The translations under genes were made by a program, and so were the position numbers. Positions 1 to 64,000 of a stretch of DNA of 64,000 bases are shown here, piece by piece. The notes under the pieces were generated by a model. The model was not told the DNA's origin. It did not search any database and was given only the letters and a program-made list of their open reading frames with translations. This stretch comes from Sulfitobacter sp. M39 (lineage in GTDB: Bacteria; Pseudomonadota; Alphaproteobacteria; Rhodobacterales; Rhodobacteraceae), in the NCBI RefSeq assembly GCF_021735935.1, contig NZ_WMDZ01000001.1, positions 2,418,001 to 2,482,000 on the forward strand, given 5' to 3'. How positions within the stretch are numbered: the first letter of the stretch is position 1; each line of letters begins with the position of its first letter.

Positions 1-416
1 TTGATCTTTGGCTGCACACCGCTGTCCATGCCGCCCCGTTGGCCCCGACCGATCACATCGACGCCAAAGACATGGCCAAATCGGTCGCCTGTAACGTCAC
101 CGCCACCTCGACCCTGATCACCTATGTGGCACCGCTGCTGGGGCAATCGGGTCAGGCTGTGTTCTTTGACGATCCGGTTGTGGCGACCAAGTTCTTTGGC
201 AGCTACGGGGCCACCAAGGCCGCGCAGATCGCGCTGGCCAAAAGCTGGCAATCCGAAGCGGTGGCAATCGGCCCGCGCATCCACATCATGACGCCCGCCC
301 CCATGCCAACCGCGACACGCGCGCGTTTCCACCCCGGTGAAGATCGCGAGGCGCTGAACACGCCACAGTCGCAAGCCGCTGAAATTCTGGCGCAACTGGC
401 TGTTCCCCAGCCTTAA
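1..416 (+). CDS. SDR-family oxidoreductase, C-terminal part (5' end outside window)
   Basis: An open frame runs in from the left edge (codons from base 3) and stops at 414-416. The visible part carries the SDR catalytic motif Y-G-A-T-K (YxxxK) followed by a helix rich in Ala and Lys, then a short C-terminal end. The Rossmann nucleotide-binding part is beyond the window, so the cofactor and substrate cannot be read. It lies on the same strand as surE, 72 bases upstream, and could be co-transcribed with it. An internal start would remove the core fold, so this is treated as a truncated view of a longer gene. The family is clear and the function is not. Confidence 0.75.
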   Translation, partial: DLWLHTAVHAAPLAPTDHIDAKDMAKSVACNVTATSTLITYVAPLLGQSGQAVFFDDPVVATKFFGSYGATKAAQIALAKSWQSEAVAIGPRIHIMTPAPMPTATRARFHPGEDREALNTPQSQAAEILAQLAVPQP

Positions 417-488
417 AACATGATGCGGTGAAGGCTCCTGCCTTGCCGCGCCGCGCCCCGTCGCCTATCAAGGCGCAAAGGGGAATTT

Positions 489-1274
489 ATGCGCATTCTG
501 ATCACCAACGACGACGGTATTCACGCTCCGGGTCTGAAGACCCTGCAGGGCATTGCCACTGACCTGGCCGGACCCGATGGCGAGGTCTGGACCGTGGCGC
601 CCGCCTATGAACAATCCGGCGTCGGGCATTGCATCAGCTACACCAAGCCGATGATGGTCGAAAAGGTCAGCGACCGGCGCTTTTCAGTCGAGGGCAGCCC
701 GGCCGATTGTGTGATGGCAGCACTGCATGACTGTATGCTGGATGCCCGCCCTGATCTGGTGCTGTCCGGCGTGAACCGCGGCAACAACGCGGCTGAAAAC
801 ACGCTCTATTCCGGCACGATCGGTGGCGCGATGGAGGCGGCGTTGCAAGGTATCCCCGCCGTAGCGCTGTCGCAATACTACGGCCCCGCCAACCGCGATC
901 TGGATGATCCGTTCGAGGCCGCTGCCAGCCACGGGGCCGAAGTGACCCGCCGTATTCTGGATGCGACACCGGCGCATGGGGATGGCTACCGTCTGTTTTA
1001 TAACGTGAATTTCCCGCCCGTCGCAGCGGCAGAGGTTCAGGGCATCCGTTTGGCCCCCCAAGGGATGCGCCGCGATACCAGCTTTTCCACGATCCCGCAG
1101 CTGTCGCCTTCGGGGCGGCGGTTCTTGTGGATCAAGGGCGCGGACCAGCAGATCCCGACGGACGACGGCACCGACGCTGCGCTGAACCTTGACGGCTATA
1201 TCTCGGTCACGCCCATGCGCGCCGACCTCACCGCTCATGATACATTTGACGCGCTAAAAGCCATCAATACATGA
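489..1274 (+). CDS. surE: 5'/3'-nucleotidase SurE
   Basis: This is a 261-residue stationary-phase survival protein, a metal-dependent nucleoside monophosphatase of the cytosol. The N-terminus [10 protein letters not shown] carries the metal-binding pair D8-D9. S43 (in EQSG) and N96 (in SGVNRG) match the other metal ligands of the family, and the length is typical. The ATG at 489 follows AAGGGGAA at a good distance. The stop codon overlaps the pcm start as ATGA, so the two are translationally coupled. surE-pcm-nlpD is a widely conserved order in Proteobacteria, which supports all three calls. Confidence 0.97.
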
Positions 1275-1930
1275 ACGACGAAGAAGACATCACAGACGCG
1301 ACACGCAAGATGCAATTTCTTTACGCACTCCGTTCCAAGGGCGTCACCGATGCCCGTGTCCTGAACGCGATGGAGCAGATCGACCGTGGTCCCTTCATCC
1401 GCGGCCTTTTCGCGTCCCGCGCCTACGAGGACATGCCCCTGCCGATCGCCTGCGGTCAGACCATCAGCCAGCCTTCGGTTGTGGCGCTGATGACGCAGGC
1501 ACTGGATGTGTCGTCGCGTGACAAGGTGCTCGAGGTGGGGACCGGATCAGGCTATCAGGCCGCGATCCTCAGCAAACTGGCGCGGCGCGTCTATACCATC
1601 GACCGCCACCGCAGGCTGGTGGTAGAGGCCCGCCAGATCTTCGAGGATCTGGCCCTGTCCAACATCACCGCGATCATAGGCGACGGCAGCTTTGGCCTGC
1701 CCGAACAGGCCCCCTTTGACCGGATCATCGTGACAGCCGCCGCCGAAGACCCCCCCGGCCCGCTTTTGGCCCAGCTCAAGGTTGGCGGCATTATGGTCGT
1801 GCCCGTTGGCCAGTCGGACACGGTTCAACACCTCATACGTGTCCGCAAAACCGAGACCGGGCTGGAATATGACGAGCTGCGCAAGGTCCGCTTTGTTCCC
1901 TTGCTTGAAGGGCTGGGAAAAGACGGCTAA
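1271..1930 (+). CDS. pcm: protein-L-isoaspartate O-methyltransferase
   Basis: This 219-residue cytosolic SAM-dependent methyltransferase repairs isoaspartyl residues in aged proteins. The SAM-binding motif I ([13 protein letters not shown], about residues 87-98) is intact, and the upstream segment with [12 protein letters not shown] matches the substrate-binding region of PCMT proteins. It starts inside the surE stop (ATGA) and ends 76 bases before the nlpD-like gene. The start is fixed by the overlap. Confidence 0.96.
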
Positions 1931-2006
1931 ATGCAGTATAGCAAGGGGAACTCCGCCCGAACGGGGACCCCAAGGCGCTGACGGCACCGAAGACGAGGAC
2001 GAGCAG

Positions 2007-3263
2007 ATGACCCAACCAAACGTGACCCGTACCCTCAGGCTGACGGTACTGGCGGGCAGCTCTGCGCTTTTGCTCGCCGCCTGTGAACAGCCCCTTGATA
2101 TGGATTTGCGCGGCGGCTTTGGCGACGGTTTCACTACCGCCCATGCAGCCACAGGCCCGCTGGATGAACGCCCCGCACCGGACAACCGCGGTGTGATTTC
2201 CTATCCAAACTATCAGGTCGCCGTGGCGCGGCGCGGCGATACGCTGTCTGACGTGGCCACCCGTGTGGGTGCCGATGTGGGCAGCCTGTCGCGCTACAAC
2301 GGCATTGACCCTGCCGTCCCCCTCCGCAAGGGAGAGATCATCGCCCTACCGACCCGCGTGGCTGAACCCTCGCCCGCGACTGGTGCGTCGGGCACCGGTC
2401 CGATCACCACTGCCGCGGTCGATATTCAGACCATCGCAGGCGGCGCGATCAACCGGGCGCCCGCCACCCCCGGCGTGCAGACCACTACCCTGCCCTCGGC
2501 GCAGACCACCACCCGCGAGAACCCCGCGAAACAGACCGGGATCGAGCCTGTGCGCCACAAGGTGGAACGTGGGGAAACCGCCTATACCATCGCGCGTCTC
2601 TATGCCGTGCCGGTTGAAACGCTGGCCGAATGGAACGGGCTTGGCGCTGATTTCTCTGTCCGCGAAGGGCAGTTCCTGCTGATCCCCGTGGCGCAGCAAG
2701 CCGCCCCGAAACGCAGCGCTGCAGTGCCAGCCGCCGCGACGGCCACTGCGCCGACAACGACCAGCTTGCCCGGCACCGGATCGCCAACGCCGACCCCGCC
2801 AAGCGCTGCGAAACCGCTACCGCCCGTGGACGAGAAGCCCGCCGCGCCAAAGCCCGAACCCGCCGCAGCCAAGCCTGTCGCCGATGTGGGCAAGACGACG
2901 CAACCCGCCTCTTCGGGCCGCATGTCTCCCCCCGTACAGGGCAGCATCATCCGCGCCTATTCCAAGGGCAAGAACGAGGGCATCAACATCAAGGGCACAC
3001 CGGGTGCTGCGGTCAAAGCCGCCGATAGCGGCACCGTCGCCGCGATCACCAAAAGCGCCGAGGGCGTGCCGATTGTCGTGATCCGTCACCCTGACAACCT
3101 GCTGACCGTATATGCCAATGTCGCCAATGTGTCGGTCGCCAAAGGGGATAGCGTCTCCAAAGGTGCGAGCATCGCCAAGCTGCGCCCGGGCGACGATTCA
3201 TTCGTACATTTCGAAGTGCGCAAAGGCTTTGATAGCGTCGATCCGACGCCCTACCTGAACTAA
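2007..3263 (+). CDS. nlpD: NlpD-like lipoprotein: two LysM domains and a degenerate M23 (LytM) domain
   Basis: A 418-residue envelope protein. The start is placed at 2007 because it gives a lipoprotein signal ending in LLAAC (Cys26); the open frame extends upstream but would bury that signal. LysM domains lie at about 70-115 and 183-227 and should bind peptidoglycan. A Pro/Ala/Thr-rich linker leads to an M23 fold at about 310-418. The zinc motifs are degraded: the usual HxxxD region reads NEGINI and the usual HLHFE reads FVHFE. E. coli NlpD, which activates amidases rather than cutting peptidoglycan, is also degenerate. A role as an amidase activator in cell separation is inferred from this and from the surE-pcm context. 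Confidence 0.9.
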   Translation: MTQPNVTRTLRLTVLAGSSALLLAACEQPLDMDLRGGFGDGFTTAHAATGPLDERPAPDNRGVISYPNYQVAVARRGDTLSDVATRVGADVGSLSRYNGIDPAVPLRKGEIIALPTRVAEPSPATGASGTGPITTAAVDIQTIAGGAINRAPATPGVQTTTLPSAQTTTRENPAKQTGIEPVRHKVERGETAYTIARLYAVPVETLAEWNGLGADFSVREGQFLLIPVAQQAAPKRSAAVPAAATATAPTTTSLPGTGSPTPTPPSAAKPLPPVDEKPAAPKPEPAAAKPVADVGKTTQPASSGRMSPPVQGSIIRAYSKGKNEGINIKGTPGAAVKAADSGTVAAITKSAEGVPIVVIRHPDNLLTVYANVANVSVAKGDSVSKGASIAKLRPGDDSFVHFEVRKGFDSVDPTPYLN

Positions 3264-3293
3264 GCCAACTGGAAAGCTGAACAGTTTTAACAC

Positions 3294-3322
3294 GCGGCCC
3301 CTTTTCGGGGCCGCTTGCTTTT
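3294..3322 (+). terminator. Rho-independent terminator after nlpD
   Basis: A perfect 8-bp GC stem, GCGGCCCC (3294-3301) with GGGGCCGC (3307-3314), closes a TTTTC loop and is followed by TTGCTTTT. It sits 30 bases past the nlpD stop and just before the convergent DUF815 gene. Confidence 0.85.
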
Positions 3323-3340
3323 GTGCAGGCCGCTTATCGC

Positions 3341-4180
3341 TTACAGCGCGACGCCGCGCCGCCCTGCCAGATCAACGAAGTACTGCCACGCCACGCGGCC
3401 CGACCGCGCCCCACGGGTCGCTTGCCATTCAATCGCCTCGGCGTGCAGGGTCTTGGCGTCAATCTCGACCCCATAGGCATCGCAATAACCGCGGATCATA
3501 TCCAGATACTGCTTCTGGTCGCAGGGGTGGAAGCCCAGCCACAGCCCGAACCGATCCGACAGCGATACTTTCTCTTCCACCGCCTCGGCAGGGTTGATGG
3601 CAGAGCCACGTTCGTTCTCGATCATGTCACGGGGCATCAGATGCCGCCGGTTCGACGTGGCATAAAGAACGACATTCTCTGGCCGCCCCTCGATCCCGCC
3701 ATCCAGCACCGCCTTCAGCGATTTGTAATGCGCGTCGTCATGACCAAAGCTCAGATCATCACAATACAGGATAAACCGTTGCCGCGCACCGCGCAGCAGA
3801 CTCAGCAGACGGCCGACCGATGGCAGGTCTTCGCGTTGCAGTTCCACGATGCGCAGTCGGTCGTGCGTCTCTCGGACATGCGCGTGCACGGCTTTCACAA
3901 GGCTCGACTTGCCCATCCCGCGCGCGCCCCACAACAGGGCGTTGTTGGCGGGAAGACCGGCGGCGAATTGCATCGTGTTGGCCAGCAACGTGTCGCGCGC
4001 GCGATCCACGCCGACCAGCAGCGACAGATCAACCTTGCTGACCGTTTCGACCGGTGCCAGATGGTCCGGCCCTGTCTGCCAGACAAAGGCCCCCGCAACA
4101 TCAAAATCCGGGGTTTTCAGCGGCGGAGGAGACATCCTCTCCAACGCCGCTGCGATACGGTCCATAGGGTCACGGTTCAC
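3341..4180 (-). CDS. AAA-type ATPase, DUF815 family
   Basis: A 279-residue predicted ATPase. The Walker A motif GARGMGKS is at residues 85-92 and a Walker B-like FILYCDD segment follows near 137. The whole sequence matches the DUF815 family as I know it; its biological role is not established. The GTG start at 4180 overlaps the tatC stop (GTGA), and GAGGA lies about 9 bases upstream, so it is the last gene of a tatA-tatB-tatC-ATPase unit. A later ATG at 4165 is possible. The coupling to tat could mean a shared need or simple convenience. Confidence 0.88.
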
Positions 4181-5061
4181 TTCAGGTCGTCCTCATCCTC
4201 TTCGAACTCTGCAAGGATCGGGTCATCATATTCGTCGTCATAATACCCGTCTGCGCGCAGCTGCTCTTCTCGTTTGCGTTCAACCCGCCCTACAAGAAAG
4301 ATAGAGATTTCGTAAAGCCCATAGACCACAACAAACAGGATCCCTTGGGTGATCACATCGGGCGGCGTGACAAGTGCGGCCAGCACCAGAATACCAACCA
4401 CCGCATATTTGCGCACGTTGCCAAGCCCTTCGGCGCTGACCAGTCCGGCCTTGCCCATCAGGGTCAGCAATACGGGCAGCTGAAAGCACAGGCCAAAGGC
4501 CACGATGAACTTGATCGTCAGGCTCAGATATTCCTGAGCCGACCCCTGGAACGCGATGGCCGCGATCCCGCCTGCGTTATCCGTCCCCTCGCCGACAAGC
4601 GTGCCCGCCTGCTGGAACCCGAGGAAGAAATCGAAAGCCAGTGGCGTCACGACATAAAAGGCAAAGGACGCGCCCAAAAAGAACATCAGCGGGCTCGAGA
4701 TCAGGAAGGGCAGAAACGCGCCCTTCTCGTTCTTGTAAAGGCCCGGCGCCACGAAGCGCCACAGCTGGTAGCTGATATAGGGAAAGCCCAGCACCAGCCC
4801 GCCCAGCAAAGAGATAGAGATGGCAACGAAAAAGCCCTCTTGCAGCTTGATTAGGATCAACCCGCAGTCTTCCTGCCCGCGCTCGGCCATAGCCGAACAC
4901 AAAGGGTTCGTCAGGAAGTTAAAGATCGGATTCCAAACGGTAAAACAGATCACCATGCCGATGATAAAGGCGATCACCGAATGGATCAGCCGCGTGCGTA
5001 GCTCGGCCAGATGCTCGATCAGCGGGGCGGCGCTGTCGTCAATATCGTCTGATGCACTCAT
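4177..5061 (-). CDS. tatC: Sec-independent protein translocase TatC
   Basis: This 294-residue polytopic inner-membrane protein is the twin-arginine signal receptor of the Tat pathway, which exports folded proteins. The early [12 protein letters not shown] segment is the conserved N-terminal TatC signature, and about six hydrophobic spans follow. E. coli TatC is about 258 residues. The extra length here is mostly a strongly acidic cytoplasmic tail (YYDDEYDD... EEDEDD). The start overlaps the tatB stop (ATGA). Confidence 0.97.
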
Positions 5062-5696
5062 GTGTCACTCTTTTTGGCCGCTGGCGCTTTGGGCGCGGCT
5101 TTCTTGGCCACAGGTTTCGCTGCGGCAGGTTTCTTGGCGGCAGGTTTCTTCGCAGACGTGGCTTTGGCTGGCGCTTTGGCGGCAGCTGCCTTCTTGGCTG
5201 GCGCTTTCTTGGCAGGAGCTTTCGCCGCCGGCTTCTCGATCTGCGGCGCGGCGGCGGGTGTTGCCAGCTTTGCCTCTGCCTTATCGGCCTGTGCCAGCGC
5301 GTCGGCAGCTTCACGCTGTTTGCGCTCGGCACCGGCACGGGCGGTGGCGGCCTGGATTTTCTTGACATCCTCGGCCCGCTGCGAGGCCAGCTTGCCTGTC
5401 TCGCTTTCGGGGTCGAATTTGGACAGGGATTTGGTCGCTGATTTCACTTCGTCCATCGCCGATCCCAGCGGGTTCGTCGCGGTTTTCAACGTCTTGTTCA
5501 AACTGGACGACATCTCGCGCATGCCCGTGTCATCGGCTGCGTCATTCATCGCATTGCTAAACTCGCGCGCCATCCCCTTGGCCTTGCCCACAAACTGGCC
5601 GACCTTGCGAAACAGCACGGGCAGGTCCTTGGGACCCACCACAATCAGCGCGACAACGCCAACGACCAACAGCTCTGACCACCCCATATCAAACAT
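5058..5696 (-). CDS. tatB: Tat translocase subunit TatB with long basic tail
   Basis: A 212-residue protein. The N-terminal part, [22 protein letters not shown], is the single membrane helix and Gly-Pro hinge of TatB, followed by an amphipathic helix. The C-terminal third is a low-complexity Lys/Ala/Pro tail (many repeats of the type KKPAAKK) that resembles the tails of histone H1-like proteins. TatB partners TatC in binding twin-arginine signals. It overlaps tatC by 4 bases and begins 6 bases after tatA. Confidence 0.95.
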
Positions 5697-5702
5697 GAGA
5701 GC

Positions 5703-5939
5703 TTACACCCGGTCCTTGTCGGTCTTCGTGTCGGTGACAACAACGGTGTCATCGCTCAACTCGGCGGTGTCCTTATCGCCGTTTTTCACGTCATCTTCGC
5801 CTTCGCTGATACCTTTCTTAAAGCTGGTGATGCCCTTGCCGACCTCGCCCATCAGGCTGGAAATCTTGCCGCGCCCGAACAGGACCAGCACCACAACTGC
5901 AATCAGCAAAAGACCCGGAAGGCCGATATTGTTCAACAT
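5703..5939 (-). CDS. tatA: Tat translocase pore subunit TatA
   Basis: This 78-residue protein is the first gene of the tat unit. It has one N-terminal membrane helix (about residues 6-20), the [16 protein letters not shown] amphipathic helix typical of TatA, and an acidic, Asp/Thr-rich end. A GGAG sequence lies about 8 bases before the ATG. TatA oligomers form the translocation path for folded proteins. The 219 bases between tatA and the divergent regulator gene hold no convincing gene; promoters for both should lie there, but none stands out. Confidence 0.96.
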
Positions 5940-6158
5940 AGTCTCAACTCCATAATCCGAATATGTGGCAGAGGGACTGCCCCCGCCGGTAAACTCTGTC
6001 TCTTTTTAGGCCCCCGCTCTGGCAGCTTGAAGGGCCAAAGCGATGACCTCGCCGCGCGGCCCCGCAAAAATTACGCCCTCCGACGACCGCCCCAACACTC
6101 CTGACAGTTTTTTGGCAGTTGCCTTGCACCCTGCCCGCTCGCGTGGCACAGATAAACC

Positions 6159-6812
6159 ATGCGCCGCAGCGATCGATTGTTTTCCCTGCTCTCCCTCTTG
6201 GGCGACCACCAGCTTCACCGGGCCGAGGATATGGCGCAGGCGGCGGGCGTGTCCTTGCGCACGCTCTACCGCGACATCGCGCGGCTGCAGGCGTCGGGCG
6301 TGGCGATCACCGGCACCCGTGGCGCAGGCTACCGGCTGACACCGGCGACGGTGCTGCCGCCGCTATCCCTCTCCCCCGAAGAGATAGAGGCGTTGCAACT
6401 CGCCCTCGCCGTTGTGCTTGAAACAACCGACCCCGACCTACAGGCCGCCGCGACCTCTCTGGCGCAAAAAATCGACGCGGCCTTGCCTGAAACCGCACAG
6501 CCCGCAACGCAGGACTGGCAGCGCATTGAACACCCTTTCGCCAATGCCGCGCGGGGGATGGGGCATCTGCCCGTGCTGCGCGCCGCAATCCGCGCGCGCC
6601 AGAAACTCAGGATCGTCTATAACGCCGACGATGGCTCGCTCGAAACGCTGGTGCTCCACCCCCACGCGCTCAACCATGCCGCGCGCAGCTGGACGCTGTC
6701 AGGTTGGGACGAAAACAAAGGGCAAAACACCACCCTGCGGCTTGACCTGATCGAGGCGACACACCCGCTGCCCGAGCTATTCACCGCGCCGCCCGCCTTC
6801 CAAATGGATTAA
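6159..6812 (+). CDS. HTH/WYL-type transcriptional regulator (YafY-like)
   Basis: A 217-residue regulator. The N-terminal HTH_11-type helix-turn-helix occupies about residues 3-60 (RADSLFSLL-like start, SLRTLYRDIARL recognition region, GTRGAGYRL wing). The rest matches the WYL-type ligand-sensing region, with the RIVYNADDGS and LHPHALNHAARSWTLSG segments. Such proteins are cytosolic DNA binders, often controlling nearby genes. It is divergent from tatA and convergent with the ABC ATPase, and the target is unknown. Confidence 0.85.
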   Translation: MRRSDRLFSLLSLLGDHQLHRAEDMAQAAGVSLRTLYRDIARLQASGVAITGTRGAGYRLTPATVLPPLSLSPEEIEALQLALAVVLETTDPDLQAAATSLAQKIDAALPETAQPATQDWQRIEHPFANAARGMGHLPVLRAAIRARQKLRIVYNADDGSLETLVLHPHALNHAARSWTLSGWDENKGQNTTLRLDLIEATHPLPELFTAPPAFQMD

Positions 6813-6863
6813 ATCCTCGCCGAAGGCATCCCTCGGGGTGCCACAGGGGCAGCCGCCAGCGGT

Positions 6864-7967
6864 CTACCGCGCCTCATGCACCGGAAAGACAAAACAACGG
6901 TCGCGGCGCACGGTCAGCCACATGACGGCCCCGGGCTGCGGCAAGAAGACATTGGGCACGGTGGCGCGCAGGGTGCTGCCGTCATGGTCCATGACAAACT
7001 CCACGAGACTTTCATTCCCCATGAAACGCGCACGCGCAACAACGGCGCGGGCTGCGGTGCCATCGGTCGAGGTTGGCAACGGCCCCTTGCCCGCACGGTC
7101 AAAGTCGATGCGCAAATGCTGGGGGCGGAACACGATATCTACCTGCGTCCCGTCCGGCACGCCGGGGGCCAGAAACCGGCCAAAGACAGTATGCGCAAGC
7201 GCCCCAGACACCTCGGCCCGCAACACATTCGCGTCCGAGAAAAACGCCACCGACGCGCGGTCGACGGGGCGCGTGTAGACGTTATACGGGGCCCCCTGCT
7301 GCACGATCTTGCCATCGCGCATCAAGGCGATCTCGTCTGCCATGCGCATGGCTTCTTCGGGCTCGTGGGTGACCAGCAAGACGGCGGTACCTTCCTCTTT
7401 CAGGATGCCCAAAGTCTCGTCCCGGATGTCATCGCGCAGCCGGTTATCAAGCCCCGAGAAGGGCTCGTCCATCAGCATGATCTTGGGCCGCGGGGCCAAG
7501 GCACGCGCCAGCGCCACGCGCTGTTGTTCGCCCCCTGACAGTTGATGCGGATAGCCGTCGATGAACCGCAACAGGTCCACACGTTCCAGCAGTTCCTCGA
7601 TACGGGCGCGGCGTTCGGCCTTGGTGCCGGTTTTCAGGCCAAAGCCCACGTTGTCGGCCACGCTAAGATGCGGAAAAAGCGCGAAATCCTGAAACATCAA
7701 CCCGATCTCGCGCCGTTCGGGGGGCACGCGGAAAACCGTGTCACAGATCAGCTTGCCATCAACGTGGATCGTGCCGCTGTCCTGCATCTCGACGCCGGCG
7801 ATCATCCGCAGGGTGGTCGACTTGCCACAGCCAGACGGCCCCAGAAGACAGGTCACCTGCCCCGGCATGATCTTCAGGCTGACATCATCCACCACGGCCC
7901 GCCCGCCATAGGCGCGCTGCAGGTTCTTGATTTCCAGTCTCGGGTGCACGTCAGTCACTTCAGTCAT
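6864..7967 (-). CDS. ABC transporter ATP-binding protein, Fe3+/spermidine type
   Basis: A 367-residue ATPase. Walker A is GPSGCGKST at 43-51, followed by the Q-loop, the signature LSGGEQQRVAL, Walker B IMLMDEPF, the His switch (LLVTHE) and a C-terminal TOBE-like region. It belongs to the FbpC/PotA/CysA group of importer ATPases. No permease or binding-protein gene is visible in this window, so it is an orphan here and its substrate cannot be assigned. It lies downstream of a solute symporter gene on the same strand, 43 bases away. Confidence 0.9.
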   Translation of the reverse strand: MTEVTDVHPRLEIKNLQRAYGGRAVVDDVSLKIMPGQVTCLLGPSGCGKSTTLRMIAGVEMQDSGTIHVDGKLICDTVFRVPPERREIGLMFQDFALFPHLSVADNVGFGLKTGTKAERRARIEELLERVDLLRFIDGYPHQLSGGEQQRVALARALAPRPKIMLMDEPFSGLDNRLRDDIRDETLGILKEEGTAVLLVTHEPEEAMRMADEIALMRDGKIVQQGAPYNVYTRPVDRASVAFFSDANVLRAEVSGALAHTVFGRFLAPGVPDGTQVDIVFRPQHLRIDFDRAGKGPLPTSTDGTAARAVVARARFMGNESLVEFVMDHDGSTLRATVPNVFLPQPGAVMWLTVRRDRCFVFPVHEAR

Positions 7968-8010
7968 GGGCGCGGTCTAATCCGATCAATTCGCTCGGGA
8001 TCGACCGCTA

Positions 8011-9369
8011 TCAGCCCCGCCGCGCGCCCGCAAGCACCGCCGCGAAGCCTGCGACCAGAACGACCACACAAATCACCAAAAGCTGTTCGTATTTATGCCC
8101 CTCTGGCAGCACCGCGGCAAAGGCGGGCCACGCGCGGGCAAAATAGGCAAAGGCCCCGATCATCGCCGCGCCGAAGGCCGCCAGATAGGCCCATAGGGCG
8201 ATCTGCCGCTGCATCACCAGCCCGACCACCAGCACCGGCGTCAGGAACATCGACGCGGTACCCGACACGGCCACCGCGTCGAACAGCGTCGCATTGCCCC
8301 AGAGCGTCAGCACCGTGCCTGCGGCCATAAAGCCCAGCATCACGATCCGCCCGCCGTTCAGGCTACGCGGTGCGAGCTTCAGCTCTTCAACCACCAGACG
8401 CGCGGCAGAAGAGAGCGCGGAATCCAGCGTGCTCAGCGCCGAGACCAGCAGCGAAATCATCAGCGCCACAAACACCCACGCAGGGAACATCGTGGCCCAG
8501 GTGCCGATCAGCTCGCCCTCGTAGGCCGCACCGACAAGGCTCGCCTGAATGCCGAAGAACCCGAAGCCGATGATACACAGGGTCGAGATCCAGAAGGCAT
8601 GCAGAAAGGACCGGCGCGTCACCTCCGGGTCGGCGATAAACCCGCGGTCCATCATCACCGGATCATGCGCGGGGTAGGAAAACACTTGCAACAGCGCCAC
8701 GGCCAGCAAGACCCAGCCGTTATAGGCCCCTGCGGTCCCCGGTGCCGTGACAACCGCCCCCAGATCAAAGCCGGGCGACACGACCAGCGCCACAAAGGCG
8801 ACACCGAAAACCACGAGGAACACGACCATCTGCACCACATCGGTGCGCAGCGCAGCACTTAGCCCGCCCCAAGCGGAATAGCCCAGCCCCACAAGCGCGA
8901 CGATCAGGATCGCAGGCGTGCCGCTGCCCGCCAGCACGGCGTTAAAGATCAGCCCCACCACCAGCAGATTGGCGAACACCTCGGACAAGAGCCGCAGCGC
9001 GATGACCAGATTATAGCAGGCGTTGCCCGCTCCGCCAAAGCGCGCACCCAGCCAATCTTGTACCGACATGGCGCCGTTCTGGCGCAGACGGCCGACGATA
9101 AAGCCCCCGGTCAAGAAAGACCCGTAATAGGCCGCATAGGCCAGCGTGCCCGCGATGCCGTAGTAATAGCCCAAGATAGCCGCGTTCATCAGGCTGCGGG
9201 CGAAAATCCATGTGGTGACCTGGCTAAGCACCAGCGTCCAAAGCCCCGGCGCACCGCCTTGGGCCGTCATCCCGCCAAAGAACCCCTCGATCGAAGCGCG
9301 GCGCGGTGCGGCCAGCAGACTTGCGGCGATGATGGCACCGAAGAGGACAAACAGAACAATGGGGGACAT
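8011..9369 (-). CDS. sodium:solute symporter (SSS) family transporter
   Basis: This 452-residue hydrophobic protein has roughly 12-13 predicted membrane spans. The GGMTAQGGAPGLWTLVLSQVTTW region near residue 32 and the mid-protein segment LGYSAWGGLSAALRTDVVQM fit the SSS fold (PutP/PanF-like). It should import a solute using the sodium gradient. The substrate is not readable. The gene starts at ATG 9369 with an AAGG element upstream and precedes the orphan ABC ATPase. Confidence 0.85.
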   Translation of the reverse strand: MSPIVLFVLFGAIIAASLLAAPRRASIEGFFGGMTAQGGAPGLWTLVLSQVTTWIFARSLMNAAILGYYYGIAGTLAYAAYYGSFLTGGFIVGRLRQNGAMSVQDWLGARFGGAGNACYNLVIALRLLSEVFANLLVVGLIFNAVLAGSGTPAILIVALVGLGYSAWGGLSAALRTDVVQMVVFLVVFGVAFVALVVSPGFDLGAVVTAPGTAGAYNGWVLLAVALLQVFSYPAHDPVMMDRGFIADPEVTRRSFLHAFWISTLCIIGFGFFGIQASLVGAAYEGELIGTWATMFPAWVFVALMISLLVSALSTLDSALSSAARLVVEELKLAPRSLNGGRIVMLGFMAAGTVLTLWGNATLFDAVAVSGTASMFLTPVLVVGLVMQRQIALWAYLAAFGAAMIGAFAYFARAWPAFAAVLPEGHKYEQLLVICVVVLVAGFAAVLAGARRG

Positions 9370-9412
9370 CCGGGAATACCTTTGAAAGGGACAGCAACGT
9401 CCATGGGTAGCC

Positions 9413-9448
9413 GAGCAAAAACCGCCGCGCTATCTGTTGCGCGGCGGT
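9413..9448 (-). terminator. Rho-independent terminator after the SDR gene
   Basis: A 10-bp perfect stem, ACCGCCGCGC / GCGCGGCGGT (9421-9430 and 9439-9448), with an 8-base loop is followed on the minus strand by TTTTGCTC. It lies about 75 bases beyond the SDR stop and separates that gene from the symporter. Confidence 0.8.
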
Positions 9449-9522
9449 CTGTCGTAAACGTGATGAAATATGTCAGACGGGCGCGCGTGCCGCGCGGGCA
9501 TCACAGCGCCCGCCCCTCGCAC

Positions 9523-10302
9523 TTACATCGTGATATTGGTCGCCCCGCCGTCCAGCAGCAAGTTCTGCCCGACGATAAAGCCCGCGTGTTGCGAGCACAG
9601 GAAAGCGCAGGCCGCGCCGAATTCATGCCGCGTGCCATAACGCCCTGCTGGGATGGTCGATGCGCGCTCAGAGCGGGCCTCGTCCAGCGTGATGCCCTTT
9701 TGTTTGACGACGCCGCCATCCAGCGCATCGGCGCGGTCGGTGGCATGGATACCGGGCAGTAGGTTGTTGATCGTCACGCCCTTGCCCGCGACCTGCCGCG
9801 AGGTGCCCGCGACATAGCCGGTCAGCCCGGTACGGGCCGAGTTGCTGAGCCCCAGAACGCCGATTGGCGCGCGCACAGATTGCGAGGTGATGTTGACGAC
9901 GCGGCCCCAGCCACGGTCCATCATCGCGGGCACCAGCGCCTTGATCATCGCGATGGGGGCCAGCATGTTCGCGTCGAGCGCCTTGATGAAATCCTCGCGG
10001 TCCCAATCGCTCCACATGCCGGGGGGTGGGCCGCCTGCGTTATTGACCAGAATGTCGATCTGGCCCGCGGCCTCCAGCACCAGCTTCTGGCCTTCATCCG
10101 TGGCGATATCGGCGGCGATGGTGGTGACCTCGACGCCATAATCCTGACGGATGCGTTCGGCGGCTGTTTCCAGATCAGCGGCACCGCGTGCGTTCATCAC
10201 CAGATCCACACCCGCTTCGGCCAGCGCCTCTGCGCAGCCCAGGCCGAGGCCCTTTGACGATGCGCAAACCAATGCGCGTTTTCCCTTGATTCCCAGATCC
10301 AT
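9523..10302 (-). CDS. SDR-family protein lacking the catalytic Tyr and Lys
   Basis: A 259-residue Rossmann-fold protein. It has the glycine-rich cofactor loop ASSKGLGLG (about 14-22), NNAGG at about 87-91 and the catalytic-region Ser (NITS, S140). The usual Tyr thirteen residues later is Ser153 and the usual Lys is Arg157 (the segment reads GLSNSARTG). This variant is known in a subgroup annotated as 3-oxoacyl-ACP reductase-like. Normal SDR chemistry is therefore doubtful, and the protein may use another residue or only bind its ligand. It stands alone between a terminator and the divergent Hint gene. Confidence 0.88.
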   Translation of the reverse strand: MDLGIKGKRALVCASSKGLGLGCAEALAEAGVDLVMNARGAADLETAAERIRQDYGVEVTTIAADIATDEGQKLVLEAAGQIDILVNNAGGPPPGMWSDWDREDFIKALDANMLAPIAMIKALVPAMMDRGWGRVVNITSQSVRAPIGVLGLSNSARTGLTGYVAGTSRQVAGKGVTINNLLPGIHATDRADALDGGVVKQKGITLDEARSERASTIPAGRYGTRHEFGAACAFLCSQHAGFIVGQNLLLDGGATNITM

Positions 10303-10378
10303 AGCGATCTCTCCCGGTTAGTGTTCGCGCAAGTCGTAGCACTGTCTTCGCGGACAATGCCAGCAAAAGGCCAAAGGC

Positions 10379-10407
10379 TTGACCCGAATGGGACACAATC
10401 CTATGGC
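10379..10407 (+). promoter_or_regulatory. candidate sigma70 promoter for the Hint gene
   Basis: TTGACC (10379-10384) and TATGGC (10402-10407) are separated by 17 bases, about 80 bases before the Hint start. The -35 box is good and the -10 is weak, as is common in high-GC alphaproteobacteria. It is unconfirmed. Confidence 0.4.
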
Positions 10408-10485
10408 AAGGACACAAGAACCACCGGCAGTTGTGTGACTGCCGGCCCCGATATCATTCACTTTTCGCGCGCAAAGGCCCGCCCC

Positions 10486-11499
10486 ATGACCTCGCCCCGC
10501 CCTTCCCCTCCGCAAAGCGTCCCTGTCTTTCGTGCGACGCAATTCACGGCGACGGATGGTGCGAATATGGGCGACGCGCTGTCTTTTGCCTCGGAACTGC
10601 TGCTGGATGATGTGTACGAGCTGTCCTACGGGGCAGAACCAGTGCGCCTGTCGATCCAGACGGCACCGGATGGCAGCCTGTCGATCGCGCCCGACACGCA
10701 AACCGGAACCAGCGGGGCCGCCCTGCATCTGGATTGCGCGCTGACCTTCATGTCGCCCGACGGGCAGATCAACGATGCGATCCTGCTGGTCGAAGTGGCC
10801 GATGACGGCCACGCCGAAGCAATCTATCTCATCCCGCTCAGCGCGCTGTCGTCGAAAGTGGAATACCGGCTGGTCGGCATAGACACCGAGACGATGCGCC
10901 AGAAGTTCGCGCAAGTGGCTTGCGTGTCCTTCACCCGCGGCACGCATATCACCATGGCCACCGGCGAGCAGCGCCCGATCGAGGAGCTCTGCGTCGGTGA
11001 CAAGGTCCTGACCCGCGATGACGGCGTGCAGGCGATCCGCTGGATCGGACAGAGCACCGTGCGCGCGGTTGGCGAATTCGCCCCGATCTGCATCAACGCG
11101 GGCACATTGAACAACGACAATGACCTGATCGTCAGCCCCGATCACCGCCTGTTCATCTACCAACGCGAAGACCGTCTGGGCGCCGGCCGGTCAGAGCTGC
11201 TGGTCAAGGTCCGCCATCTGGTCAACGGTGATACGGTACGGGTACAGGACGGCGGCTTTGTCGACTATTTCCAACTGCTGTTTGATGGGCACCAGATCAT
11301 CTATGCCGAAGGGATCGCGGCAGAATCCATGCTGATCGACAGCCGCACCAAAGGCGTGCTGCCGCAAGAGCTGTCGGACGCCATGGGCGATGTCATCCCC
11401 GGCCATTCCGACCTGCCCCATGCGGGGCTGGATGTGTCGGAACCGCTGCTGGACCGCCCCGACGCGGCAGAACTGCTGCGCCGCGCCAGCATGCGCTGA
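10486..11499 (+). CDS. stand-alone Hint-domain protein (Hint_2 type)
   Basis: A 337-residue protein, taken from ATG 10486 because the upstream frame looks non-coding. A Hint module begins at Cys146 (CVSFTRGTHITM), followed by RPIEELCVGDKVLTRDDG and RWIGQ. It continues through VSPDHRLFIY to a final FDGHQIIYAEGIAAESM segment. These match the Hint_2 family common in Rhodobacteraceae. Residues 1-145 are a family-specific domain I do not recognise. The module lacks the His-Asn ending of a splicing intein, so splicing is unlikely. Hint domains can self-cleave or form esters at the first Cys, and that role is inference here. Confidence 0.85.
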   Translation: MTSPRPSPPQSVPVFRATQFTATDGANMGDALSFASELLLDDVYELSYGAEPVRLSIQTAPDGSLSIAPDTQTGTSGAALHLDCALTFMSPDGQINDAILLVEVADDGHAEAIYLIPLSALSSKVEYRLVGIDTETMRQKFAQVACVSFTRGTHITMATGEQRPIEELCVGDKVLTRDDGVQAIRWIGQSTVRAVGEFAPICINAGTLNNDNDLIVSPDHRLFIYQREDRLGAGRSELLVKVRHLVNGDTVRVQDGGFVDYFQLLFDGHQIIYAEGIAAESMLIDSRTKGVLPQELSDAMGDVIPGHSDLPHAGLDVSEPLLDRPDAAELLRRASMR

Positions 11500-11859
11500 T
11501 CAGCCAAAGAATTCCTCGCGCACGATCTTGCCATTGGCCACGTGGTAGATGGCGACCTCTTTCATCTCCATCTCGGTGCCGCTGTCCTTTTCGCGCGCCG
11601 CAACATCAAAGATGACGGCAAAGCGGTCATCGCCATGGAGCATCGGGTCACTGACATTCTGGCGCGTCACCTCCATCGCACTGTCCCACCACGCATGCTT
11701 GCCCTTGATGCCCTCAAGGCCCTGCGTCTCGCGCCCGTTTCCGTGGTCCATCCCTTCAACCGACACGGCGTCCTGCGCGTAAAGCCGATCAAGGTTCGCC
11801 ACCTCGTGGCCCTCGCGGCAGCCTTTTACCAACGCCTCTGCGATTTCTTTCAATTCCAT
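11500..11859 (-). CDS. SnoaL-like / NTF2-fold protein
   Basis: A 119-residue protein rich in Glu, starting MELKEIAEALVKG. The start at 11859 is preferred over an upstream ATG at 11883 because AGAGGGGGG lies 7 bases before it. The pattern (LYAQDAVSVEG, a central W, then VAIYHVANGKIVREEFF) fits small NTF2-fold proteins of the SnoaL type, which are isomerases, hydrolases or simple ligand binders. No catalytic residues can be named. Its stop directly abuts the convergent Hint gene. Confidence 0.78.
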   Translation of the reverse strand: MELKEIAEALVKGCREGHEVANLDRLYAQDAVSVEGMDHGNGRETQGLEGIKGKHAWWDSAMEVTRQNVSDPMLHGDDRFAVIFDVAAREKDSGTEMEMKEVAIYHVANGKIVREEFFG

Positions 11860-11954
11860 TGTCACGCCCCCCTCTGGTTTCATCTGCCCCCATCATACCG
11901 CAATTTCGCGCCACCCCCCAAGAAAATGCCAGCAGGCACCTGATCCAAGCAGAC

Positions 11955-11983
11955 TTGCGCGTGTGTTCGGGCGTGGATATATG
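11955..11983 (+). promoter_or_regulatory. possible promoter placing the prfC start at or near +1
   Basis: TTGCGC (11955-11960), a 17-base spacer and TATATG (11978-11983) precede the prfC ATG at 11991. If used, transcription would begin at or within about two bases of the ATG. Both boxes are imperfect, so this is weak. Confidence 0.3.
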
Positions 11984-11990
11984 CCAATCC

Positions 11991-13610
11991 ATGTTGGATA
12001 CCCCCTCAAACCGCCCCGCTTTGCCTGCCGAAATCGCTCGGCGTCGCACCTTTGCGATCATTTCCCACCCCGATGCGGGGAAAACCACGCTGACAGAGAA
12101 ATTCCTGCTGTTCGGCGGGGCGATCCAGATGGCCGGTCAGGTCCGCGCCAAGGGCGAGGCGCGCCGCACACGGTCCGACTTTATGGCGATGGAAAAAGAC
12201 CGCGGTATTTCGGTCTCTGCCTCGGCCATGTCGTTCGATTTCATGAACAAAGGCACGAATTTCCGCTTTAACCTCGTGGATACGCCCGGCCACTCTGACT
12301 TTTCCGAAGATACCTACCGCACGCTGACCGCCGTTGACGCGGCCGTGATGGTGATTGACGGAGCGAAAGGCGTGGAAAGCCAGACACAAAAGCTGTTCGA
12401 GGTCTGCCGCATGCGCGACCTGCCGATCCTGACCTTCTGTAACAAGATGGACCGCGAAAGCCGCGATGTCTTCGAGATCATCGACGAGATTCAGGAAAAC
12501 CTTGCGATCGATGTGACCCCTGCAAGCTGGCCCATCGGCGTGGGCCGCGACTTTATCGGCTGCTACGACATCCTGCGTGACCGGCTTGAACTGATGGACC
12601 GTGCGGACCGGAACAAGGTTTCTGAAAGCATCGCGATCGAAGGGTTGGATGACCCAAAACTGGCCGAACACGTGCCCGCCGCCTTGCTTGAGAAACTGCG
12701 CGAAGACCTTGAGATGGTGCGCGAGCTGATGCCGCCGCTGGATGCCGAACTGATGGCCGAAGGGTCGCTGACACCAATCTGGTTCGGCTCTGCGATCAAC
12801 AGCTTTGGCGTCAAGGAACTGATGGACGGCATTGCCACCTACGGCCCCGAACCGCAGATTCAATCCGCTCAGCCAAGGGAGATTTTACCAGAAGAACCAA
12901 AGGTTTCCGGCTTTGTCTTCAAGGTTCAGGCGAACATGGATCCCAAGCACCGCGACCGCGTGGCCTTTGTCCGTCTGGCGTCGGGCCACTTTACCCGTGG
13001 CATGAAGCTGACCCATGTGCGGTCCAAGAAAACCATGTCTGTTACCAACCCCGTGATGTTCCTTGCCGCCGACCGCGAGCTGGCAGAGGAAGCATGGGCA
13101 GGTGACATCATCGGCATCCCCAACCACGGGCAGCTGCGCATCGGTGACACCCTGACCGAGGGCGAGGCGATCCGCGTCAGTGGCATCCCGTCCTTCGCGC
13201 CAGAGCTGTTGCAGGGCGTGCGCGCGGGCGATCCGATGAAATCGAAACACCTTGAAAAAGCGCTGATGCAATTCGCCGAAGAAGGTGCCGCGAAGGTCTT
13301 CAAACCCGCCATCGGCTCGGGCTTTGTTGTGGGCGTCGTTGGGCAGCTACAGTTCGAAGTGCTCGCCAGCCGGATCGAACTGGAATACGGGCTGCCGGTG
13401 CGGTTCGAACAGTCGCAGTTCACGTCGGCCCGATGGGTGAACGGTGACCGACAAGCCGTTGATAAGTTTACAGAAGCCAACAAGCAGCATATCGCCCATG
13501 ACCACGATGGCGACATCGTTTACCTGACACGGCTGCAATGGGATATCGACCGCGTAGACCGCGACTACCCCGATGTGCGCCTGACCGCGACCAAGGAAAT
13601 GATGGTCTGA
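11991..13610 (+). CDS. prfC: peptide chain release factor 3 (RF3)
   Basis: A 539-residue translational GTPase that recycles RF1/RF2 from the ribosome. The P-loop HPDAGKTT is at 26-33, the G3 motif DTPGHSDFSEDT near 101, and NKMD near 156. The full length matches RF3 (about 530 residues). The start at 11991 (MLDTPSNRPALP) is chosen because it precedes the conserved IARRRTFAIISHPDAGKTT block, although the frame is open further upstream. No clear Shine-Dalgarno sequence precedes it. Confidence 0.96.
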   Translation: MLDTPSNRPALPAEIARRRTFAIISHPDAGKTTLTEKFLLFGGAIQMAGQVRAKGEARRTRSDFMAMEKDRGISVSASAMSFDFMNKGTNFRFNLVDTPGHSDFSEDTYRTLTAVDAAVMVIDGAKGVESQTQKLFEVCRMRDLPILTFCNKMDRESRDVFEIIDEIQENLAIDVTPASWPIGVGRDFIGCYDILRDRLELMDRADRNKVSESIAIEGLDDPKLAEHVPAALLEKLREDLEMVRELMPPLDAELMAEGSLTPIWFGSAINSFGVKELMDGIATYGPEPQIQSAQPREILPEEPKVSGFVFKVQANMDPKHRDRVAFVRLASGHFTRGMKLTHVRSKKTMSVTNPVMFLAADRELAEEAWAGDIIGIPNHGQLRIGDTLTEGEAIRVSGIPSFAPELLQGVRAGDPMKSKHLEKALMQFAEEGAAKVFKPAIGSGFVVGVVGQLQFEVLASRIELEYGLPVRFEQSQFTSARWVNGDRQAVDKFTEANKQHIAHDHDGDIVYLTRLQWDIDRVDRDYPDVRLTATKEMMV

Positions 13611-13652
13611 CTTGGGCTTGCCAGCCCGACCGACGCACCGCAAACTGGCCCC

Positions 13653-14597
13653 ATGACTGATGTGACATGGGGCATCGCCTCTACCATTCTGGCACCGACG
13701 CGCGACATATTGCAGTTCGCCGCCTATCATCTGGCGGCGGGCGCGCAGCGGCTTTACATCTATCTGGATGCGCCCAATGACGAGGCCTTTGCCCATCTGG
13801 ACGCCCATCCCAAGATCCGCGTCATCACCTGCGACGCGCGCTATTGGAAGCAGCGCAAACGCGACCGGCCAGAGGCGCACCAACAACGCCAGACGGCCAA
13901 CGCGACCCATGCCTACAACCGCCGCCGCGAGGTGGACTGGCTGATCCACATGGACGCGGATGAATATCTAGTCGCCGACCGCCCGATCGCTGACATACTC
14001 GCCAAGATCCCGCAAGATGCGCCCGCCACCCGCATCCGCCCGATGGAGCAGCTTTCAGGCGATCCAACGGCGTTCAAGGGGTTCATCCCCGCCGGCCCCG
14101 ACCGCGCGCGCATTGTGGCAGAGCTTTATCCGACCTATGGTGCCTATTTAAAGGGCGGGTTTCTCAGCCATCTTGCGGGCAAGGTATTTGTCCGCACGGG
14201 GCTGCCGCATATGCATCTGCGCATCCACAACGTCTTTCAAAAGGGCGAGATGCTGGACTGTCACGACGCTCCGCCCGACATCACGCTGGCCCATGCCCAT
14301 GCGAAAACATGGGACGACTGGATCACCGCCTACCGCTACCGCGTGACCAAAGGCAGCTACCGCCCCGAACTGCGCCCCAACCGCCCCTATGACCAGGGCG
14401 GCCTATCGCTCAATGACCTTTTCTCGATGATAGAGAGCGAAAGCGGCGAGGACGGCTTGCGCGCGTTTTTCGACGAAGTCTGCGCCGATACACCGGAATT
14501 GCGCAGCCGTCTGCGCGGTCACGGGCTGCTGCGCGAGGTGGATCTGGAGCTTCCCAACCATCTGGCAACACATTTCCCCCGTTTCACAGGGCTTTAG
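13653..14597 (+). CDS. glycosyltransferase family 2 protein
   Basis: This 314-residue cytosolic protein has an N-terminal GT-A-like fold and a DADEYL motif at 101-106, the Asp-x-Asp metal site of family-2-like enzymes (Glyco_tranf_2_4 type). The early segment TRDILQFAAYHLAAGAQRLYIYLDAPND is typical of this subgroup. A late helical region follows, and no membrane span is seen. The acceptor is unknown; surface polysaccharide is plausible. It follows prfC by 42 bases and may be transcribed with it. Confidence 0.82.
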   Translation: MTDVTWGIASTILAPTRDILQFAAYHLAAGAQRLYIYLDAPNDEAFAHLDAHPKIRVITCDARYWKQRKRDRPEAHQQRQTANATHAYNRRREVDWLIHMDADEYLVADRPIADILAKIPQDAPATRIRPMEQLSGDPTAFKGFIPAGPDRARIVAELYPTYGAYLKGGFLSHLAGKVFVRTGLPHMHLRIHNVFQKGEMLDCHDAPPDITLAHAHAKTWDDWITAYRYRVTKGSYRPELRPNRPYDQGGLSLNDLFSMIESESGEDGLRAFFDEVCADTPELRSRLRGHGLLREVDLELPNHLATHFPRFTGL

Positions 14598-14734
14598 CGC
14601 ATCCATTTGACGCGACGGGGAGTCTTTGTTAATGGGTGCAGAACATGTCGCGGAGAGCCTCCGCCCCTTGGGCCATGCGGGCCGACATGAATGCTGCCGC
14701 GGGCCAAGTGTATGTCCGCTATCATCGGACACAC

Positions 14735-16354
14735 ATGACAAAATTTTCTGATCTAAACCTTAATCCTAAAGTCCTGAAAGCCATCGATGAGGCCGGGTAT
14801 GAAACCCCCACGCCCATTCAGGCCGGCGCGATCCCCCCTGCCCTTGAAGGCAAGGACGTCTTGGGAATCGCCCAAACAGGCACCGGCAAAACTGCCAGCT
14901 TTACCCTGCCCATGATCACCCTGCTTGCCCGTGGCCGCGCCCGCGCCCGGATGCCGCGCAGTCTGGTGCTTTGCCCCACGCGGGAACTGGCAGCTCAGGT
15001 GGCCGAAAACTTCGACACCTATACCAAGCACCTGAAACTGACCAAAGCGTTGCTGATCGGCGGTGTGTCTTTCGGTGAACAGGACAAGCTGATCGACAAG
15101 GGCGTTGACGTTTTGATCGCCACGCCCGGCCGTCTGATCGACCACTTTGAGCGCGGCAAGCTGATCTTGTCCGACGTGAAGATCATGGTCGTCGACGAAG
15201 CCGACCGGATGCTGGATATGGGGTTCATCCCCGACATCGAACGCATCTTCCAGATGACGCCCTTTACCCGTCAGACGCTGTTCTTCTCGGCCACGATGGC
15301 CCCCGAGATTGAACGGATTACGAACACCTTTCTCTCTGCGCCCGAGCGTATCGAAGTGGCCCGTCAAGCCACCACAAGCGAGAATATCGAGCAAGGCGTG
15401 CTGATGTTCAAAGCCTCACGCAAGGACCGTGAAGCGACGGAGAAACGCAAAGTGCTGCGCGCGTTGATCGACGCCGAAGGCGACAAATGCACCAATGCGA
15501 TCATCTTCTGCAACCGCAAGATGGATGTGGATACGGTCGCTAAGTCGTTGAAGAAATACGGCTATGACGCGGCTCCGATCCACGGGGATCTTGATCAAAG
15601 CCAGCGGACCAAAACGCTGGAAGGGTTCCGCAACGGCGATCTGCGCTTCCTTGTTGCCTCTGACGTGGCGGCGCGCGGTCTTGATGTGCCGTCGGTCAGC
15701 CACGTGTATAACTACGACGTGCCCTCCCATGCCGAGGATTACGTGCACCGGATCGGCCGCACGGGTCGCGCGGGCCGTGATGGCAAGGCGATCATGATCT
15801 GCGTCCCGCGGGACGAAAAGAACCTTGAAGACGTTGAACGCCTGGTGCAGCGCGAGATCCCGCGCCTCGACAACCCCTTGGGCGGTTCGGAGGCAAAAGC
15901 GGCTCCCGCGGCAGAGGCCAAGACAGCCGAGGCCCCCGCAGCCAAATCCGATGAGGCGGCTAAATCTGAAAAACCCAAACGCACCCGCACGCGCAGCCGT
16001 AAAAAGCCCGATGCGGCTAAGGCGGATGCCGACCAGACAGAGACGGCGCAGGCGGACAGCCCCAAGGCTGACAAATCCGATGCCAAAACGGACGTCAAAG
16101 CGGACGCCAAGCCCCAAGGCAAACAGTCGGATAAGCCTGCCAAGGATACGGCAGATAAGGCCCCTGCCCAAAAGGCAGACGCCCCGCAGGACGACAAACC
16201 CAACAACCGTCGCGGTGGCCGTGGCGGGCGCGGTGATAACAACCGCAATGACAACAACCGTCAGCAGAACAACCGCAACGACAACCGCGTCGTCGGTCTG
16301 GGCGATCACACGCCCGAGTTCATCGGCCTAAGCTTTGCCGAGCGTCGCGAATAA
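14735..16354 (+). CDS. rhlE: DEAD-box RNA helicase, RhlE type, with basic RGG/Asn-rich tail
   Basis: A 539-residue ATP-dependent RNA helicase. The motifs appear in order: Q motif (TPIQ, 26-29), motif I AQTGTGKT (46-53), PTREL (81-85), TPGR, DEAD (154-157), SAT, and HRIGRTGR in the second RecA domain. From about residue 390 the protein becomes low complexity: Ala/Lys/Asp-rich repeats, RGGRGGRG, then an Asn/Arg-rich stretch, ending in a conserved-looking HTPEFIGLSFAER. The tail probably binds RNA non-specifically. The start is set at 14735 by the conserved TKFSDLNLNPKVLKAI opening. Confidence 0.93.
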   Translation: MTKFSDLNLNPKVLKAIDEAGYETPTPIQAGAIPPALEGKDVLGIAQTGTGKTASFTLPMITLLARGRARARMPRSLVLCPTRELAAQVAENFDTYTKHLKLTKALLIGGVSFGEQDKLIDKGVDVLIATPGRLIDHFERGKLILSDVKIMVVDEADRMLDMGFIPDIERIFQMTPFTRQTLFFSATMAPEIERITNTFLSAPERIEVARQATTSENIEQGVLMFKASRKDREATEKRKVLRALIDAEGDKCTNAIIFCNRKMDVDTVAKSLKKYGYDAAPIHGDLDQSQRTKTLEGFRNGDLRFLVASDVAARGLDVPSVSHVYNYDVPSHAEDYVHRIGRTGRAGRDGKAIMICVPRDEKNLEDVERLVQREIPRLDNPLGGSEAKAAPAAEAKTAEAPAAKSDEAAKSEKPKRTRTRSRKKPDAAKADADQTETAQADSPKADKSDAKTDVKADAKPQGKQSDKPAKDTADKAPAQKADAPQDDKPNNRRGGRGGRGDNNRNDNNRQQNNRNDNRVVGLGDHTPEFIGLSFAERRE

Positions 16355-16381
16355 CCCCGCGCACCACTGACAGAAACGATT

Positions 16382-16415
16382 AAAGGCGCAGGGCATCCTC
16401 TGCGCCTTTTTCTTT
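16382..16415 (+). terminator. Rho-independent terminator after the helicase gene
   Basis: The 10-bp stem AAAGGCGCAG / CTGCGCCTTT (16382-16391, 16400-16409) is followed by a T-rich run (TTTTTCTTT). Confidence 0.85.
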
Positions 16416-16470
16416 GTCGTTACCGCGTTGCCTTGCAGCAACCCCGCCGCGCCACACCCTGCCCCCACAA

Positions 16471-16505
16471 ACGCAAAACGCCGCGCAGAGAGCTGCGCGG
16501 CGTTT
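16471..16505 (-). terminator. terminator at the end of the nuo-birA-coaX-rnj run
   Basis: A 13-bp stem, AAACGCCGCGCAG / CTGCGCGGCGTTT (16476-16488, 16493-16505), with an AGAG loop is followed on the minus strand by TTTTGCGT. It lies 20 bases after the rnj stop. The plus-strand side also has TTTCTATTT, so it may work both ways. Confidence 0.85.
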
Positions 16506-16525
16506 CTATTTAGTATCAGGTCGAT

Positions 16526-18193
16526 TTAGCTCAGGCGGCTGACCACGATGGTAACCTCGGGCTTTTTGCCGATCTCATCGTTGGCGGACTGACGCACGGT
16601 GCGCTTCAACCCATCGTGCAGCTTGTCGTCGTCGCGCAGGGTTTTGGCGTTCGCACGGCCAAGGAACTGGGCCAGATCGGCTTCCAGTATCTCGACCAGC
16701 GATGCTTTGGACCGGCCTTGCTCTGGCAGGCCCATGGCATCAACCCACGGATCGCCCAAGGCTTCGTCGTTCTCGTCCATGATGACGGTCACGGTGACGT
16801 GGCCGTTCAGCGCCATGCGGATACGGTCGCGCACAACGCCGTCCATCGCGCCGATTTGCGTCGATCCGTCCAGATAGGTCCGCCCGCTGTCGACATATTC
16901 AACGACCTTGGGCTCGTTGCCCGACAGGTCGATCATCATGCCGTTGACGGCCAGAACACCCTTCATCCCCTTGGCGTTGGCGATTTTAGCGTGCTCGCGC
17001 AGGTGGCGGTGCTCACCGTGCATCGGGATCAGGATCTGCGGCTTGACCACGTCATGCAGCGTTTCCAGATCGGGACGGTTGGCGTGGCCCGACACGTGAT
17101 ACAGACCCGAGCTGTCGTCGACGATATCAACGCCCATCTCGGAGAATGCGTTGATCACCTTGATTACGCCACGCTCGTTGCCCGGAATGGTTTTGGAGGA
17201 GAACAGGAACATGTCCCCTTCCTTCATTTCCAGCCCCATGTATTTGCCGCGTGCCAGCTGTGCCGACGCCGCACGACGCTCCCCTTGCGAGCCTGTTACC
17301 AGCAGCATCAGGTTCTCGCGCGGGATGCCGCGGGCTTCTTCCGGGCTTACGACCGGCGGGAAGTCCTTCATCACGCCGGTTTCAAGCGAGGCTTCGACCA
17401 TGCGTTTCATCGCACGTCCCAGCAGCACAACCGACCGCCCTGCCCGTTCGCCCGCATCCGCCAGCGTCTTCACACGCGCCACGTTCGAGGCAAAGGTGGT
17501 TGCCACGACCATACCCTGCGCGGTGCCGAGCAGCTTTTCAATCTCTGGCCCGACGGTCTCTTCCGAGCGGCCAGGGTTTTGCGAGAACACGTTGGTACTG
17601 TCACAGATCAGCGCCTTAACACCGTCTTTGGACACATCGGCCCAAAGTTCGGGGTCGTAGGGTTCGCCAACACCGGGTGTCATGTCGATCTTGAAGTCGC
17701 CCGAGTGGATCAGCCGGTCGCCGGCCACATCGATCACCAGCGACGACGATTCAGGGATCGAGTGGGACATGGGCAGGAAGCCCACTTTGAACGGTCCCAC
17801 GGTCGTTTGCTGCGGCCAAGGGGCCACGGTGGTCACCGCATCGTCGGGGTGACCGTATTCGTCCATCTTGCGCTTGGCGATATTAGCGGTGAACTTCCGC
17901 GTATAGATCGGCGCGCGCAGGCGGTCATAGGTATGGGCCACGGCACCAATATGGTCTTCGTGGGCGTGGGTGATGAAAATCGCCTCGATCTGGTCGCGAC
18001 GTTCTTCGAGCCAGGCGATATCGGGGATGATCAGATCCACGCCGGGGCTTGTGTCCATGTCGGGGAACGCAACACCAAGATCGACAACAATCAGCCGCTC
18101 CTTGCCGGGTTTCCCGTATCCATAAACATAGGCATTCATGCCAATTTCACCTGCCCCACCGAGGGGCAGATAGATCAATCTTTCGCTGCTCAT
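16526..18193 (-). CDS. rnj: ribonuclease J
   Basis: This 555-residue cytosolic metallo-beta-lactamase/beta-CASP ribonuclease has 5'-3' exo- and endonuclease activity in RNA decay. The zinc motif HAHEDH is at 76-81, HSGDFKID follows near 165, then the beta-CASP region and a late HVSGHA and PMHGEHRHL. Length and start (MSSERLIYLPLGGAGEIGMN) are typical. RNase J is usual in Alphaproteobacteria beside RNase E. It begins 4 bases after the coaX stop, so it belongs to the same transcript. Confidence 0.96.
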   Translation of the reverse strand: MSSERLIYLPLGGAGEIGMNAYVYGYGKPGKERLIVVDLGVAFPDMDTSPGVDLIIPDIAWLEERRDQIEAIFITHAHEDHIGAVAHTYDRLRAPIYTRKFTANIAKRKMDEYGHPDDAVTTVAPWPQQTTVGPFKVGFLPMSHSIPESSSLVIDVAGDRLIHSGDFKIDMTPGVGEPYDPELWADVSKDGVKALICDSTNVFSQNPGRSEETVGPEIEKLLGTAQGMVVATTFASNVARVKTLADAGERAGRSVVLLGRAMKRMVEASLETGVMKDFPPVVSPEEARGIPRENLMLLVTGSQGERRAASAQLARGKYMGLEMKEGDMFLFSSKTIPGNERGVIKVINAFSEMGVDIVDDSSGLYHVSGHANRPDLETLHDVVKPQILIPMHGEHRHLREHAKIANAKGMKGVLAVNGMMIDLSGNEPKVVEYVDSGRTYLDGSTQIGAMDGVVRDRIRMALNGHVTVTVIMDENDEALGDPWVDAMGLPEQGRSKASLVEILEADLAQFLGRANAKTLRDDDKLHDGLKRTVRQSANDEIGKKPEVTIVVSRLS

Positions 18194-18197
18194 ATGA

Positions 18198-18971
18198 CTA
18201 AGCGGTATCCTTGTTATAGTTATAAATCACGGTCAGGCCGTGCATCGTCAAATCATCTTGGTATGCATCAAACAGATCGACTGTCTGTTGAAAGAGCGGG
18301 GCCAGCCCGCCTGTGGCAATCACGCGCATTTCGCGGCCGCGCTCAGCCTTTATTCGGGCACATATCTCACGGACGAGGCCAACATAACCCCAAAAAATGC
18401 CCGATTGTATGCAAGAGACGGTATTTGTACCAATCACCGCCTGTGGTTTCGAGATGTCTACATGAGGTAAGGCCGCTGCAGCGTTATGCAATGCCTCAAG
18501 GCTCAGGTTTACACCAGGGGCAATCACCCCGCCGATATAGGCCCCATCCGTATCGACCACATCAAAGGTCGTCGCCGTGCCGAAATCGACAATAATCAGA
18601 TCACCGCCATAAAGATCATGCCCCGCCACCGTGTTGACCAGACGGTCAGGCCCGACGGCGGTGCCTTCGTCAACGCGGACATCCACCGGCAGCAGGCAAT
18701 CGGGTTTGCCCACCACAATGGGACGCGTGTTGAAATAGCGGTCCGCCAGAACGCGCAGGTTGAACACCACCCGCGGCACGGTCGAGCTGATGATGACATC
18801 GGTGATATCTGCCTCGACGCCCTGAAACTTCATCAAGGTGCTGAGCCAGACGTAATATTGGTCAGAGGTACGCTGCCATTCGGTAGAGGTCCGCCACGTC
18901 CCGAGGAACCGCGCCCCGTCCCAGATCGAAAAGACTGTATTGGTGTTTCCGCAGTCAATCGCCAACAGCAT
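18198..18971 (-). CDS. coaX: type III pantothenate kinase
   Basis: A 257-residue enzyme catalysing the first step of coenzyme A synthesis (pantothenate to 4'-phosphopantothenate). MLLAIDCGNTNTVFSIWDG is the N-terminal phosphate-binding strand of the ASKHA fold. GPDRLVN and DFGTATTFDVV are the other family motifs. It lies between birA (21 bases away) and rnj (4 bases away), an order often seen at the end of alphaproteobacterial nuo operons. Confidence 0.96.
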   Translation of the reverse strand: MLLAIDCGNTNTVFSIWDGARFLGTWRTSTEWQRTSDQYYVWLSTLMKFQGVEADITDVIISSTVPRVVFNLRVLADRYFNTRPIVVGKPDCLLPVDVRVDEGTAVGPDRLVNTVAGHDLYGGDLIIVDFGTATTFDVVDTDGAYIGGVIAPGVNLSLEALHNAAAALPHVDISKPQAVIGTNTVSCIQSGIFWGYVGLVREICARIKAERGREMRVIATGGLAPLFQQTVDLFDAYQDDLTMHGLTVIYNYNKDTA

Positions 18972-18992
18972 GGCACATCCCTCCGCTCGCGC

Positions 18993-19784
18993 TTAGAAAA
19001 ATACATCCGCCGCAGTGATGGGCACGCGGCCTTTGGGGGTGCGCAGGATCAGGTTGCCCTGCGCGTCCACGTCTTCGAACACACCGCGGGTTTCTTCCTT
19101 CATGGTGCGTGCGACGATCTCTTCGCCCAACCGGGCGGCATGGGACAACCACGCGGTACGGATGGGGGCAAACCCATAGGTCTGGAACTGGGTTTCCAGC
19201 TGCGCGTATTCCGCCGCCAGCGCATCCAAAAAGACCTCGGGCGGGACCACCTTGCCGGTCTCTGCTACGACGGAAACGGGGCGTAGGGCCCCTGCTTCGA
19301 CCTGATCGGCACCGGGCGCATGGGCAAGGTTCACCCCGATCCCGATGGCCAGAAAATCTCCGATGCTTTCCAGCAGGATGCCCGCGACCTTACCGCCATT
19401 CAGCAACACGTCGTTGGGCCACTTGAGGGTGAAGGCCCCCTCGTCCCGCGTGGTGGCGACAAAGGCACGGCGCAGAGCAAGCGAAGCGACAAAGCTGCGC
19501 AGCGCAGCAGTCGAGGGGCTTTCGGACCGGCGCATCATCAGCGTCGCAGCAAAGTTGCCCCGTGGCGTGGCCCAGGACCGCCCGCGCCGACCGCGAGCGG
19601 CAGTCTGCTCCTGCGCGAGGATCCATGTGGACCCAGTCAGCTCGCCCGCTTGGCGTGCCGCCTCGCTCAGCGTGGAATCGACGCTGTCGAAAACCTGCCG
19701 CCCATAGCCGTCGGGCCAAGACGCGTTTTGCGCCTTGGCCCCCGTTGCTTCCATACCGGAAGCGCCATTGTTCACCGATGTCAC
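18993..19784 (-). CDS. birA: biotin--[acetyl-CoA-carboxylase] ligase, short form
   Basis: A 263-residue biotin protein ligase. The biotin-binding loop RGRRGR is at 64-69, the catalytic KWPND follows near 143, and a small C-terminal domain ends the protein. There is no N-terminal helix-turn-helix, so unlike E. coli BirA it should not act as a repressor. It starts 7 bases after nuoN. Biotin acceptors in this window include the methylcrotonyl-CoA carboxylase alpha subunit. An internal ATG ten codons in is an alternative start. Confidence 0.93.
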   Translation of the reverse strand: MTSVNNGASGMEATGAKAQNASWPDGYGRQVFDSVDSTLSEAARQAGELTGSTWILAQEQTAARGRRGRSWATPRGNFAATLMMRRSESPSTAALRSFVASLALRRAFVATTRDEGAFTLKWPNDVLLNGGKVAGILLESIGDFLAIGIGVNLAHAPGADQVEAGALRPVSVVAETGKVVPPEVFLDALAAEYAQLETQFQTYGFAPIRTAWLSHAARLGEEIVARTMKEETRGVFEDVDAQGNLILRTPKGRVPITAADVFF

Positions 19785-19791
19785 CGGCGGA

Positions 19792-21237
19792 TCAGTTGAT
19801 CAGCGTCGCCGCTGCAGAGATCGCAGCAGTTTCGACGCCAAACATGTTCAGGATACCCACGACCATGATCACGGCAGAGGCAACAACGAACCCCGACAAT
19901 AGGCTGCTTTTGCCTTCGTCCAGACGGTCATCGCCTTCGGCACCGAAATACATCAGGAAAACGATACGCAGGTAATAATAGGCACCGATGGCCGAGGCGA
20001 CCGCACTGGCGACAACCAGCCAGACCAGCCCGGCATCCACACCCGCCTGCCAGACACCCAGCTTGGCGAAGAAGCCCAGCATTGGCGGCACACCAGCAAG
20101 CGAGAACAGCAAAACCAGCATCGCCAGCGCCTTACCTGGCGCGCGTTTGGAATACATGTTCAACGCCGAGATATCGGTGACCGGCTGGCCGTCTTTCTCC
20201 ATCCCGAGGATGAAGGCGAAGGTGCCGATGTTCATGGTCACGTAGATCGCCAGATAGACCAGCATGGATTTGACACCCAGCTCGGTTCCGGCGGCAAGGC
20301 CGATCAGCGCATAGCCCATGTGGGCGATCGAGGAATAGGCCATCAGGCGTTTGATGTTGGTCTGACCAATCGCGGCGACGGCACCAAGGAACATGGACAG
20401 GACCGATAGCAGCGCGACGATCTGGCTCCAGTCGGCAACAGCATTGCCAAAGGCGTCATGCAGTACGCGGGCAAACAGCGCCATCGCGGCAACCTTGGGG
20501 GCTGTGGCGAAGAAGGCTGTAACCGGCGTCGGTGCGCCCTCGTAGACGTCGGGCGTCCACATGTGAAACGGCACAGCCGAAACCTTGAACGCCAGACCGG
20601 AGACGACAAAGACGATCCCGAGCAACAGGCCGATCGATGTCTGCCCTGCGCTCGCAAGGCTCATGACGCCTGCGAATTGCGTAGTACCGGCGTAGCCATA
20701 GACCAGCGACACACCGTACAGCAGCAAACCCGAGGACAAAGCGCCCAGAACGAAATACTTCAGACCCGCTTCGGTCGATTTCACGCTGTCACGACGCAGG
20801 GAGGCGACGACGTAAAGCGCCAGCGATTGCAGTTCGAGGCCCATGTAAAGGGTCATCAGGTCGCCTGCGCTGACCATCATCATCATGCCGACAACGCTCA
20901 GCGCGATCAGCACCGGATATTCAAACCGCAGCAGCCCGCGCTTTTTCATGTAGGCTTCGGACATCGCGAGCACCGCCGCCGCACTGAGCAGCATGGTGAC
21001 CTTGGCGAAACGGGCAAAGCTGTCTTCGACAAACAGACCGTTAAAGGCGATGCGCGTGGTGCCACCGCTGGTCATACCGATCCAGATCGCCAGCAGCGTC
21101 ATCACAATTGCCGTGGCCCAGACGATCACCCCCGCGGCGGCGTCCTTGTTGGTGTAAACCGCCCCAAGCAGTGCCAGGATCGCGAAAAGCGCCAGCAGGA
21201 TTTCGGGCAGGATGACATTCAGATCAGCGGAAATCAT
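19792..21237 (-). CDS. nuoN: NADH-quinone oxidoreductase subunit N
   Basis: This 481-residue antiporter-like membrane subunit of complex I has about 14 membrane helices. The [13 protein letters not shown] (conserved Glu in the fifth helix) and [18 protein letters not shown] (the Lys-bearing region lies nearby) segments are typical of NuoN. It forms one of the proton channels. It is 11 bases after nuoM and last of the nuo subunits. Confidence 0.97.
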
Positions 21238-21248
21238 CGCGCGGTCCT

Positions 21249-22805
21249 TTATTCTGAGGCCGTCTGGACAGCGGCACCTGCCGCCTCCAGGGCCGTATCA
21301 TAGCTATCAACAAGGGCGGCAACCGACGGCCCGATCATGTCGAGCACCAGCGCCGGGTAGACACCCAACAGCAACGTCATCGCCACCAGCGGGGCAAATA
21401 TCCAGCGTTCGCGGCGCGACATATCGGTGATGGTGCGCAGGCTTTCCTTGATCAGATCGCCCATCACCACGCGGCGATAGAGCCACAGCGCATAGGCCGC
21501 CGAGAAGATCACCCCGGAGGTCGCAACCGCCGCGACCCAAGTGTTCACCTGGAACGTGCCCATGAGCGTCAGGAATTCCCCGACAAAGCCCGATGTCCCC
21601 GGCAGACCGACGTTGGCCATAGTGAAGAACATGAACACCAGCGCATAGGCCGGCATCCGGTTCACCAGACCGCCATAGGCGTCAATCTCGCGGGTGTGCA
21701 TCCGGTCATAGATCACGCCGACACACAGGAACAACGCCGCCGAGATGAAGCCGTGGCTGATCATCTGAAAGATCGCGCCATCCAGCCCCTGCTGGTTAAA
21801 GGTAAAGATACCCATGGTCACGAAACCCATATGCGCGACCGAGGAATAGGCAATGAGCTTTTTCATGTCTTCCTGCACCAGCGCCACCAGCGAGGTATAG
21901 ACAATCGCGATCGCCGACATCCACAGCACCAGCGGGGCCATCACATCTGCCCCCACAGGGAACATCGGCACCGAGAAGCGCAAGAAGCCGTAGCCGCCCA
22001 TTTTCAACAGGATCGCCGCCAGCACCACGGAACCGGCTGTCGGTGCCTGCACGTGTGCGTCAGGCAACCAAGTGTGCACCGGCCACATCGGCATTTTCAC
22101 CGCGAAGCTGGCAAAGAACGCCAGGAACATCATGGTTTGCAGCCCGCCGACCACAGTGATCCCCGCAATCGAGAAGCTGTCGGAGGCAAAGGTATGGGTC
22201 AGCAAGCTGACCTCGCAGCCGCCGATACAGGTCGTGCCGGCATCCGCATACATCATCACCATCGCCACCAGCATCAGGACGGACCCGAGGAAGGTGTAGA
22301 GGAAGAACTTGAACGAAGCGTAAATGCGGTTCGCCCCGCCCCAGATGCCGATGATCAGGAACATCGGGATCAGACCTGCTTCGAAGAAAAGGTAGAAGAG
22401 CACCAGATCCAGCGCCATGAAAACGCCCAGCATCAGCGTTTCCAGCAGCAGGAAGGCGATCATATATTCCTTGACCCGCGTCTCTACGTTCCAGCTGGCG
22501 GCAATGACCAGTGGCATCATAAACGTGGTCAGCATCACGAACAGGATCGAAATCCCGTCAACGCCCAGACGGTATTTCAGGCCCATCAACCACTGCGCCT
22601 CGTCAACGAACTGGAACCCGGTGTTGGACGGGTCGAAGTCGAACAGGATGAACAGCGAGATCAGGAAGGTGACCGTCGTGGTGATCAGTGCGAGCCACTT
22701 TGCATTGCGCCCCGCTGCGGCGTCATCGCCCCGCAGGAACACAGCCAGAATAAGCGCCGCAAAGCTGGGCATGAAGGTAATGATGGAAAGCAAGTGATGA
22801 TCCAT
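21249..22805 (-). CDS. nuoM: NADH-quinone oxidoreductase subunit M
   Basis: A 518-residue antiporter-like membrane subunit. The segments [21 protein letters not shown] (key Glu) and [19 protein letters not shown] are the expected NuoM signatures, followed by AHMGFVTMG and a long C-terminal helical region. The ATG overlaps the nuoL stop by one base (TAATG), so the two are translationally coupled. Confidence 0.97.
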
Positions 22806-24916
22806 TAGTGTGCCCCCCCGCTCATCGTCATCCAGGTCACAAGGACCGCGATGCCGATCACCATGGCAAAGGCGTAGGTAAAGATATAGCCGGACTGCGC
22901 GCGCCCTGCCAGACGGGTGAGGAACGGGATGATCCCCATAGCGACACCGTTCAGCGTGCCGTCGATCACATTGCCGTCCCCGCGCTTCCAGAGGAAGCGA
23001 CCGATGGCCATCGCGGGTTTGACGAAGATCACGTTATAAAGCTCGTCAAAATACCACTTGTTCAGCAAGAACAGATAAAGCGGCCGTTGGTTCGCGGCCA
23101 GACGCGACGGCAGGGTCGGGCTCCAGATGTAGAACCACAGGGCCATCACAAGGCCAAAGACCATCGCGATGAAGGGGCTGACCTTGACCCAAGCCGGTGC
23201 GGCGTGCGCGTCGTCCAGAACGTGGTTGTCGGGTGCGATATACAATGCCCCCTCGCCCGGTGCACCGGCGAAGGCGGGACCGTGGTGACCGGCATCGGCA
23301 CCGTGGTCGTCTTCGGCGTGATCCCCTGCGTCGGCGTGGCTGTCTTCGGCCCCTTCAACATGGGTTTCACCACCGGCGGCCATCTCGGCCATGGGGATGC
23401 CATAGAACTCGCCCACATCCTCGGCGTGGCCAAAGAAGCTGTTGTACCAAATCATACCCGCAAAGATCGCGCCAAGGCTCAGCACGCCAAGCGGCACCAG
23501 CATGACCATCGGGCTTTCATGTGCGTGGTCATGGGTATGTTTGTCGCCGCGCGCCTTGCCAAAGAAGGTAAGGAACATCAGGCGCCAGCTATAGAAGCTT
23601 GTCATCGCAGCCGCGATCACCAGCATCCAGAAGCCATACATGGACCCGCCGCCCCAGGCGCTTTCGATGATCGCATCCTTGGACAGGAAGCCTGCGAAGC
23701 CAAAATGCGTCAACGGAATACCGACACCGGTAATGGCCAGCGTACCGATCATCATCGCCCAAAACGTATAGGGGATTTTCTTACGCAGCGCGCCATAATT
23801 ACGCATGTCCTGCTCGTGGTGCATCGCGTGGATCACCGACCCTGCCCCCAAGAACAACATCGCCTTAAAGAACGCGTGGGTGAACAGGTGGAACATCGCG
23901 GCAGAATACATGCCAACGCCAGCGGCCACGAACATATAGCCAAGCTGCGACATGGTCGAATAGGCGATGACGCGTTTGATGTCGTTCTGCACCAGACCAA
24001 TGGTCGCGGCGACAAATGCGGTGGTGGCCCCAAGGAAGGTGACGAATGTCATCGCCTCGGGGGCGACCTCCATCAACGGGGACATGCGGCAGACAAGGAA
24101 AACACCGGCCGTCACCATCGTCGCGGCGTGGATCAGCGCCGACACGGGCGTCGGGCCTTCCATCGCGTCGGGCAACCATGTGTGCAGGAAGAGCTGTGCC
24201 GATTTACCCATCGCACCGATAAACAGCAGGATCGCGATCAGGTTCGCGGCGTTCCAGTCAGCCCAAAGGAAACCAACGGTTGTCTCCGCCAGTTCGGGTG
24301 TTGCGGCGAAGACATCGTCGAACTTGATCGAGTCGGTCAGATAGAACAGGCCAAAGATACCAAGCGCAAAGCCGAAGTCACCGACACGGTTAACCACAAA
24401 CGCCTTGATCGCCGCCGCATTCGCCGAAGGCTTCTTATAGTAGAAGCCGATCAGCAGATAGGATGCGACGCCCACGCCTTCCCAGCCAAAGAACATCTGC
24501 ACAAGGTTGTCAGATGTCACCAGCATCAGCATCGCGAAGGTGAAGAACGACAGATAGGCGAAGAAACGGGCGCGATAGGGCTCCGCATCCGAGAAATTCT
24601 CGTCATGGGCCATGTAGCCGAAGGAATAGAGGTGCACGAGGCTGGAGACCGTGGTGATCACGATCAGCATGATCGCGGTCAGCCGGTCCAGACGGATCGC
24701 CCAATCGGTCGACAGGCTGCCGCTTTCGATCCAGCGCAGGATCTGGATGTGCTGTGTTTCACCGTCAAACGAAAGGAAGACGATCCAGCTTAGCAGCGCC
24801 GCAAGGAACAGCATACCCGTTGCCACATACTGACCAGCTTTCTCGCCAATCAGCTTCCAGCCGAAACCACAGATCAATGCACCGACAAGTGGTGCGAAAA
24901 GAATGATCGTTTCCAT
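22805..24916 (-). CDS. nuoL: NADH-quinone oxidoreductase subunit L, with His/Asp-rich insert
   Basis: This 703-residue, distal antiporter-like subunit of complex I carries the long lateral helix at its C-terminus. The segments [20 protein letters not shown] and [31 protein letters not shown] are diagnostic. The protein is longer than E. coli NuoL (613). Much of the extra length is a hydrophilic loop at about 516-578 whose first 30 residues hold six His and about ten Asp/Glu. A smaller His-rich loop ([10 protein letters not shown]) lies before it. Confidence 0.97.
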
Positions 24917-24920
24917 GATC

Positions 24921-25226
24921 TTAGCCCTTCATCACGTTGACATCTTCAACCGCGATCGTACCCCGATTGCGGAAGAAGCAGACCAGAATGGCCAGCCCGA
25001 TTGCGGCCTCGGCCGCAGCGACGGTCAGGACGAAGAGCGTGAACACCTGCCCCACCAAATCACCCAGATAATAGGAGAAGGCGACAAAGTTGATGTTCAC
25101 CGCCAAGAGCATAAGCTCGATCGACATCAACATGATGATGATGTTTTTGCGGTTCAGGAATAGCCCGAAAATGCCAATGACAAACAGCGTCGCCGCTACT
25201 GTCAGGTAATGTTCAATTCCGATCAT
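24921..25226 (-). CDS. nuoK: NADH-quinone oxidoreductase subunit K
   Basis: A 101-residue membrane subunit with three helices, carrying conserved Glu residues in [27 protein letters not shown] and in [13 protein letters not shown]. The length is typical. A GAGGG ribosome binding site lies 5 bases before the ATG. An 80-base leader with a hairpin separates it from the 23-residue ORF upstream. Confidence 0.97.
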
Positions 25227-25276
25227 GTCGTCCCTCGGTTCTTTTGCCCGTTTTAGGCGTTCTTTAGTTCTTGTCG

Positions 25277-25294
25277 CGGGATGTTTCCATCCCG
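25277..25294 (-). promoter_or_regulatory. 7-bp hairpin with GAAA tetraloop ahead of nuoK
   Basis: On the mRNA the sequence is CGGGATG-GAAA-CATCCCG, a perfect stem capped by a GNRA loop. It lies in the 80 bases between the 23-codon ORF and nuoK. No T-run follows, so it is not a standard terminator. It may be an RNA-stability or protein-binding element. Confidence 0.55.
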
Positions 25295-25306
25295 ATCCCG
25301 TCGCAT

Positions 25307-25378
25307 CTAGAAAATGCTGTAGCCGCCCACGACCACGATCAAAACGACGACAAGCACCACAATTGTATTACGTGACAT
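25307..25378 (-). CDS. 23-residue membrane peptide between nuoJ and nuoK
   Basis: This small ORF lies in an otherwise unexplained 180-base gap. It encodes MSRNTIVV...GGYSIF: a short polar start with one Arg, about 15 nearly all Val/Leu/Ile residues, then GGYSIF. AAGGA lies 8 bases before the ATG, an ideal ribosome binding site. It starts 29 bases after the nuoJ stop. The composition predicts a single membrane helix, N-terminus in the cytoplasm. I do not recognise a named family. Function unknown; a small complex I accessory or assembly peptide is an inference from position only. Confidence 0.68.
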
Positions 25379-25406
25379 GGATCATATCCTTGATGGGGCA
25401 GGCCGT

Positions 25407-26009
25407 TTAAAGGCCCTGCCCGGGTTTCACATCATTCAGTTTCATTGCCAGCTTCGGATCGCGCATCATCTGATCTACCACGTTCTGGCGTTTCACATCC
25501 GCACGGTGGCGCAGCGTCAGCACAATCGCCCCTACCATCGCGACCAGCAGGATCAGACCCGACAGCTGGAACAGCAGGAAGTATTGATCATAAAGGATCA
25601 GGCCCAATGCAGCGGTATTATGCACCTCGTCGGTGATCACCTGCGTGCGCAGCCCTTCGGCGGCAGAGTTCGCATCCCATGCGCCGAACGCCATCACGAA
25701 TTGCATCAGGATCACCAGACCGATCAGCAAGGCCAGCGGCATATAGCGCGCCATTTCGGCCTTGAGCTCGGCGAAATCGACATCAAGCATCATGACAACG
25801 AACAGGAACAGAACCGCGACCGCGCCGACATAGACAATGATCAGCAGCATCGCGACGAATTCGGCGTTCAGCAGCACGAAAAGCCCCGCCGCGCTGAGGA
25901 AGGACAGGATCAACCACAGCACCGAATGCACGGGGTTGCGGCTGATCACAGTGAACAGCCCGCCGGCGATCACGCTGATCGCGAAGAGGTAAAATGCGAA
26001 AACGCTCAT
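25407..26009 (-). CDS. nuoJ: NADH-quinone oxidoreductase subunit J
   Basis: A 200-residue membrane subunit with five helices. The segments [52 protein letters not shown] (the TM3 pi-bulge region) are strongly conserved in NuoJ/ND6. It overlaps the CMD-like gene by 4 bases (ATGA), so translation of the two is coupled. Confidence 0.97.
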
Positions 26010-26407
26010 GCGTCACCTTCCTTGTCATCCAAAACACCCTGCGCAATCTCCATCGCGCGGGTCATGGCGGGGATGCCGGCGAAAACCGCCATCTGCCCGA
26101 TCGTCTCTATCACTTGCTGCTTGTGAGCCCCTGCCTCTACCGCGTGGATCACGGCCTGACGCAACGCCACGTCATTCTGGGCACCCTGCATGGTCAGCCC
26201 CGAAATCGTCAGCAACATCCGTGTTTTGGCATCCAACCCGTTGGGGTTCATCGTATTGCCAAAAAACGTCTCCATCATGTCTTTGGGCATCTTGCCCATC
26301 ATCGCCTCGAACCCTTTGGGAGAAAACGCATCCATTGCAGGAAAGGCTTTGGCCATATCCTGCATCTGACGCATCATCTCTTCGAAAGGGTTCTGGTTGT
26401 CGGTCAT
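26006..26407 (-). CDS. carboxymuconolactone decarboxylase-like protein inside the nuo operon
   Basis: A 133-residue protein. A Met-rich amphipathic N-terminal region (about 1-55) precedes a CMD-type all-helical domain with [55 protein letters not shown]. It has no Cys at all, so the CxxC redox centre of AhpD is absent and peroxidase activity is not expected. It overlaps both nuoI and nuoJ by 4 bases. That points to a role tied to complex I or to a conserved operon passenger; which one is unknown. Confidence 0.85.
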
Positions 26408-26898
26408 CGGTACGGCGCGTCCAATTCGAGGTTGCGCGCGATTTCAGCTTCCCAGCGTTCGCCGTTGTCCAGCAGCTTGGCTTTGTCATAGAACAGCTCT
26501 TCGCGGGTCTCGGTCGAGAATTCAAAATTCGGCCCCTCGACAATCGCGTCAACCGGGCAGGCTTCCTGGCAGAAACCGCAGTAGATGCATTTGGTCATGT
26601 CGATGTCATAGCGCGTGGTGCGGCGGCTGCCGTCATCGCGCGGTTCCGCGTCGATCGTGATCGCCTGCGCCGGGCACACCGCTTCGCACAGTTTGCAGGC
26701 GATGCAACGCTCTTCCCCGTTGGGATAGCGGCGCAGGGCGTGCTCCCCACGGAATCGAGGGCTGAGCGGGCCCTTTTCATGCGGGTAGTTGATCGTCGCC
26801 TTGGGCTTGAACATATACTTAATGCCCAGCTTCAAGCCTTGATAGAAATCCTGCAGCAGGAAGTATTTCGCGTGACGGGTATAGTCGGTGTTAGCCAT
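26404..26898 (-). CDS. nuoI: NADH-quinone oxidoreductase subunit I
   Basis: A 164-residue peripheral-arm subunit holding two 4Fe-4S clusters (N6a, N6b). The two motifs are [12 protein letters not shown] and [12 protein letters not shown], each complete. The N-terminal amphipathic region anchors it to NuoH. It starts just after nuoH (1 base between them) and overlaps the CMD-like gene. Confidence 0.98.
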
Positions 26899-26899
26899 A

Positions 26900-27940
26900 T
26901 CAGCCCCCTACTGTCCAACGGGCATAGATACCCCAGAACCAATCGAATTTCGCGGCGAAGGATACGAAGACAACCCAGAACAGGCTGAACGGCAGGAACA
27001 CTTTCCATCCCAGACGCATCAGCTGGTCATAGCGGTACCGCGGGGTGATCGCCTTGACCAACGAGAAGAAGAAGAACACCAGCCCCATTTTGGCGACCAT
27101 CCAGAAGATACCGTCCGGCAAGCCGGGGATCGGCGACAGCCAACCGCCAAAGAACATCAGCGAGATCAGCGCGCACATCAGCACCACGGCGACCAGTTCA
27201 CCGATCATGAACAACAAGAAGGGCGTGGAAGAATATTCGACCTGATATCCGGCAACCAGTTCCGATTCCGCTTCGGGAAGGTCAAACGGCGGGCGGTTGG
27301 TTTCGGCCAGCGCCGAGATAAAGAATAGTATCAGCATCGGGAAGTGCGGTAGCCAGTACCAGTTCAGCAGACCGTAGTCGCCGCTTTGCGACAGCACGAT
27401 GTCCCCAAAGTTCAACGAGCCAGAGCTGATGACGACGCCGATGATGATCAGACCGATAGACACCTCGTAAGAGATCATTTGCGCGGCAGAGCGCAGCGAG
27501 CCCAGAAACGGGTATTTGGAGTTTGACGCCCACCCGCCCATGATCACGCCGTAGACTTCAAGCGACGAGATCGCGAAGACATAGAGGATCGCGACATTGA
27601 TGTTCGACAGAACCCAACCGTCGTTGAACGGGATCACCGCCCAGGCAACCAGCGCCATGACCAGTGTGACCATCGGTGCCATGAAGAACACGGCACGGTC
27701 CGCACCGGCGGGCACGACCACCTCTTTGACGATGTATTTCGCGAAATCCGCAAAGGATTGCAGCAGACCGTAGATGCCTACAACGTTCGGGCCGCGGCGC
27801 AGCTGTACCGACGCCCAGATTTTCCGGTCGGCGTACATCAGGAACGCAAGGGCAAGAAGCAGGGGAATCACAACAAGGAAAATCTGGCCAATAATCAGCA
27901 GGATCGTCCCCAGCGTGGTGTTGAAAAAGAAGTCAGCCAT
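26900..27940 (-). CDS. nuoH: NADH-quinone oxidoreductase subunit H
   Basis: A 346-residue membrane subunit that, with NuoB and NuoD, forms the quinone site. [29 protein letters not shown] and the loop [26 protein letters not shown] are the hallmark conserved segments. About eight helices are seen. The length is normal. Confidence 0.98.
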
Positions 27941-27946
27941 AGGTCC

Positions 27947-28330
27947 TCACACCGTCGGTATGCCTTTTTCCATGCAGTTCTGCACGGTCACTTCAGCATC
28001 TATTGTCTTCAAGCCCGCAGGCAGGCTCGGCGAGATGGTGTAAACAGCATCTGCGTGCCAGACACCACCCTCGATCTCAACATTTGTACGCACGTGGCGG
28101 GCAAAACCAAAGCCCCGGATCAAAGTATAGCGCGCCGCGGCACATTCCGCGTATTCCGCTACATTCTCCGATGACTGCGCTTTGGTCATCGCCACGTCGA
28201 ACTGGACAAGATCCCCGTCCAGCAGTTTGGTTTCAACACCGCGATATTCGGGAATGAAGTCTTCGGCCATGGGTGCCTGCGTCTCGCAGGCACCCAGAAC
28301 CAAAGGCAACATCATCCCCAAAATCCTCAC
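27947..28330 (-). CDS. small predicted lipoprotein between nuoG and nuoH
   Basis: A 127-residue protein starting GTG in a GTGA overlap with the nuoG stop. Its signal ends LVLGAC, so it should be a lipoprotein. An ATG five codons in has a better-placed GAGGA (8 bases), but it would leave a 9-residue signal without a basic residue. The mature part has a few Cys (ECAAARY, QNCMEKG) that may form a disulphide. I do not recognise the family. Being encoded inside the nuo operon suggests an envelope partner or a passenger. Confidence 0.75.
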
Positions 28331-30342
28331 TCCGCCGCCAGTGGTTTTTCGCGGCGGGCTTTGGCGTTGGCCGAAAGCTCTGCCATCAACTGGCTGGCGC
28401 GTGCGATGGGGTTGGACAGGTAGAAGTCGTTAACCGCAGGGCGGAACGGGCTGTCGCCCAGATCGCCTTGGGCCACGGGCTGCCACGCGTTTTCGGCGAC
28501 CTGATCAATGTCACCCAGATGCGGAACATCAGCGACCAGCGCCTTGCGCAATGCCGAAAGCGAATCGAACGGCAGCTTGGCGTCCAGCTCGGCACTCAGC
28601 GCGCGCAAGATAGCCCAGTTTTCCTTGGCCTGACCGGGGGCAAAGCTGGCGCGCGCGGCCAGCTGCGGGCGGCCTTCGGTGTTGACGAACAAACCGCCCT
28701 CTTCCGTATAGGCGGCACCGGGCAGGATGATATCGGCACGGTGCGCGCCGCGATCCCCGTGCGAGCCTTGATAGATAACGAAGGGGCCTGCAGGAATGTC
28801 GCCCTCATCGGCCCCGAGGTTATAGATCACATCGGCGGCCAGCACATCGTTGATGCCATTTTCGGCAACGGCACCGACATCCATCGCACCCACACGGGAT
28901 GCGGCGGTGTGCAGGACCATAAAGCCGGATTGCGTCGCCTCGACCAGCGCCATGGCAGCGGCCAGAACCTCTGCCCCGTCTTCGCGCGCCAGGGCCCCCA
29001 TGCCCACAACGATGACCGAGGATTTCTCGGCGATGTCGGCGTGGTCCTTTTTCAGCAGGTCATTCAGCAGCGACGGGCTGTCGCCCAGATGATCGTAATC
29101 GTAGGTCAGATCGACCGCAGGGCCCATCAGCGCCACATCCGCGCCGCGGGTCCATGCCTTGCGGATACGGGCGTTCAGCACCGGCGCTTCCACTGCGGGG
29201 TTCGCGCCGATCAGCATCACGGCTTGCGCGTGGTCCAGATCTTCGACCGTGGCGGTCCCGACATAGCCCGACCGGTTGCCCGCAGGCAGCTTCGCGCCAT
29301 CGGTCCGGCATTCGACAACGCCGCCCTGCCCTTCGATCAGTTGTTTCAATGCATATGTCGCCTCGACCGAGGCAAGGTCACCGATCAGACCGGCAACAGT
29401 CTTACCCTTCATCGCAGCAGCGGCAGCAGCCAATGCTTCAGGCCAGTCAGCTTTGCGCAATTTACCGTTTTCACGAATATAGGGCGTGTCCAGACGCTGG
29501 CGGCGCAGACCGTCCCAGACGAAACGGGTTTTATCGGAAATCCATTCCTCGTTCACGCCATCATGGTTGCGTGGCAAAAAGCGCATGACTTCGCGCCCTT
29601 TGGTATCCACGCGGATGTTCGACCCAAGCGCATCCATCACGTCGATCGATTCGGTCTTCGACAGCTCCCACGGCCGCGCGGTGAAAGCATAGGGTTTCGA
29701 GACCAGCGCCCCCACGGGGCACAAGTCGATGATGTTGCCTTGCAGGTTCGAATCGAGCGTCTGCCCCAGATAGGCTGTAATCTCGGCGTCTTCACCACGG
29801 CCGGTCTGACCCATCTGGTGAATGCCCGCGACCTCGGTGGTGAAGCGCACACAACGGGTGCAGGAAATGCAGCGCGTCATATGGGTTTCGACCAATGGAC
29901 CCAGATCCAGATCTTCGGTCGCGCGCTTCGGCTCGCGGTAGCGGCTGAAGTCGACGCCATAGGCCATCGCCTGATCCTGCAAGTCACACTCGCCGCCCTG
30001 ATCGCAGATCGGGCAATCCAGCGGGTGGTTGATCAGCAGGAATTCCATGACGCCCTCGCGGGCCTTTTTAACCATGGGCGAATTGGTTTTGACGACAGGC
30101 GGCTGGCCCTCTGGGCCAGGACGCAAGTCGCGCACCTGCATGGCGCAGGATGCCGCAGGCTTGGGTGGGCCGCCCACAACCTCCACAAGACACATCCGGC
30201 AGTTACCGGCAATCGACAGACGCTCATGGTAACAGAAACGCGGAATTTCCACCCCTGCTTCCTCGCACGCCTGAATGAGCGTCATCGCCCCTTCGACTTC
30301 GACTTCCTTGCCGTCAATGATGATCTTGCGGGTATCGCTCAT
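28327..30342 (-). CDS. nuoG: NADH-quinone oxidoreductase subunit G
   Basis: A 671-residue peripheral-arm subunit carrying iron-sulphur clusters. The N-terminal 2Fe-2S domain ([10 protein letters not shown]), the His-ligated 4Fe-4S region ([18 protein letters not shown]) and [10 protein letters not shown] are all present. A molybdopterin-oxidoreductase-like domain without an apparent cofactor follows. The length matches the short alphaproteobacterial form (E. coli has 908). It starts 4 bases after the DUF5333 gene. Confidence 0.97.
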
Positions 30343-30346
30343 ATGC

Positions 30347-30748
30347 TTATTTCGCTCTCAGTAACGAACCGATCCGGCTCGATTTTTGGATTTCTGCACG
30401 CCCTAACGCACAATAGCTTTGCGGGTCCGAAGTATCGACCCCCTTCGCCTTTAAATATGCGGCCCCACGGGCCTTCATGCGCGCCTTTTCATCATCGCTT
30501 TTGCGGTAGGCGTCAATTTCGTCCGATGTATAGCCCAAAGACTTCGCCGTATTGTGCACATTGTTCAAATAGCTGAGCGCGCGGATCATACGGGCCGAGA
30601 TATCGGGGCATTCTTTGCGAATCCGGTCGGCCAGTCCAAGATCAAGCAGCGCATCATCAACAGCCGGTACATCACGCAGCGGCGGCTTTGCGGCGACAGG
30701 GCTGGCCATCAGGGCCACGGTTGTTACGGCGATCAATACGTTACGCAT
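30347..30748 (-). CDS. DUF5333-type exported protein in the nuo operon
   Basis: A 133-residue protein. The start at 30748 is chosen because GAGGAGA lies five bases before the ATG, and it gives a clean Sec signal peptide ([22 protein letters not shown], cleavage near AAA-KP). The mature part is helical and polar ([47 protein letters not shown]), matching DUF5333 as I know it from Rhodobacteraceae. It should be periplasmic. Its function is unknown; the constant link with nuoF/nuoG genes in this family suggests a complex I connection. Confidence 0.82.
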
Positions 30749-30865
30749 CTTACTCTCCTCATGTAGCGGGGCGGACTGCCCCTTGCTACACATGGGAACT
30801 GACCCCGATGTTATTCAATAACATCCCCAGATCAGCCATTTGCCAGCGGTATGTCGCGCAAACGA

Positions 30866-31192
30866 TCAGGAAGGGCAAGCCCCCTGAAACGTCAAAGCGT
30901 CGTCCACAAGGCGCAAATTCTCGGGCGGGGTGTCCGGCCCCACGACCCATTTGATATCGGAACTGCCATAGTTGGTCACACAATACACCGCCGCCTCATA
31001 GCGCGCGGCTTCGCGGGCACCGGTGATCGACTGCGAGGCATTGCGCACCCGCAGGGTAAAGACATCGCGTTGCCCGTCGACTTTGTTCAGCTTGGTGCGG
31101 AAATATTTACCATCAAAGGCCAGACGGTCTTCGCGGGCGGTACAGCCGGCCAAGACCGCGGCCGTTATACAAAATAGAACAATCTGCTTCAT
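30866..31192 (-). CDS. small predicted lipoprotein between nuoF and nuoG
   Basis: A 108-residue protein with a lipoprotein signal MKQIVLFCITAAVLAGC (Cys17). The mature part is polar with a beta-rich look (YFRTKLNKVDGQRDVFTLRVRN) and ends with two further Cys (YCVTNYG and QGACPS), possibly a disulphide. It resembles the general plan of the other small lipoprotein at 27947-28330. No family is recognised. The 117 bases before the next gene hold no other ORF. Confidence 0.78.
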   Translation of the reverse strand: MKQIVLFCITAAVLAGCTAREDRLAFDGKYFRTKLNKVDGQRDVFTLRVRNASQSITGAREAARYEAAVYCVTNYGSSDIKWVVGPDTPPENLRLVDDALTFQGACPS

Positions 31193-31284
31193 CTTCCCTC
31201 ACTCTGCCGGTGTGGCCGGACCCGTCTTTTTGTGCAGCCCCCTGCCCGATCAACGGGTGAAAGCTATCGTTCTTCAGTCGCGCC

Positions 31285-31692
31285 TCAGAAGGCTGCGAAA
31301 ATCGCCAGAACCGCCAAGGCCAGAATACAGACCAGCCCCAGCGTAAAGAACAGCGACCGCATCGGCTGGTTGGTCGTCCCGATATGCACCACGGCCATCG
31401 CGACCCGCACCACCACGAATAGCGCCGCAAAGAGGTTCACCCAGAACACAGGCGCGCCAAGCAGTACCGCCGCCAGCGTCGATGCCAGAAACGGGCCCGA
31501 CGCCTCTATCGCGTTCATGAACGCGCGTTCGCGGCGATAGACCACATCGTCGTAGTTCCGCTTGGGCTTGCCGCAATCGCAGCGCCCCTCTGGCGTGCGC
31601 CCCATGGTAGAGAGCGCGCCGAGGACACTCATCAGAATGGCCCAAAAAGCCAAAGCAGTCAGCGCGTGGCTGTAGGCGGCAAAGCTTTCCAT
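31285..31692 (-). CDS. MAPEG-family membrane protein in the nuo operon
   Basis: A 135-residue protein with about four membrane helices. The start at ATG 31692 has GGAG 9 bases upstream; a TTG one codon earlier is less likely. A cytoplasmic loop holds RCDCGKPKRNYDDVVYRRERAFMNAIEA, then NLFAALFVVVRVAMAVVHIG, the MAPEG-like pattern. MAPEG proteins include glutathione transferases and eicosanoid enzymes; bacterial members are mostly uncharacterised. It sits 6 bases after the nuoF stop. Confidence 0.8.
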   Translation of the reverse strand: MESFAAYSHALTALAFWAILMSVLGALSTMGRTPEGRCDCGKPKRNYDDVVYRRERAFMNAIEASGPFLASTLAAVLLGAPVFWVNLFAALFVVVRVAMAVVHIGTTNQPMRSLFFTLGLVCILALAVLAIFAAF

Positions 31693-31698
31693 CAAAGG

Positions 31699-32994
31699 TT
31701 ACTCCGCCGCGACGGCGCTGACGCGGCCGGTGCGTTTGTGCTTGATGCGATCCTCGATCTCGTCGCGGAAGTGCCGGATCAGACCCTGAATGGGCCAAGC
31801 CGCCGCATCCCCAAGGGCGCAGATCGTGTGCCCTTCGACCTGCTTGGTCACGTCGAGCAGCATGTCGATCTCTTCAGGCTCCGCATCGCCGCGCACCAAA
31901 CGGTCCATCACGCGCATCATCCAGCCGGTCCCTTCGCGGCATGGCGTACACTGACCACAGGATTCGTGCTTGTAGAATTTCGCCAGACGCCAGATCGCCT
32001 TGATTACATCGGTGGAGTTATCCATCACGATGACCGCCGCTGTCCCGAGGCCCGAGCGTTGTTCGCGCAGGTAGTCGAAATCCATGATCGCGTCGCGCAT
32101 CTGCGCACCGGGGATCATCGGCACCGAAGACCCGCCGGGGATCACGGCCTTGAGGTTGTCCCAGCCACCACGGATACCGCCGCAATGCTTTTCGATCAGC
32201 TCTTCAAAGGTGATGCTCATCGCTTCTTCGACGACGCAGGGGTTGTTCACATGGCCCGAAATCGCAAACAGCTTGGTGCCCGCGTTGTTCGGACGACCAA
32301 AGCTTGAAAACCATTCTGGACCGCGACGCAGGATCGTTGGGACCACCGCGATGGATTCCACGTTGTTCACCGTGGTCGGGCAACCATAAAGACCGGCACC
32401 CGCAGGGAACGGAGGCTTCATCCGCGGCATGCCTTTCTTGCCCTCAAGGCTTTCCAGCAGCGCGGTTTCCTCGCCACAGATATAGGCACCTGCCCCGTGG
32501 GCCACGTAGATGTCGAAATCATAGCCGGATTTGCAGGCATTCTTGCCCACAAGACCCGCATCATAAGCTTCGTCAATCGCGGCTTGCAGCGCTTCGCGCT
32601 CGCGAATGTATTCGCCGCGGATGTAGATGTAGCAGGCGTTGGCGTTCATCGCGAAGCTCGCGATCAGGCAGCCCTCGATCAGCGTGTGCGGATCGTGCCG
32701 CATGATCTCGCGGTCTTTGCAGGTGCCGGGTTCGGATTCATCCGCGTTCACCACCAGATAGCTGGGGCGACCGTCGCTTTCCTTGGGCATGAAGGACCAC
32801 TTTAGACCGGTGGGGAAGCCCGCACCGCCACGGCCCCGTAGACCCGAGGCTTTCATCTGGTCGACGATCCAGTCGCGCCCGTTCTTAAGGATGCCCGCCG
32901 TGCCATCCCAATGGCCACGCGCCTGCGCGCCTTTCAGCGTGCGGTCGTGCATACCGTAGATATTGGTAAAGATGCGGTCTTGATCCTGAAGCAT
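31699..32994 (-). CDS. nuoF: NADH-quinone oxidoreductase subunit F
   Basis: A 431-residue subunit binding NADH, FMN and the 4Fe-4S cluster N3. The FMN-binding loop is [16 protein letters not shown], the NADH site segment includes [20 protein letters not shown], and the cluster motif is [15 protein letters not shown] with a later single Cys. Length and domain order are normal. Confidence 0.98.
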
Positions 32995-33005
32995 GAAGCT
33001 AACCT

Positions 33006-33233
33006 TTATGTGTCACGGCTGGCCGCGCGGGCCCGCCTCATCTGATATATATTGACCATTGCCCAGATCAGGGCTGCCAGCGCGGCAAAGTCGAACAGCA
33101 GCGCATAGCGTCCGGGCAAGCCGAACTGCGGCGCGAGCCATTGCGCCGCGATCCAAAGCAACATGGTGCCGGCAATGACAAGGCCGACCATCCGGCCCTT
33201 ACGGGCCAGGGCGATTTCTTCCTTATCTGTCAT
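33006..33233 (-). CDS. DUF5337-type small membrane protein
   Basis: A 75-residue protein with two membrane helices (about 14-30 and 44-61), starting [15 protein letters not shown] and ending in a basic tail. It matches the DUF5337 family that I know from Rhodobacteraceae nuo operons. It lies 11 bases before nuoF on the same strand. Function unknown. Confidence 0.82.
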
Positions 33234-33254
33234 TACACGGCATCCATGTCAGGC

Positions 33255-34250
33255 TCAGGTCTTTTTACTACGAGTGGAGAATTCGGTCTCTCCACCGGAT
33301 GCGAGGGTCTTGGCCTGCGCCATCCAGTCATCACGTTGAATACGGCCTTTGAACCGCACGCGGGCATCAACCCATGCGATTTCAGCCGCGGTCCATTTGG
33401 CGATCTGTTCAAAGTGATAGATCCCCAGCTCATTCAGCGTTTGTTCAAGTTTCGGCCCTACCCCACTGATAAGCTTGAGGTTATCGGCACCGCCAGCGCG
33501 CGGCTGGTCTAGCGTTTCGGGGCTGCTTTCCACAGTATCCGCCGGAATATCCGCGATCCCCGAACGGGTCGAGGTAGCACCCTCAACGGTGGCCGGTGCC
33601 TGCGGTGTTTCAGCCGGCGTTGGTTCCGGGATAGAGGCGACAGGTTCCGCCGCCGCTTCTGCTGCGGGCGCAGGAGCCGGAGCCGCCTTGGCCTTTGCAG
33701 GCTCGGCTGCAGGGGCTTCGTATTTGTAGCTGCCTTTGCGCGCAGCGAGTTCCTCTTGGCCCTTCAGTTTGGCCGTGGGCTTGATCCCCGAGAAAGCGGC
33801 GGGTTCGTCTTTGGCCGCCGGCGAGGTGCCCGCTGTCGCCTCTGACGCGGCACCGCCGACATCGGCCTTTGCCTGACCGCCGGTCGTGTCTTCGGGGCGA
33901 GTCTCTACCGTTTCGGTGGCAGCGGGTTCCGCCTCCAGCGTCGGCTCAGGCTCTACCGCGGCGTCGCTGGTTGGTGCGGCGCTGGCCGCCTGGGTTGTGG
34001 CCGCCGTTGCAGGTGCCGCCGCCGCCGCAGGGGCGCTGGCCGTCTGCATAGGCTCATGCCCAAGCGGCCCGCACATGAATTTGGACAGGACCACAAAGGT
34101 CACAAGCCCCAGTATGATTCCAAGGAACAGCGAGGCTATAAAGCCCCAGCCGAAAACCAGCCAAAATAGCAACGCGAGGACAACGCCGACCCCGGTCCCC
34201 CACTGTGTGCAACCGCGTCTGCATTGCTCTTTTTGCGTCAAATCAGTCAT
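33255..34250 (-). CDS. membrane-anchored Ala/Glu/Pro-rich protein ending in a helix-hairpin-helix domain
   Basis: A 331-residue protein. The start at 34250 is preferred (AAGGGA five bases before the ATG). After a polar start with two Cys (QCRRGCTQWG) come two close membrane helices (about 20-58), then about 190 residues of low-complexity Ala/Pro/Glu/Thr linker. It ends in an HhH-type domain at about 255-331 (LISGVGPKLEQTLNELGIYHF...FKGRIQRDDW). The last 77 residues are clearly related to the end of NuoE next door. It may anchor or bridge complex I components; that is inference. Confidence 0.85.
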   Translation of the reverse strand: MTDLTQKEQCRRGCTQWGTGVGVVLALLFWLVFGWGFIASLFLGIILGLVTFVVLSKFMCGPLGHEPMQTASAPAAAAAPATAATTQAASAAPTSDAAVEPEPTLEAEPAATETVETRPEDTTGGQAKADVGGAASEATAGTSPAAKDEPAAFSGIKPTAKLKGQEELAARKGSYKYEAPAAEPAKAKAAPAPAPAAEAAAEPVASIPEPTPAETPQAPATVEGATSTRSGIADIPADTVESSPETLDQPRAGGADNLKLISGVGPKLEQTLNELGIYHFEQIAKWTAAEIAWVDARVRFKGRIQRDDWMAQAKTLASGGETEFSTRSKKT

Positions 34251-34284
34251 GTCCGTCCCTTCGTTCGCCATTCAAGATGATCTA

Positions 34285-35595
34285 TTATGTGTTATAGATA
34301 CCATCTTTTGTGGCGCGCGACGAGAATTCTGTTTCTTCACCAGAAGCAAGCTTTTTCGCCTGCTCGACCCAGTTGTCGCGGGTCACGCGGCCCTTGAAAC
34401 CTTCGAGGTTCTGATCCACCCAGGATACCTCGTTGGGGCCCCAGTCAGCGATCTGGCTAAAGTGGTAAAAGCCCATCTTGTTAACCAGCGCTTCGAGCTT
34501 AGGACCGATGCCCTTGATCATCTTGAGGTCATCCGCCGCGCCGCCTTCGGGGGCATCCAGCGTCTTGGGCTTGGTGGCTGCAGCATCCGCGTTGGCTTCG
34601 GCAGACTTCGCAACCGATGCTTTTTTGGTGCCCGCGGTCGGGGCTTTGGGTGCAGGGGCCGGATCGCCCGGCGCGACGCTGCCTGTTTCGGGTTTGCCCA
34701 CAGCTTCGGTGCCGTCAGCCTCCCCCGGTGCTTCGGAGCGTTGATCCGAGGCATCGCCAACATCACGTGGTGCGTCTTCCTCTGCGGCGGTACGACCGCC
34801 TTGGGCACCGTCAGGGCCTTCGGGTGGCATATTGTCATCCCGCGCAACAGGCTGTTCCTTGTCGGAACCGGCGCTGTCTGCACCATCTTTACCCTGCCAG
34901 GGGGCAGTCAGCGGCACTTCGGTACCATCGATGCGCTTGAGCGTATCGCCGATGTCCACGGCCAGCTGCGCGCTGGCGTTATATTGTGTCTTACCACTGT
35001 CGTGATCGGTTAGGCTGGTCAGCCCGGACAGCGGTTCAGAGGCATAGCGCCCGTTCTGCGGCCCGGGTACAGGCACCTGCCCCGCCGCCATCTCGTCGAT
35101 CATGGCGCGGAAGCCGTCGACGGTCAGATCTTCGTAATAGTCCTTGCCGATCTGCGCCATCGGCGCGTTCGAACAGGCCCCCAGACATTCGACTTCTTCC
35201 CACGAGAATTTGCCGTCTGCGCTGATCTGATGGGCCTTGGGCGCGATGCGTTCCTTGCAGACCTCGATCAGGTCTTCAGCACCGCAGATCATGCAGGATG
35301 TCGTGCCGCAAATCTGGAAATGCGCGACCTCGCCCACAGGCTGAAGCTGGAACATAAAATAGAATGTCGCGACCTCGAGCCCGCGGATATAGGCCATGCC
35401 CAGCATTTCAGAGACATGTTCGATTGCAGGGCGGCTCAGCCAGCCTTCTTGTTCCTGCGCACGCCACAGCAAAGGGATGATCGCGCTGGCCTGACGGCCT
35501 TCGGGGTATTTCGTGATCTGCGCTTCGGCCCAAGCCTGGTTGGCGGGGGTGAAGGCAAAGCTTGTCGGTTGGTCAGGGTGCAAACGGCGCAGCAT
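34285..35595 (-). CDS. nuoE: NADH-quinone oxidoreductase subunit E with C-terminal HhH extension
   Basis: A 436-residue protein, much longer than E. coli NuoE (166). The 2Fe-2S thioredoxin-like domain occupies about residues 20-170, with the Cys ligands in [16 protein letters not shown] and [11 protein letters not shown] long charged Ala/Pro/Glu/Asp linker follows, and then a helix-hairpin-helix-type domain at 354-436 ([21 protein letters not shown]...[10 protein letters not shown]). A similar extension is found on other Rhodobacteraceae NuoE proteins. The N-domain role in NADH oxidation is sure; the role of the tail is unknown. Confidence 0.96.
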
Positions 35596-35641
35596 CAGAT
35601 CAGGCTTTCGTTCTTGCGGAAACGGCGGGCGCCTCCGGCGG

Positions 35642-35663
35642 GAGTTTATTTGGCAAAATGAAG
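35642..35663 (-). repeat. dispersed intergenic repeat, copy A (22 bp)
   Basis: A 22-bp element with core TTTATTTGGCAAAATGAAG on the plus strand, between the nuoE start and the nuoD stop. An exact copy in inverse orientation lies at 41360-41381 and a variant at 44039-44060. Here it is preceded by a GC-rich segment, CGCCTCCGGCGG. Confidence 0.75.
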
Positions 35664-35673
35664 AGGACCCGGC

Positions 35674-36900
35674 TCAACGGTCGACCTCTCCGAAAACGAT
35701 GTCCATGGTGCCGATGATCGCCGCGACATCCGCCAGCTGGTGCCCCTTGGCGATGTAATCCATCGCTTGCAGGTGCAGGTAGCCGGGCGCGCGCAGTTTG
35801 GCACGGTAGGGTTTGTTCGAACCATCCGCCACAAGGTAGACGCCGAATTCGCCCTTTGGGGCCTCGACAGCGCAATAGACTTCGCCGGCGGGGACGTGGA
35901 ACCCTTCGGTGTAGAGCTTGAAGTGGTGGATCAGGCTTTCCATGTCGGTTTTCATCGCGGTCCGGCTGGGGGGCGTGATCTTGCCCCGCGCCAATACATC
36001 GCCCTGCCCTTCGGGCGCGCGCAGCTTCTCGATGGCTTGCTGGATGATGTAGGTGGACTGGCGCATTTCTTCCATGCGGACGAGGTAGCGGTCATAGCAA
36101 TCGCCGTTCACACCGGTCGGAATCTGGAAGTCGAATTCATCGTAGCATTCATAGGGCTGCGCACGGCGCAAATCCCACGCCAGGCCAGAGCCGCGGACCA
36201 TCACGCCCGAGAAGCCCCAATCCTGGATGTCCTGTTCAGACACGATGCCGATGTCAGCGTTACGCTGTTTGAAGATCCGGTTTTCTGTCAGCAGCTGATC
36301 CACGTCGACCATGAAGCCCGACAGGAACTTGTGGGTCCATGCCTCGATATCATCAAGCAGCGCAGGCGGCAGATCCTGATGAACACCTCCGGGCCGGAAA
36401 TAGGCCGCGTGAAGACGGGCACCGCAGGCGCGTTCGTAGAAGATCATCAGATCTTCGCGTTCTTCAAAGCCCCAAAGCGGCGGTGTCAGTGCACCTACGT
36501 CCATCGCCTGCGTGGTGACGTTCAGCAGGTGCGACAGGATGCGGCCGATCTCGGAATAGAGCACGCGGATCAGAGAGGCGCGACGGGGCACCTCGACGCC
36601 GGTCAGCTTTTCGATGGCCAGACACCAGGCGTGTTCCTGGTTCATCGGGGCCACGTAATCCAGCCGGTCGAAATACGGCAGGTTCTGCAGGTAGGTGCGG
36701 CTTTCCATCAGCTTTTCGGTGCCACGGTGCAGCAGGCCGATATGCGGATCGCAGCGTTCGACGATCTCGCCGTCGAGTTCGAGAACCAGACGCAGAACCC
36801 CGTGCGCCGCAGGGTGTTGCGGGCCGAAGTTGATGTTGAAGTTGCGGATCTTCTGCTCGCCGGTCAGGGCGTCTTCGAAACCTTTGGTGCCGTCCATCAT
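35674..36900 (-). CDS. nuoD: NADH-quinone oxidoreductase subunit D
   Basis: A 408-residue, 49-kDa-type subunit shaping the quinone site with Nuo[23 protein letters not shown] (with the quinone-site His), the EKL...[15 protein letters not shown] region and the final [12 protein letters not shown] are diagnostic. It has two adjacent ATGs. The first overlaps the stop of the upstream 57-residue ORF (ATGA) and has GGAG 5 bases away, the second 8. Confidence 0.98.
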
Positions 36901-37070
36901 TTACGCTCCAGCTCGGTCAGTTTGACGCCCATCCACCACAAAAGGGCGACGGTGCCCAAAGGCACGATACAGGCAACAGACCAGTATTTATTGATCCCGA
37001 AAAACGGCAACAGCTTGACCATCGGGATGATTGTGAGGGCAGACAGTATGAACCACCACATGCCCCCCAT
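36897..37070 (-). CDS. 57-residue two-helix membrane protein between nuoC and nuoD
   Basis: This small ORF fills the nuoC-nuoD gap exactly. Its ATG overlaps the nuoC stop by one base (TAATG) and its TGA overlaps the nuoD ATG (ATGA). The product starts [16 protein letters not shown] and ends [10 protein letters not shown]. Two hydrophobic helices (about 4-22 and 29-50) are joined by a short loop with FFGINKYW. The arrangement shows it is translated between two core subunits at matched rates. I do not recognise a family. A role in complex I assembly or stability is inferred from coupling alone. Confidence 0.85.
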
Positions 37071-37675
37071 TATTTTGCCTCCGGCTTTTCATCGCCCGGC
37101 AGAATATATTCGGCCCCTTCCCAAGGCGACATAAAGTCGAACTGGCGATATTCCTGAACGAGGCTCACGGGTTCATAGACCACGCGCTTTTCGCTCTCGT
37201 CATAGCGGACTTCGGTATAGCCGGTGGTTGGGAAATCCTTACGCAGCGGGTAGCCGCGGAACCCGTAGTCGGTCAGCAGGCGACGCAGGTCGGGGTGGCC
37301 GGCAAAGATGATGCCGAACATGTCAAAGACCTCGCGTTCGAACCAGTTGGCCGACGGGTGGATATCGACGATCGAGGGGACCATATCCTCTTCGCGCGCG
37401 GCGACGCGCAAGCGGATGCGCTGGTTCTGGTACATCGACAGGAAATGATAGACGACATCAAAGCGTTTGGCGCGGCCCGGGTAATCCACCGCGGTGATAT
37501 CCACCAGCGAGGAGAAACGGCAGGTCGCGTCGCTTTTGATAAATTCTACCAGACCGGGCAGATTGGCCTGGGTGACATCCATGTTCAGCTCGTCAAAGGC
37601 GATGTCCCAGCCGAGGATACAGTCGGGGCGTTTCGCTTCGATATACGCGCCAAGTTCGTTCAGTTGTTCTGACAT
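37070..37675 (-). CDS. nuoC: NADH-quinone oxidoreductase subunit C
   Basis: A 201-residue, 30-kDa-type peripheral subunit. [40 protein letters not shown] and the [24 protein letters not shown] signature are all present. NuoC is separate from NuoD here, unlike the E. coli fusion. It starts 9 bases after nuoB. Confidence 0.98.
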
Positions 37676-37684
37676 ATCAGCCCC

Positions 37685-38568
<884 letters not shown>

Positions 38569-38647
38569 GTCGTCCAAGGGGAAGCTCCTTTTGCGTATGC
38601 GACGCGCCACGCGCCCTGTCAGCCAAACGGCACTATTGGCTTTGGTC

Positions 38648-38676
38648 GGTTTACTCCGCTGTCCGGTCAGGGTCAA
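38648..38676 (-). promoter_or_regulatory. candidate nuo operon promoter
   Basis: On the minus strand TTGACC (38676-38671), a 17-base spacer and TAAACC (38653-38648) lie about 80 bases before nuoA, in a 179-base intergenic region. The -35 is good and the -10 is weak. No clear operator is seen near it. Confidence 0.4.
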
Positions 38677-38747
38677 CCGAGCCCGCCATATTTGCGTCAT
38701 CCTGTCGTGGGGCGCGGCACACCCTGCCCGCGCCCGCGTGATTGGCG

Positions 38748-39647
38748 CTATTTTTCCAGCAGATCGCAGCTCTCGCGCCAACTGTGCTGCGGCGCGAACC
38801 CCAGCAGGTCACGCGCCTTTTCGATGCTGAAGAATGTCTCGAACTGGCCCATATCGCGGGTCTGGCGCACGTCTTTATAGTAGCGCTCAATCAAGTCAGA
38901 CGTTTGTGCGGCGACAGAGGTGTCGGCGTTGGCCACATTGAACACCTCGTACCCCAAGCCGTCGACCTCGAGACAGCGCTGCACCATCTGCCCCAGATCG
39001 CGGGCATCGATGTAGGCAAAGATATTGCGCCGACGTTGATCGGGGTCGTGAATGAAGCCGGGGAAAAGACTGGCGTATTCATGCGGTTCGATCACGTTGT
39101 TGATTCTCAACCCGTAGATGTCCGCGCCCGTGCGCGCCTGAAAGCTGCGCGCCGTCGCCTCGTTACAGACCTTGGACATGGCATAGCTGTCTTCGGGCAC
39201 GGTCGGGTGGTCCTCATCGACGGGGATATAGTCAGGCTTGCGCTCCCCATGGGCAAAGCAGATGCCATAGGTCGTCTCGGATGAGGCAAAGATGATCTTG
39301 GGCACACCTGCTTTCACGGCAGCATCAATGACATGATAGGTGCCAAGCGTATTGACCCGAAACACCTCCGTATCCGACGTGATCAGAATGCGCGGCACGG
39401 CTGCGAAATGCACAACGGCGTCAACCCCCTGCGCGGCGGTGCCCTGATCCAGTTCGCCCAAGTTCATCAGACTATGCATCACATCATGCATCTGGCCCGC
39501 GTCGGTGATATCGGCGATGCGGTTGTCAACGCCGGGGTGATCCAGCGGCTGCTGATCCACGTTCAACACCTGATGCCCCTGCTCCAGCAGATAGGGGATC
39601 ACATGCCGCCCCGCCTTGCCGCTGCCGCCGGTGAATAGAATACGCAT
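38748..39647 (-). CDS. NAD-dependent epimerase/dehydratase
   Basis: A 299-residue extended SDR. The cofactor loop is FTGGSGKAG (about 5-13), and YAMSK gives the catalytic Tyr and Lys. The start at 39647 is chosen by AGAGGGG five bases before the ATG. The substrate is probably a nucleotide sugar, but no close match can be named. It lies downstream of the enoyl-CoA hydratase on the same strand (56 bases apart) but does not fit leucine catabolism. The nuo promoter region follows it. Confidence 0.85.
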
Positions 39648-39703
39648 GGGGGCCCCTCTTGCCGTTGATGTCGTGGCAAAGCCTAGAGCCTTGCCGCCCC
39701 GCT

Positions 39704-40492
39704 TCAACCCGTAATCCAGGACGCCTTGCGCTTGTCGAAGAAGGCACCGATTCCCTCGGCCGCCTCTTCGGTTTCCCAGCGGTCGGCCAATGCGGCGATG
39801 GTATGGTCCACGACCTGCGCGTCGATCCGCGGCCCCAGATCCCGCGCGAGCTGTTTCGCCGCTGCCACGGCCCCCGGCGCACAGGACAGATAGGGCACGA
39901 CCTCGGCCTCGATCGCAGCGTCCAGCGCATCCGCCGGCACGGCACGGGCCAGCAACCCCAGATCGACCGCCTCTGCCGCGTCAAACAGACGGGCCGACAT
40001 GAACACACGCCGCGCGCGCCCCTCGCCCATACGGGCCAGCACATAGGGGCCGATGGTGGCCGGAATGATCCCCAGCCGCGTCTCGGTGAACCCCATCTTC
40101 AACGTATCAACCCCGATCGCCACGTCACAGACCGAGGCCATGCCGACTCCGCCACCAAAAGCGTTGCCCTGCACCCGACCGATCAAGGGCTTGGGCAGCG
40201 CGTTCAGCGCGCCCAGCATCGCGGCCAGCTTGCCTGCCTCGGCCGAGCGTGTCGGCCCATCCATATCGCGCTGCGCCTGCATCCAGCCCAGATCACCGCC
40301 CGCGCAAAAGCTTTTGCCCGCGCCGGTCAGCACCACGACCCGCACAGCGTCATCAGCGGCCAAGGCGGCGGCGGCCCCGGTCAACTCCGCGATCATCTGC
40401 GCGGACATGGCGTTATGCTTTTCCTCGCGCGCCAACGTCAACGTCGCGACCCCGCGCGCGTCGGTCTCCAGCTTCAGTGTTTCGTACATCAT
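39704..40492 (-). CDS. liuC: enoyl-CoA hydratase, probable methylglutaconyl-CoA hydratase
   Basis: A 262-residue crotonase-fold enzyme. The oxyanion-hole segments HNAMSAQMIAEL and GAGKSFCAGGDLGWMQ, and the catalytic-region GNAFGGGVGMASVCDVAIG with ETRLGIIPATIGP, are present. The place next to HMG-CoA lyase and methylcrotonyl-CoA carboxylase genes indicates hydration of 3-methylglutaconyl-CoA to HMG-CoA in leucine breakdown. Its start overlaps the HMG-CoA lyase stop by 4 bases. Confidence 0.9.
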   Translation of the reverse strand: MMYETLKLETDARGVATLTLAREEKHNAMSAQMIAELTGAAAALAADDAVRVVVLTGAGKSFCAGGDLGWMQAQRDMDGPTRSAEAGKLAAMLGALNALPKPLIGRVQGNAFGGGVGMASVCDVAIGVDTLKMGFTETRLGIIPATIGPYVLARMGEGRARRVFMSARLFDAAEAVDLGLLARAVPADALDAAIEAEVVPYLSCAPGAVAAAKQLARDLGPRIDAQVVDHTIAALADRWETEEAAEGIGAFFDKRKASWITG

Positions 40493-41346
40493 CCTGCCCT
40501 CATCCGCCGCGCCTTCTCGGCGGCTTCTTCTATCACCGCCTGATCCAACCCGGTGTCATAGCCAAGCGCCGCCAGATGCGCGTTGACCTTTTCCGTAGCA
40601 ACATTGCCCGCGGCCCCCGGCGCATAGGGGCACCCCCCCAAACCGCCTACGGCGGCATCGAACACCCGCACGCCCATGGACAGGGATGCATCAATATTGT
40701 CCATCGCCCGCCCGTTTGTATCATGGTAATGCCCGGCCAAACGCCCCACGGGCACCACATCGCGCACCGCCAGCAACATGCGCGCAATCGTATCCGGCGT
40801 GCCCGCCCCGATGGTATCCCCAAGCGAGACCTCATAGCAGCCCATAGAGAAAAGACGATCTGCCACATCCGCCACCTTGGAGGGCGCGACCGCCCCGTCA
40901 TAGGGGCATTCCACCACGCAAGAGACATAGCCCCGCACTGGCATATCCACATGGCGTGCCTGCTCTAGGATCGGCGCGAAACGCTCGAACGCCTCCTCGA
41001 TGCTGGCGTTGATATTCTTCTGGCTGAACCCCTCGCTGGCCGAGGCGAACACCGCGATTTCCCCCGCTTTGGCCGCGACCGCATCCTCGTAGCCCCGCAT
41101 ATTGGGGGTCAGCGCGGCATAACGCACCCCCTCGACCCGAGCAATCCCGCCCAGAACCTCACCCGATCCGGCCATCTGCGGCACCCATTTGGGGCTGACA
41201 AAGCTCGCCACCTCGATCCGGGAAAACCCCGCACGGCTCAGCAGGTCGACCAGCGCGATTTTCTCCGATACCGGAATTTCGCGCGCCTCGTTTTGCAGCC
41301 CGTCCCGTGGACCGACCTCGAATATCTCGCAGAACCCTTTATCCAT
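40489..41346 (-). CDS. liuE: hydroxymethylglutaryl-CoA lyase
   Basis: A 285-residue TIM-barrel lyase that splits HMG-CoA to acetoacetate and acetyl-CoA. EVGPRDGLQNE is the N-terminal catalytic motif (Arg and Asp). Metal-binding His residues sit in GHYHDTNG, and GGLGGCPYAPGAAGNVATE has the active-site Cys. It is the final C-C cleaving step of leucine catabolism. It overlaps liuC. Confidence 0.96.
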   Translation of the reverse strand: MDKGFCEIFEVGPRDGLQNEAREIPVSEKIALVDLLSRAGFSRIEVASFVSPKWVPQMAGSGEVLGGIARVEGVRYAALTPNMRGYEDAVAAKAGEIAVFASASEGFSQKNINASIEEAFERFAPILEQARHVDMPVRGYVSCVVECPYDGAVAPSKVADVADRLFSMGCYEVSLGDTIGAGTPDTIARMLLAVRDVVPVGRLAGHYHDTNGRAMDNIDASLSMGVRVFDAAVGGLGGCPYAPGAAGNVATEKVNAHLAALGYDTGLDQAVIEEAAEKARRMRAG

Positions 41347-41359
41347 AACGCCCCCTCCC

Positions 41360-41381
41360 CTTCATTTTGCCAAATAAACTC
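41360..41381 (+). repeat. dispersed intergenic repeat, copy B (22 bp)
   Basis: An exact inverse-oriented copy of the element at 35642-35663, lying between the GST stop and the HMG-CoA lyase start. Read with transcription (minus strand) it ends in AATGAAGGGGAGGGG close to the start codon, so it contributes purine-rich sequence to the ribosome binding region. Confidence 0.75.
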
Positions 41382-41399
41382 ACCTGCGTGACGGTAGCA

Positions 41400-42065
41400 T
41401 CACTCGACCGGCCACGGGTCATAAAACGTCCGGTCAAACAACGGCACGTCTTTGGGCAGTGACAGCTGGAACGCCTCGCGGTCGGTGATGCGCGCATACC
41501 AGGCCGCCACATTGGGGTGATTGTCGAGCTTGGCGAAGTGCTGCGCCATATAGACCGCCTGCCCCACGTTCACATCCGCCGCGGTGAAACCGCTCATCAA
41601 CAGATAATCCTGTGACAGTATCCCGCCGCCCAAACGCGCCTCGATCGCGTCGTAACACTTCATCAAACGCGCGGCTTCCAGCTTCATCACGATGGGGCTG
41701 CGCATGGAATCGTCGCGCAGCGCCACGTGCTGCTGGGTCAACGCGGCACAATGCTGCGATACCGTCTCGGCAAAATGGATCCACACCAGCCACGCCATGC
41801 GATCCGGTGCCCCCGGCATCCGCCCCAAACGATCAGGGCTGAACCGTTCGCAAAGATACTCCGCGATGGCACCGGTCTCGAACATCCTCTCCCCGTCGAT
41901 CTCGAGCGAGGGCACACGCCCCGCCGGCGAAATCGCCAGATAGCCCGGATCACGCAAAGATTTGTCGAAGGCGTGGATCGACACCTCGAAGGGCACCTCC
42001 AGCTCGTACAGCAACCAAAGGGTGCGCATGGAACGGGTCTGTTCGACGTGGTGCAGGGTAATCAT
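41400..42065 (-). CDS. glutathione S-transferase family protein
   Basis: A 221-residue cytosolic protein with an N-terminal thioredoxin-like domain (MITLHHVEQTRSMRTLWLLYELEVPFEV, GRVPSLEIDGE, FETGAIAEYL) and an all-helical C-terminal domain. An Ser/Arg-rich start replaces a clear catalytic Tyr, so the class is uncertain. It lies inside the liu run, 11 bases after mccA. It may protect against reactive acyl-CoA products or be a passenger. Confidence 0.9.
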   Translation of the reverse strand: MITLHHVEQTRSMRTLWLLYELEVPFEVSIHAFDKSLRDPGYLAISPAGRVPSLEIDGERMFETGAIAEYLCERFSPDRLGRMPGAPDRMAWLVWIHFAETVSQHCAALTQQHVALRDDSMRSPIVMKLEAARLMKCYDAIEARLGGGILSQDYLLMSGFTAADVNVGQAVYMAQHFAKLDNHPNVAAWYARITDREAFQLSLPKDVPLFDRTFYDPWPVE

Positions 42066-42076
42066 GGTGCGGTCTC

Positions 42077-44011
42077 CTATGCCTCGGGCTCTAGCCGCAC
42101 CAGTGCTACACCCGCCTCGACCTGATCACCAGCCTGCGCCAGAACCTCGGCGACCACGCCATCCCGCGCGGCAAGCAGGCTGTGCTCCATCTTCATGGCT
42201 TCCAGCACCGCCAGACGATCGCCCTTGGTCACCGCCTGGCCGACCTTGGCATCCACGACACGCACCAATCCGGGCATCGGGGCCTCGATCAGGTTGCCGT
42301 CGCCGTGCCCCCCCGCAGCACGGGCCAGCGGATCGATAACGTCGAACACCAGCCCATAGCCATCAAACACCGTCACGCGCCCATCCGCGACCGAAACATC
42401 CGCCGCCTGTTGCCCGCCCACGGACCAGCGCCCACCGATGCGCTGCGCGACGACCTCTGCCCCATTGACAGCCCAGATCTGATGATCCTCCGAGACAACC
42501 TGCACCTGCAGCAGATGATCCTCGCCGCCCCAGGACAATCCGACCGCGCGGCGCAGCGGCTGCCACAGCGTAAATCCCGCGCCCTCGGCCGGTTCCAGCA
42601 ACGACAGCGCCGCCATTCCGGCAAGCGCCGCATGGCGCGGCGCCACCTCGGGCGTTTGTGTCAAAGCATCAATGTCACGGGCGATCAGCCCCGTATCCAC
42701 ATCCCCCGCGGCAAACCCTTCATGCGCCGCCAAAGCGCCCAGAAATGCAAGGTTCGTGACCGTCCCCGCCACCTCGCAGCCGGTCAGCGCTGCGCGCAGG
42801 CGCGAGAGGGCGATGTCGCGCGTGTCGCCATGCACGATCACCTTGGCAATCATCGGATCATAGAAGGGGCTGATCGTATCGCCGGCGCGCACACCGCTGT
42901 CGGCACGGCAGGCGGGCGTGAACTGCAAATGCGTCAAGGTGCCCGTGGCGGGCAGGAAGCCCTTGGGCACATCCTCCGCATAAAGCCGCGCCTCAAACGC
43001 ATGGCCGCGGATCGACAATTCGTCCTGGCGCAAAGGCAGCCCCTCGCCTGCCGCCACACGCAACTGCCAGGCGACCAGATCAACGCCGGTAATCGCCTCG
43101 GTCACGGGATGTTCCACCTGCAAACGGGTATTCATCTCCATGAAAAAGAAGCCGTCCGTCTGCAACCCGCCAGAGCCGTCGACGATGAATTCAATCGTGC
43201 CCGCCCCAGCATAGCCGATCGCCTCGGCTGCTGTGACCGCCGCCTGCCCCATCGCTTCGCGCATTTCGGGCGTCATGCCGGGGGCCGGAGCCTCCTCGAT
43301 CACCTTCTGGTGGCGCCGCTGAAGCGAGCAATCGCGTTCAAACAGATGCACGGCCTTTTTGCCGTCGCCAAAAACCTGCACCTCGATATGGCGCGGTTTG
43401 GTGACGAATTTCTCGACCAGCACATCGGCGTTGCCAAAGGCTGTCTTGGCCTCGGAGCGCGCACTCTCCAGCGCGGCCTGAAAACCGTCCGCCGCCTCCA
43501 CCAGCCGCATGCCCTTGCCGCCGCCGCCGGCGACGGCCTTGATCAACACCGGATAGCCGATCTTATCCGCCTCTGCCGCCAGCAGCGCGTCATTCTGATC
43601 GGCCCCGTGATACCCCGGCACAACCGGCACGCCCGCCTCGACCATCAAGGCCTTGGCGGCATCTTTAAGCCCCATCGCGCGGATGGCCTTGGCCGACGGG
43701 CCGATAAAGACCAGCCCCGCCGCCTCTACCGCATCCACGAAATCGGGGTTCTCCGACAAAAAGCCATAGCCCGGATGGATCGCCTGAGCGCCGGTATCCA
43801 GTGCCGCCTGAATGATCACCTCGCCGCGCAGATAGCTATCCGCAGGAGCCGACCCGCCGATATGCACCGCGGTATCCGCCATCGCCACATGTTTCGCCGC
43901 GCGGTCCGCGTCGGAATAGACCGCCACGCAGCGCACCCCCATGGCCTGCGCTGTCTCCATCACGCGGCAAGCAATCTCGCCCCGGTTCGCAATCAGGATC
44001 GTATCAAACAT
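42077..44011 (-). CDS. liuD: methylcrotonyl-CoA carboxylase, biotin-containing alpha subunit
   Basis: A 644-residue protein with a biotin carboxylase N-domain (FDTILIANRGEIACRV, ATP-grasp loop AVAGGGGKGMRLV, and EMNTRLQVEHPVTE), a BT-like middle region and a C-terminal biotinyl domain with EAMKM (Lys about 607). The ATG at 44011 has GAGGGA 8 bases away; a GTG one codon earlier is less likely. It carboxylates 3-methylcrotonyl-CoA with the beta subunit upstream. BirA of this window would attach the biotin. Confidence 0.94.
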   Translation of the reverse strand: MFDTILIANRGEIACRVMETAQAMGVRCVAVYSDADRAAKHVAMADTAVHIGGSAPADSYLRGEVIIQAALDTGAQAIHPGYGFLSENPDFVDAVEAAGLVFIGPSAKAIRAMGLKDAAKALMVEAGVPVVPGYHGADQNDALLAAEADKIGYPVLIKAVAGGGGKGMRLVEAADGFQAALESARSEAKTAFGNADVLVEKFVTKPRHIEVQVFGDGKKAVHLFERDCSLQRRHQKVIEEAPAPGMTPEMREAMGQAAVTAAEAIGYAGAGTIEFIVDGSGGLQTDGFFFMEMNTRLQVEHPVTEAITGVDLVAWQLRVAAGEGLPLRQDELSIRGHAFEARLYAEDVPKGFLPATGTLTHLQFTPACRADSGVRAGDTISPFYDPMIAKVIVHGDTRDIALSRLRAALTGCEVAGTVTNLAFLGALAAHEGFAAGDVDTGLIARDIDALTQTPEVAPRHAALAGMAALSLLEPAEGAGFTLWQPLRRAVGLSWGGEDHLLQVQVVSEDHQIWAVNGAEVVAQRIGGRWSVGGQQAADVSVADGRVTVFDGYGLVFDVIDPLARAAGGHGDGNLIEAPMPGLVRVVDAKVGQAVTKGDRLAVLEAMKMEHSLLAARDGVVAEVLAQAGDQVEAGVALVRLEPEA

Positions 44012-44038
44012 CACGCAGTTCCCTCACATCCATCTTAT

Positions 44039-44060
44039 CTTCATTTTGCCCCTTAAACTC
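44039..44060 (+). repeat. dispersed intergenic repeat, variant copy C
   Basis: CTTCATTTTGCC then CCT then TAAACTC: 19 of 22 positions match copies A and B. It lies upstream of the mccA start, in the same orientation relative to transcription as copy B, and is followed directly by the palindromic repeats. Confidence 0.65.
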
Positions 44061-44068
44061 CGGGGGTC

Positions 44069-44147
44069 CCGGGGGCTGGCCCCCGGCCTTATAAAAGTCT
44101 TGGGCTGGCCCCCGGCTTTATTCACGAATTTGGGCTGGCCCCCGGCC
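44069..44147. repeat. three tandem copies of a GC-rich palindromic repeat
   Basis: The core GGGCTGGCCCCCGGC begins at 44073, 44102 and 44132, so the period is 29-30 bases. Copy 1 lies within a near-perfect palindrome CCGGGGGCTGGCCCCCGG that can fold into a 7-bp stem with a 4-base loop. The spacers are AT-rich (TTATAAAAGTC, TTTATTCACGAATTT). Together with copy C it fills the 156-base gap between mccA and mccB. The same 17-mer recurs at 63495-63511. Confidence 0.8.
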
Positions 44148-44167
44148 GCATAAAGGCCCACCGCAGC

Positions 44168-45772
44168 CTACATCCGGAACACACCAAACTTCGTATCCTC
44201 GATCGGTGCGTTCAAGCTTGCCCGTAGCGACAGCGACAGCACCTCGCGGCTGTGGCGCGGGTCGATAACACCATCATCCCAAAGCCGCGCGGTCGCATAA
44301 AGCGGATGCGACTGTTCCTCGAACATATCAATCGTGGGCTGTTTGAACGCGGTCTCTTCTTCCTCGGTCCAACTGTCGCCGGCGCGTTCGATCGCATCGC
44401 GTTTTACCGTTGCCAGAACGCCCGCCGCCTGCGCACCGCCCATGACCGAAATGCGCGAGTTCGGCCATGTCCACATAAAACGCGGGGAATAGGCGCGGCC
44501 CGCCATACCATAGTTACCGGCCCCGAACGACCCGCCCACCAGCATGGTGATCTTGGGCACATTGGTCGAAGCGACGGCCGTCACCATCTTGGCCCCGTGC
44601 CGCGCGATGCCTTCGTTCTCGTATTTGCGGCCGACCATGAAGCCGGTGATGTTTTGCAAGAACACCAGCGGGATCTTGCGCTGCGAACAGAGTTCTACGA
44701 AATGCGCGCCTTTCTGGGCGGATTCCGAGAACAATACGCCGTTGTTGGCGATGATACCGACGGGGCAGCCTTTCACATGGGCGAAACCGCAGACCAGCGT
44801 CTCGCCAAAGCGCGCCTTGAATTCGTCGAAGCGGCTGCCATCGACCAGCCGCATGATGACTTCGCGGATGTCATAGGGCGTGCGCAGATCGGCGGGGACA
44901 ACGCCCAGCATCTCGGCCGGATCATAGGCAGGGTCTTCGGCGGGTTGCCACTGCACATTCATCGGGGCCGCGCGGTTCAGACCGGCCACGGCGCGTCGTG
45001 CCAAGGCCAGCGCGTGGGCGTCATCCTCGGCCAGATAGTCGGCCACACCTGACAGACGGGTATGCACATCGCCGCCGCCCAGATCCTCGGCGCTGACCAC
45101 CTCGCCCGTGGCGGCTTTGACCAGCGGCGGACCTGCCAAAAAGATTGTGCCCTGCTCTTTCACGATGATCGACACATCCGACATCGCGGGCACATAGGCC
45201 CCGCCCGCGGTGCACGAGCCCATGACCACAGCGATTTGGGGAATGCCCTTACCGCTCATCCGCGCCTGATTATAGAAAATCCGGCCAAAGTGGTCACGGT
45301 CGGGAAAGACCTCGTCCTGATTGGGCAGGTTCGCGCCGCCGCTATCGACCAGATAGATGCAGGGCAGATGATTTTCCTCGGCGATCTCTTGGGCGCGCAG
45401 GTGTTTCTTAACGCTCATCGGGAAATAGGTGCCGCCCTTCACCGTGGCGTCGTTGCACACGATCATGCAGTCGATGCCCTGCACCTTGCCGACACCCGCG
45501 ATCACACCTGCCGCGGGGGCGGCACCGCCATAGAGCCCATGCGCCGCCAGCGCACCAACTTCAAGGAACGGCGATCCGGGGTCGAGCAGATTAGCCACCC
45601 GTTCGCGGGGCAGCATCTTGCCGCGGCTCACGTGACGCGCGCGAGATTTCTCGCCGCCGCCCAGTTCCGCCGCATCCGCCGCCTCGCGGATGGTTTGCAG
45701 CGCGGCCAGATGCGCGGCCTCGTTCGCCTTGAAGCTTTCGAACGAGGGCAAGGCTTGCGAAATCAGCTTCAT
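44168..45772 (-). CDS. liuB: methylcrotonyl-CoA carboxylase beta subunit (carboxyltransferase)
   Basis: A 534-residue acyl-CoA carboxyltransferase. It has two crotonase-like halves: [39 protein letters not shown] in the first and [34 protein letters not shown] in the second, which is the MCC-type acyl-CoA site. It forms the active complex with the biotin subunit encoded next. Confidence 0.96.
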
Positions 45773-45824
45773 GTCGGTCTCCTTGATCGGATGGAATGGG
45801 GGGACGTCACAGGGGGGTATTGCA

Positions 45825-47348
45825 TCACGCAGCCCCTTCGGCAGCGGCGCGGGCTTTAAGCGCGCGGCGGATCACTTTGCCTGTGACGGTCATCGGCAAG
45901 GCATCCAGAAAGGCCACCTCGCGCGGGTAGGAATAGCTGGCAAGGCGGGTTTTCACCCAGTCTTGCAGGGTCTGCTCATCGACAGTCGCACCGGATTTGC
46001 GCACGACATAGGCTTTGACGATCTCTGTCCGCAGCGGGTCGGGCTTGCCCACCACACCGCAGGTTGCCACATCGGGATGGGTCAGCAGGCAATCCTCGAT
46101 TTCTGCCGGACCGATGCGATAGCCGCTTGAGGTGATCACATCATCCTCGCGCCCGATAAAGCGCAGGTAGTCGCCTTCAAACACACCGCGATCACCGGTC
46201 AGCATCCAGTCACCCCGGAATTTCTGTGCTGTCTCGTCGGGGCGCTGCCAATAGCCCAGCATCATCGCGGCTGATCCCTTGCGGATGGCGACATCGCCTT
46301 CGTCTGCCGTCGGCGCACCGTCATCATCCAACACCGCGACGTCATGGCCCGGCACCGGCTTGCCAATGCAGCCGGGGCGCGGCGGGAACCGGCTGCCCGC
46401 GCTGGTGGCGACCATATTACATTCGGTCTGCCCGTAGAATTCGTTGATGGTCAGGCCAAAGGCTTGTTGCCCCCATGCCAGCATCTCTGCGCCCAAAGGC
46501 TCCCCCCCCGACGCGACAGAGCGTAGCCCCGCGATCGTGGCCCCCTCGGCCTTGAGCATCCGCAGCGCGGTCGGGGGGAAGAACACGTTGCGCACATCGC
46601 CCTCGCGGATGATGCGCGCACAGGCGTCTGGAGAGAATTTGGCCAAGCGCGCCGCGACAACAGGCACACCAAGCGCCAGCGCGGGCATTGCCACATCGAA
46701 CAGCCCGCCGATCCACGCCCAATCCGCAGGCGTCCAGAGGCAATCGCCGTCCTGCCCCAGCACATCATGGCTGAGCGAGACGCCGGGCAGATGGCCCGTC
46801 AGCACCCGATGGCCATGCAGCGCACCCTTGGGCGAGCCCGTCGTGCCCGAGGTATAGATCAGCACCGCCGGATCGTCAGGGCCGGTGTCGGCAAAGGCGA
46901 CAGGATCGCCCGCCATGCCGACGCTATCCACCATCAAGGGCGTTGCCAGCCCCCCCAGCAGATCGCGCCCTTCGGGATCGGTCAGCACCAGCGTCACGCC
47001 CGCATCACGCACCCGCGACGCGAGGGCATCATACTTGAAGAGCTTGAACAAAGGCACTGAAATCGCACCGATTTTCCAGATCGCCAGATGGGCTGCGGCA
47101 CACCAAGGGCTTTGCCCTAGCAGCACGCCCACGCGGTCGCCCGCCTGCACCCGCTGCGCCAAGGCGCGGGCCAGTCCGTCGACCATATCGGACAGGATGC
47201 CAAAGCTGACATCACGTCGCGCATCTCCTGTCAGATCAATGATCGCGCGCCGCGCGGGGTCATGGGACAGACATTGCGCCGCCATGTTCAGCCGCGCCGG
47301 AATCTCCCACGCGCCCGTCCCGTCCAGACCTGGCAGGACGTCAGCCAT
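45825..47348 (-). CDS. AMP-binding acyl-CoA synthetase
   Basis: A 507-residue adenylate-forming enzyme. The P-loop is [17 protein letters not shown], followed by [14 protein letters not shown] near the hinge, and a C-domain catalytic Lys region ([15 protein letters not shown]). The start at 47348 overlaps the lprI-like stop by one base (TGATG). It is of the acetyl/medium-chain type. Within the liu operon it likely activates a short branched or keto acid such as isovalerate or acetoacetate; the substrate is inferred. Confidence 0.88.
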
Positions 47349-47839
47349 CAGCCTTCCCACACGTCCAGCGACAACGCCTGACGCGCGGTCTGACGCATCA
47401 GACAGTTAATCGCCGCAGGTCCGCGCCCCGTGCCCCCCTGCCAAAGCGAGGCTTCGTAGGTGCATGCCTTGTCGCGGAACACGATCCAAGCCCGCTGCAT
47501 CTCGCGCAGGGAATCCGCCACGCCGAGGCGGCCCTCGGGCCCCGGGATTGCATCGGCATCCATCCGTTTGGCCTGTACCATCACCGCGGCGTAATTATCG
47601 TTCAACCGCTGGTCCCAGAATTGCAGCTCACGGTCCAGACACCCGCCCATGCCATAGGTGCTGTTCCCGCCGGGAGAATCCTCCATACACTGGTTCGCAG
47701 AGACACCGACGCAGGCCATCTCGGCGGCAAAGCCATCGGCGTCGGCCAGACAAATCTCTGTGCCGCGATCGGTATATTGCAGATCCTGCGCGGCAAGCGG
47801 TGAGGCGCAGAGCATCAAGGCAAGGGCCAGAGGTCTCAC
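47348..47839 (-). CDS. LprI/DUF1311-like exported protein in the liu operon
   Basis: A 163-residue protein with a Sec signal ([19 protein letters not shown]). The mature part has six Cys, likely three disulphides, and the [19 protein letters not shown]...[15 protein letters not shown] pattern of the DUF1311 (LprI lysozyme-inhibitor-like) family. It should be periplasmic. Its start overlaps the ivd stop (ATGA) and its stop overlaps the next start, so it is tightly embedded among cytosolic leucine-degradation genes. No catabolic function can be argued. Confidence 0.82.
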
Positions 47840-48999
47840 GCCATCGCTCCCATCATCTCGCGGCCCACCAGCATCCGGCGGATTTCAGAGGTGCCTGCCC
47901 CGATCTCCATCAGCTTGGCATCGCGGAAGATACGGCCCACGGGGTTGTCCGACAGATAGCCCGCGCCCCCCATTGCCTGCACCGCCTGATGCGCCTGTTT
48001 CATCGCCTCTTCACTGGCATACAAACAGCAGGCGGCGGCATCGGCACGGGTGACATCGCCGCGGTCACAGGCCTTGGCGACCTCGTAGACATAGGCGCGG
48101 GCGGAATTCATCGCGGTGTACATATCCGCCATCTTGCCCTGCATCAGCTGGAAGTTCCCGATGGGCTGCCCGAACTGTTTGCGTTCAACCATATAGGGCA
48201 TGATCTCGTCCAGACAGGCGGCCATGATCCCCAGACCAATCCCCGCCAGTACCACGCGTTCGTAATCAAGGCCCGACATCAGCACCGCCACGCCGCGCCC
48301 CTCTTCGCCCAGAACGTTTTCAAACGGGACTTCGACATCGTCAAAGATCAGCTCTGCCGTGTTGGACCCGCGCATGCCAAGCTTGTCGAAATGCGGGCTG
48401 GTGGTGAAGCCTTTCATGGATTTCTCGATCAGGAAGGCGGTGATGCCTTTCGATCCGGCATCGGGGTCGGTTTTGGCATAAACCACCAGCGTGTCTGCAT
48501 CGGGGCCGTTGGTGATCCAGTATTTATTGCCGGACAGGCGGTAGTGATCGTTGCGCTTTTCGGCGCGCAGTTTCATCGACACCACGTCGCTGCCCGCAGA
48601 GGGTTCGGACATCGCGAGCGCGCCCACGTGTTGACCCGAGCATAGGCCCGGCAGGAATTTCGCCTTCTGTTCGGGGCTGCCGTTAAGACGGATCTGGTTG
48701 ACGCAGAGGTTCGAATGGGCCCCGTAGGACAGCGAGACAGAGGCCGAAGCGCGTGCGATTTCTTCAACCGCGACGGTGTGTGCGACATAGCCCATGCCCG
48801 AGCCGCCGAATTCTTCCTCGACCGTCATGCCCAGCAGACCAAGGCTGCCCATCTCTTCCCAGAGCGCGGGCGGGAATTCGTTCTTGGTGTCGATCTCGGC
48901 GGCCATCGGCTTGACCCGCTCCTGCGCCCAACGGTGCACCATATCGCGCATCTCGTTCACGTCATCGCCCAGATCGAATTTCATGGTGGTGTTGAACAT
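47836..48999 (-). CDS. liuA: isovaleryl-CoA dehydrogenase
   Basis: A 387-residue FAD acyl-CoA dehydrogenase, first enzyme after branched-chain 2-keto acid oxidation in leucine breakdown. The start at 48999 has GGAGGGG before the ATG. Segments [35 protein letters not shown] and the C-terminal [42 protein letters not shown] are family signatures. It is the first gene of the operon; electrons pass through ETF to the quinone pool. Confidence 0.95.
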
Positions 49000-49020
49000 A
49001 GACCCCTCCCCCGAGTTTAT

Positions 49021-49034
49021 TGAACAGTTGTTCA
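49021..49034. promoter_or_regulatory. perfect palindrome at the liu promoter, likely operator
   Basis: TGAACAGTTGTTCA is a 6-2-6 inverted repeat, TGAACA and TGTTCA. It lies between the candidate promoter and the ivd ribosome binding site, where a bound repressor would block transcription. The shape suits a TetR- or MarR-like dimer. No regulator gene for it is seen in the window. Confidence 0.6.
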
Positions 49035-49064
49035 TTACACTACACTTCTCGCGGATTCGGTCAA
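49034..49064 (-). promoter_or_regulatory. candidate liu operon promoter
   Basis: TTGACC (49064-49059) on the minus strand is followed by possible -10 boxes TAGTGT (16-base spacer) or TGTAAT (19). The palindromic operator begins where transcription would start. Confidence 0.45.
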
Positions 49065-49145
49065 GCAAATGTCGCAGGCTGCGCGGAACTGCACCCGCGC
49101 CGCCGATGTTACCCCAGTGACACAGGATAGAAAGGACGCCCCGAT

Positions 49146-49616
49146 ATGAGCACGTCATTGAAGAAAGAATTCTGGGACCGCGTAGACGACACCCGCATTG
49201 GCATGCTGGCAACCGATACCGCCCGCGCCATCCCCATGAGCCACTATGCCGACCACGACGCCAACTGCCTTTGGTTCATCACCGCACGGGACACCGATCT
49301 GGCGAAATCCGCCCAAACCGGTGCTGAGGCCGAATATCTGGTGACCAGCAAGGACGAACACCTATACGCCCGTATCGACGGCACCGTTCAGGCTGTGACC
49401 GACCCTGCTAAGCTGGACGAGCTGTGGAACGCATTTGCCGCCGCCTGGTTCAAGGACGGACGCAAGGATGACGACGTGCAGCTTGTGCGCATGGACCTCA
49501 AACAGGCGGAGGTCTGGCTAACCGGCGGCAGCCTGTCCTTCCTTTACGAAATCGCCAAAGCCAATGTGACCAAACAGGTGCCTGATGCAGGCGAACATGG
49601 GACGATCCGGTTCTAA
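49146..49616 (+). CDS. pyridoxamine 5'-phosphate oxidase-like general stress protein
   Basis: A 156-residue split-barrel flavin-binding-type protein. [46 protein letters not shown] is the PNPOx-like N-region seen in B. subtilis YdaG-type stress proteins, and the barrel continues to the C-terminus. It has no clear catalytic residues for B6 metabolism, so flavin or heme binding is more likely than PNP oxidation. AAAGGA lies 9 bases before the ATG. It is divergent from the liu operon. Confidence 0.88.
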
Positions 49617-49653
49617 GGGTCGGTTTTTTTTAACAGACCATCAAATCACTGAT

Positions 49654-49683
49654 AGGGGCCGGCTCATGTCCGGCCCCTTTACT
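49654..49683 (+). terminator. Rho-independent terminator after the PNPOx-like gene
   Basis: The 9-bp stem AGGGGCCGG / CCGGCCCCT (49654-49662, 49670-49678) with a 7-base loop is followed by TTTACTG. It lies 37 bases after the stop. Confidence 0.75.
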
Positions 49684-49712
49684 GTTGGCTTAAAGCAGCG
49701 TGTTGGCGCGAC

Positions 49713-50918
49713 CTAGCCCTGCTGGAACACCGCCAAGACTTCCGCGCGAATGATCCGTGCGATCAGCGCGCAATCATCCAACGAGAATGTCAGCGGAACG
49801 CGCATGTCGATGATACTGGCGAGCACCACATCGCTGGCGGGCAGCGCAGAGGGGTCGGCATAACGCCATGAATCGTATCGGCTGGTAAAGCCCTGAGGCT
49901 CCGCCCCGCCGAACCACTTCAGCTCCACCCCGCGGGCTGCGCAGCGGGTCAACACCGATGTGATGGCCTCGGGGGTCCAGCCGGACAGCAGGAACTGGAA
50001 CGACGATCCGACAAAGCGTTCCACCGTGGGGCGGTCGATGAGCGTCAGGCCGGACGTGTCGCGCAAGCCGTCGTGGATCACGTGATACCGCACATTCCAC
50101 CCGTCGATCTGGGCCTCAAGCCGCTTGAGCTGCGGTCGCAGGATCGCCGCGCGCAGGTTATCCATCCGGCCAGAGATATTGGGCGTGTCGTATTTCACCG
50201 TCTCGAATGTTTCGGGCGGCGGCCCTGCCAGATGCCGGTCATAAAGCATATAGGACCCTGACAGCATGATCGCCCGCGCCGCAAGTGCGGCATCATCGGT
50301 GACCAGCAGCCCGCCCTCGCCCGCGTTGACGTGTTTATAGGTCTGACAGGAATAGCACCCCACCGCCCCATGCCGCCCCGAGGGCACGCCGTTCCAGCTT
50401 GCCCCCATGGTATGGGCGCAATCTTCTACCACGGTGACACCGGCTGCGTCACAAAGCGCCATCAACCGGTCCATGTCGCAGATATGCCCGCGCATATGGC
50501 TTAGCAGCAGCACCCGCGCCTGATCCAGCTTGGCGGCCAGATCGTCCAGATCGATCACCAGCCCTTGCGTGACATCGACAAAGACAGGCGTGGCCCCGAC
50601 CGCGGCAATCGCGCCGGGCACGGGGGCCAGCGTGAAAGCGTTGGACAGCACCCGGTCCCCCGGCTTCACGCCAACAGCACGCAAGGCGGTCGCGATGGCA
50701 TAGCCGCCCGAGGCCACGGCGAGGCAGTATTGCGCGCCCACCATCGCGGCGAATTCCTGCTCTAGCAGCGCGGCCTCGGCGGTTTCGCCGGGCGCGGTGT
50801 TATAGCGGTGCAGTCGCCCGTGGCGCATCACGGCGACGGCGGCGTCGATGGCTTCCTCGGGGATCGGCTCTTGCTGGGTGAAGCTGCCCGAGAACACCTC
50901 TGCCGTGTCAGATGCCAT
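49713..50918 (-). CDS. DegT/DnrJ/EryC1/StrS-family aminotransferase
   Basis: A 401-residue PLP enzyme of the sugar-aminotransferase type. VLLLSHMRGHICDMDRLMALC and VVEDCAHTMGASWNG surround the PLP ring site (Asp and His), and CYSCQTYKHVNAGEGGLLV has the Schiff-base Lys. The start at 50918 (ATG) is used, one base after the gph stop. No sugar-nucleotide pathway genes adjoin it, so the substrate is unknown. Confidence 0.9.
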   Translation of the reverse strand: MASDTAEVFSGSFTQQEPIPEEAIDAAVAVMRHGRLHRYNTAPGETAEAALLEQEFAAMVGAQYCLAVASGGYAIATALRAVGVKPGDRVLSNAFTLAPVPGAIAAVGATPVFVDVTQGLVIDLDDLAAKLDQARVLLLSHMRGHICDMDRLMALCDAAGVTVVEDCAHTMGASWNGVPSGRHGAVGCYSCQTYKHVNAGEGGLLVTDDAALAARAIMLSGSYMLYDRHLAGPPPETFETVKYDTPNISGRMDNLRAAILRPQLKRLEAQIDGWNVRYHVIHDGLRDTSGLTLIDRPTVERFVGSSFQFLLSGWTPEAITSVLTRCAARGVELKWFGGAEPQGFTSRYDSWRYADPSALPASDVVLASIIDMRVPLTFSLDDCALIARIIRAEVLAVFQQG

Positions 50919-50919
50919 G

Positions 50920-51591
50920 TCAGACGGCACCGATCAGACGGGTAACGATGTCGGGCAGGTCGTCATAGTGGTCCAGCAAAGCTTCGGGGCCAAGTGCTGC
51001 CATATCATCGCCCGAGGGACCAAAGGACACCAACACGCAAGGCACCCCCGCCGCGCGCGCCGTCTCGCGGTCGGTATTGGTATCGCCCACAAGCAAGCAC
51101 AGCGCGGGGTCGCCCCCGGCACGCCGCGCGGTTTCGAACAGATGCTCCGGATCGGGCTTGCGGATTGCCAGCGTATCGGCCCCCACCATCGCACCAAAGG
51201 CATCGCGCACGCCAAGCTTGGTCAGCAGCGTATGCGCCAGCCCTTCAGGCTTGTTGGTGCAGATCGCCACGCGGTAGCCCGCGGCCTTCAACGCCTCAAC
51301 CGCCTGCATCGCGCCGGGGTAAAGCACGGTATGCGTGTTGATCTCGCGGCCATAGGCTTCGAGCAGCATGGGATAGTAGCGGTCGATGGTCTCGGCGTCG
51401 TCGGCGCGCCCCAAACGCTCCATGCCCAACCGCAGCATCGCCCGGCCGCCTTTCAGCGCCGTACCTGCATCGGTCTTGGCATCCAGCACATCGCCCTCGC
51501 CCATGTCGCGGAAACAGGCATTGGCCGCGGCGATCAAGTCTCCGCTCGTGTCCGCGAGCGTCCCGTCGAGGTCGAATACGACTGTTTTCAT
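50920..51591 (-). CDS. gph: HAD-family phosphoglycolate phosphatase
   Basis: A 223-residue haloacid dehalogenase-like phosphatase. The nucleophile motif VVFDLDGTLADT opens the protein, a Thr/Ser motif II (AICTNKPEG) follows, and the Asp-rich motif IV is LLVGDTNTDRETARAAGVP. The start at 51591 has AAAGGA six bases away. Phosphoglycolate is the likely substrate, with other phosphates possible. It is divergent from glmU. Confidence 0.9.
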   Translation of the reverse strand: MKTVVFDLDGTLADTSGDLIAAANACFRDMGEGDVLDAKTDAGTALKGGRAMLRLGMERLGRADDAETIDRYYPMLLEAYGREINTHTVLYPGAMQAVEALKAAGYRVAICTNKPEGLAHTLLTKLGVRDAFGAMVGADTLAIRKPDPEHLFETARRAGGDPALCLLVGDTNTDRETARAAGVPCVLVSFGPSGDDMAALGPEALLDHYDDLPDIVTRLIGAV

Positions 51592-51709
51592 CGGCATTCC
51601 TTTGCTGAATGTGTTGCAGGCGGAAATCTTCTTTGATGACCCCTAGCCTTGCGCAAAATCGCCAACAAGGTAAAGAGAGCGGACATTAAATTGATTAAAG
51701 AGATTATAC

Positions 51710-53062
51710 ATGGAAGTTGCACTGATCCTTTTGGCCGCAGGCAAAGGTACCCGCATGCAATCGGATCTGCCCAAGGTTCTGCATGCCGTCGCCCACGCAC
51801 CACTGTTAGAGCACGCCATGGCATCAGGTGCCGCGCTGTCGCCTGCCCGCACGGTCGTTGTCGCAGGCCACGGGGCAGATCAGGTCCGCGCCGCTGCGCA
51901 GGCTTTTGATGACGAAGCACAGGTCGTTGTGCAAGAGGAACAATTGGGCACCGCCCACGCCGTTGGTCAGGCGCGCGAGGCGCTGGCAGGCTTCGACGGC
52001 ACCGCCATCGTGCTTTATGGCGATACGCCCTTCGTGCAGACCGAAACGCTTGAAAACATGTGCGCGGCACTTGAGACGAATGATGTCGTCGTGCTGGGTT
52101 TTGACGCCGCTGATCCTGCCCGCTATGGCCGTTTGGTGATGCAGGGCGACAGCCTTGACCGCATCGTTGAATACAAAGATGCCACAGATGCAGAGCGTGC
52201 GATAACCCTTTGTAATAGCGGCGTTGTCGCGTGTAAATCCGATCTGCTGTTTGATCTGATTGATGCCGTTGGCAACGACAACGCGTCGGAAGAATACTAC
52301 CTCACCGATATCATCGGCATTGCCCGGGAACGCGGGCTGAAAGCCACTGCCGTGACCTGTGACGAGGCCGAGACGATGGGCGTGAACTCCCGCGCGGATC
52401 TGGCCGCTGCCGACGCCGCGTTCCAGTCGCGCGCTCGTGCAGCCATGCTCGAGGACGGTATCACGCTGATGGCCCCCGAGACGGTCTATTTCGCCCGCGA
52501 CACCTATATCGGCCGCGACACGGTGATCGAACCCAATGTGGTCTTTGGCCCCGGCGTGACGATTGAATCCGGTGCCACCATCCGCGCGTTCAGCCACCTT
52601 GAAGGCTGCCACGTCGCACGCGGCGGGGTCATCGGCCCCTACGCCCGCCTGCGCCCCGGTGCAGAGCTGTCCGAGGATGTGCGCATCGGCAACTTTGTCG
52701 AGGTCAAGAACGCGCAGATCGCCGAAGGGGCCAAGGTGAACCACCTGAGCTATATCGGCGACGCGACCATCGGCGCCAAAGCCAATATCGGCGCGGGCAC
52801 GATCACCTGCAACTATGACGGCGTGATGAAGCACCACACCCATATCGGGGCCAACGCCTTTATCGGGTCGAACACCATGCTGGTGGCCCCCGTGCATATC
52901 GGCGACGGCGCCATGACGGGATCGGGGTCGGTCATCACCTCGGATGTGGAGGCGGACGCGCTGGCGCTGGCGCGTGCACATCAAGTCGAAAAACCGGGCA
53001 TGGCGCGGAAATTGTTGGAAATGTTAAAGGCCAAGAAGGCCAAACAGCAGAGAGGCAGCTAA
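51710..53062 (+). CDS. glmU: bifunctional GlcNAc-1-P uridyltransferase / GlcN-1-P acetyltransferase
   Basis: A 450-residue enzyme making UDP-GlcNAc for peptidoglycan and LPS. The N-terminal uridyltransferase has LLAAGKGTRMQSDLPKVLH. The C-terminal left-handed beta helix with many hexapeptides (EPNVVFGPGVTIESGATI...) has the acetyltransferase, including NCDYDGV-type NYDGV and HHTHIG. The leader before it is AT-rich with AAAGAG. It is 2 bases before glmS. Confidence 0.97.
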   Translation: MEVALILLAAGKGTRMQSDLPKVLHAVAHAPLLEHAMASGAALSPARTVVVAGHGADQVRAAAQAFDDEAQVVVQEEQLGTAHAVGQAREALAGFDGTAIVLYGDTPFVQTETLENMCAALETNDVVVLGFDAADPARYGRLVMQGDSLDRIVEYKDATDAERAITLCNSGVVACKSDLLFDLIDAVGNDNASEEYYLTDIIGIARERGLKATAVTCDEAETMGVNSRADLAAADAAFQSRARAAMLEDGITLMAPETVYFARDTYIGRDTVIEPNVVFGPGVTIESGATIRAFSHLEGCHVARGGVIGPYARLRPGAELSEDVRIGNFVEVKNAQIAEGAKVNHLSYIGDATIGAKANIGAGTITCNYDGVMKHHTHIGANAFIGSNTMLVAPVHIGDGAMTGSGSVITSDVEADALALARAHQVEKPGMARKLLEMLKAKKAKQQRGS

Positions 53063-53064
53063 TC

Positions 53065-54885
53065 ATGTGTGGTATTGTCGGTATCCTTGGCCAACACGAA
53101 GTTGCGCCTACCCTTGTCGAAGCCCTGAAACGTCTGGAATATCGCGGCTATGACAGCGCCGGTATCGCGACGATTGACGCGGGCAAGCTGGACCGCCGCC
53201 GCGCGGTCGGCAAACTGGTGAACCTGTCGGATCTACTGGTGCACGAACCGCTCGCCGGGAAGTCGGGCATCGGGCATACCCGTTGGGCGACCCATGGTGC
53301 GCCATCGGTCACCAATGCGCACCCGCATCAGGCGGGGCCGGTGGCTGTCGTGCATAATGGCATCATCGAAAACTTCCGCGAGCTGCGCGCCGAACTGGCC
53401 CAGGACGGCGTTGAATTCGTGACCGAGACGGACACGGAAACGGTCGTGCTGCTGACCCAGAAATACATGGCCGAAGGACTGGGCCCTGTAGACGCCGCGA
53501 CCAAAACCATCGCGCGGCTACACGGGGCGTTCGCGCTGGCGTTCCTGTTTGACGGCCAAGACGATCTGATGATCGGCGCGCGCAAGGGGGCCCCGCTGGC
53601 CGTCGGCTATGGCGACAACGAGATGTATCTGGGCAGCGACGCGATTGCGCTGTCACCCATGACGGACCGTGTGACCTACCTCGAGGAAGGCGACCGCGCC
53701 GTTCTGACCCGCACCTCGATCAAGATCTACGACGCCAATGATGCCCCTGTTGACCGTGTGGTCAAGAAGATCAGCCTGGATACCACCCGCATCGACAAGG
53801 CCGGCCACAAACACTTTATGGCGAAAGAGATCGCAGAGCAGCCCGCTGTCATTGGCGAGGCCCTGTCGCGCTACCTCACCGCGGACGGAGAGATCATGCT
53901 GCCCGATCCGGGGCTCGATTTCACCAAGATCGACCGTATCACCATGGTCGCCTGCGGCACGGCCTTCTACGCCTGCCTCACCGCGAAATACTGGTTCGAA
54001 CAGATCGCCCGCATGCCGGTCGAGGTCGATGTCGCGTCGGAGTTCCGCTATCGTGAACCGCCCATCTCGGACCGGACAATGGCGCTGTTTGTCAGCCAGT
54101 CGGGCGAAACCGCTGACACGCTGGCCGCGCTGCGCTATTGTGCGGGCAAGGCCGATCTCATCACCTCGGTCGTCAATGTGACTGAATCCTCCATCGCGCG
54201 GGAAAGCAATCTGGCGTTGCCGATCCACGCCGGTGTCGAGGTGGGCGTCGCCTCTACCAAAGCCTTTACCTGCCAGTTGACTGTCTTGTTCCTGATGGTG
54301 CTGAAAGCCGCCGTGGACCGCGGCGCGATCACCAAGGAAGAGCTGGCCGATTATCTCTCTGGTCTGCGGTCCATGCCGTCGCTGATCAACACCGCGCTCG
54401 AACAGAACGCCGCCCTGCGCGACGAAGCCTACAAGCTTTCCTCGGCCCGTGATGTGTTGTTCCTGGGGCGTGGCGCGATGTTCCCACTCGCCCTTGAAGG
54501 CGCGCTAAAACTGAAAGAAATCAGTTATATACACGCCGAAGCTTATGCGTCGGGAGAGCTCAAACACGGCCCGATCGCGCTGATCGATGAAAACGTGCCT
54601 GTGGTGGTCATGGCCCCCAACGACACGCTCTTCGACAAGACCGTCAGCAACATGCAAGAGGTCATGGCGCGCAAGGGCAAGGTTATCCTGATCTCGGATC
54701 GTGCGGGGCTGGACGAAGCCGCCGAAGGCACGTGGGGGCAGATCGAGATGCCACCTGTGGCCGATGCGCTCGCTCCCATCCTCTATGCGATCCCGGCGCA
54801 GTTGCTGGCCTATCACACCGCGATTGCCAAAGGCACCGATGTCGACCAACCGCGAAACCTAGCAAAATCGGTGACTGTGGAATGA
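53065..54885 (+). CDS. glmS: glucosamine-6-phosphate synthase (isomerizing)
   Basis: A 606-residue enzyme converting fructose-6-P and glutamine to GlcN-6-P. The N-terminal nucleophile Cys2 is in MCGIVGI, RGYDSAG is the glutaminase site, and two SIS domains follow (SQSGETADTLAALRYC) with the C-terminal DVDQPRNLAKSVTVE. The length is normal. Only two bases separate it from glmU, so there is no room for the glmS ribozyme. Confidence 0.98.
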   Translation: MCGIVGILGQHEVAPTLVEALKRLEYRGYDSAGIATIDAGKLDRRRAVGKLVNLSDLLVHEPLAGKSGIGHTRWATHGAPSVTNAHPHQAGPVAVVHNGIIENFRELRAELAQDGVEFVTETDTETVVLLTQKYMAEGLGPVDAATKTIARLHGAFALAFLFDGQDDLMIGARKGAPLAVGYGDNEMYLGSDAIALSPMTDRVTYLEEGDRAVLTRTSIKIYDANDAPVDRVVKKISLDTTRIDKAGHKHFMAKEIAEQPAVIGEALSRYLTADGEIMLPDPGLDFTKIDRITMVACGTAFYACLTAKYWFEQIARMPVEVDVASEFRYREPPISDRTMALFVSQSGETADTLAALRYCAGKADLITSVVNVTESSIARESNLALPIHAGVEVGVASTKAFTCQLTVLFLMVLKAAVDRGAITKEELADYLSGLRSMPSLINTALEQNAALRDEAYKLSSARDVLFLGRGAMFPLALEGALKLKEISYIHAEAYASGELKHGPIALIDENVPVVVMAPNDTLFDKTVSNMQEVMARKGKVILISDRAGLDEAAEGTWGQIEMPPVADALAPILYAIPAQLLAYHTAIAKGTDVDQPRNLAKSVTVE

Positions 54886-55619
54886 ACCTTGCCCCCTATA
54901 TGGCGCAGCTGAACGAACTGGCTGATCCCGCCGCTGTCGAGAAAATGCAAGCCTATCACAAGGTGGATCGTCCCTATCTGGGCGTCGCCAATCCGCAGAT
55001 CAACGATCTGACCAAAGCGTGGCGGGCTGAGCTGTCGCTGACCGACCGGATCGCGCTGGCCGATGCCCTGTGGCAGACGGATATCTTCGAGGCGCGGGTG
55101 GCGGCAGCCAAGCTGTTGACCCAGGCCCGCCTGCGCCCGGATGACGAACCCGCGTGGCAGTTGATCCAAAGCTGGGTACCGGACTTCGACAGCTGGGCCA
55201 TCGCGGATCATGCCTGCATGGCGGCGCAAAAACGTTTGCTGGCGGACCCTCAACGTCTGGATGTGGTCGAGACCTGGACCCAATCGGGCGACCTCTGGTC
55301 GAAGCGGGCGGCGCTTGTCGCCACCCTGCCCTGGACCAAGCAGAACAACCCCAAGCCCGAAGAGCTGGACGCGCGCGAGCGTATCCTTGGCTGGGCGGCA
55401 GGGTATCTTCCGGTCAAGAACGGTATCCTGCAAAAGGCCATCGCGTGGTGGGTCCGCGACCTCAGCCGTCATGACCCGGTCCGCGCCGCCGCCTTTATCG
55501 AGGACAACCGCGCCACCCTCAAACCCTATGCGATCAAGGAAGCCGCGCGCCATATGCCGCACTTCCCGCTGGAAGCCCCAGTGGCGGCGGAAGACGAAGC
55601 CCCCGCATCAGACAGCTAA
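54882..55619 (+). CDS. DNA alkylation repair protein (AlkD-like)
   Basis: A 245-residue, all-helical HEAT-like repeat protein. The start overlaps the glmS stop (ATGA). The pattern (DRPYLGVANPQINDLTKAW, LWQTDIFEARVAAAKLL, WTQSGDLWSKRAALVATLPW) matches the AlkC/AlkD family of glycosylases, which excise N3- and N7-alkylpurines. A catalytic Asp/Trp set seems present (W-S-K-R-A), but the exact activity was not verified. The link to glmS is positional only. Confidence 0.88.
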   Translation: MNLAPYMAQLNELADPAAVEKMQAYHKVDRPYLGVANPQINDLTKAWRAELSLTDRIALADALWQTDIFEARVAAAKLLTQARLRPDDEPAWQLIQSWVPDFDSWAIADHACMAAQKRLLADPQRLDVVETWTQSGDLWSKRAALVATLPWTKQNNPKPEELDARERILGWAAGYLPVKNGILQKAIAWWVRDLSRHDPVRAAAFIEDNRATLKPYAIKEAARHMPHFPLEAPVAAEDEAPASDS

Positions 55620-55628
55620 CCCCTACAG

Positions 55629-55666
55629 AAAACGGGCGTCCAAGGTTCTCCTCGGACGCCCGTTTT
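55629..55666 (+). terminator. bidirectional terminator between the AlkD-like and lipoprotein genes
   Basis: The 13-bp stem AAAACGGGCGTCC / GGACGCCCGTTTT (55629-55641, 55654-55666) has a T-run on both strands, and serves two convergent genes. Confidence 0.85.
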
Positions 55667-55691
55667 GTATCTAACACCATCACCGCGCGGC

Positions 55692-56201
55692 TTAGCCGTT
55701 GGTGGACACTTCAACCTTGGTCAAATCCGTCAGCGACGCGCCAATCAGACGCAGCGCCGACAACGACATGCGGCTCCCGCCCGAGGCAGGTCCATCCAGC
55801 GGGATCAGCTCAACCGTAGAGGATTTGCCCGTCGCGGGGTTCGTCACGCGGCCCTGCATCTCCGATTTTACCAGCGGTGTTTTCATCCACAGCCCCGGCT
55901 CCGTCGCACTGCCAAGCGAGGCGACGGTGGCGCCCAGCGATTTAGCCCCTGCCGCGGCAGGTTTTGACGCCTCGGCGCGTTGTTCGGCCGTGGTAGTGTC
56001 AAGCGCATCGGCTGTGCGTGCCCCAGCAGGCGGACGGGCCGCGGCGGTGGCAGGCGACAAAGACGCCTCTGCACGCGCCTCTGCCTCGGCCGTGGGTGGG
56101 GCTGCGTCCGCCCCGCGTTTGCCTAAACCCAAACGATCCGTTACGCCCGCACATCCGGCCAGAGCAACGACAGCGACACCTAAAATAATATAATGTTTCA
56201 T
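55692..56201 (-). CDS. predicted lipoprotein, function unknown
   Basis: A 169-residue protein with a lipoprotein signal MKHYIILGVAVVALAGC (Cys17). The linker is Ala/Thr/Glu-rich and low complexity (about 20-90). A C-terminal conserved-looking domain follows, with KTPLVKSEMQGRVTNPATGKSSTVELIPLDGPASGGSRMSLSALRLIGASLTDL. I know no function for it. It is probably a periplasmic envelope protein. It is convergent with the AlkD-like gene and divergent from moaA. Confidence 0.8.
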   Translation of the reverse strand: MKHYIILGVAVVALAGCAGVTDRLGLGKRGADAAPPTAEAEARAEASLSPATAAARPPAGARTADALDTTTAEQRAEASKPAAAGAKSLGATVASLGSATEPGLWMKTPLVKSEMQGRVTNPATGKSSTVELIPLDGPASGGSRMSLSALRLIGASLTDLTKVEVSTNG

Positions 56202-56286
56202 GGGCCAAATCTAGCGCTCCGCCTCTGCCGCTTCAATCTCCTAAATGCTACTTGCCCCGGGATGGGCCGATGTTTACCTATGGGAT

Positions 56287-57294
56287 ATGAATGCACCTTT
56301 GATTGACCCGTTCGCCCGCGCTATCACCTATCTGCGCGTCTCCGTCACAGACCGCTGTGACTTTCGCTGTGTTTATTGCATGTCCGAGAATATGAATTTC
56401 CTCCCGAAAAAGGAGCTTCTGACCTTGGAAGAACTGGATCGGCTGTGCACCAACTTTGTTGATCTGGGCGTGCAAAAGCTGCGCATCACCGGCGGAGAGC
56501 CTTTGGTCCGCAAGGGCATCATGACCTTCTTTAACAGCATGACCCGCCATCTGGACGCCGGTACGCTGAAAGAGCTGACGCTGACCACCAATGGCAGCCA
56601 ATTGGAACGCTACGCAGCCGATCTTTATGCTGCGGGCGTGCGCCGTGTGAATGTCTCTCTTGATACGCTGGACGATCAGAAATTCGCTGACATCACCCGT
56701 TGGGGGCGTCTGCCGCAGGTGCTGCGCGGGATCGACGCGGCGCAGAATGCCGGGCTGCGGGTCAAGATCAACGCCGTCGCGCTGAAAGGCTTCAACGAGG
56801 CAGAGCTGCCGTCGATGACCGCATGGTGTGCGGATCGTGGCATTGACCTGACCTGGATCGAGGTGATGCCCATGGGCGACTTGGGCAACGAGGACCGCTT
56901 GGGTCAGTATTGGTCCCTCAAAGACGTGCGCCGCACCTACGAGGAACATTACACCGTCACCGATCTGGCCGAGAACACCGGCGGCCCTGCCCGCTATGTC
57001 CGGCTGGAAGAGACCGGCCAGAAGATCGGCTTTATCACACCGCTGTCCCATAATTTCTGCGAAAGCTGCAACCGCGTGCGGATCACCTGCACCGGTGAAA
57101 TCTACATGTGTCTGGGGCAGGAGGACGTGGCCGATCTGCGCGCGCCCTTGCGCAATCATCCCGATGACGATGCGCCCTTGAAGGACGCAATTCGCGCGGC
57201 AATCAACCTTAAGCCCAAGGGCCACGACTTTGATTATTCACGGCAAAAGCTGGATGGGCAGATGCCCCGCCACATGAGCCACACAGGCGGCTGA
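56287..57294 (+). CDS. moaA: GTP 3',8-cyclase MoaA
   Basis: A 335-residue radical-SAM enzyme opening molybdenum-cofactor synthesis. The N-terminal cluster Cys residues are C24, C28 and C31 ([10 protein letters not shown]), and the C-terminal second cluster is in [28 protein letters not shown] is the SAM-site region. It starts at 56287, where [24 protein letters not shown] begins. No other mo-genes are adjacent. Confidence 0.96.
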
Positions 57295-57301
57295 CGCGAC
57301 C

Positions 57302-58588
57302 GTGTCCGCGCCTTTCCTGTACCGCGCCTGGGTTCTTGCCAGCCGCTGCCTGATCCCCTTTGCCGCCAGCGCTGAGGCGCGCAAGCTGAACGCGCAGGAC
57401 GTGCCCGCCGCCCGTGCGGGAGAGAAACGCGGCATCGCCACACAGCCGCGCCCAAGCGGCGGCCCGCTGGTTTGGGTGCATGCGGCCTCCGTGGGCGAAA
57501 GCCTGTCGGTGCTGGCGCTGATAACCCGCATGGGGCACATGCTGCCCGACGCGCATTTCTTGATCACCTCGGGCACCGCGACCTCGGCCAGGCTGGTGGA
57601 CCAACGTCTGCCGCCGCGCAGCCTGCACCAGTTTGCCCCGCTGGACGCCCCCGGCCCGTTGAAGCGGTTCCTGGCCCATTGGCAGCCCGACGCCGCGATA
57701 TTTGTCGAAAGCGAGATCTGGCCGCAGATGCTGCGACGGACCCACGCCACCGGCGCGCCGATGGCGCTGGTCAATGCGCGCATGTCTGACAAGACCGTCG
57801 AGTTCTGGGGGAAATGGCCCCGCACTGCCCGCTACCTGTTTGATGTCTTCACGCTGATCGTGACGCAGAATGACGCGATGGCGCGCAATATGCTCCGCAT
57901 GCATGCCCCCGCCGATCGCGTGTCGCCGGGGGTGAATCTGAAATCAATGGCCGGCCCGCTGCCCGTCGATGCACAGGCGCTGGAGGCTGCGGGCACTGCG
58001 CTTGGCGGGCGTCCGGTCTGGGTCGCGTCCTCCACCCATGAAGGGGAGGAACGCAGCGTGCTCGATGCGCATAATAAGCTTCTTCGCCAGATGCCCGATC
58101 TGTGTCTCATCCTCGCCCCCCGCCACCCCGAACGCGGCAACGCGGTAGAGGCGCTGGTACAGGACGCGGGGATGACCGTGCTGCGTCGCAGCCGTGGGGA
58201 TGCCCCCGGGGGTCAGGTCTATCTGGCCGACACGCTGGGAGAATTGGGCCTGTGGTACAGCCTGTCCGATGTTGTGTTTCTGGGCGGGTCGCTGCTGCCC
58301 ATTGGCGGACATAACCCGTTCGAGGTGGCGCAATCGGGGGCCGCTGTGCTGTCGGGCAACCACGTTGCGGCCTTTGCAGAAACCTACGCCCAGCTTGAGG
58401 CCGAAGGCGCTGCGCGGATCGTGGCGGATGGCGATGATCTGGCCGCCCGCGTTGCCTCGCTCTTGACCAAACCGGATGAGCTGGCGACGATGACCGCTGC
58501 CGCTGCCCGCTTCATCGCGGCACAAGATGACCAGCTTGATGCCATCGCCAGCCGTCTGATCACCACATTGAAGTTGGATACCCCATGA
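57302..58588 (+). CDS. waaA: 3-deoxy-D-manno-octulosonic acid (Kdo) transferase
   Basis: A 428-residue GT-B fold, membrane-associated enzyme adding Kdo to lipid A. LVWVHAASVGESLSVLALI with the catalytic-region Glu, and AIFVESEIWPQML, are diagnostic. Late segments FLGGSLLPIGGHNPFEVAQSGAAVLSG form the CMP-Kdo site. The GTG start at 57302 lies 7 bases after moaA. Its end overlaps the glycosyltransferase start (ATGA). An LPS-bearing envelope follows from its presence. Confidence 0.94.
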   Translation: MSAPFLYRAWVLASRCLIPFAASAEARKLNAQDVPAARAGEKRGIATQPRPSGGPLVWVHAASVGESLSVLALITRMGHMLPDAHFLITSGTATSARLVDQRLPPRSLHQFAPLDAPGPLKRFLAHWQPDAAIFVESEIWPQMLRRTHATGAPMALVNARMSDKTVEFWGKWPRTARYLFDVFTLIVTQNDAMARNMLRMHAPADRVSPGVNLKSMAGPLPVDAQALEAAGTALGGRPVWVASSTHEGEERSVLDAHNKLLRQMPDLCLILAPRHPERGNAVEALVQDAGMTVLRRSRGDAPGGQVYLADTLGELGLWYSLSDVVFLGGSLLPIGGHNPFEVAQSGAAVLSGNHVAAFAETYAQLEAEGAARIVADGDDLAARVASLLTKPDELATMTAAAARFIAAQDDQLDAIASRLITTLKLDTP

Positions 58589-59646
58589 CGCACCCCCTTG
58601 CCCGCACCGATGTGATCGCGCCGAATTTCAAACGCAGGCTCAGCGGCGTCACGGCCACTGTGATGCGGCTGGTGCCCGTCCAATCGCGCGATATCTCTAT
58701 CACGGCGACGGGCCCCGTTGTGCCTGAGGATGTGCCGCAGGTGCCGCTGGCCTCGCTTGTGACGATGTCGCGCCGCGGGCCGTCGCCGTCGGGCTGGCGG
58801 GTCTGGCACGCGCGGCGCAACGTCGAGATGCTGGGCGGGCTGGCGCTGCGCTATCTGCTGGGCAAGCGGCTCAAGCTGATGTTCACCTCGGCTAGCCAAC
58901 GCGAACAGACCGGCCTGACGCGCTGGCTGATCCGGCGGATGGATGCCGTGGTGGCGACCTCGGACCGGACCAACGCCTATCTGGAAAACCCCGGCCATGT
59001 GATCATGCACGGGATCGACACCGAGGGCTTTGCCCCCTCGCCCGACCGCGCCGCCCTGCGCGCCGAGCTTAAGCTGCCCCTGAACGCGACGCTGGTGGGC
59101 TGCTATGGCCGTATCCGCGCACAAAAGGGCACCGATGCGTTTGTCGAGGCGATGCTGCCGATCCTGCAGGACAACCCTGATGTTGTCGCCCTTGTGATGG
59201 GACGCGCGACCGAGAAATACGAGAGCTTCGAGAAGGGCCTGAAAGACCGCGCCCGCGCTGAAGGGCTGTCGGACCGGATGCTGTTCCTGCCAGAGGTGCC
59301 TGTGGGCGATATGGCGGATTTCTACCGCGTGCTGGACCTGTACGTCGCCCCCCAAAGGTGGGAGGGCTTCGGCCTCACCCCGATCGAGGCGATGGCCTGC
59401 GGTGTACCCGTGGTCGCGACCCGTGTGGGTGCCTTTGAAAAGCTGGTGGTGCAAGGTACGACGGGCCTACTGGTGGACCCCGATGACATCCCCGCGCTCG
59501 AGGCCGCGACGCGCGATGCCCTGTCCGACCGAACCCGACTGGCCGCATGGGCACAGGCCGGGCGCAGCTATGTGATGTCGGATTTCTCTATCGCGCGCGA
59601 AGCGGCGGCGCTGGTGAAAATCTATCATAAACTGCTGGCGGCATAG
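58585..59646 (+). CDS. glycosyltransferase family 4 protein
   Basis: A 353-residue GT-B enzyme. The C-domain has GCYGRIRAQKGTDAFVEA, then DLYVAPQRWEGFGLTPIEAMACGVPVVATRVGAF, with the EX7E-type pattern of GT4. It is translationally coupled to waaA, so a later step of LPS core assembly is likely. The sugar is unknown. Confidence 0.88.
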   Translation: MTHPLARTDVIAPNFKRRLSGVTATVMRLVPVQSRDISITATGPVVPEDVPQVPLASLVTMSRRGPSPSGWRVWHARRNVEMLGGLALRYLLGKRLKLMFTSASQREQTGLTRWLIRRMDAVVATSDRTNAYLENPGHVIMHGIDTEGFAPSPDRAALRAELKLPLNATLVGCYGRIRAQKGTDAFVEAMLPILQDNPDVVALVMGRATEKYESFEKGLKDRARAEGLSDRMLFLPEVPVGDMADFYRVLDLYVAPQRWEGFGLTPIEAMACGVPVVATRVGAFEKLVVQGTTGLLVDPDDIPALEAATRDALSDRTRLAAWAQAGRSYVMSDFSIAREAAALVKIYHKLLAA

Positions 59647-59680
59647 GGCGCGGGTTTCCCCCCGCCCCATGCCTGTGTGA

Positions 59681-60844
59681 TCAGCCGATGGGCATGCGTT
59701 GTTCGGCGATACCCGCCCACCAGCTGCAGCCCGCAGGAATGATATCGTCGTTAAAGTTATACATCGGGTGGTGCACCATCGCGGTGTCGCCATTGCCGAC
59801 CAGAATATAGGCACCGGGGCGCTCTTCGAGCATAAAGGCGAAATCCTCGCCCCCCATGACCAAAGGTGCTTCGTCGCATTGACCCGAGATGCCGCGCGCG
59901 ACATCCGCCGCGAATTCGGTCTGTTCGTCGTGGTTCACCATCACCGGATAGTTGCGCACGTATTTGACCTTTGCCGTCGCGCCAAACGTCGCCGCGATGC
60001 CTTCGCAAATCTCTGTCACGCGCTTTTCAGCCAGATCGCGCAGGTCATTGGACAGGGTGCGCACGGTGCCCAGCAAGTTCACCCGCTGCGGGATCACGTT
60101 GAACGCCTTGGACGAGGATTCGATCGAGGTGATCGAGACAACGATATTGCCCACGGGGTCCGCATTCCGGCTGACGATGGTTTGCAGCGCGGTGATGATA
60201 TGTGCGGTGACCACACCGGTATCGATGGTCTCATGTGGTTTGGCCGCGTGGCCGCCCAGACCCTCGACTTCGATTTCCAGCAGGTCGGTGGCTGCAAAGA
60301 ACGGGCCGGGGCGGATGCCGAATTGTCCGGCGGGAATGCCGGGCCAGTTGTGCATGCCATAGACTTCCTGAATGCCCCAGCGTTCCATCATGCCGTCCTT
60401 GCACATCTCGCGCCCGCCGCCGCCGCCTTCTTCGGCAGGCTGAAAGATCACCACAACAGTCCCGTCGAAATTCCGTGTCTCGGCCAGATACTGCGCCGCG
60501 CCCAATAGCATCGCCGTGTGGCCGTCGTGGCCGCAGGCATGCATCGCATTGGGCGTTTTGGAGGCATAGTCCAGCCCCGTCTGTTCGTGGATCGGCAGCG
60601 CGTCCATATCGGCACGCAGCCCGATGACCTTGCCCGAGGTGGTGGCGTTGCCCTTGATCACGCCGACAACACCGGTACGTCCGATGCCTTCGACAACTTC
60701 GTCACAGCCGAAGGCGCGCAGTTTCTCGGCCACGGTGGCAGAGGTGCGATGCGTCTCGAACAGGATCTCGGGGTGTTCGTGCAAATCACGTCGCCATGCG
60801 GTGATGTCATTGTGCAATTCGGCAAATCGGTTCTTAACGGGCAT
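59681..60844 (-). CDS. M20-family amidohydrolase (hippurate hydrolase-like), copy 1
   Basis: A 387-residue metallopeptidase-like enzyme. The metal-binding sequence is ADMDALPI and MHACGHDGHTAMLLGAAQ (Cys and two His), and GEDFAFMLEERPG comes near the end. The start at 60844 has AAGGA 9 bases away; an open extension upstream is ignored. The family deacylates N-acyl amino acids. It lies next to a close paralogue of the same length. Confidence 0.92.
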   Translation of the reverse strand: MPVKNRFAELHNDITAWRRDLHEHPEILFETHRTSATVAEKLRAFGCDEVVEGIGRTGVVGVIKGNATTSGKVIGLRADMDALPIHEQTGLDYASKTPNAMHACGHDGHTAMLLGAAQYLAETRNFDGTVVVIFQPAEEGGGGGREMCKDGMMERWGIQEVYGMHNWPGIPAGQFGIRPGPFFAATDLLEIEVEGLGGHAAKPHETIDTGVVTAHIITALQTIVSRNADPVGNIVVSITSIESSSKAFNVIPQRVNLLGTVRTLSNDLRDLAEKRVTEICEGIAATFGATAKVKYVRNYPVMVNHDEQTEFAADVARGISGQCDEAPLVMGGEDFAFMLEERPGAYILVGNGDTAMVHHPMYNFNDDIIPAGCSWWAGIAEQRMPIG

Positions 60845-60911
60845 TTTTCGAAGTCCTTGAAGTCTGTGAAAAAAGGGAACGCGCAGCGCCCCTTTCGGGC
60901 AAAGCCGGCGG

Positions 60912-62075
60912 CTAGGCTGGCAATCTTGTTTCAATCATTTCCGCGAACCAGCTACAACCTGCGGGGATCGCGTCATCGTTGAAATTATACATGGGGTGGT
61001 GGACGGTGGGCCCGGCGCCATTGCCCAGCATGATATAGGCACCGGGACGCTGGTTCAGCATATACGAGAAATCCTCTCCGGCCATGATCGGAGGCGTGTC
61101 ACGGTCCACCCCCGGAGCGATATTCTCGGCCACGTCAGCGGCATAGGCGGTGTTCGCGTCAGCGTTCACGGTGATGGGATAGCCCCGCGTGTAAGTGATG
61201 TCGGCAGTGCATTGGTGGGCGGCGCAGGTGTGGGTCACGACAGCCTCCAGCCGGTCCTGCACCAGATCGCGGATGCCCGCATCCAGCGTGCGGACCGTAC
61301 CGCGCAGACGCACGGTTTGGGGCAAGACGTTGTGGCTGTCGGTGTCGGACCGCAGGGTACAGACCGATACGACAGCATTCTTGATCGGGTCCACGTTGCG
61401 CGCGGCGATGGATTGCAGCGCGACAACGACATGCGCCGCGGCAAGGTTGGTATCGATCGCCTCGTGCGGAGCGGCGGCATGGCCGCCCTGCCCGGTGATG
61501 ATGATGTCGAACTCATCCGCCGCCGCCAGTAAAGGGCCACTGCGGATCGCGAATTCCCCCACGGGATGATCCGGCATATTGTGCATGCCGTAGACCTCGT
61601 CGATGGACCAACGCTCCATCAGGCCTTCCTCGACCATGACGTTGCCACCGCCACCGCCCTCTTCAGCGGGTTGGAAGATAAGCACCGCCCGCCCGTCAAA
61701 ATTTCGCGTTTCTGCAAGATATTGCGCGGCCCCCAGCAGGATCGCGGTGTGCCCGTCATGGCCGCAGGCATGCATCTTGCCCGGCGTTTTGGAGGCATAC
61801 TCAAGCCCCGTCGCCTCGGTGATGGGCAGAGCGTCCATATCCGCGCGCAAGCCGATGCTGCGCCCCGAGGCATTAGTCTTGCCCTCGATCACCGCGACGA
61901 TGCCGCTTTGCGCCACACCGGTGGTGATATCGGTGATGCCAAAGCTACGTAGCTTTTCTTCGACAAAAGCCGCGGTCTGCGGCAGATCGAATTGTAGTTC
62001 GGGGATCGTATGCAGGTGACGCCGCCACGCGGTGATGTCGGCATGGGTTTCGGCAAAGCGGTTCTTGATCGGCAT
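60912..62075 (-). CDS. M20-family amidohydrolase, tandem copy 2
   Basis: A 387-residue protein that aligns with copy 1 from end to end (starts MPIKNRFAETHADITAWRRHLH; copy 1 is MPVKNRFAELHNDITAWRRDLH). ADMDALPI, MHACGHDGHTAILLGAAQ and GEDFSYMLNQRPG are conserved. The start at 62075 is set by AAGGA 9 bases upstream. Together with the FAD enzyme upstream it may process acylated or N-methylated amino acids. Confidence 0.92.
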   Translation of the reverse strand: MPIKNRFAETHADITAWRRHLHTIPELQFDLPQTAAFVEEKLRSFGITDITTGVAQSGIVAVIEGKTNASGRSIGLRADMDALPITEATGLEYASKTPGKMHACGHDGHTAILLGAAQYLAETRNFDGRAVLIFQPAEEGGGGGNVMVEEGLMERWSIDEVYGMHNMPDHPVGEFAIRSGPLLAAADEFDIIITGQGGHAAAPHEAIDTNLAAAHVVVALQSIAARNVDPIKNAVVSVCTLRSDTDSHNVLPQTVRLRGTVRTLDAGIRDLVQDRLEAVVTHTCAAHQCTADITYTRGYPITVNADANTAYAADVAENIAPGVDRDTPPIMAGEDFSYMLNQRPGAYIMLGNGAGPTVHHPMYNFNDDAIPAGCSWFAEMIETRLPA

Positions 62076-62098
62076 CGCGTGCATTCCTTTATGTGTGA

Positions 62099-63445
62099 CT
62101 AGACGTTCGGGCCCAGGATCATCGGGCTGCCATCGGTGAAACGTGCAAGGCGAAAGCGGGTCAGGTCATGCCCGGCGCTTTGCCCCGTGGCCAGACGCGC
62201 CAGAACGCGGCCCATGCCCGGCCCGATACCAAAGCCGTGCCCTGACATGCCCGTGCCGATGGTCAGCCCCGGCAGTGCTGCCACAGTATCCACGACAGGT
62301 ACAATGTCAGGCATCGTGTCGATCATCCCCGCCCAGGCAGATTTCAGCTTTATCGGCCCCAGATCGGGAAACATTGCTGAAAAATCACGCAGCAGGCGGT
62401 GGATTTTGGCCATATTGGGCGTGGGGTTAAGGATGCGCATCGCCTCGAAGGGGGATGGGGTATCGGCCTGCCAGCGCCGCTTGGTCGTCCAGGCATCGGG
62501 AAAGCCCTTGGGCGCAAAAGGGTGAAGCCGTTGACCAAAGGGATCGGCGCGCAATTGGGTCAGGTAATGGGGCAAGGCGCGAAAGGCGTCAGGGCCCACA
62601 AAAAGCTCGGGCGCGCCGGGAGGGGCGAGCGTATAGCCGCCATCCTCGCGCCGTCGGAACGCGACCCGCCCGTCCGACACCGCCCCTGCGTAAATTTCAG
62701 GCAAGCATTCGGTCGCCGCCACATTTTCGCGCACCGACAACTGCGGCATAGAGATACCGTGATTGCGCAGGAACAGCGCCGACCACGCGCCACCTGCCAG
62801 CACCACCTGCGAAGACGCGATACGCCCCTGTTCCGTGATCACCCCGGCAACCCGCCCCGCCGCGATATCAAGGCAGCGCACGGCGCAATTCGCGATGATC
62901 TGAACGCCCTCTCGTGCCGCGATACCGGCGAGAGCGGGCACCGCGACCCAAGGCTCCGCCCGCATGTCCGACGGCGTGATCAGTGCGCCGATCTGAGGTG
63001 TAGCAAGGCCGGGGAACATGGCGGAGACCTCGGCTGACGTCATCATCCGGCTGTCCGCGCCATTGGCCCGCGCATGGGGCAGCCAGTCCTCATAGCCCGC
63101 AAGCTGTGCCGGCCGTTGCGCCAGATAGGCAATGCCGCCCTGCCGCAGCCCGATATCCACGTTCGTTTGCCCCGCAAGTTCGCGCCAGAGCGCCTGCGCC
63201 TCGGCCATGATCGGCATCTCGTCAGGGTCGCGCCCCTGTTGCCGGATCCACCCCCAGTTGCGGCTGGATTGTTCAGCGGCGATGCGACCCTTTTCCAGCA
63301 AGGTGACCGAGTGACCCTCCCGGGCGAGGAACAGCGCCGTGCAGACCCCGATGATCCCGCCGCCGATAACGACGATATCCGACGTCGCTGGCTGGGGGCC
63401 GGGATAGGTGACGGGGGTGGTCGTGTGGATCGGGAAAGGCTGCAT
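62099..63445 (-). CDS. FAD-dependent amino-acid oxidoreductase (DAO family)
   Basis: A 448-residue flavoprotein. The FAD-binding GxGxxG appears in IVVIGGGIIGVCTALFLAREGHSVTLLEKG (about 24-53), followed by EQSSRNWGWIRQQGRDPDE. The C-terminal FAD ring segment is GTGMSGHGFGIGPGMG. It resembles D-amino-acid dehydrogenase or sarcosine-oxidase-like enzymes; the substrate is unknown. It lies 23 bases before the M20 gene and may be in one operon with it. Confidence 0.85.
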   Translation of the reverse strand: MQPFPIHTTTPVTYPGPQPATSDIVVIGGGIIGVCTALFLAREGHSVTLLEKGRIAAEQSSRNWGWIRQQGRDPDEMPIMAEAQALWRELAGQTNVDIGLRQGGIAYLAQRPAQLAGYEDWLPHARANGADSRMMTSAEVSAMFPGLATPQIGALITPSDMRAEPWVAVPALAGIAAREGVQIIANCAVRCLDIAAGRVAGVITEQGRIASSQVVLAGGAWSALFLRNHGISMPQLSVRENVAATECLPEIYAGAVSDGRVAFRRREDGGYTLAPPGAPELFVGPDAFRALPHYLTQLRADPFGQRLHPFAPKGFPDAWTTKRRWQADTPSPFEAMRILNPTPNMAKIHRLLRDFSAMFPDLGPIKLKSAWAGMIDTMPDIVPVVDTVAALPGLTIGTGMSGHGFGIGPGMGRVLARLATGQSAGHDLTRFRLARFTDGSPMILGPNV

Positions 63446-63494
63446 GGGTCAGGCTTTATATTGCGTGAGCGTCGCGGGCAAAGCAGGCCTGGAT

Positions 63495-63511
63495 CGGGGG
63501 CCAGCCCCCGG
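63495..63511. repeat. palindromic repeat, single copy
   Basis: CGGGGGCCAGCCCCCGG is the exact reverse complement of 17 bases (44069-44085) in the tandem repeat between mccA and mccB. It lies in the 131-base gap between the FAD gene and argE. Confidence 0.75.
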
Positions 63512-63576
63512 TGCCGCGCTGCGGCCCCTCCCCCGGGATGTGATGCCATTTGGAAGAAGGGGGCCGCTGCGCTGTG

Positions 63577-64000
63577 TCATTTCAAACGGTCAAGCAGGTC
63601 GCGCATGAAGCTATGGCCGGCCTCGAATTGCGTGACTTCGATATATTCGTTGGGCTGGTGCGCCTGTGCGATATCGCCGGGGCCGCAGATCACCGCGCTA
63701 TAGCCGGCTTCCTGGAACTGTCCGGCCTCGGTCCCGTAGGAGACCTTGTGGCTGGCATTGTCGCCGGTGATCTGGCGCACGAAGGTTTCGGCCAGCCCGT
63801 CTTTTTCGGGTTGTAGTGCGGGGACGTCGAAACGGGGGGTGACCTCGATATAGGTTTCGGGGACGACCTCTTGCATCTGCTTTTCGACCTCGCGCACTTT
63901 TTCCAGATAGGCGGTGCCCCAGGCGTCTTTGTCTTCACCCGGCACGACGCGGAAATCCATGGCGAAGTGGCAATCCTTGGCGGTGATATTATGCGCCGTC
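63577..64000 (-). CDS. argE: acetylornithine deacetylase ArgE, C-terminal part
   Basis: About 141 C-terminal residues are visible; the frame runs off the right edge (AHNITAKDCHFAMDFRVVPGED...). The segments GTEAGQFQEAGYSAVICGPGDIAQAHQPNEYIEVTQFEAGHSFMRDLLDRL match the C-terminal metal site (Glu, His) of M20A acetylornithine deacetylase, which yields ornithine in arginine synthesis. The nearby M20 genes are of a different subgroup. The ArgE call rests on the C-terminus alone, so a related M20A peptidase is possible. Confidence 0.85.
   Translation of the reverse strand, partial: TAHNITAKDCHFAMDFRVVPGEDKDAWGTAYLEKVREVEKQMQEVVPETYIEVTPRFDVPALQPEKDGLAETFVRQITGDNASHKVSYGTEAGQFQEAGYSAVICGPGDIAQAHQPNEYIEVTQFEAGHSFMRDLLDRLK

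Follow-up and report, generated by a model that had tools for sequence, protein, structure and literature searches.

The window analysed here, a stretch of 64,000 nucleotides from Sulfitobacter sp. M39, carries genes of respiratory complex I on its minus strand in the order nuoB, nuoC, a 57-codon open reading frame (ORF), nuoD, and nuoE. The features around the ORF are the following, with positions given for the window.

37070..37675, minus strand: nuoC, complex I 30 kDa subunit (PF00329, E 3.2e-46; Pfam and NCBIfam)
37078..37082, minus strand: GGAGG, likely ribosome-binding site of the 57-codon gene (sequence)
37068..37072, minus strand: TAATG junction, with one base common to the nuoC stop and the start of the 57-codon gene (sequence)
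36897..37070, minus strand: 57-codon gene for a predicted two-helix membrane protein, TGA stop included in the coordinates (homologues, dN/dS, structure model)
36906..36909, minus strand: GGAG within the end of the 57-codon gene, possible ribosome-binding site of nuoD (sequence and inference)
36897..36900, minus strand: ATGA junction, with four bases common to the stop of the 57-codon gene and the start of nuoD (sequence)
35674..36900, minus strand: nuoD, complex I 49 kDa subunit (PF00346, E 2.1e-114; Pfam and NCBIfam)

The ORF reads from 37070 to 36897 and is joined to both of its neighbours: its ATG has one base in common with the TAA stop of nuoC, and its TGA stop overlaps the ATG of nuoD within AAATGATGG. 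The initial annotation had reported these overlaps of 1 nt and 4 nt, both of which are read in the sequence; it named no strand, and the strand is minus. The GGAGG lies within the end of nuoC, 7 nt 5' of the ATG. The opposite strand also carries a 464-aa ORF (35740-37134), which was rejected as a gene, since it is antisense to nuoD and to the 57-codon gene, and the conserved frames are those of the sense strand.

Conservation of the frame and of its overlaps

The mere absence of stops over such a length is weak evidence for a gene, because a dinucleotide Markov model of the region leaves 56 codons free of stops in 18% of random stretches. That rate speaks for a chance frame with no gene behind it, a reading which conservation at the codon level refutes and whose probability we consider close to nil. 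A scan of 84,980 species genomes yielded 87 relatives of the 57-aa protein, and the best 80 of these 87 homologous loci encode it at 61–88% identity. Stops within the 57-codon length occur in frame 0 in 2 of 127 distinct homologues, compared with 126 in frame +1 and 57 in frame +2. The median pairwise dN/dS over all homologues is 0.246 in frame, far below the medians of the control frames, which are 0.885 (+1), 2.045 (+2), and 0.985 (antisense). For the near clade (89 distinct sequences), the value is 0.137, and nuoC at these loci has 0.109. The ORF is thus a true gene, held under purifying selection about as strong as that on nuoC. The initial annotation had held it to be real and had proposed a homologue search and dN/dS among the checks, and the result agrees with that view.

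The same annotation had stressed that overlaps at both ends would couple the gene to its neighbours, and both are widely kept among the loci. The TAATG overlap of one base with the nuoC stop is found in 107 of 151 distinct loci. Where the nuoD start lies no more than 20 nt away (51 distinct loci), 29 have the ATGA overlap of 4 nt. A Shine-Dalgarno-like word precedes the start in 135 of the 151, a raw count with no background rate beside it. It could be supposed that these overlaps are all that matters, the ORF being a translational spacer that sets the NuoC:NuoD ratio and whose peptide is irrelevant. Overlaps of 1 nt and 4 nt are indeed common, but the amino acids are conserved about as well as those of NuoC, many residues being invariant, and relatives without the gene couple nuoC to nuoD directly through ATGA. 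A spacer function is therefore very improbable.

A predicted membrane hairpin and its relatives

The hydropathy profile of the 57-aa protein has two peaks, of 1.98 (residues 8-26) and 1.84 (residues 31-49). Across 27 sequences, 17 of the 57 positions never vary, including W6, P16, LPFFGI (21-26), W30, P37, W45, and L54-E55. From these 27 sequences, AlphaFold2 places helices at residues 3-12, 14-23, 28-35, and 37-56 (mean pLDDT 86.4, pTM 0.61), and the predicted fold is a kinked helical hairpin in which helices 3-23 and 28-56 are joined by a conserved LLPFFGIN turn. Peaks and model together are in line with the two hydrophobic helices that had been noted from the sequence. Since both halves of the hairpin are hydrophobic, an inner-membrane protein with both ends on the same side is predicted. 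A Foldseek search of the PDB with the hairpin model returned five matches, none with E <= 0.001, a result to be read knowing that two-helix hairpins seldom yield significant matches.

Sequence searches of Pfam, NCBIfam, and the PDB, run with the protein and with two alignments, placed the 57-aa protein in no family; the best stray database match (E 0.0016) came from one of 35 members of the wider set of relatives. Plasmid records held no match to the protein. Its score against TcpE (PF12648) was 12.9 bits, below the gathering score of 29.9. By these sequence comparisons, the putative two-helix membrane protein family is unnamed, with no match in Pfam, NCBIfam, or the PDB.

A candidate remote relative among named families is DUF805 (PF05656). 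The gathering score of this family was missed throughout (0 of 27 near members had a match, and 1 of the 35 wider members matched at E 1.6). In profile-profile comparison, however, the nuo set reached a probability of 53.7% directly and the wider set 81.8%, against at most 1.0% for controls (20 block-shuffled and 2 reversed). The aligned part is limited to the last two helices of a domain whose full length is about 111 positions, and there both share the pattern 'helix - G-[small]-x-WW/YW - P - helix'. The nuo hairpin differs in its length of only 57 aa, in having no N-terminal half, and in being unassigned by Pfam. Remote kinship with the DUF805 hairpin, short of membership, is accordingly the probable relationship suggested by the profiles.

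An iterated profile brought in more two-helix proteins from the nuoC-nuoD interval, in which the terminal KLQELEKR is replaced by, for example, AFKDD, and confirmed one (L129) of 12 weak class-level matches (L128-L139). A match in one further genome (G431; L178, E 8.5e-4), with no nuoC or nuoD, was dropped as doubtful. At the level of the class, the wider family occurs in 52 of 387 genomes, including G000 and G055, or in 50 of 385 outside Sulfitobacter; its members end in AFxxWP and are often in tandem. After removal of overlapping sequences, the profile-profile probability of a match between the nuo set and the wider set is 98.2%, a score that rests partly on composition, since reversed controls reach 32% and 22%. 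This alphaproteobacterial 'WP family' has the same length and hairpin as the nuo proteins, and tandem pairs are common in it; it differs in its C-terminus (AF..WP versus KLQELEKR) and in lying mostly outside the nuo operon.

The distant homologues raise the alternative that the gene is an operon passenger, a general membrane or envelope hairpin that gains steady expression from nuo and is unrelated to complex I, to which we give somewhat less than an even chance. Outside Rhodobacteraceae, 27 of 28 loci have no nuoC or nuoD within 1.5 kb, and by eye some of their neighbours look like lpd and lipA (L217, L229), rlmN (L221, L235), purB (L218), and copper genes (L214, L216), all of which is what a passenger would lead one to expect. 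At L217, L229, L221, and L235, the wider-family hairpins are often tandem pairs.

The nuoC-nuoD junction as a variable gene slot

The near profile matches 86 of 394 Rhodobacteraceae genomes, with 87 matches in all. Eighty-five of these lie between nuoC and nuoD (L363 being placed by coordinates), and the other two (L356, L277) follow nuoC on contigs that stop short of nuoD. Of the best 80 scanned loci, 79 are flanked by nuoC and nuoD, and at the remaining one the start of the contig falls within the ORF. The centre of the match is within 150 nt of the nuoC end in 68 of the 87; elsewhere, extra genes or spacer intervene. No convincing near-profile match was found outside Rhodobacteraceae among 289 genomes drawn over the class. 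The wider profile later found two genomes (G728 and G569) outside this family, and in G569 the relative (L212/L389) is flanked by nuoC and nuoD. The divergence of the gene tracks that of nuoC across 163 distinct loci (Mantel r 0.62, reached by 0 of 500 permutations).

What the junction holds was surveyed in 130 Rhodobacteraceae genomes, two from Sulfitobacter and otherwise one per genus, in 125 of which NuoC was found. The two-helix gene or a relative occupies the interval in 34 of the 125, including one genome (G061) whose contig ends before nuoD. Other occupants are sulfotransferase genes (28), Lumazine_bd_2/NTF2-like genes (9), GFA genes (5), and a 43-aa ORF with a basic tail (4), and some intervals combine several of these classes, whose assignment was checked on example proteins. 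The interval is no longer than 30 nt in 38 of the genomes, with the exact ATGA overlap in 24 of those 38, and is longer but has no assigned gene in 22. Outside the family, the 48 best-scoring of 80 genomes with a NuoC match were examined, and in 45 of them the nominal interval does not exceed 90 nt; the remaining three hold a hairpin (G569), another ORF, and 118 nt without a clear gene. Because the interval is short in 45 of these 48 genomes, an occupied slot is mainly a feature of Rhodobacteraceae. The nuoC-nuoD junction is thus a variable gene slot in this family and is mostly closed in other alphaproteobacterial families.

Several loci have more elaborate arrangements. L075 and L155 have intervals of about 2 kb, in which two sulfotransferase-like ORFs lie beside the hairpin gene; at L064, a methyltransferase-like ORF separates nuoC from it; and L005 and loci of the L065, L094, and L099 type have two tandem two-helix paralogues per interval.

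Within Sulfitobacter, nine of the 12 same-genus genomes listed match the near profile. In the other three (G420, G453, and G466), the end of nuoC overlaps nuoD directly in AAATGATGGACGGC, the same letters as at the junction from the 57-codon gene to nuoD in the window. As far as NuoC and NuoD show, the complex I genes of these three genomes are intact, so the gene is dispensable to them. They group together in a NuoC+NuoD tree with a support of 90. Mapped on that tree, which has 135 rows, the hairpin switches between present and absent at least 25 times (mean of shuffles 29.5, with 4 of 300 as low), presence of the sulfotransferase 23 times (25.3 when shuffled, 36 of 300 as low), and the empty interval 23 times (32.6 when shuffled, 0 of 300 as low). 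These counts are upper-end estimates, since resolution of the tree is poor (of 132 inner branches, 15 are starred and 72 open), and each of them takes gains and losses together. Divergence in step with nuoC, taken with the patchy presence, fits inheritance with the flanking genes plus frequent loss or exchange.

In a broader but rather doubtful model, the junction would be an exchangeable cargo slot: stop/start overlaps would keep nuo translation coupled, entire contents would be swapped or cleanly deleted through recombination in the conserved nuoC and nuoD flanks, and the hairpin would be one of several alternative modules that tune complex I or its membrane surroundings. Exchange of this kind might be mediated by gene transfer agents.

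Accessory protein of complex I or operon passenger

The initial annotation had proposed a dedicated complex I factor made in step with NuoC and NuoD. Part of this claim holds. Within Rhodobacteraceae, all 87 matches are in the nuo operon, and the gene is, as expected of such a factor, co-inherited with that operon. It does not occur wherever complex I is present, being limited to the 34 of 125 genomes above, it is absent from three Sulfitobacter genomes with intact nuoC and nuoD, and its distant members lie away from nuo at 27 of 28 loci. 'Dedicated' is therefore too strong. Close relatives do without the gene, so complex I as such does not need it; and as relatives carry other genes or nothing at the same place, its product is probably an optional helper and not a fixed part of the enzyme.

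The reading that we tentatively favour, at slightly under an even chance, is that the hairpin protein may serve complex I of Rhodobacteraceae as an optional accessory or as a modulator of its assembly. A ribosome that ends nuoC could begin the 57-codon gene, and one that ends this gene could begin nuoD. Synthesis of the hairpin would then keep pace with that of NuoC and NuoD, two subunits of the Q-module. Once inserted into the inner membrane, the hairpin might act at the place at which the Q-module joins the membrane arm, either aiding docking or retention or modulating the finished enzyme. Selection like that on nuoC, the hairpin model, the synteny with nuo, the co-divergence with nuoC, the relative in G569, and the kept overlaps all argue for such a role. 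Its restricted occurrence, the three Sulfitobacter genomes without it, the unrelated genes in the slot, and the distant relatives elsewhere argue against it.

The passenger alternative is nearly as likely. It gains from the patchy distribution of the gene across Rhodobacteraceae, and from a slot that also hosts sulfotransferase, GFA, and Lumazine_bd_2/NTF2-like genes with no obvious tie to complex I. Against it stands the absence of any of the 87 Rhodobacteraceae matches from outside the nuo interval despite frequent gain and loss at the slot, since a free passenger would be expected elsewhere at times. It is this strict confinement within the family that favours a functional tie with nuo, and with it the accessory role.

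Additional proteins on alphaproteobacterial complex I have a precedent in Paracoccus denitrificans, whose complex I structure contains the extra subunits NDUFS4, NDUFS6, and NDUFA12 and a methyltransferase, CI-PIMT; by the description of that structure, none is a two-helix membrane protein (PMC11522691). No PDB chain is similar in sequence to the hairpin, over a period that covers this structure, a point that may count against the accessory role. In the earlier purification of the same complex, mass spectrometry failed to detect two of the core subunits, both small and hydrophobic (PMC8115037), so gels of that kind could overlook a 57-aa hairpin too. No gene between nuoC and nuoD was found to be named in the open-licence literature.

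Older descriptions of the nuo reading frames of Rhodobacter and Paracoccus exist. Small membrane modulators of respiratory enzymes are also known, such as CydX. The hairpin resembles modulators of this type as a very short, operon-encoded membrane protein that adjoins the genes of an enzyme, a likeness of gene context in which the function of the hairpin remains putative.

Whichever reading holds, an unnamed and conserved family of putative small membrane proteins is added to a very well studied operon, and a junction between core Q-module genes proves variable in one family while other families mostly keep it closed. Should the hairpin touch complex I, closely related species that have or lack the gene would offer a natural experiment on the role of optional subunits; should it not, a core operon would host unrelated passengers with its translational coupling unbroken.

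The nuo region of the window holds other small or unusual ORFs. A DUF5337 protein of 75 aa (33006-33233, minus strand; E 6.2e-33) is likewise encoded by a small membrane protein gene within a rhodobacteral nuo operon; it belongs to another family and lies between a 338-aa ORF and a nuoF-like ORF. The nuoE-like protein and the next ORF, that of 338 aa (33255-34271, 34285-35595, minus strand), have a similar C-terminal segment (…K-ISGVGPKLE-like…) and the endings SGGETEF/SGEETEF, which is suggestive of a duplicated domain. Two short ORFs of the nuo operon region (30866-31192 and 27947-28330, minus strand) have lipoprotein-like starts and no Pfam match. Finally, in one of the genomes compared (G030:C208:10660-11263), the nuoC match extends over two overlapping frames, which may reflect a frameshift or an assembly error.
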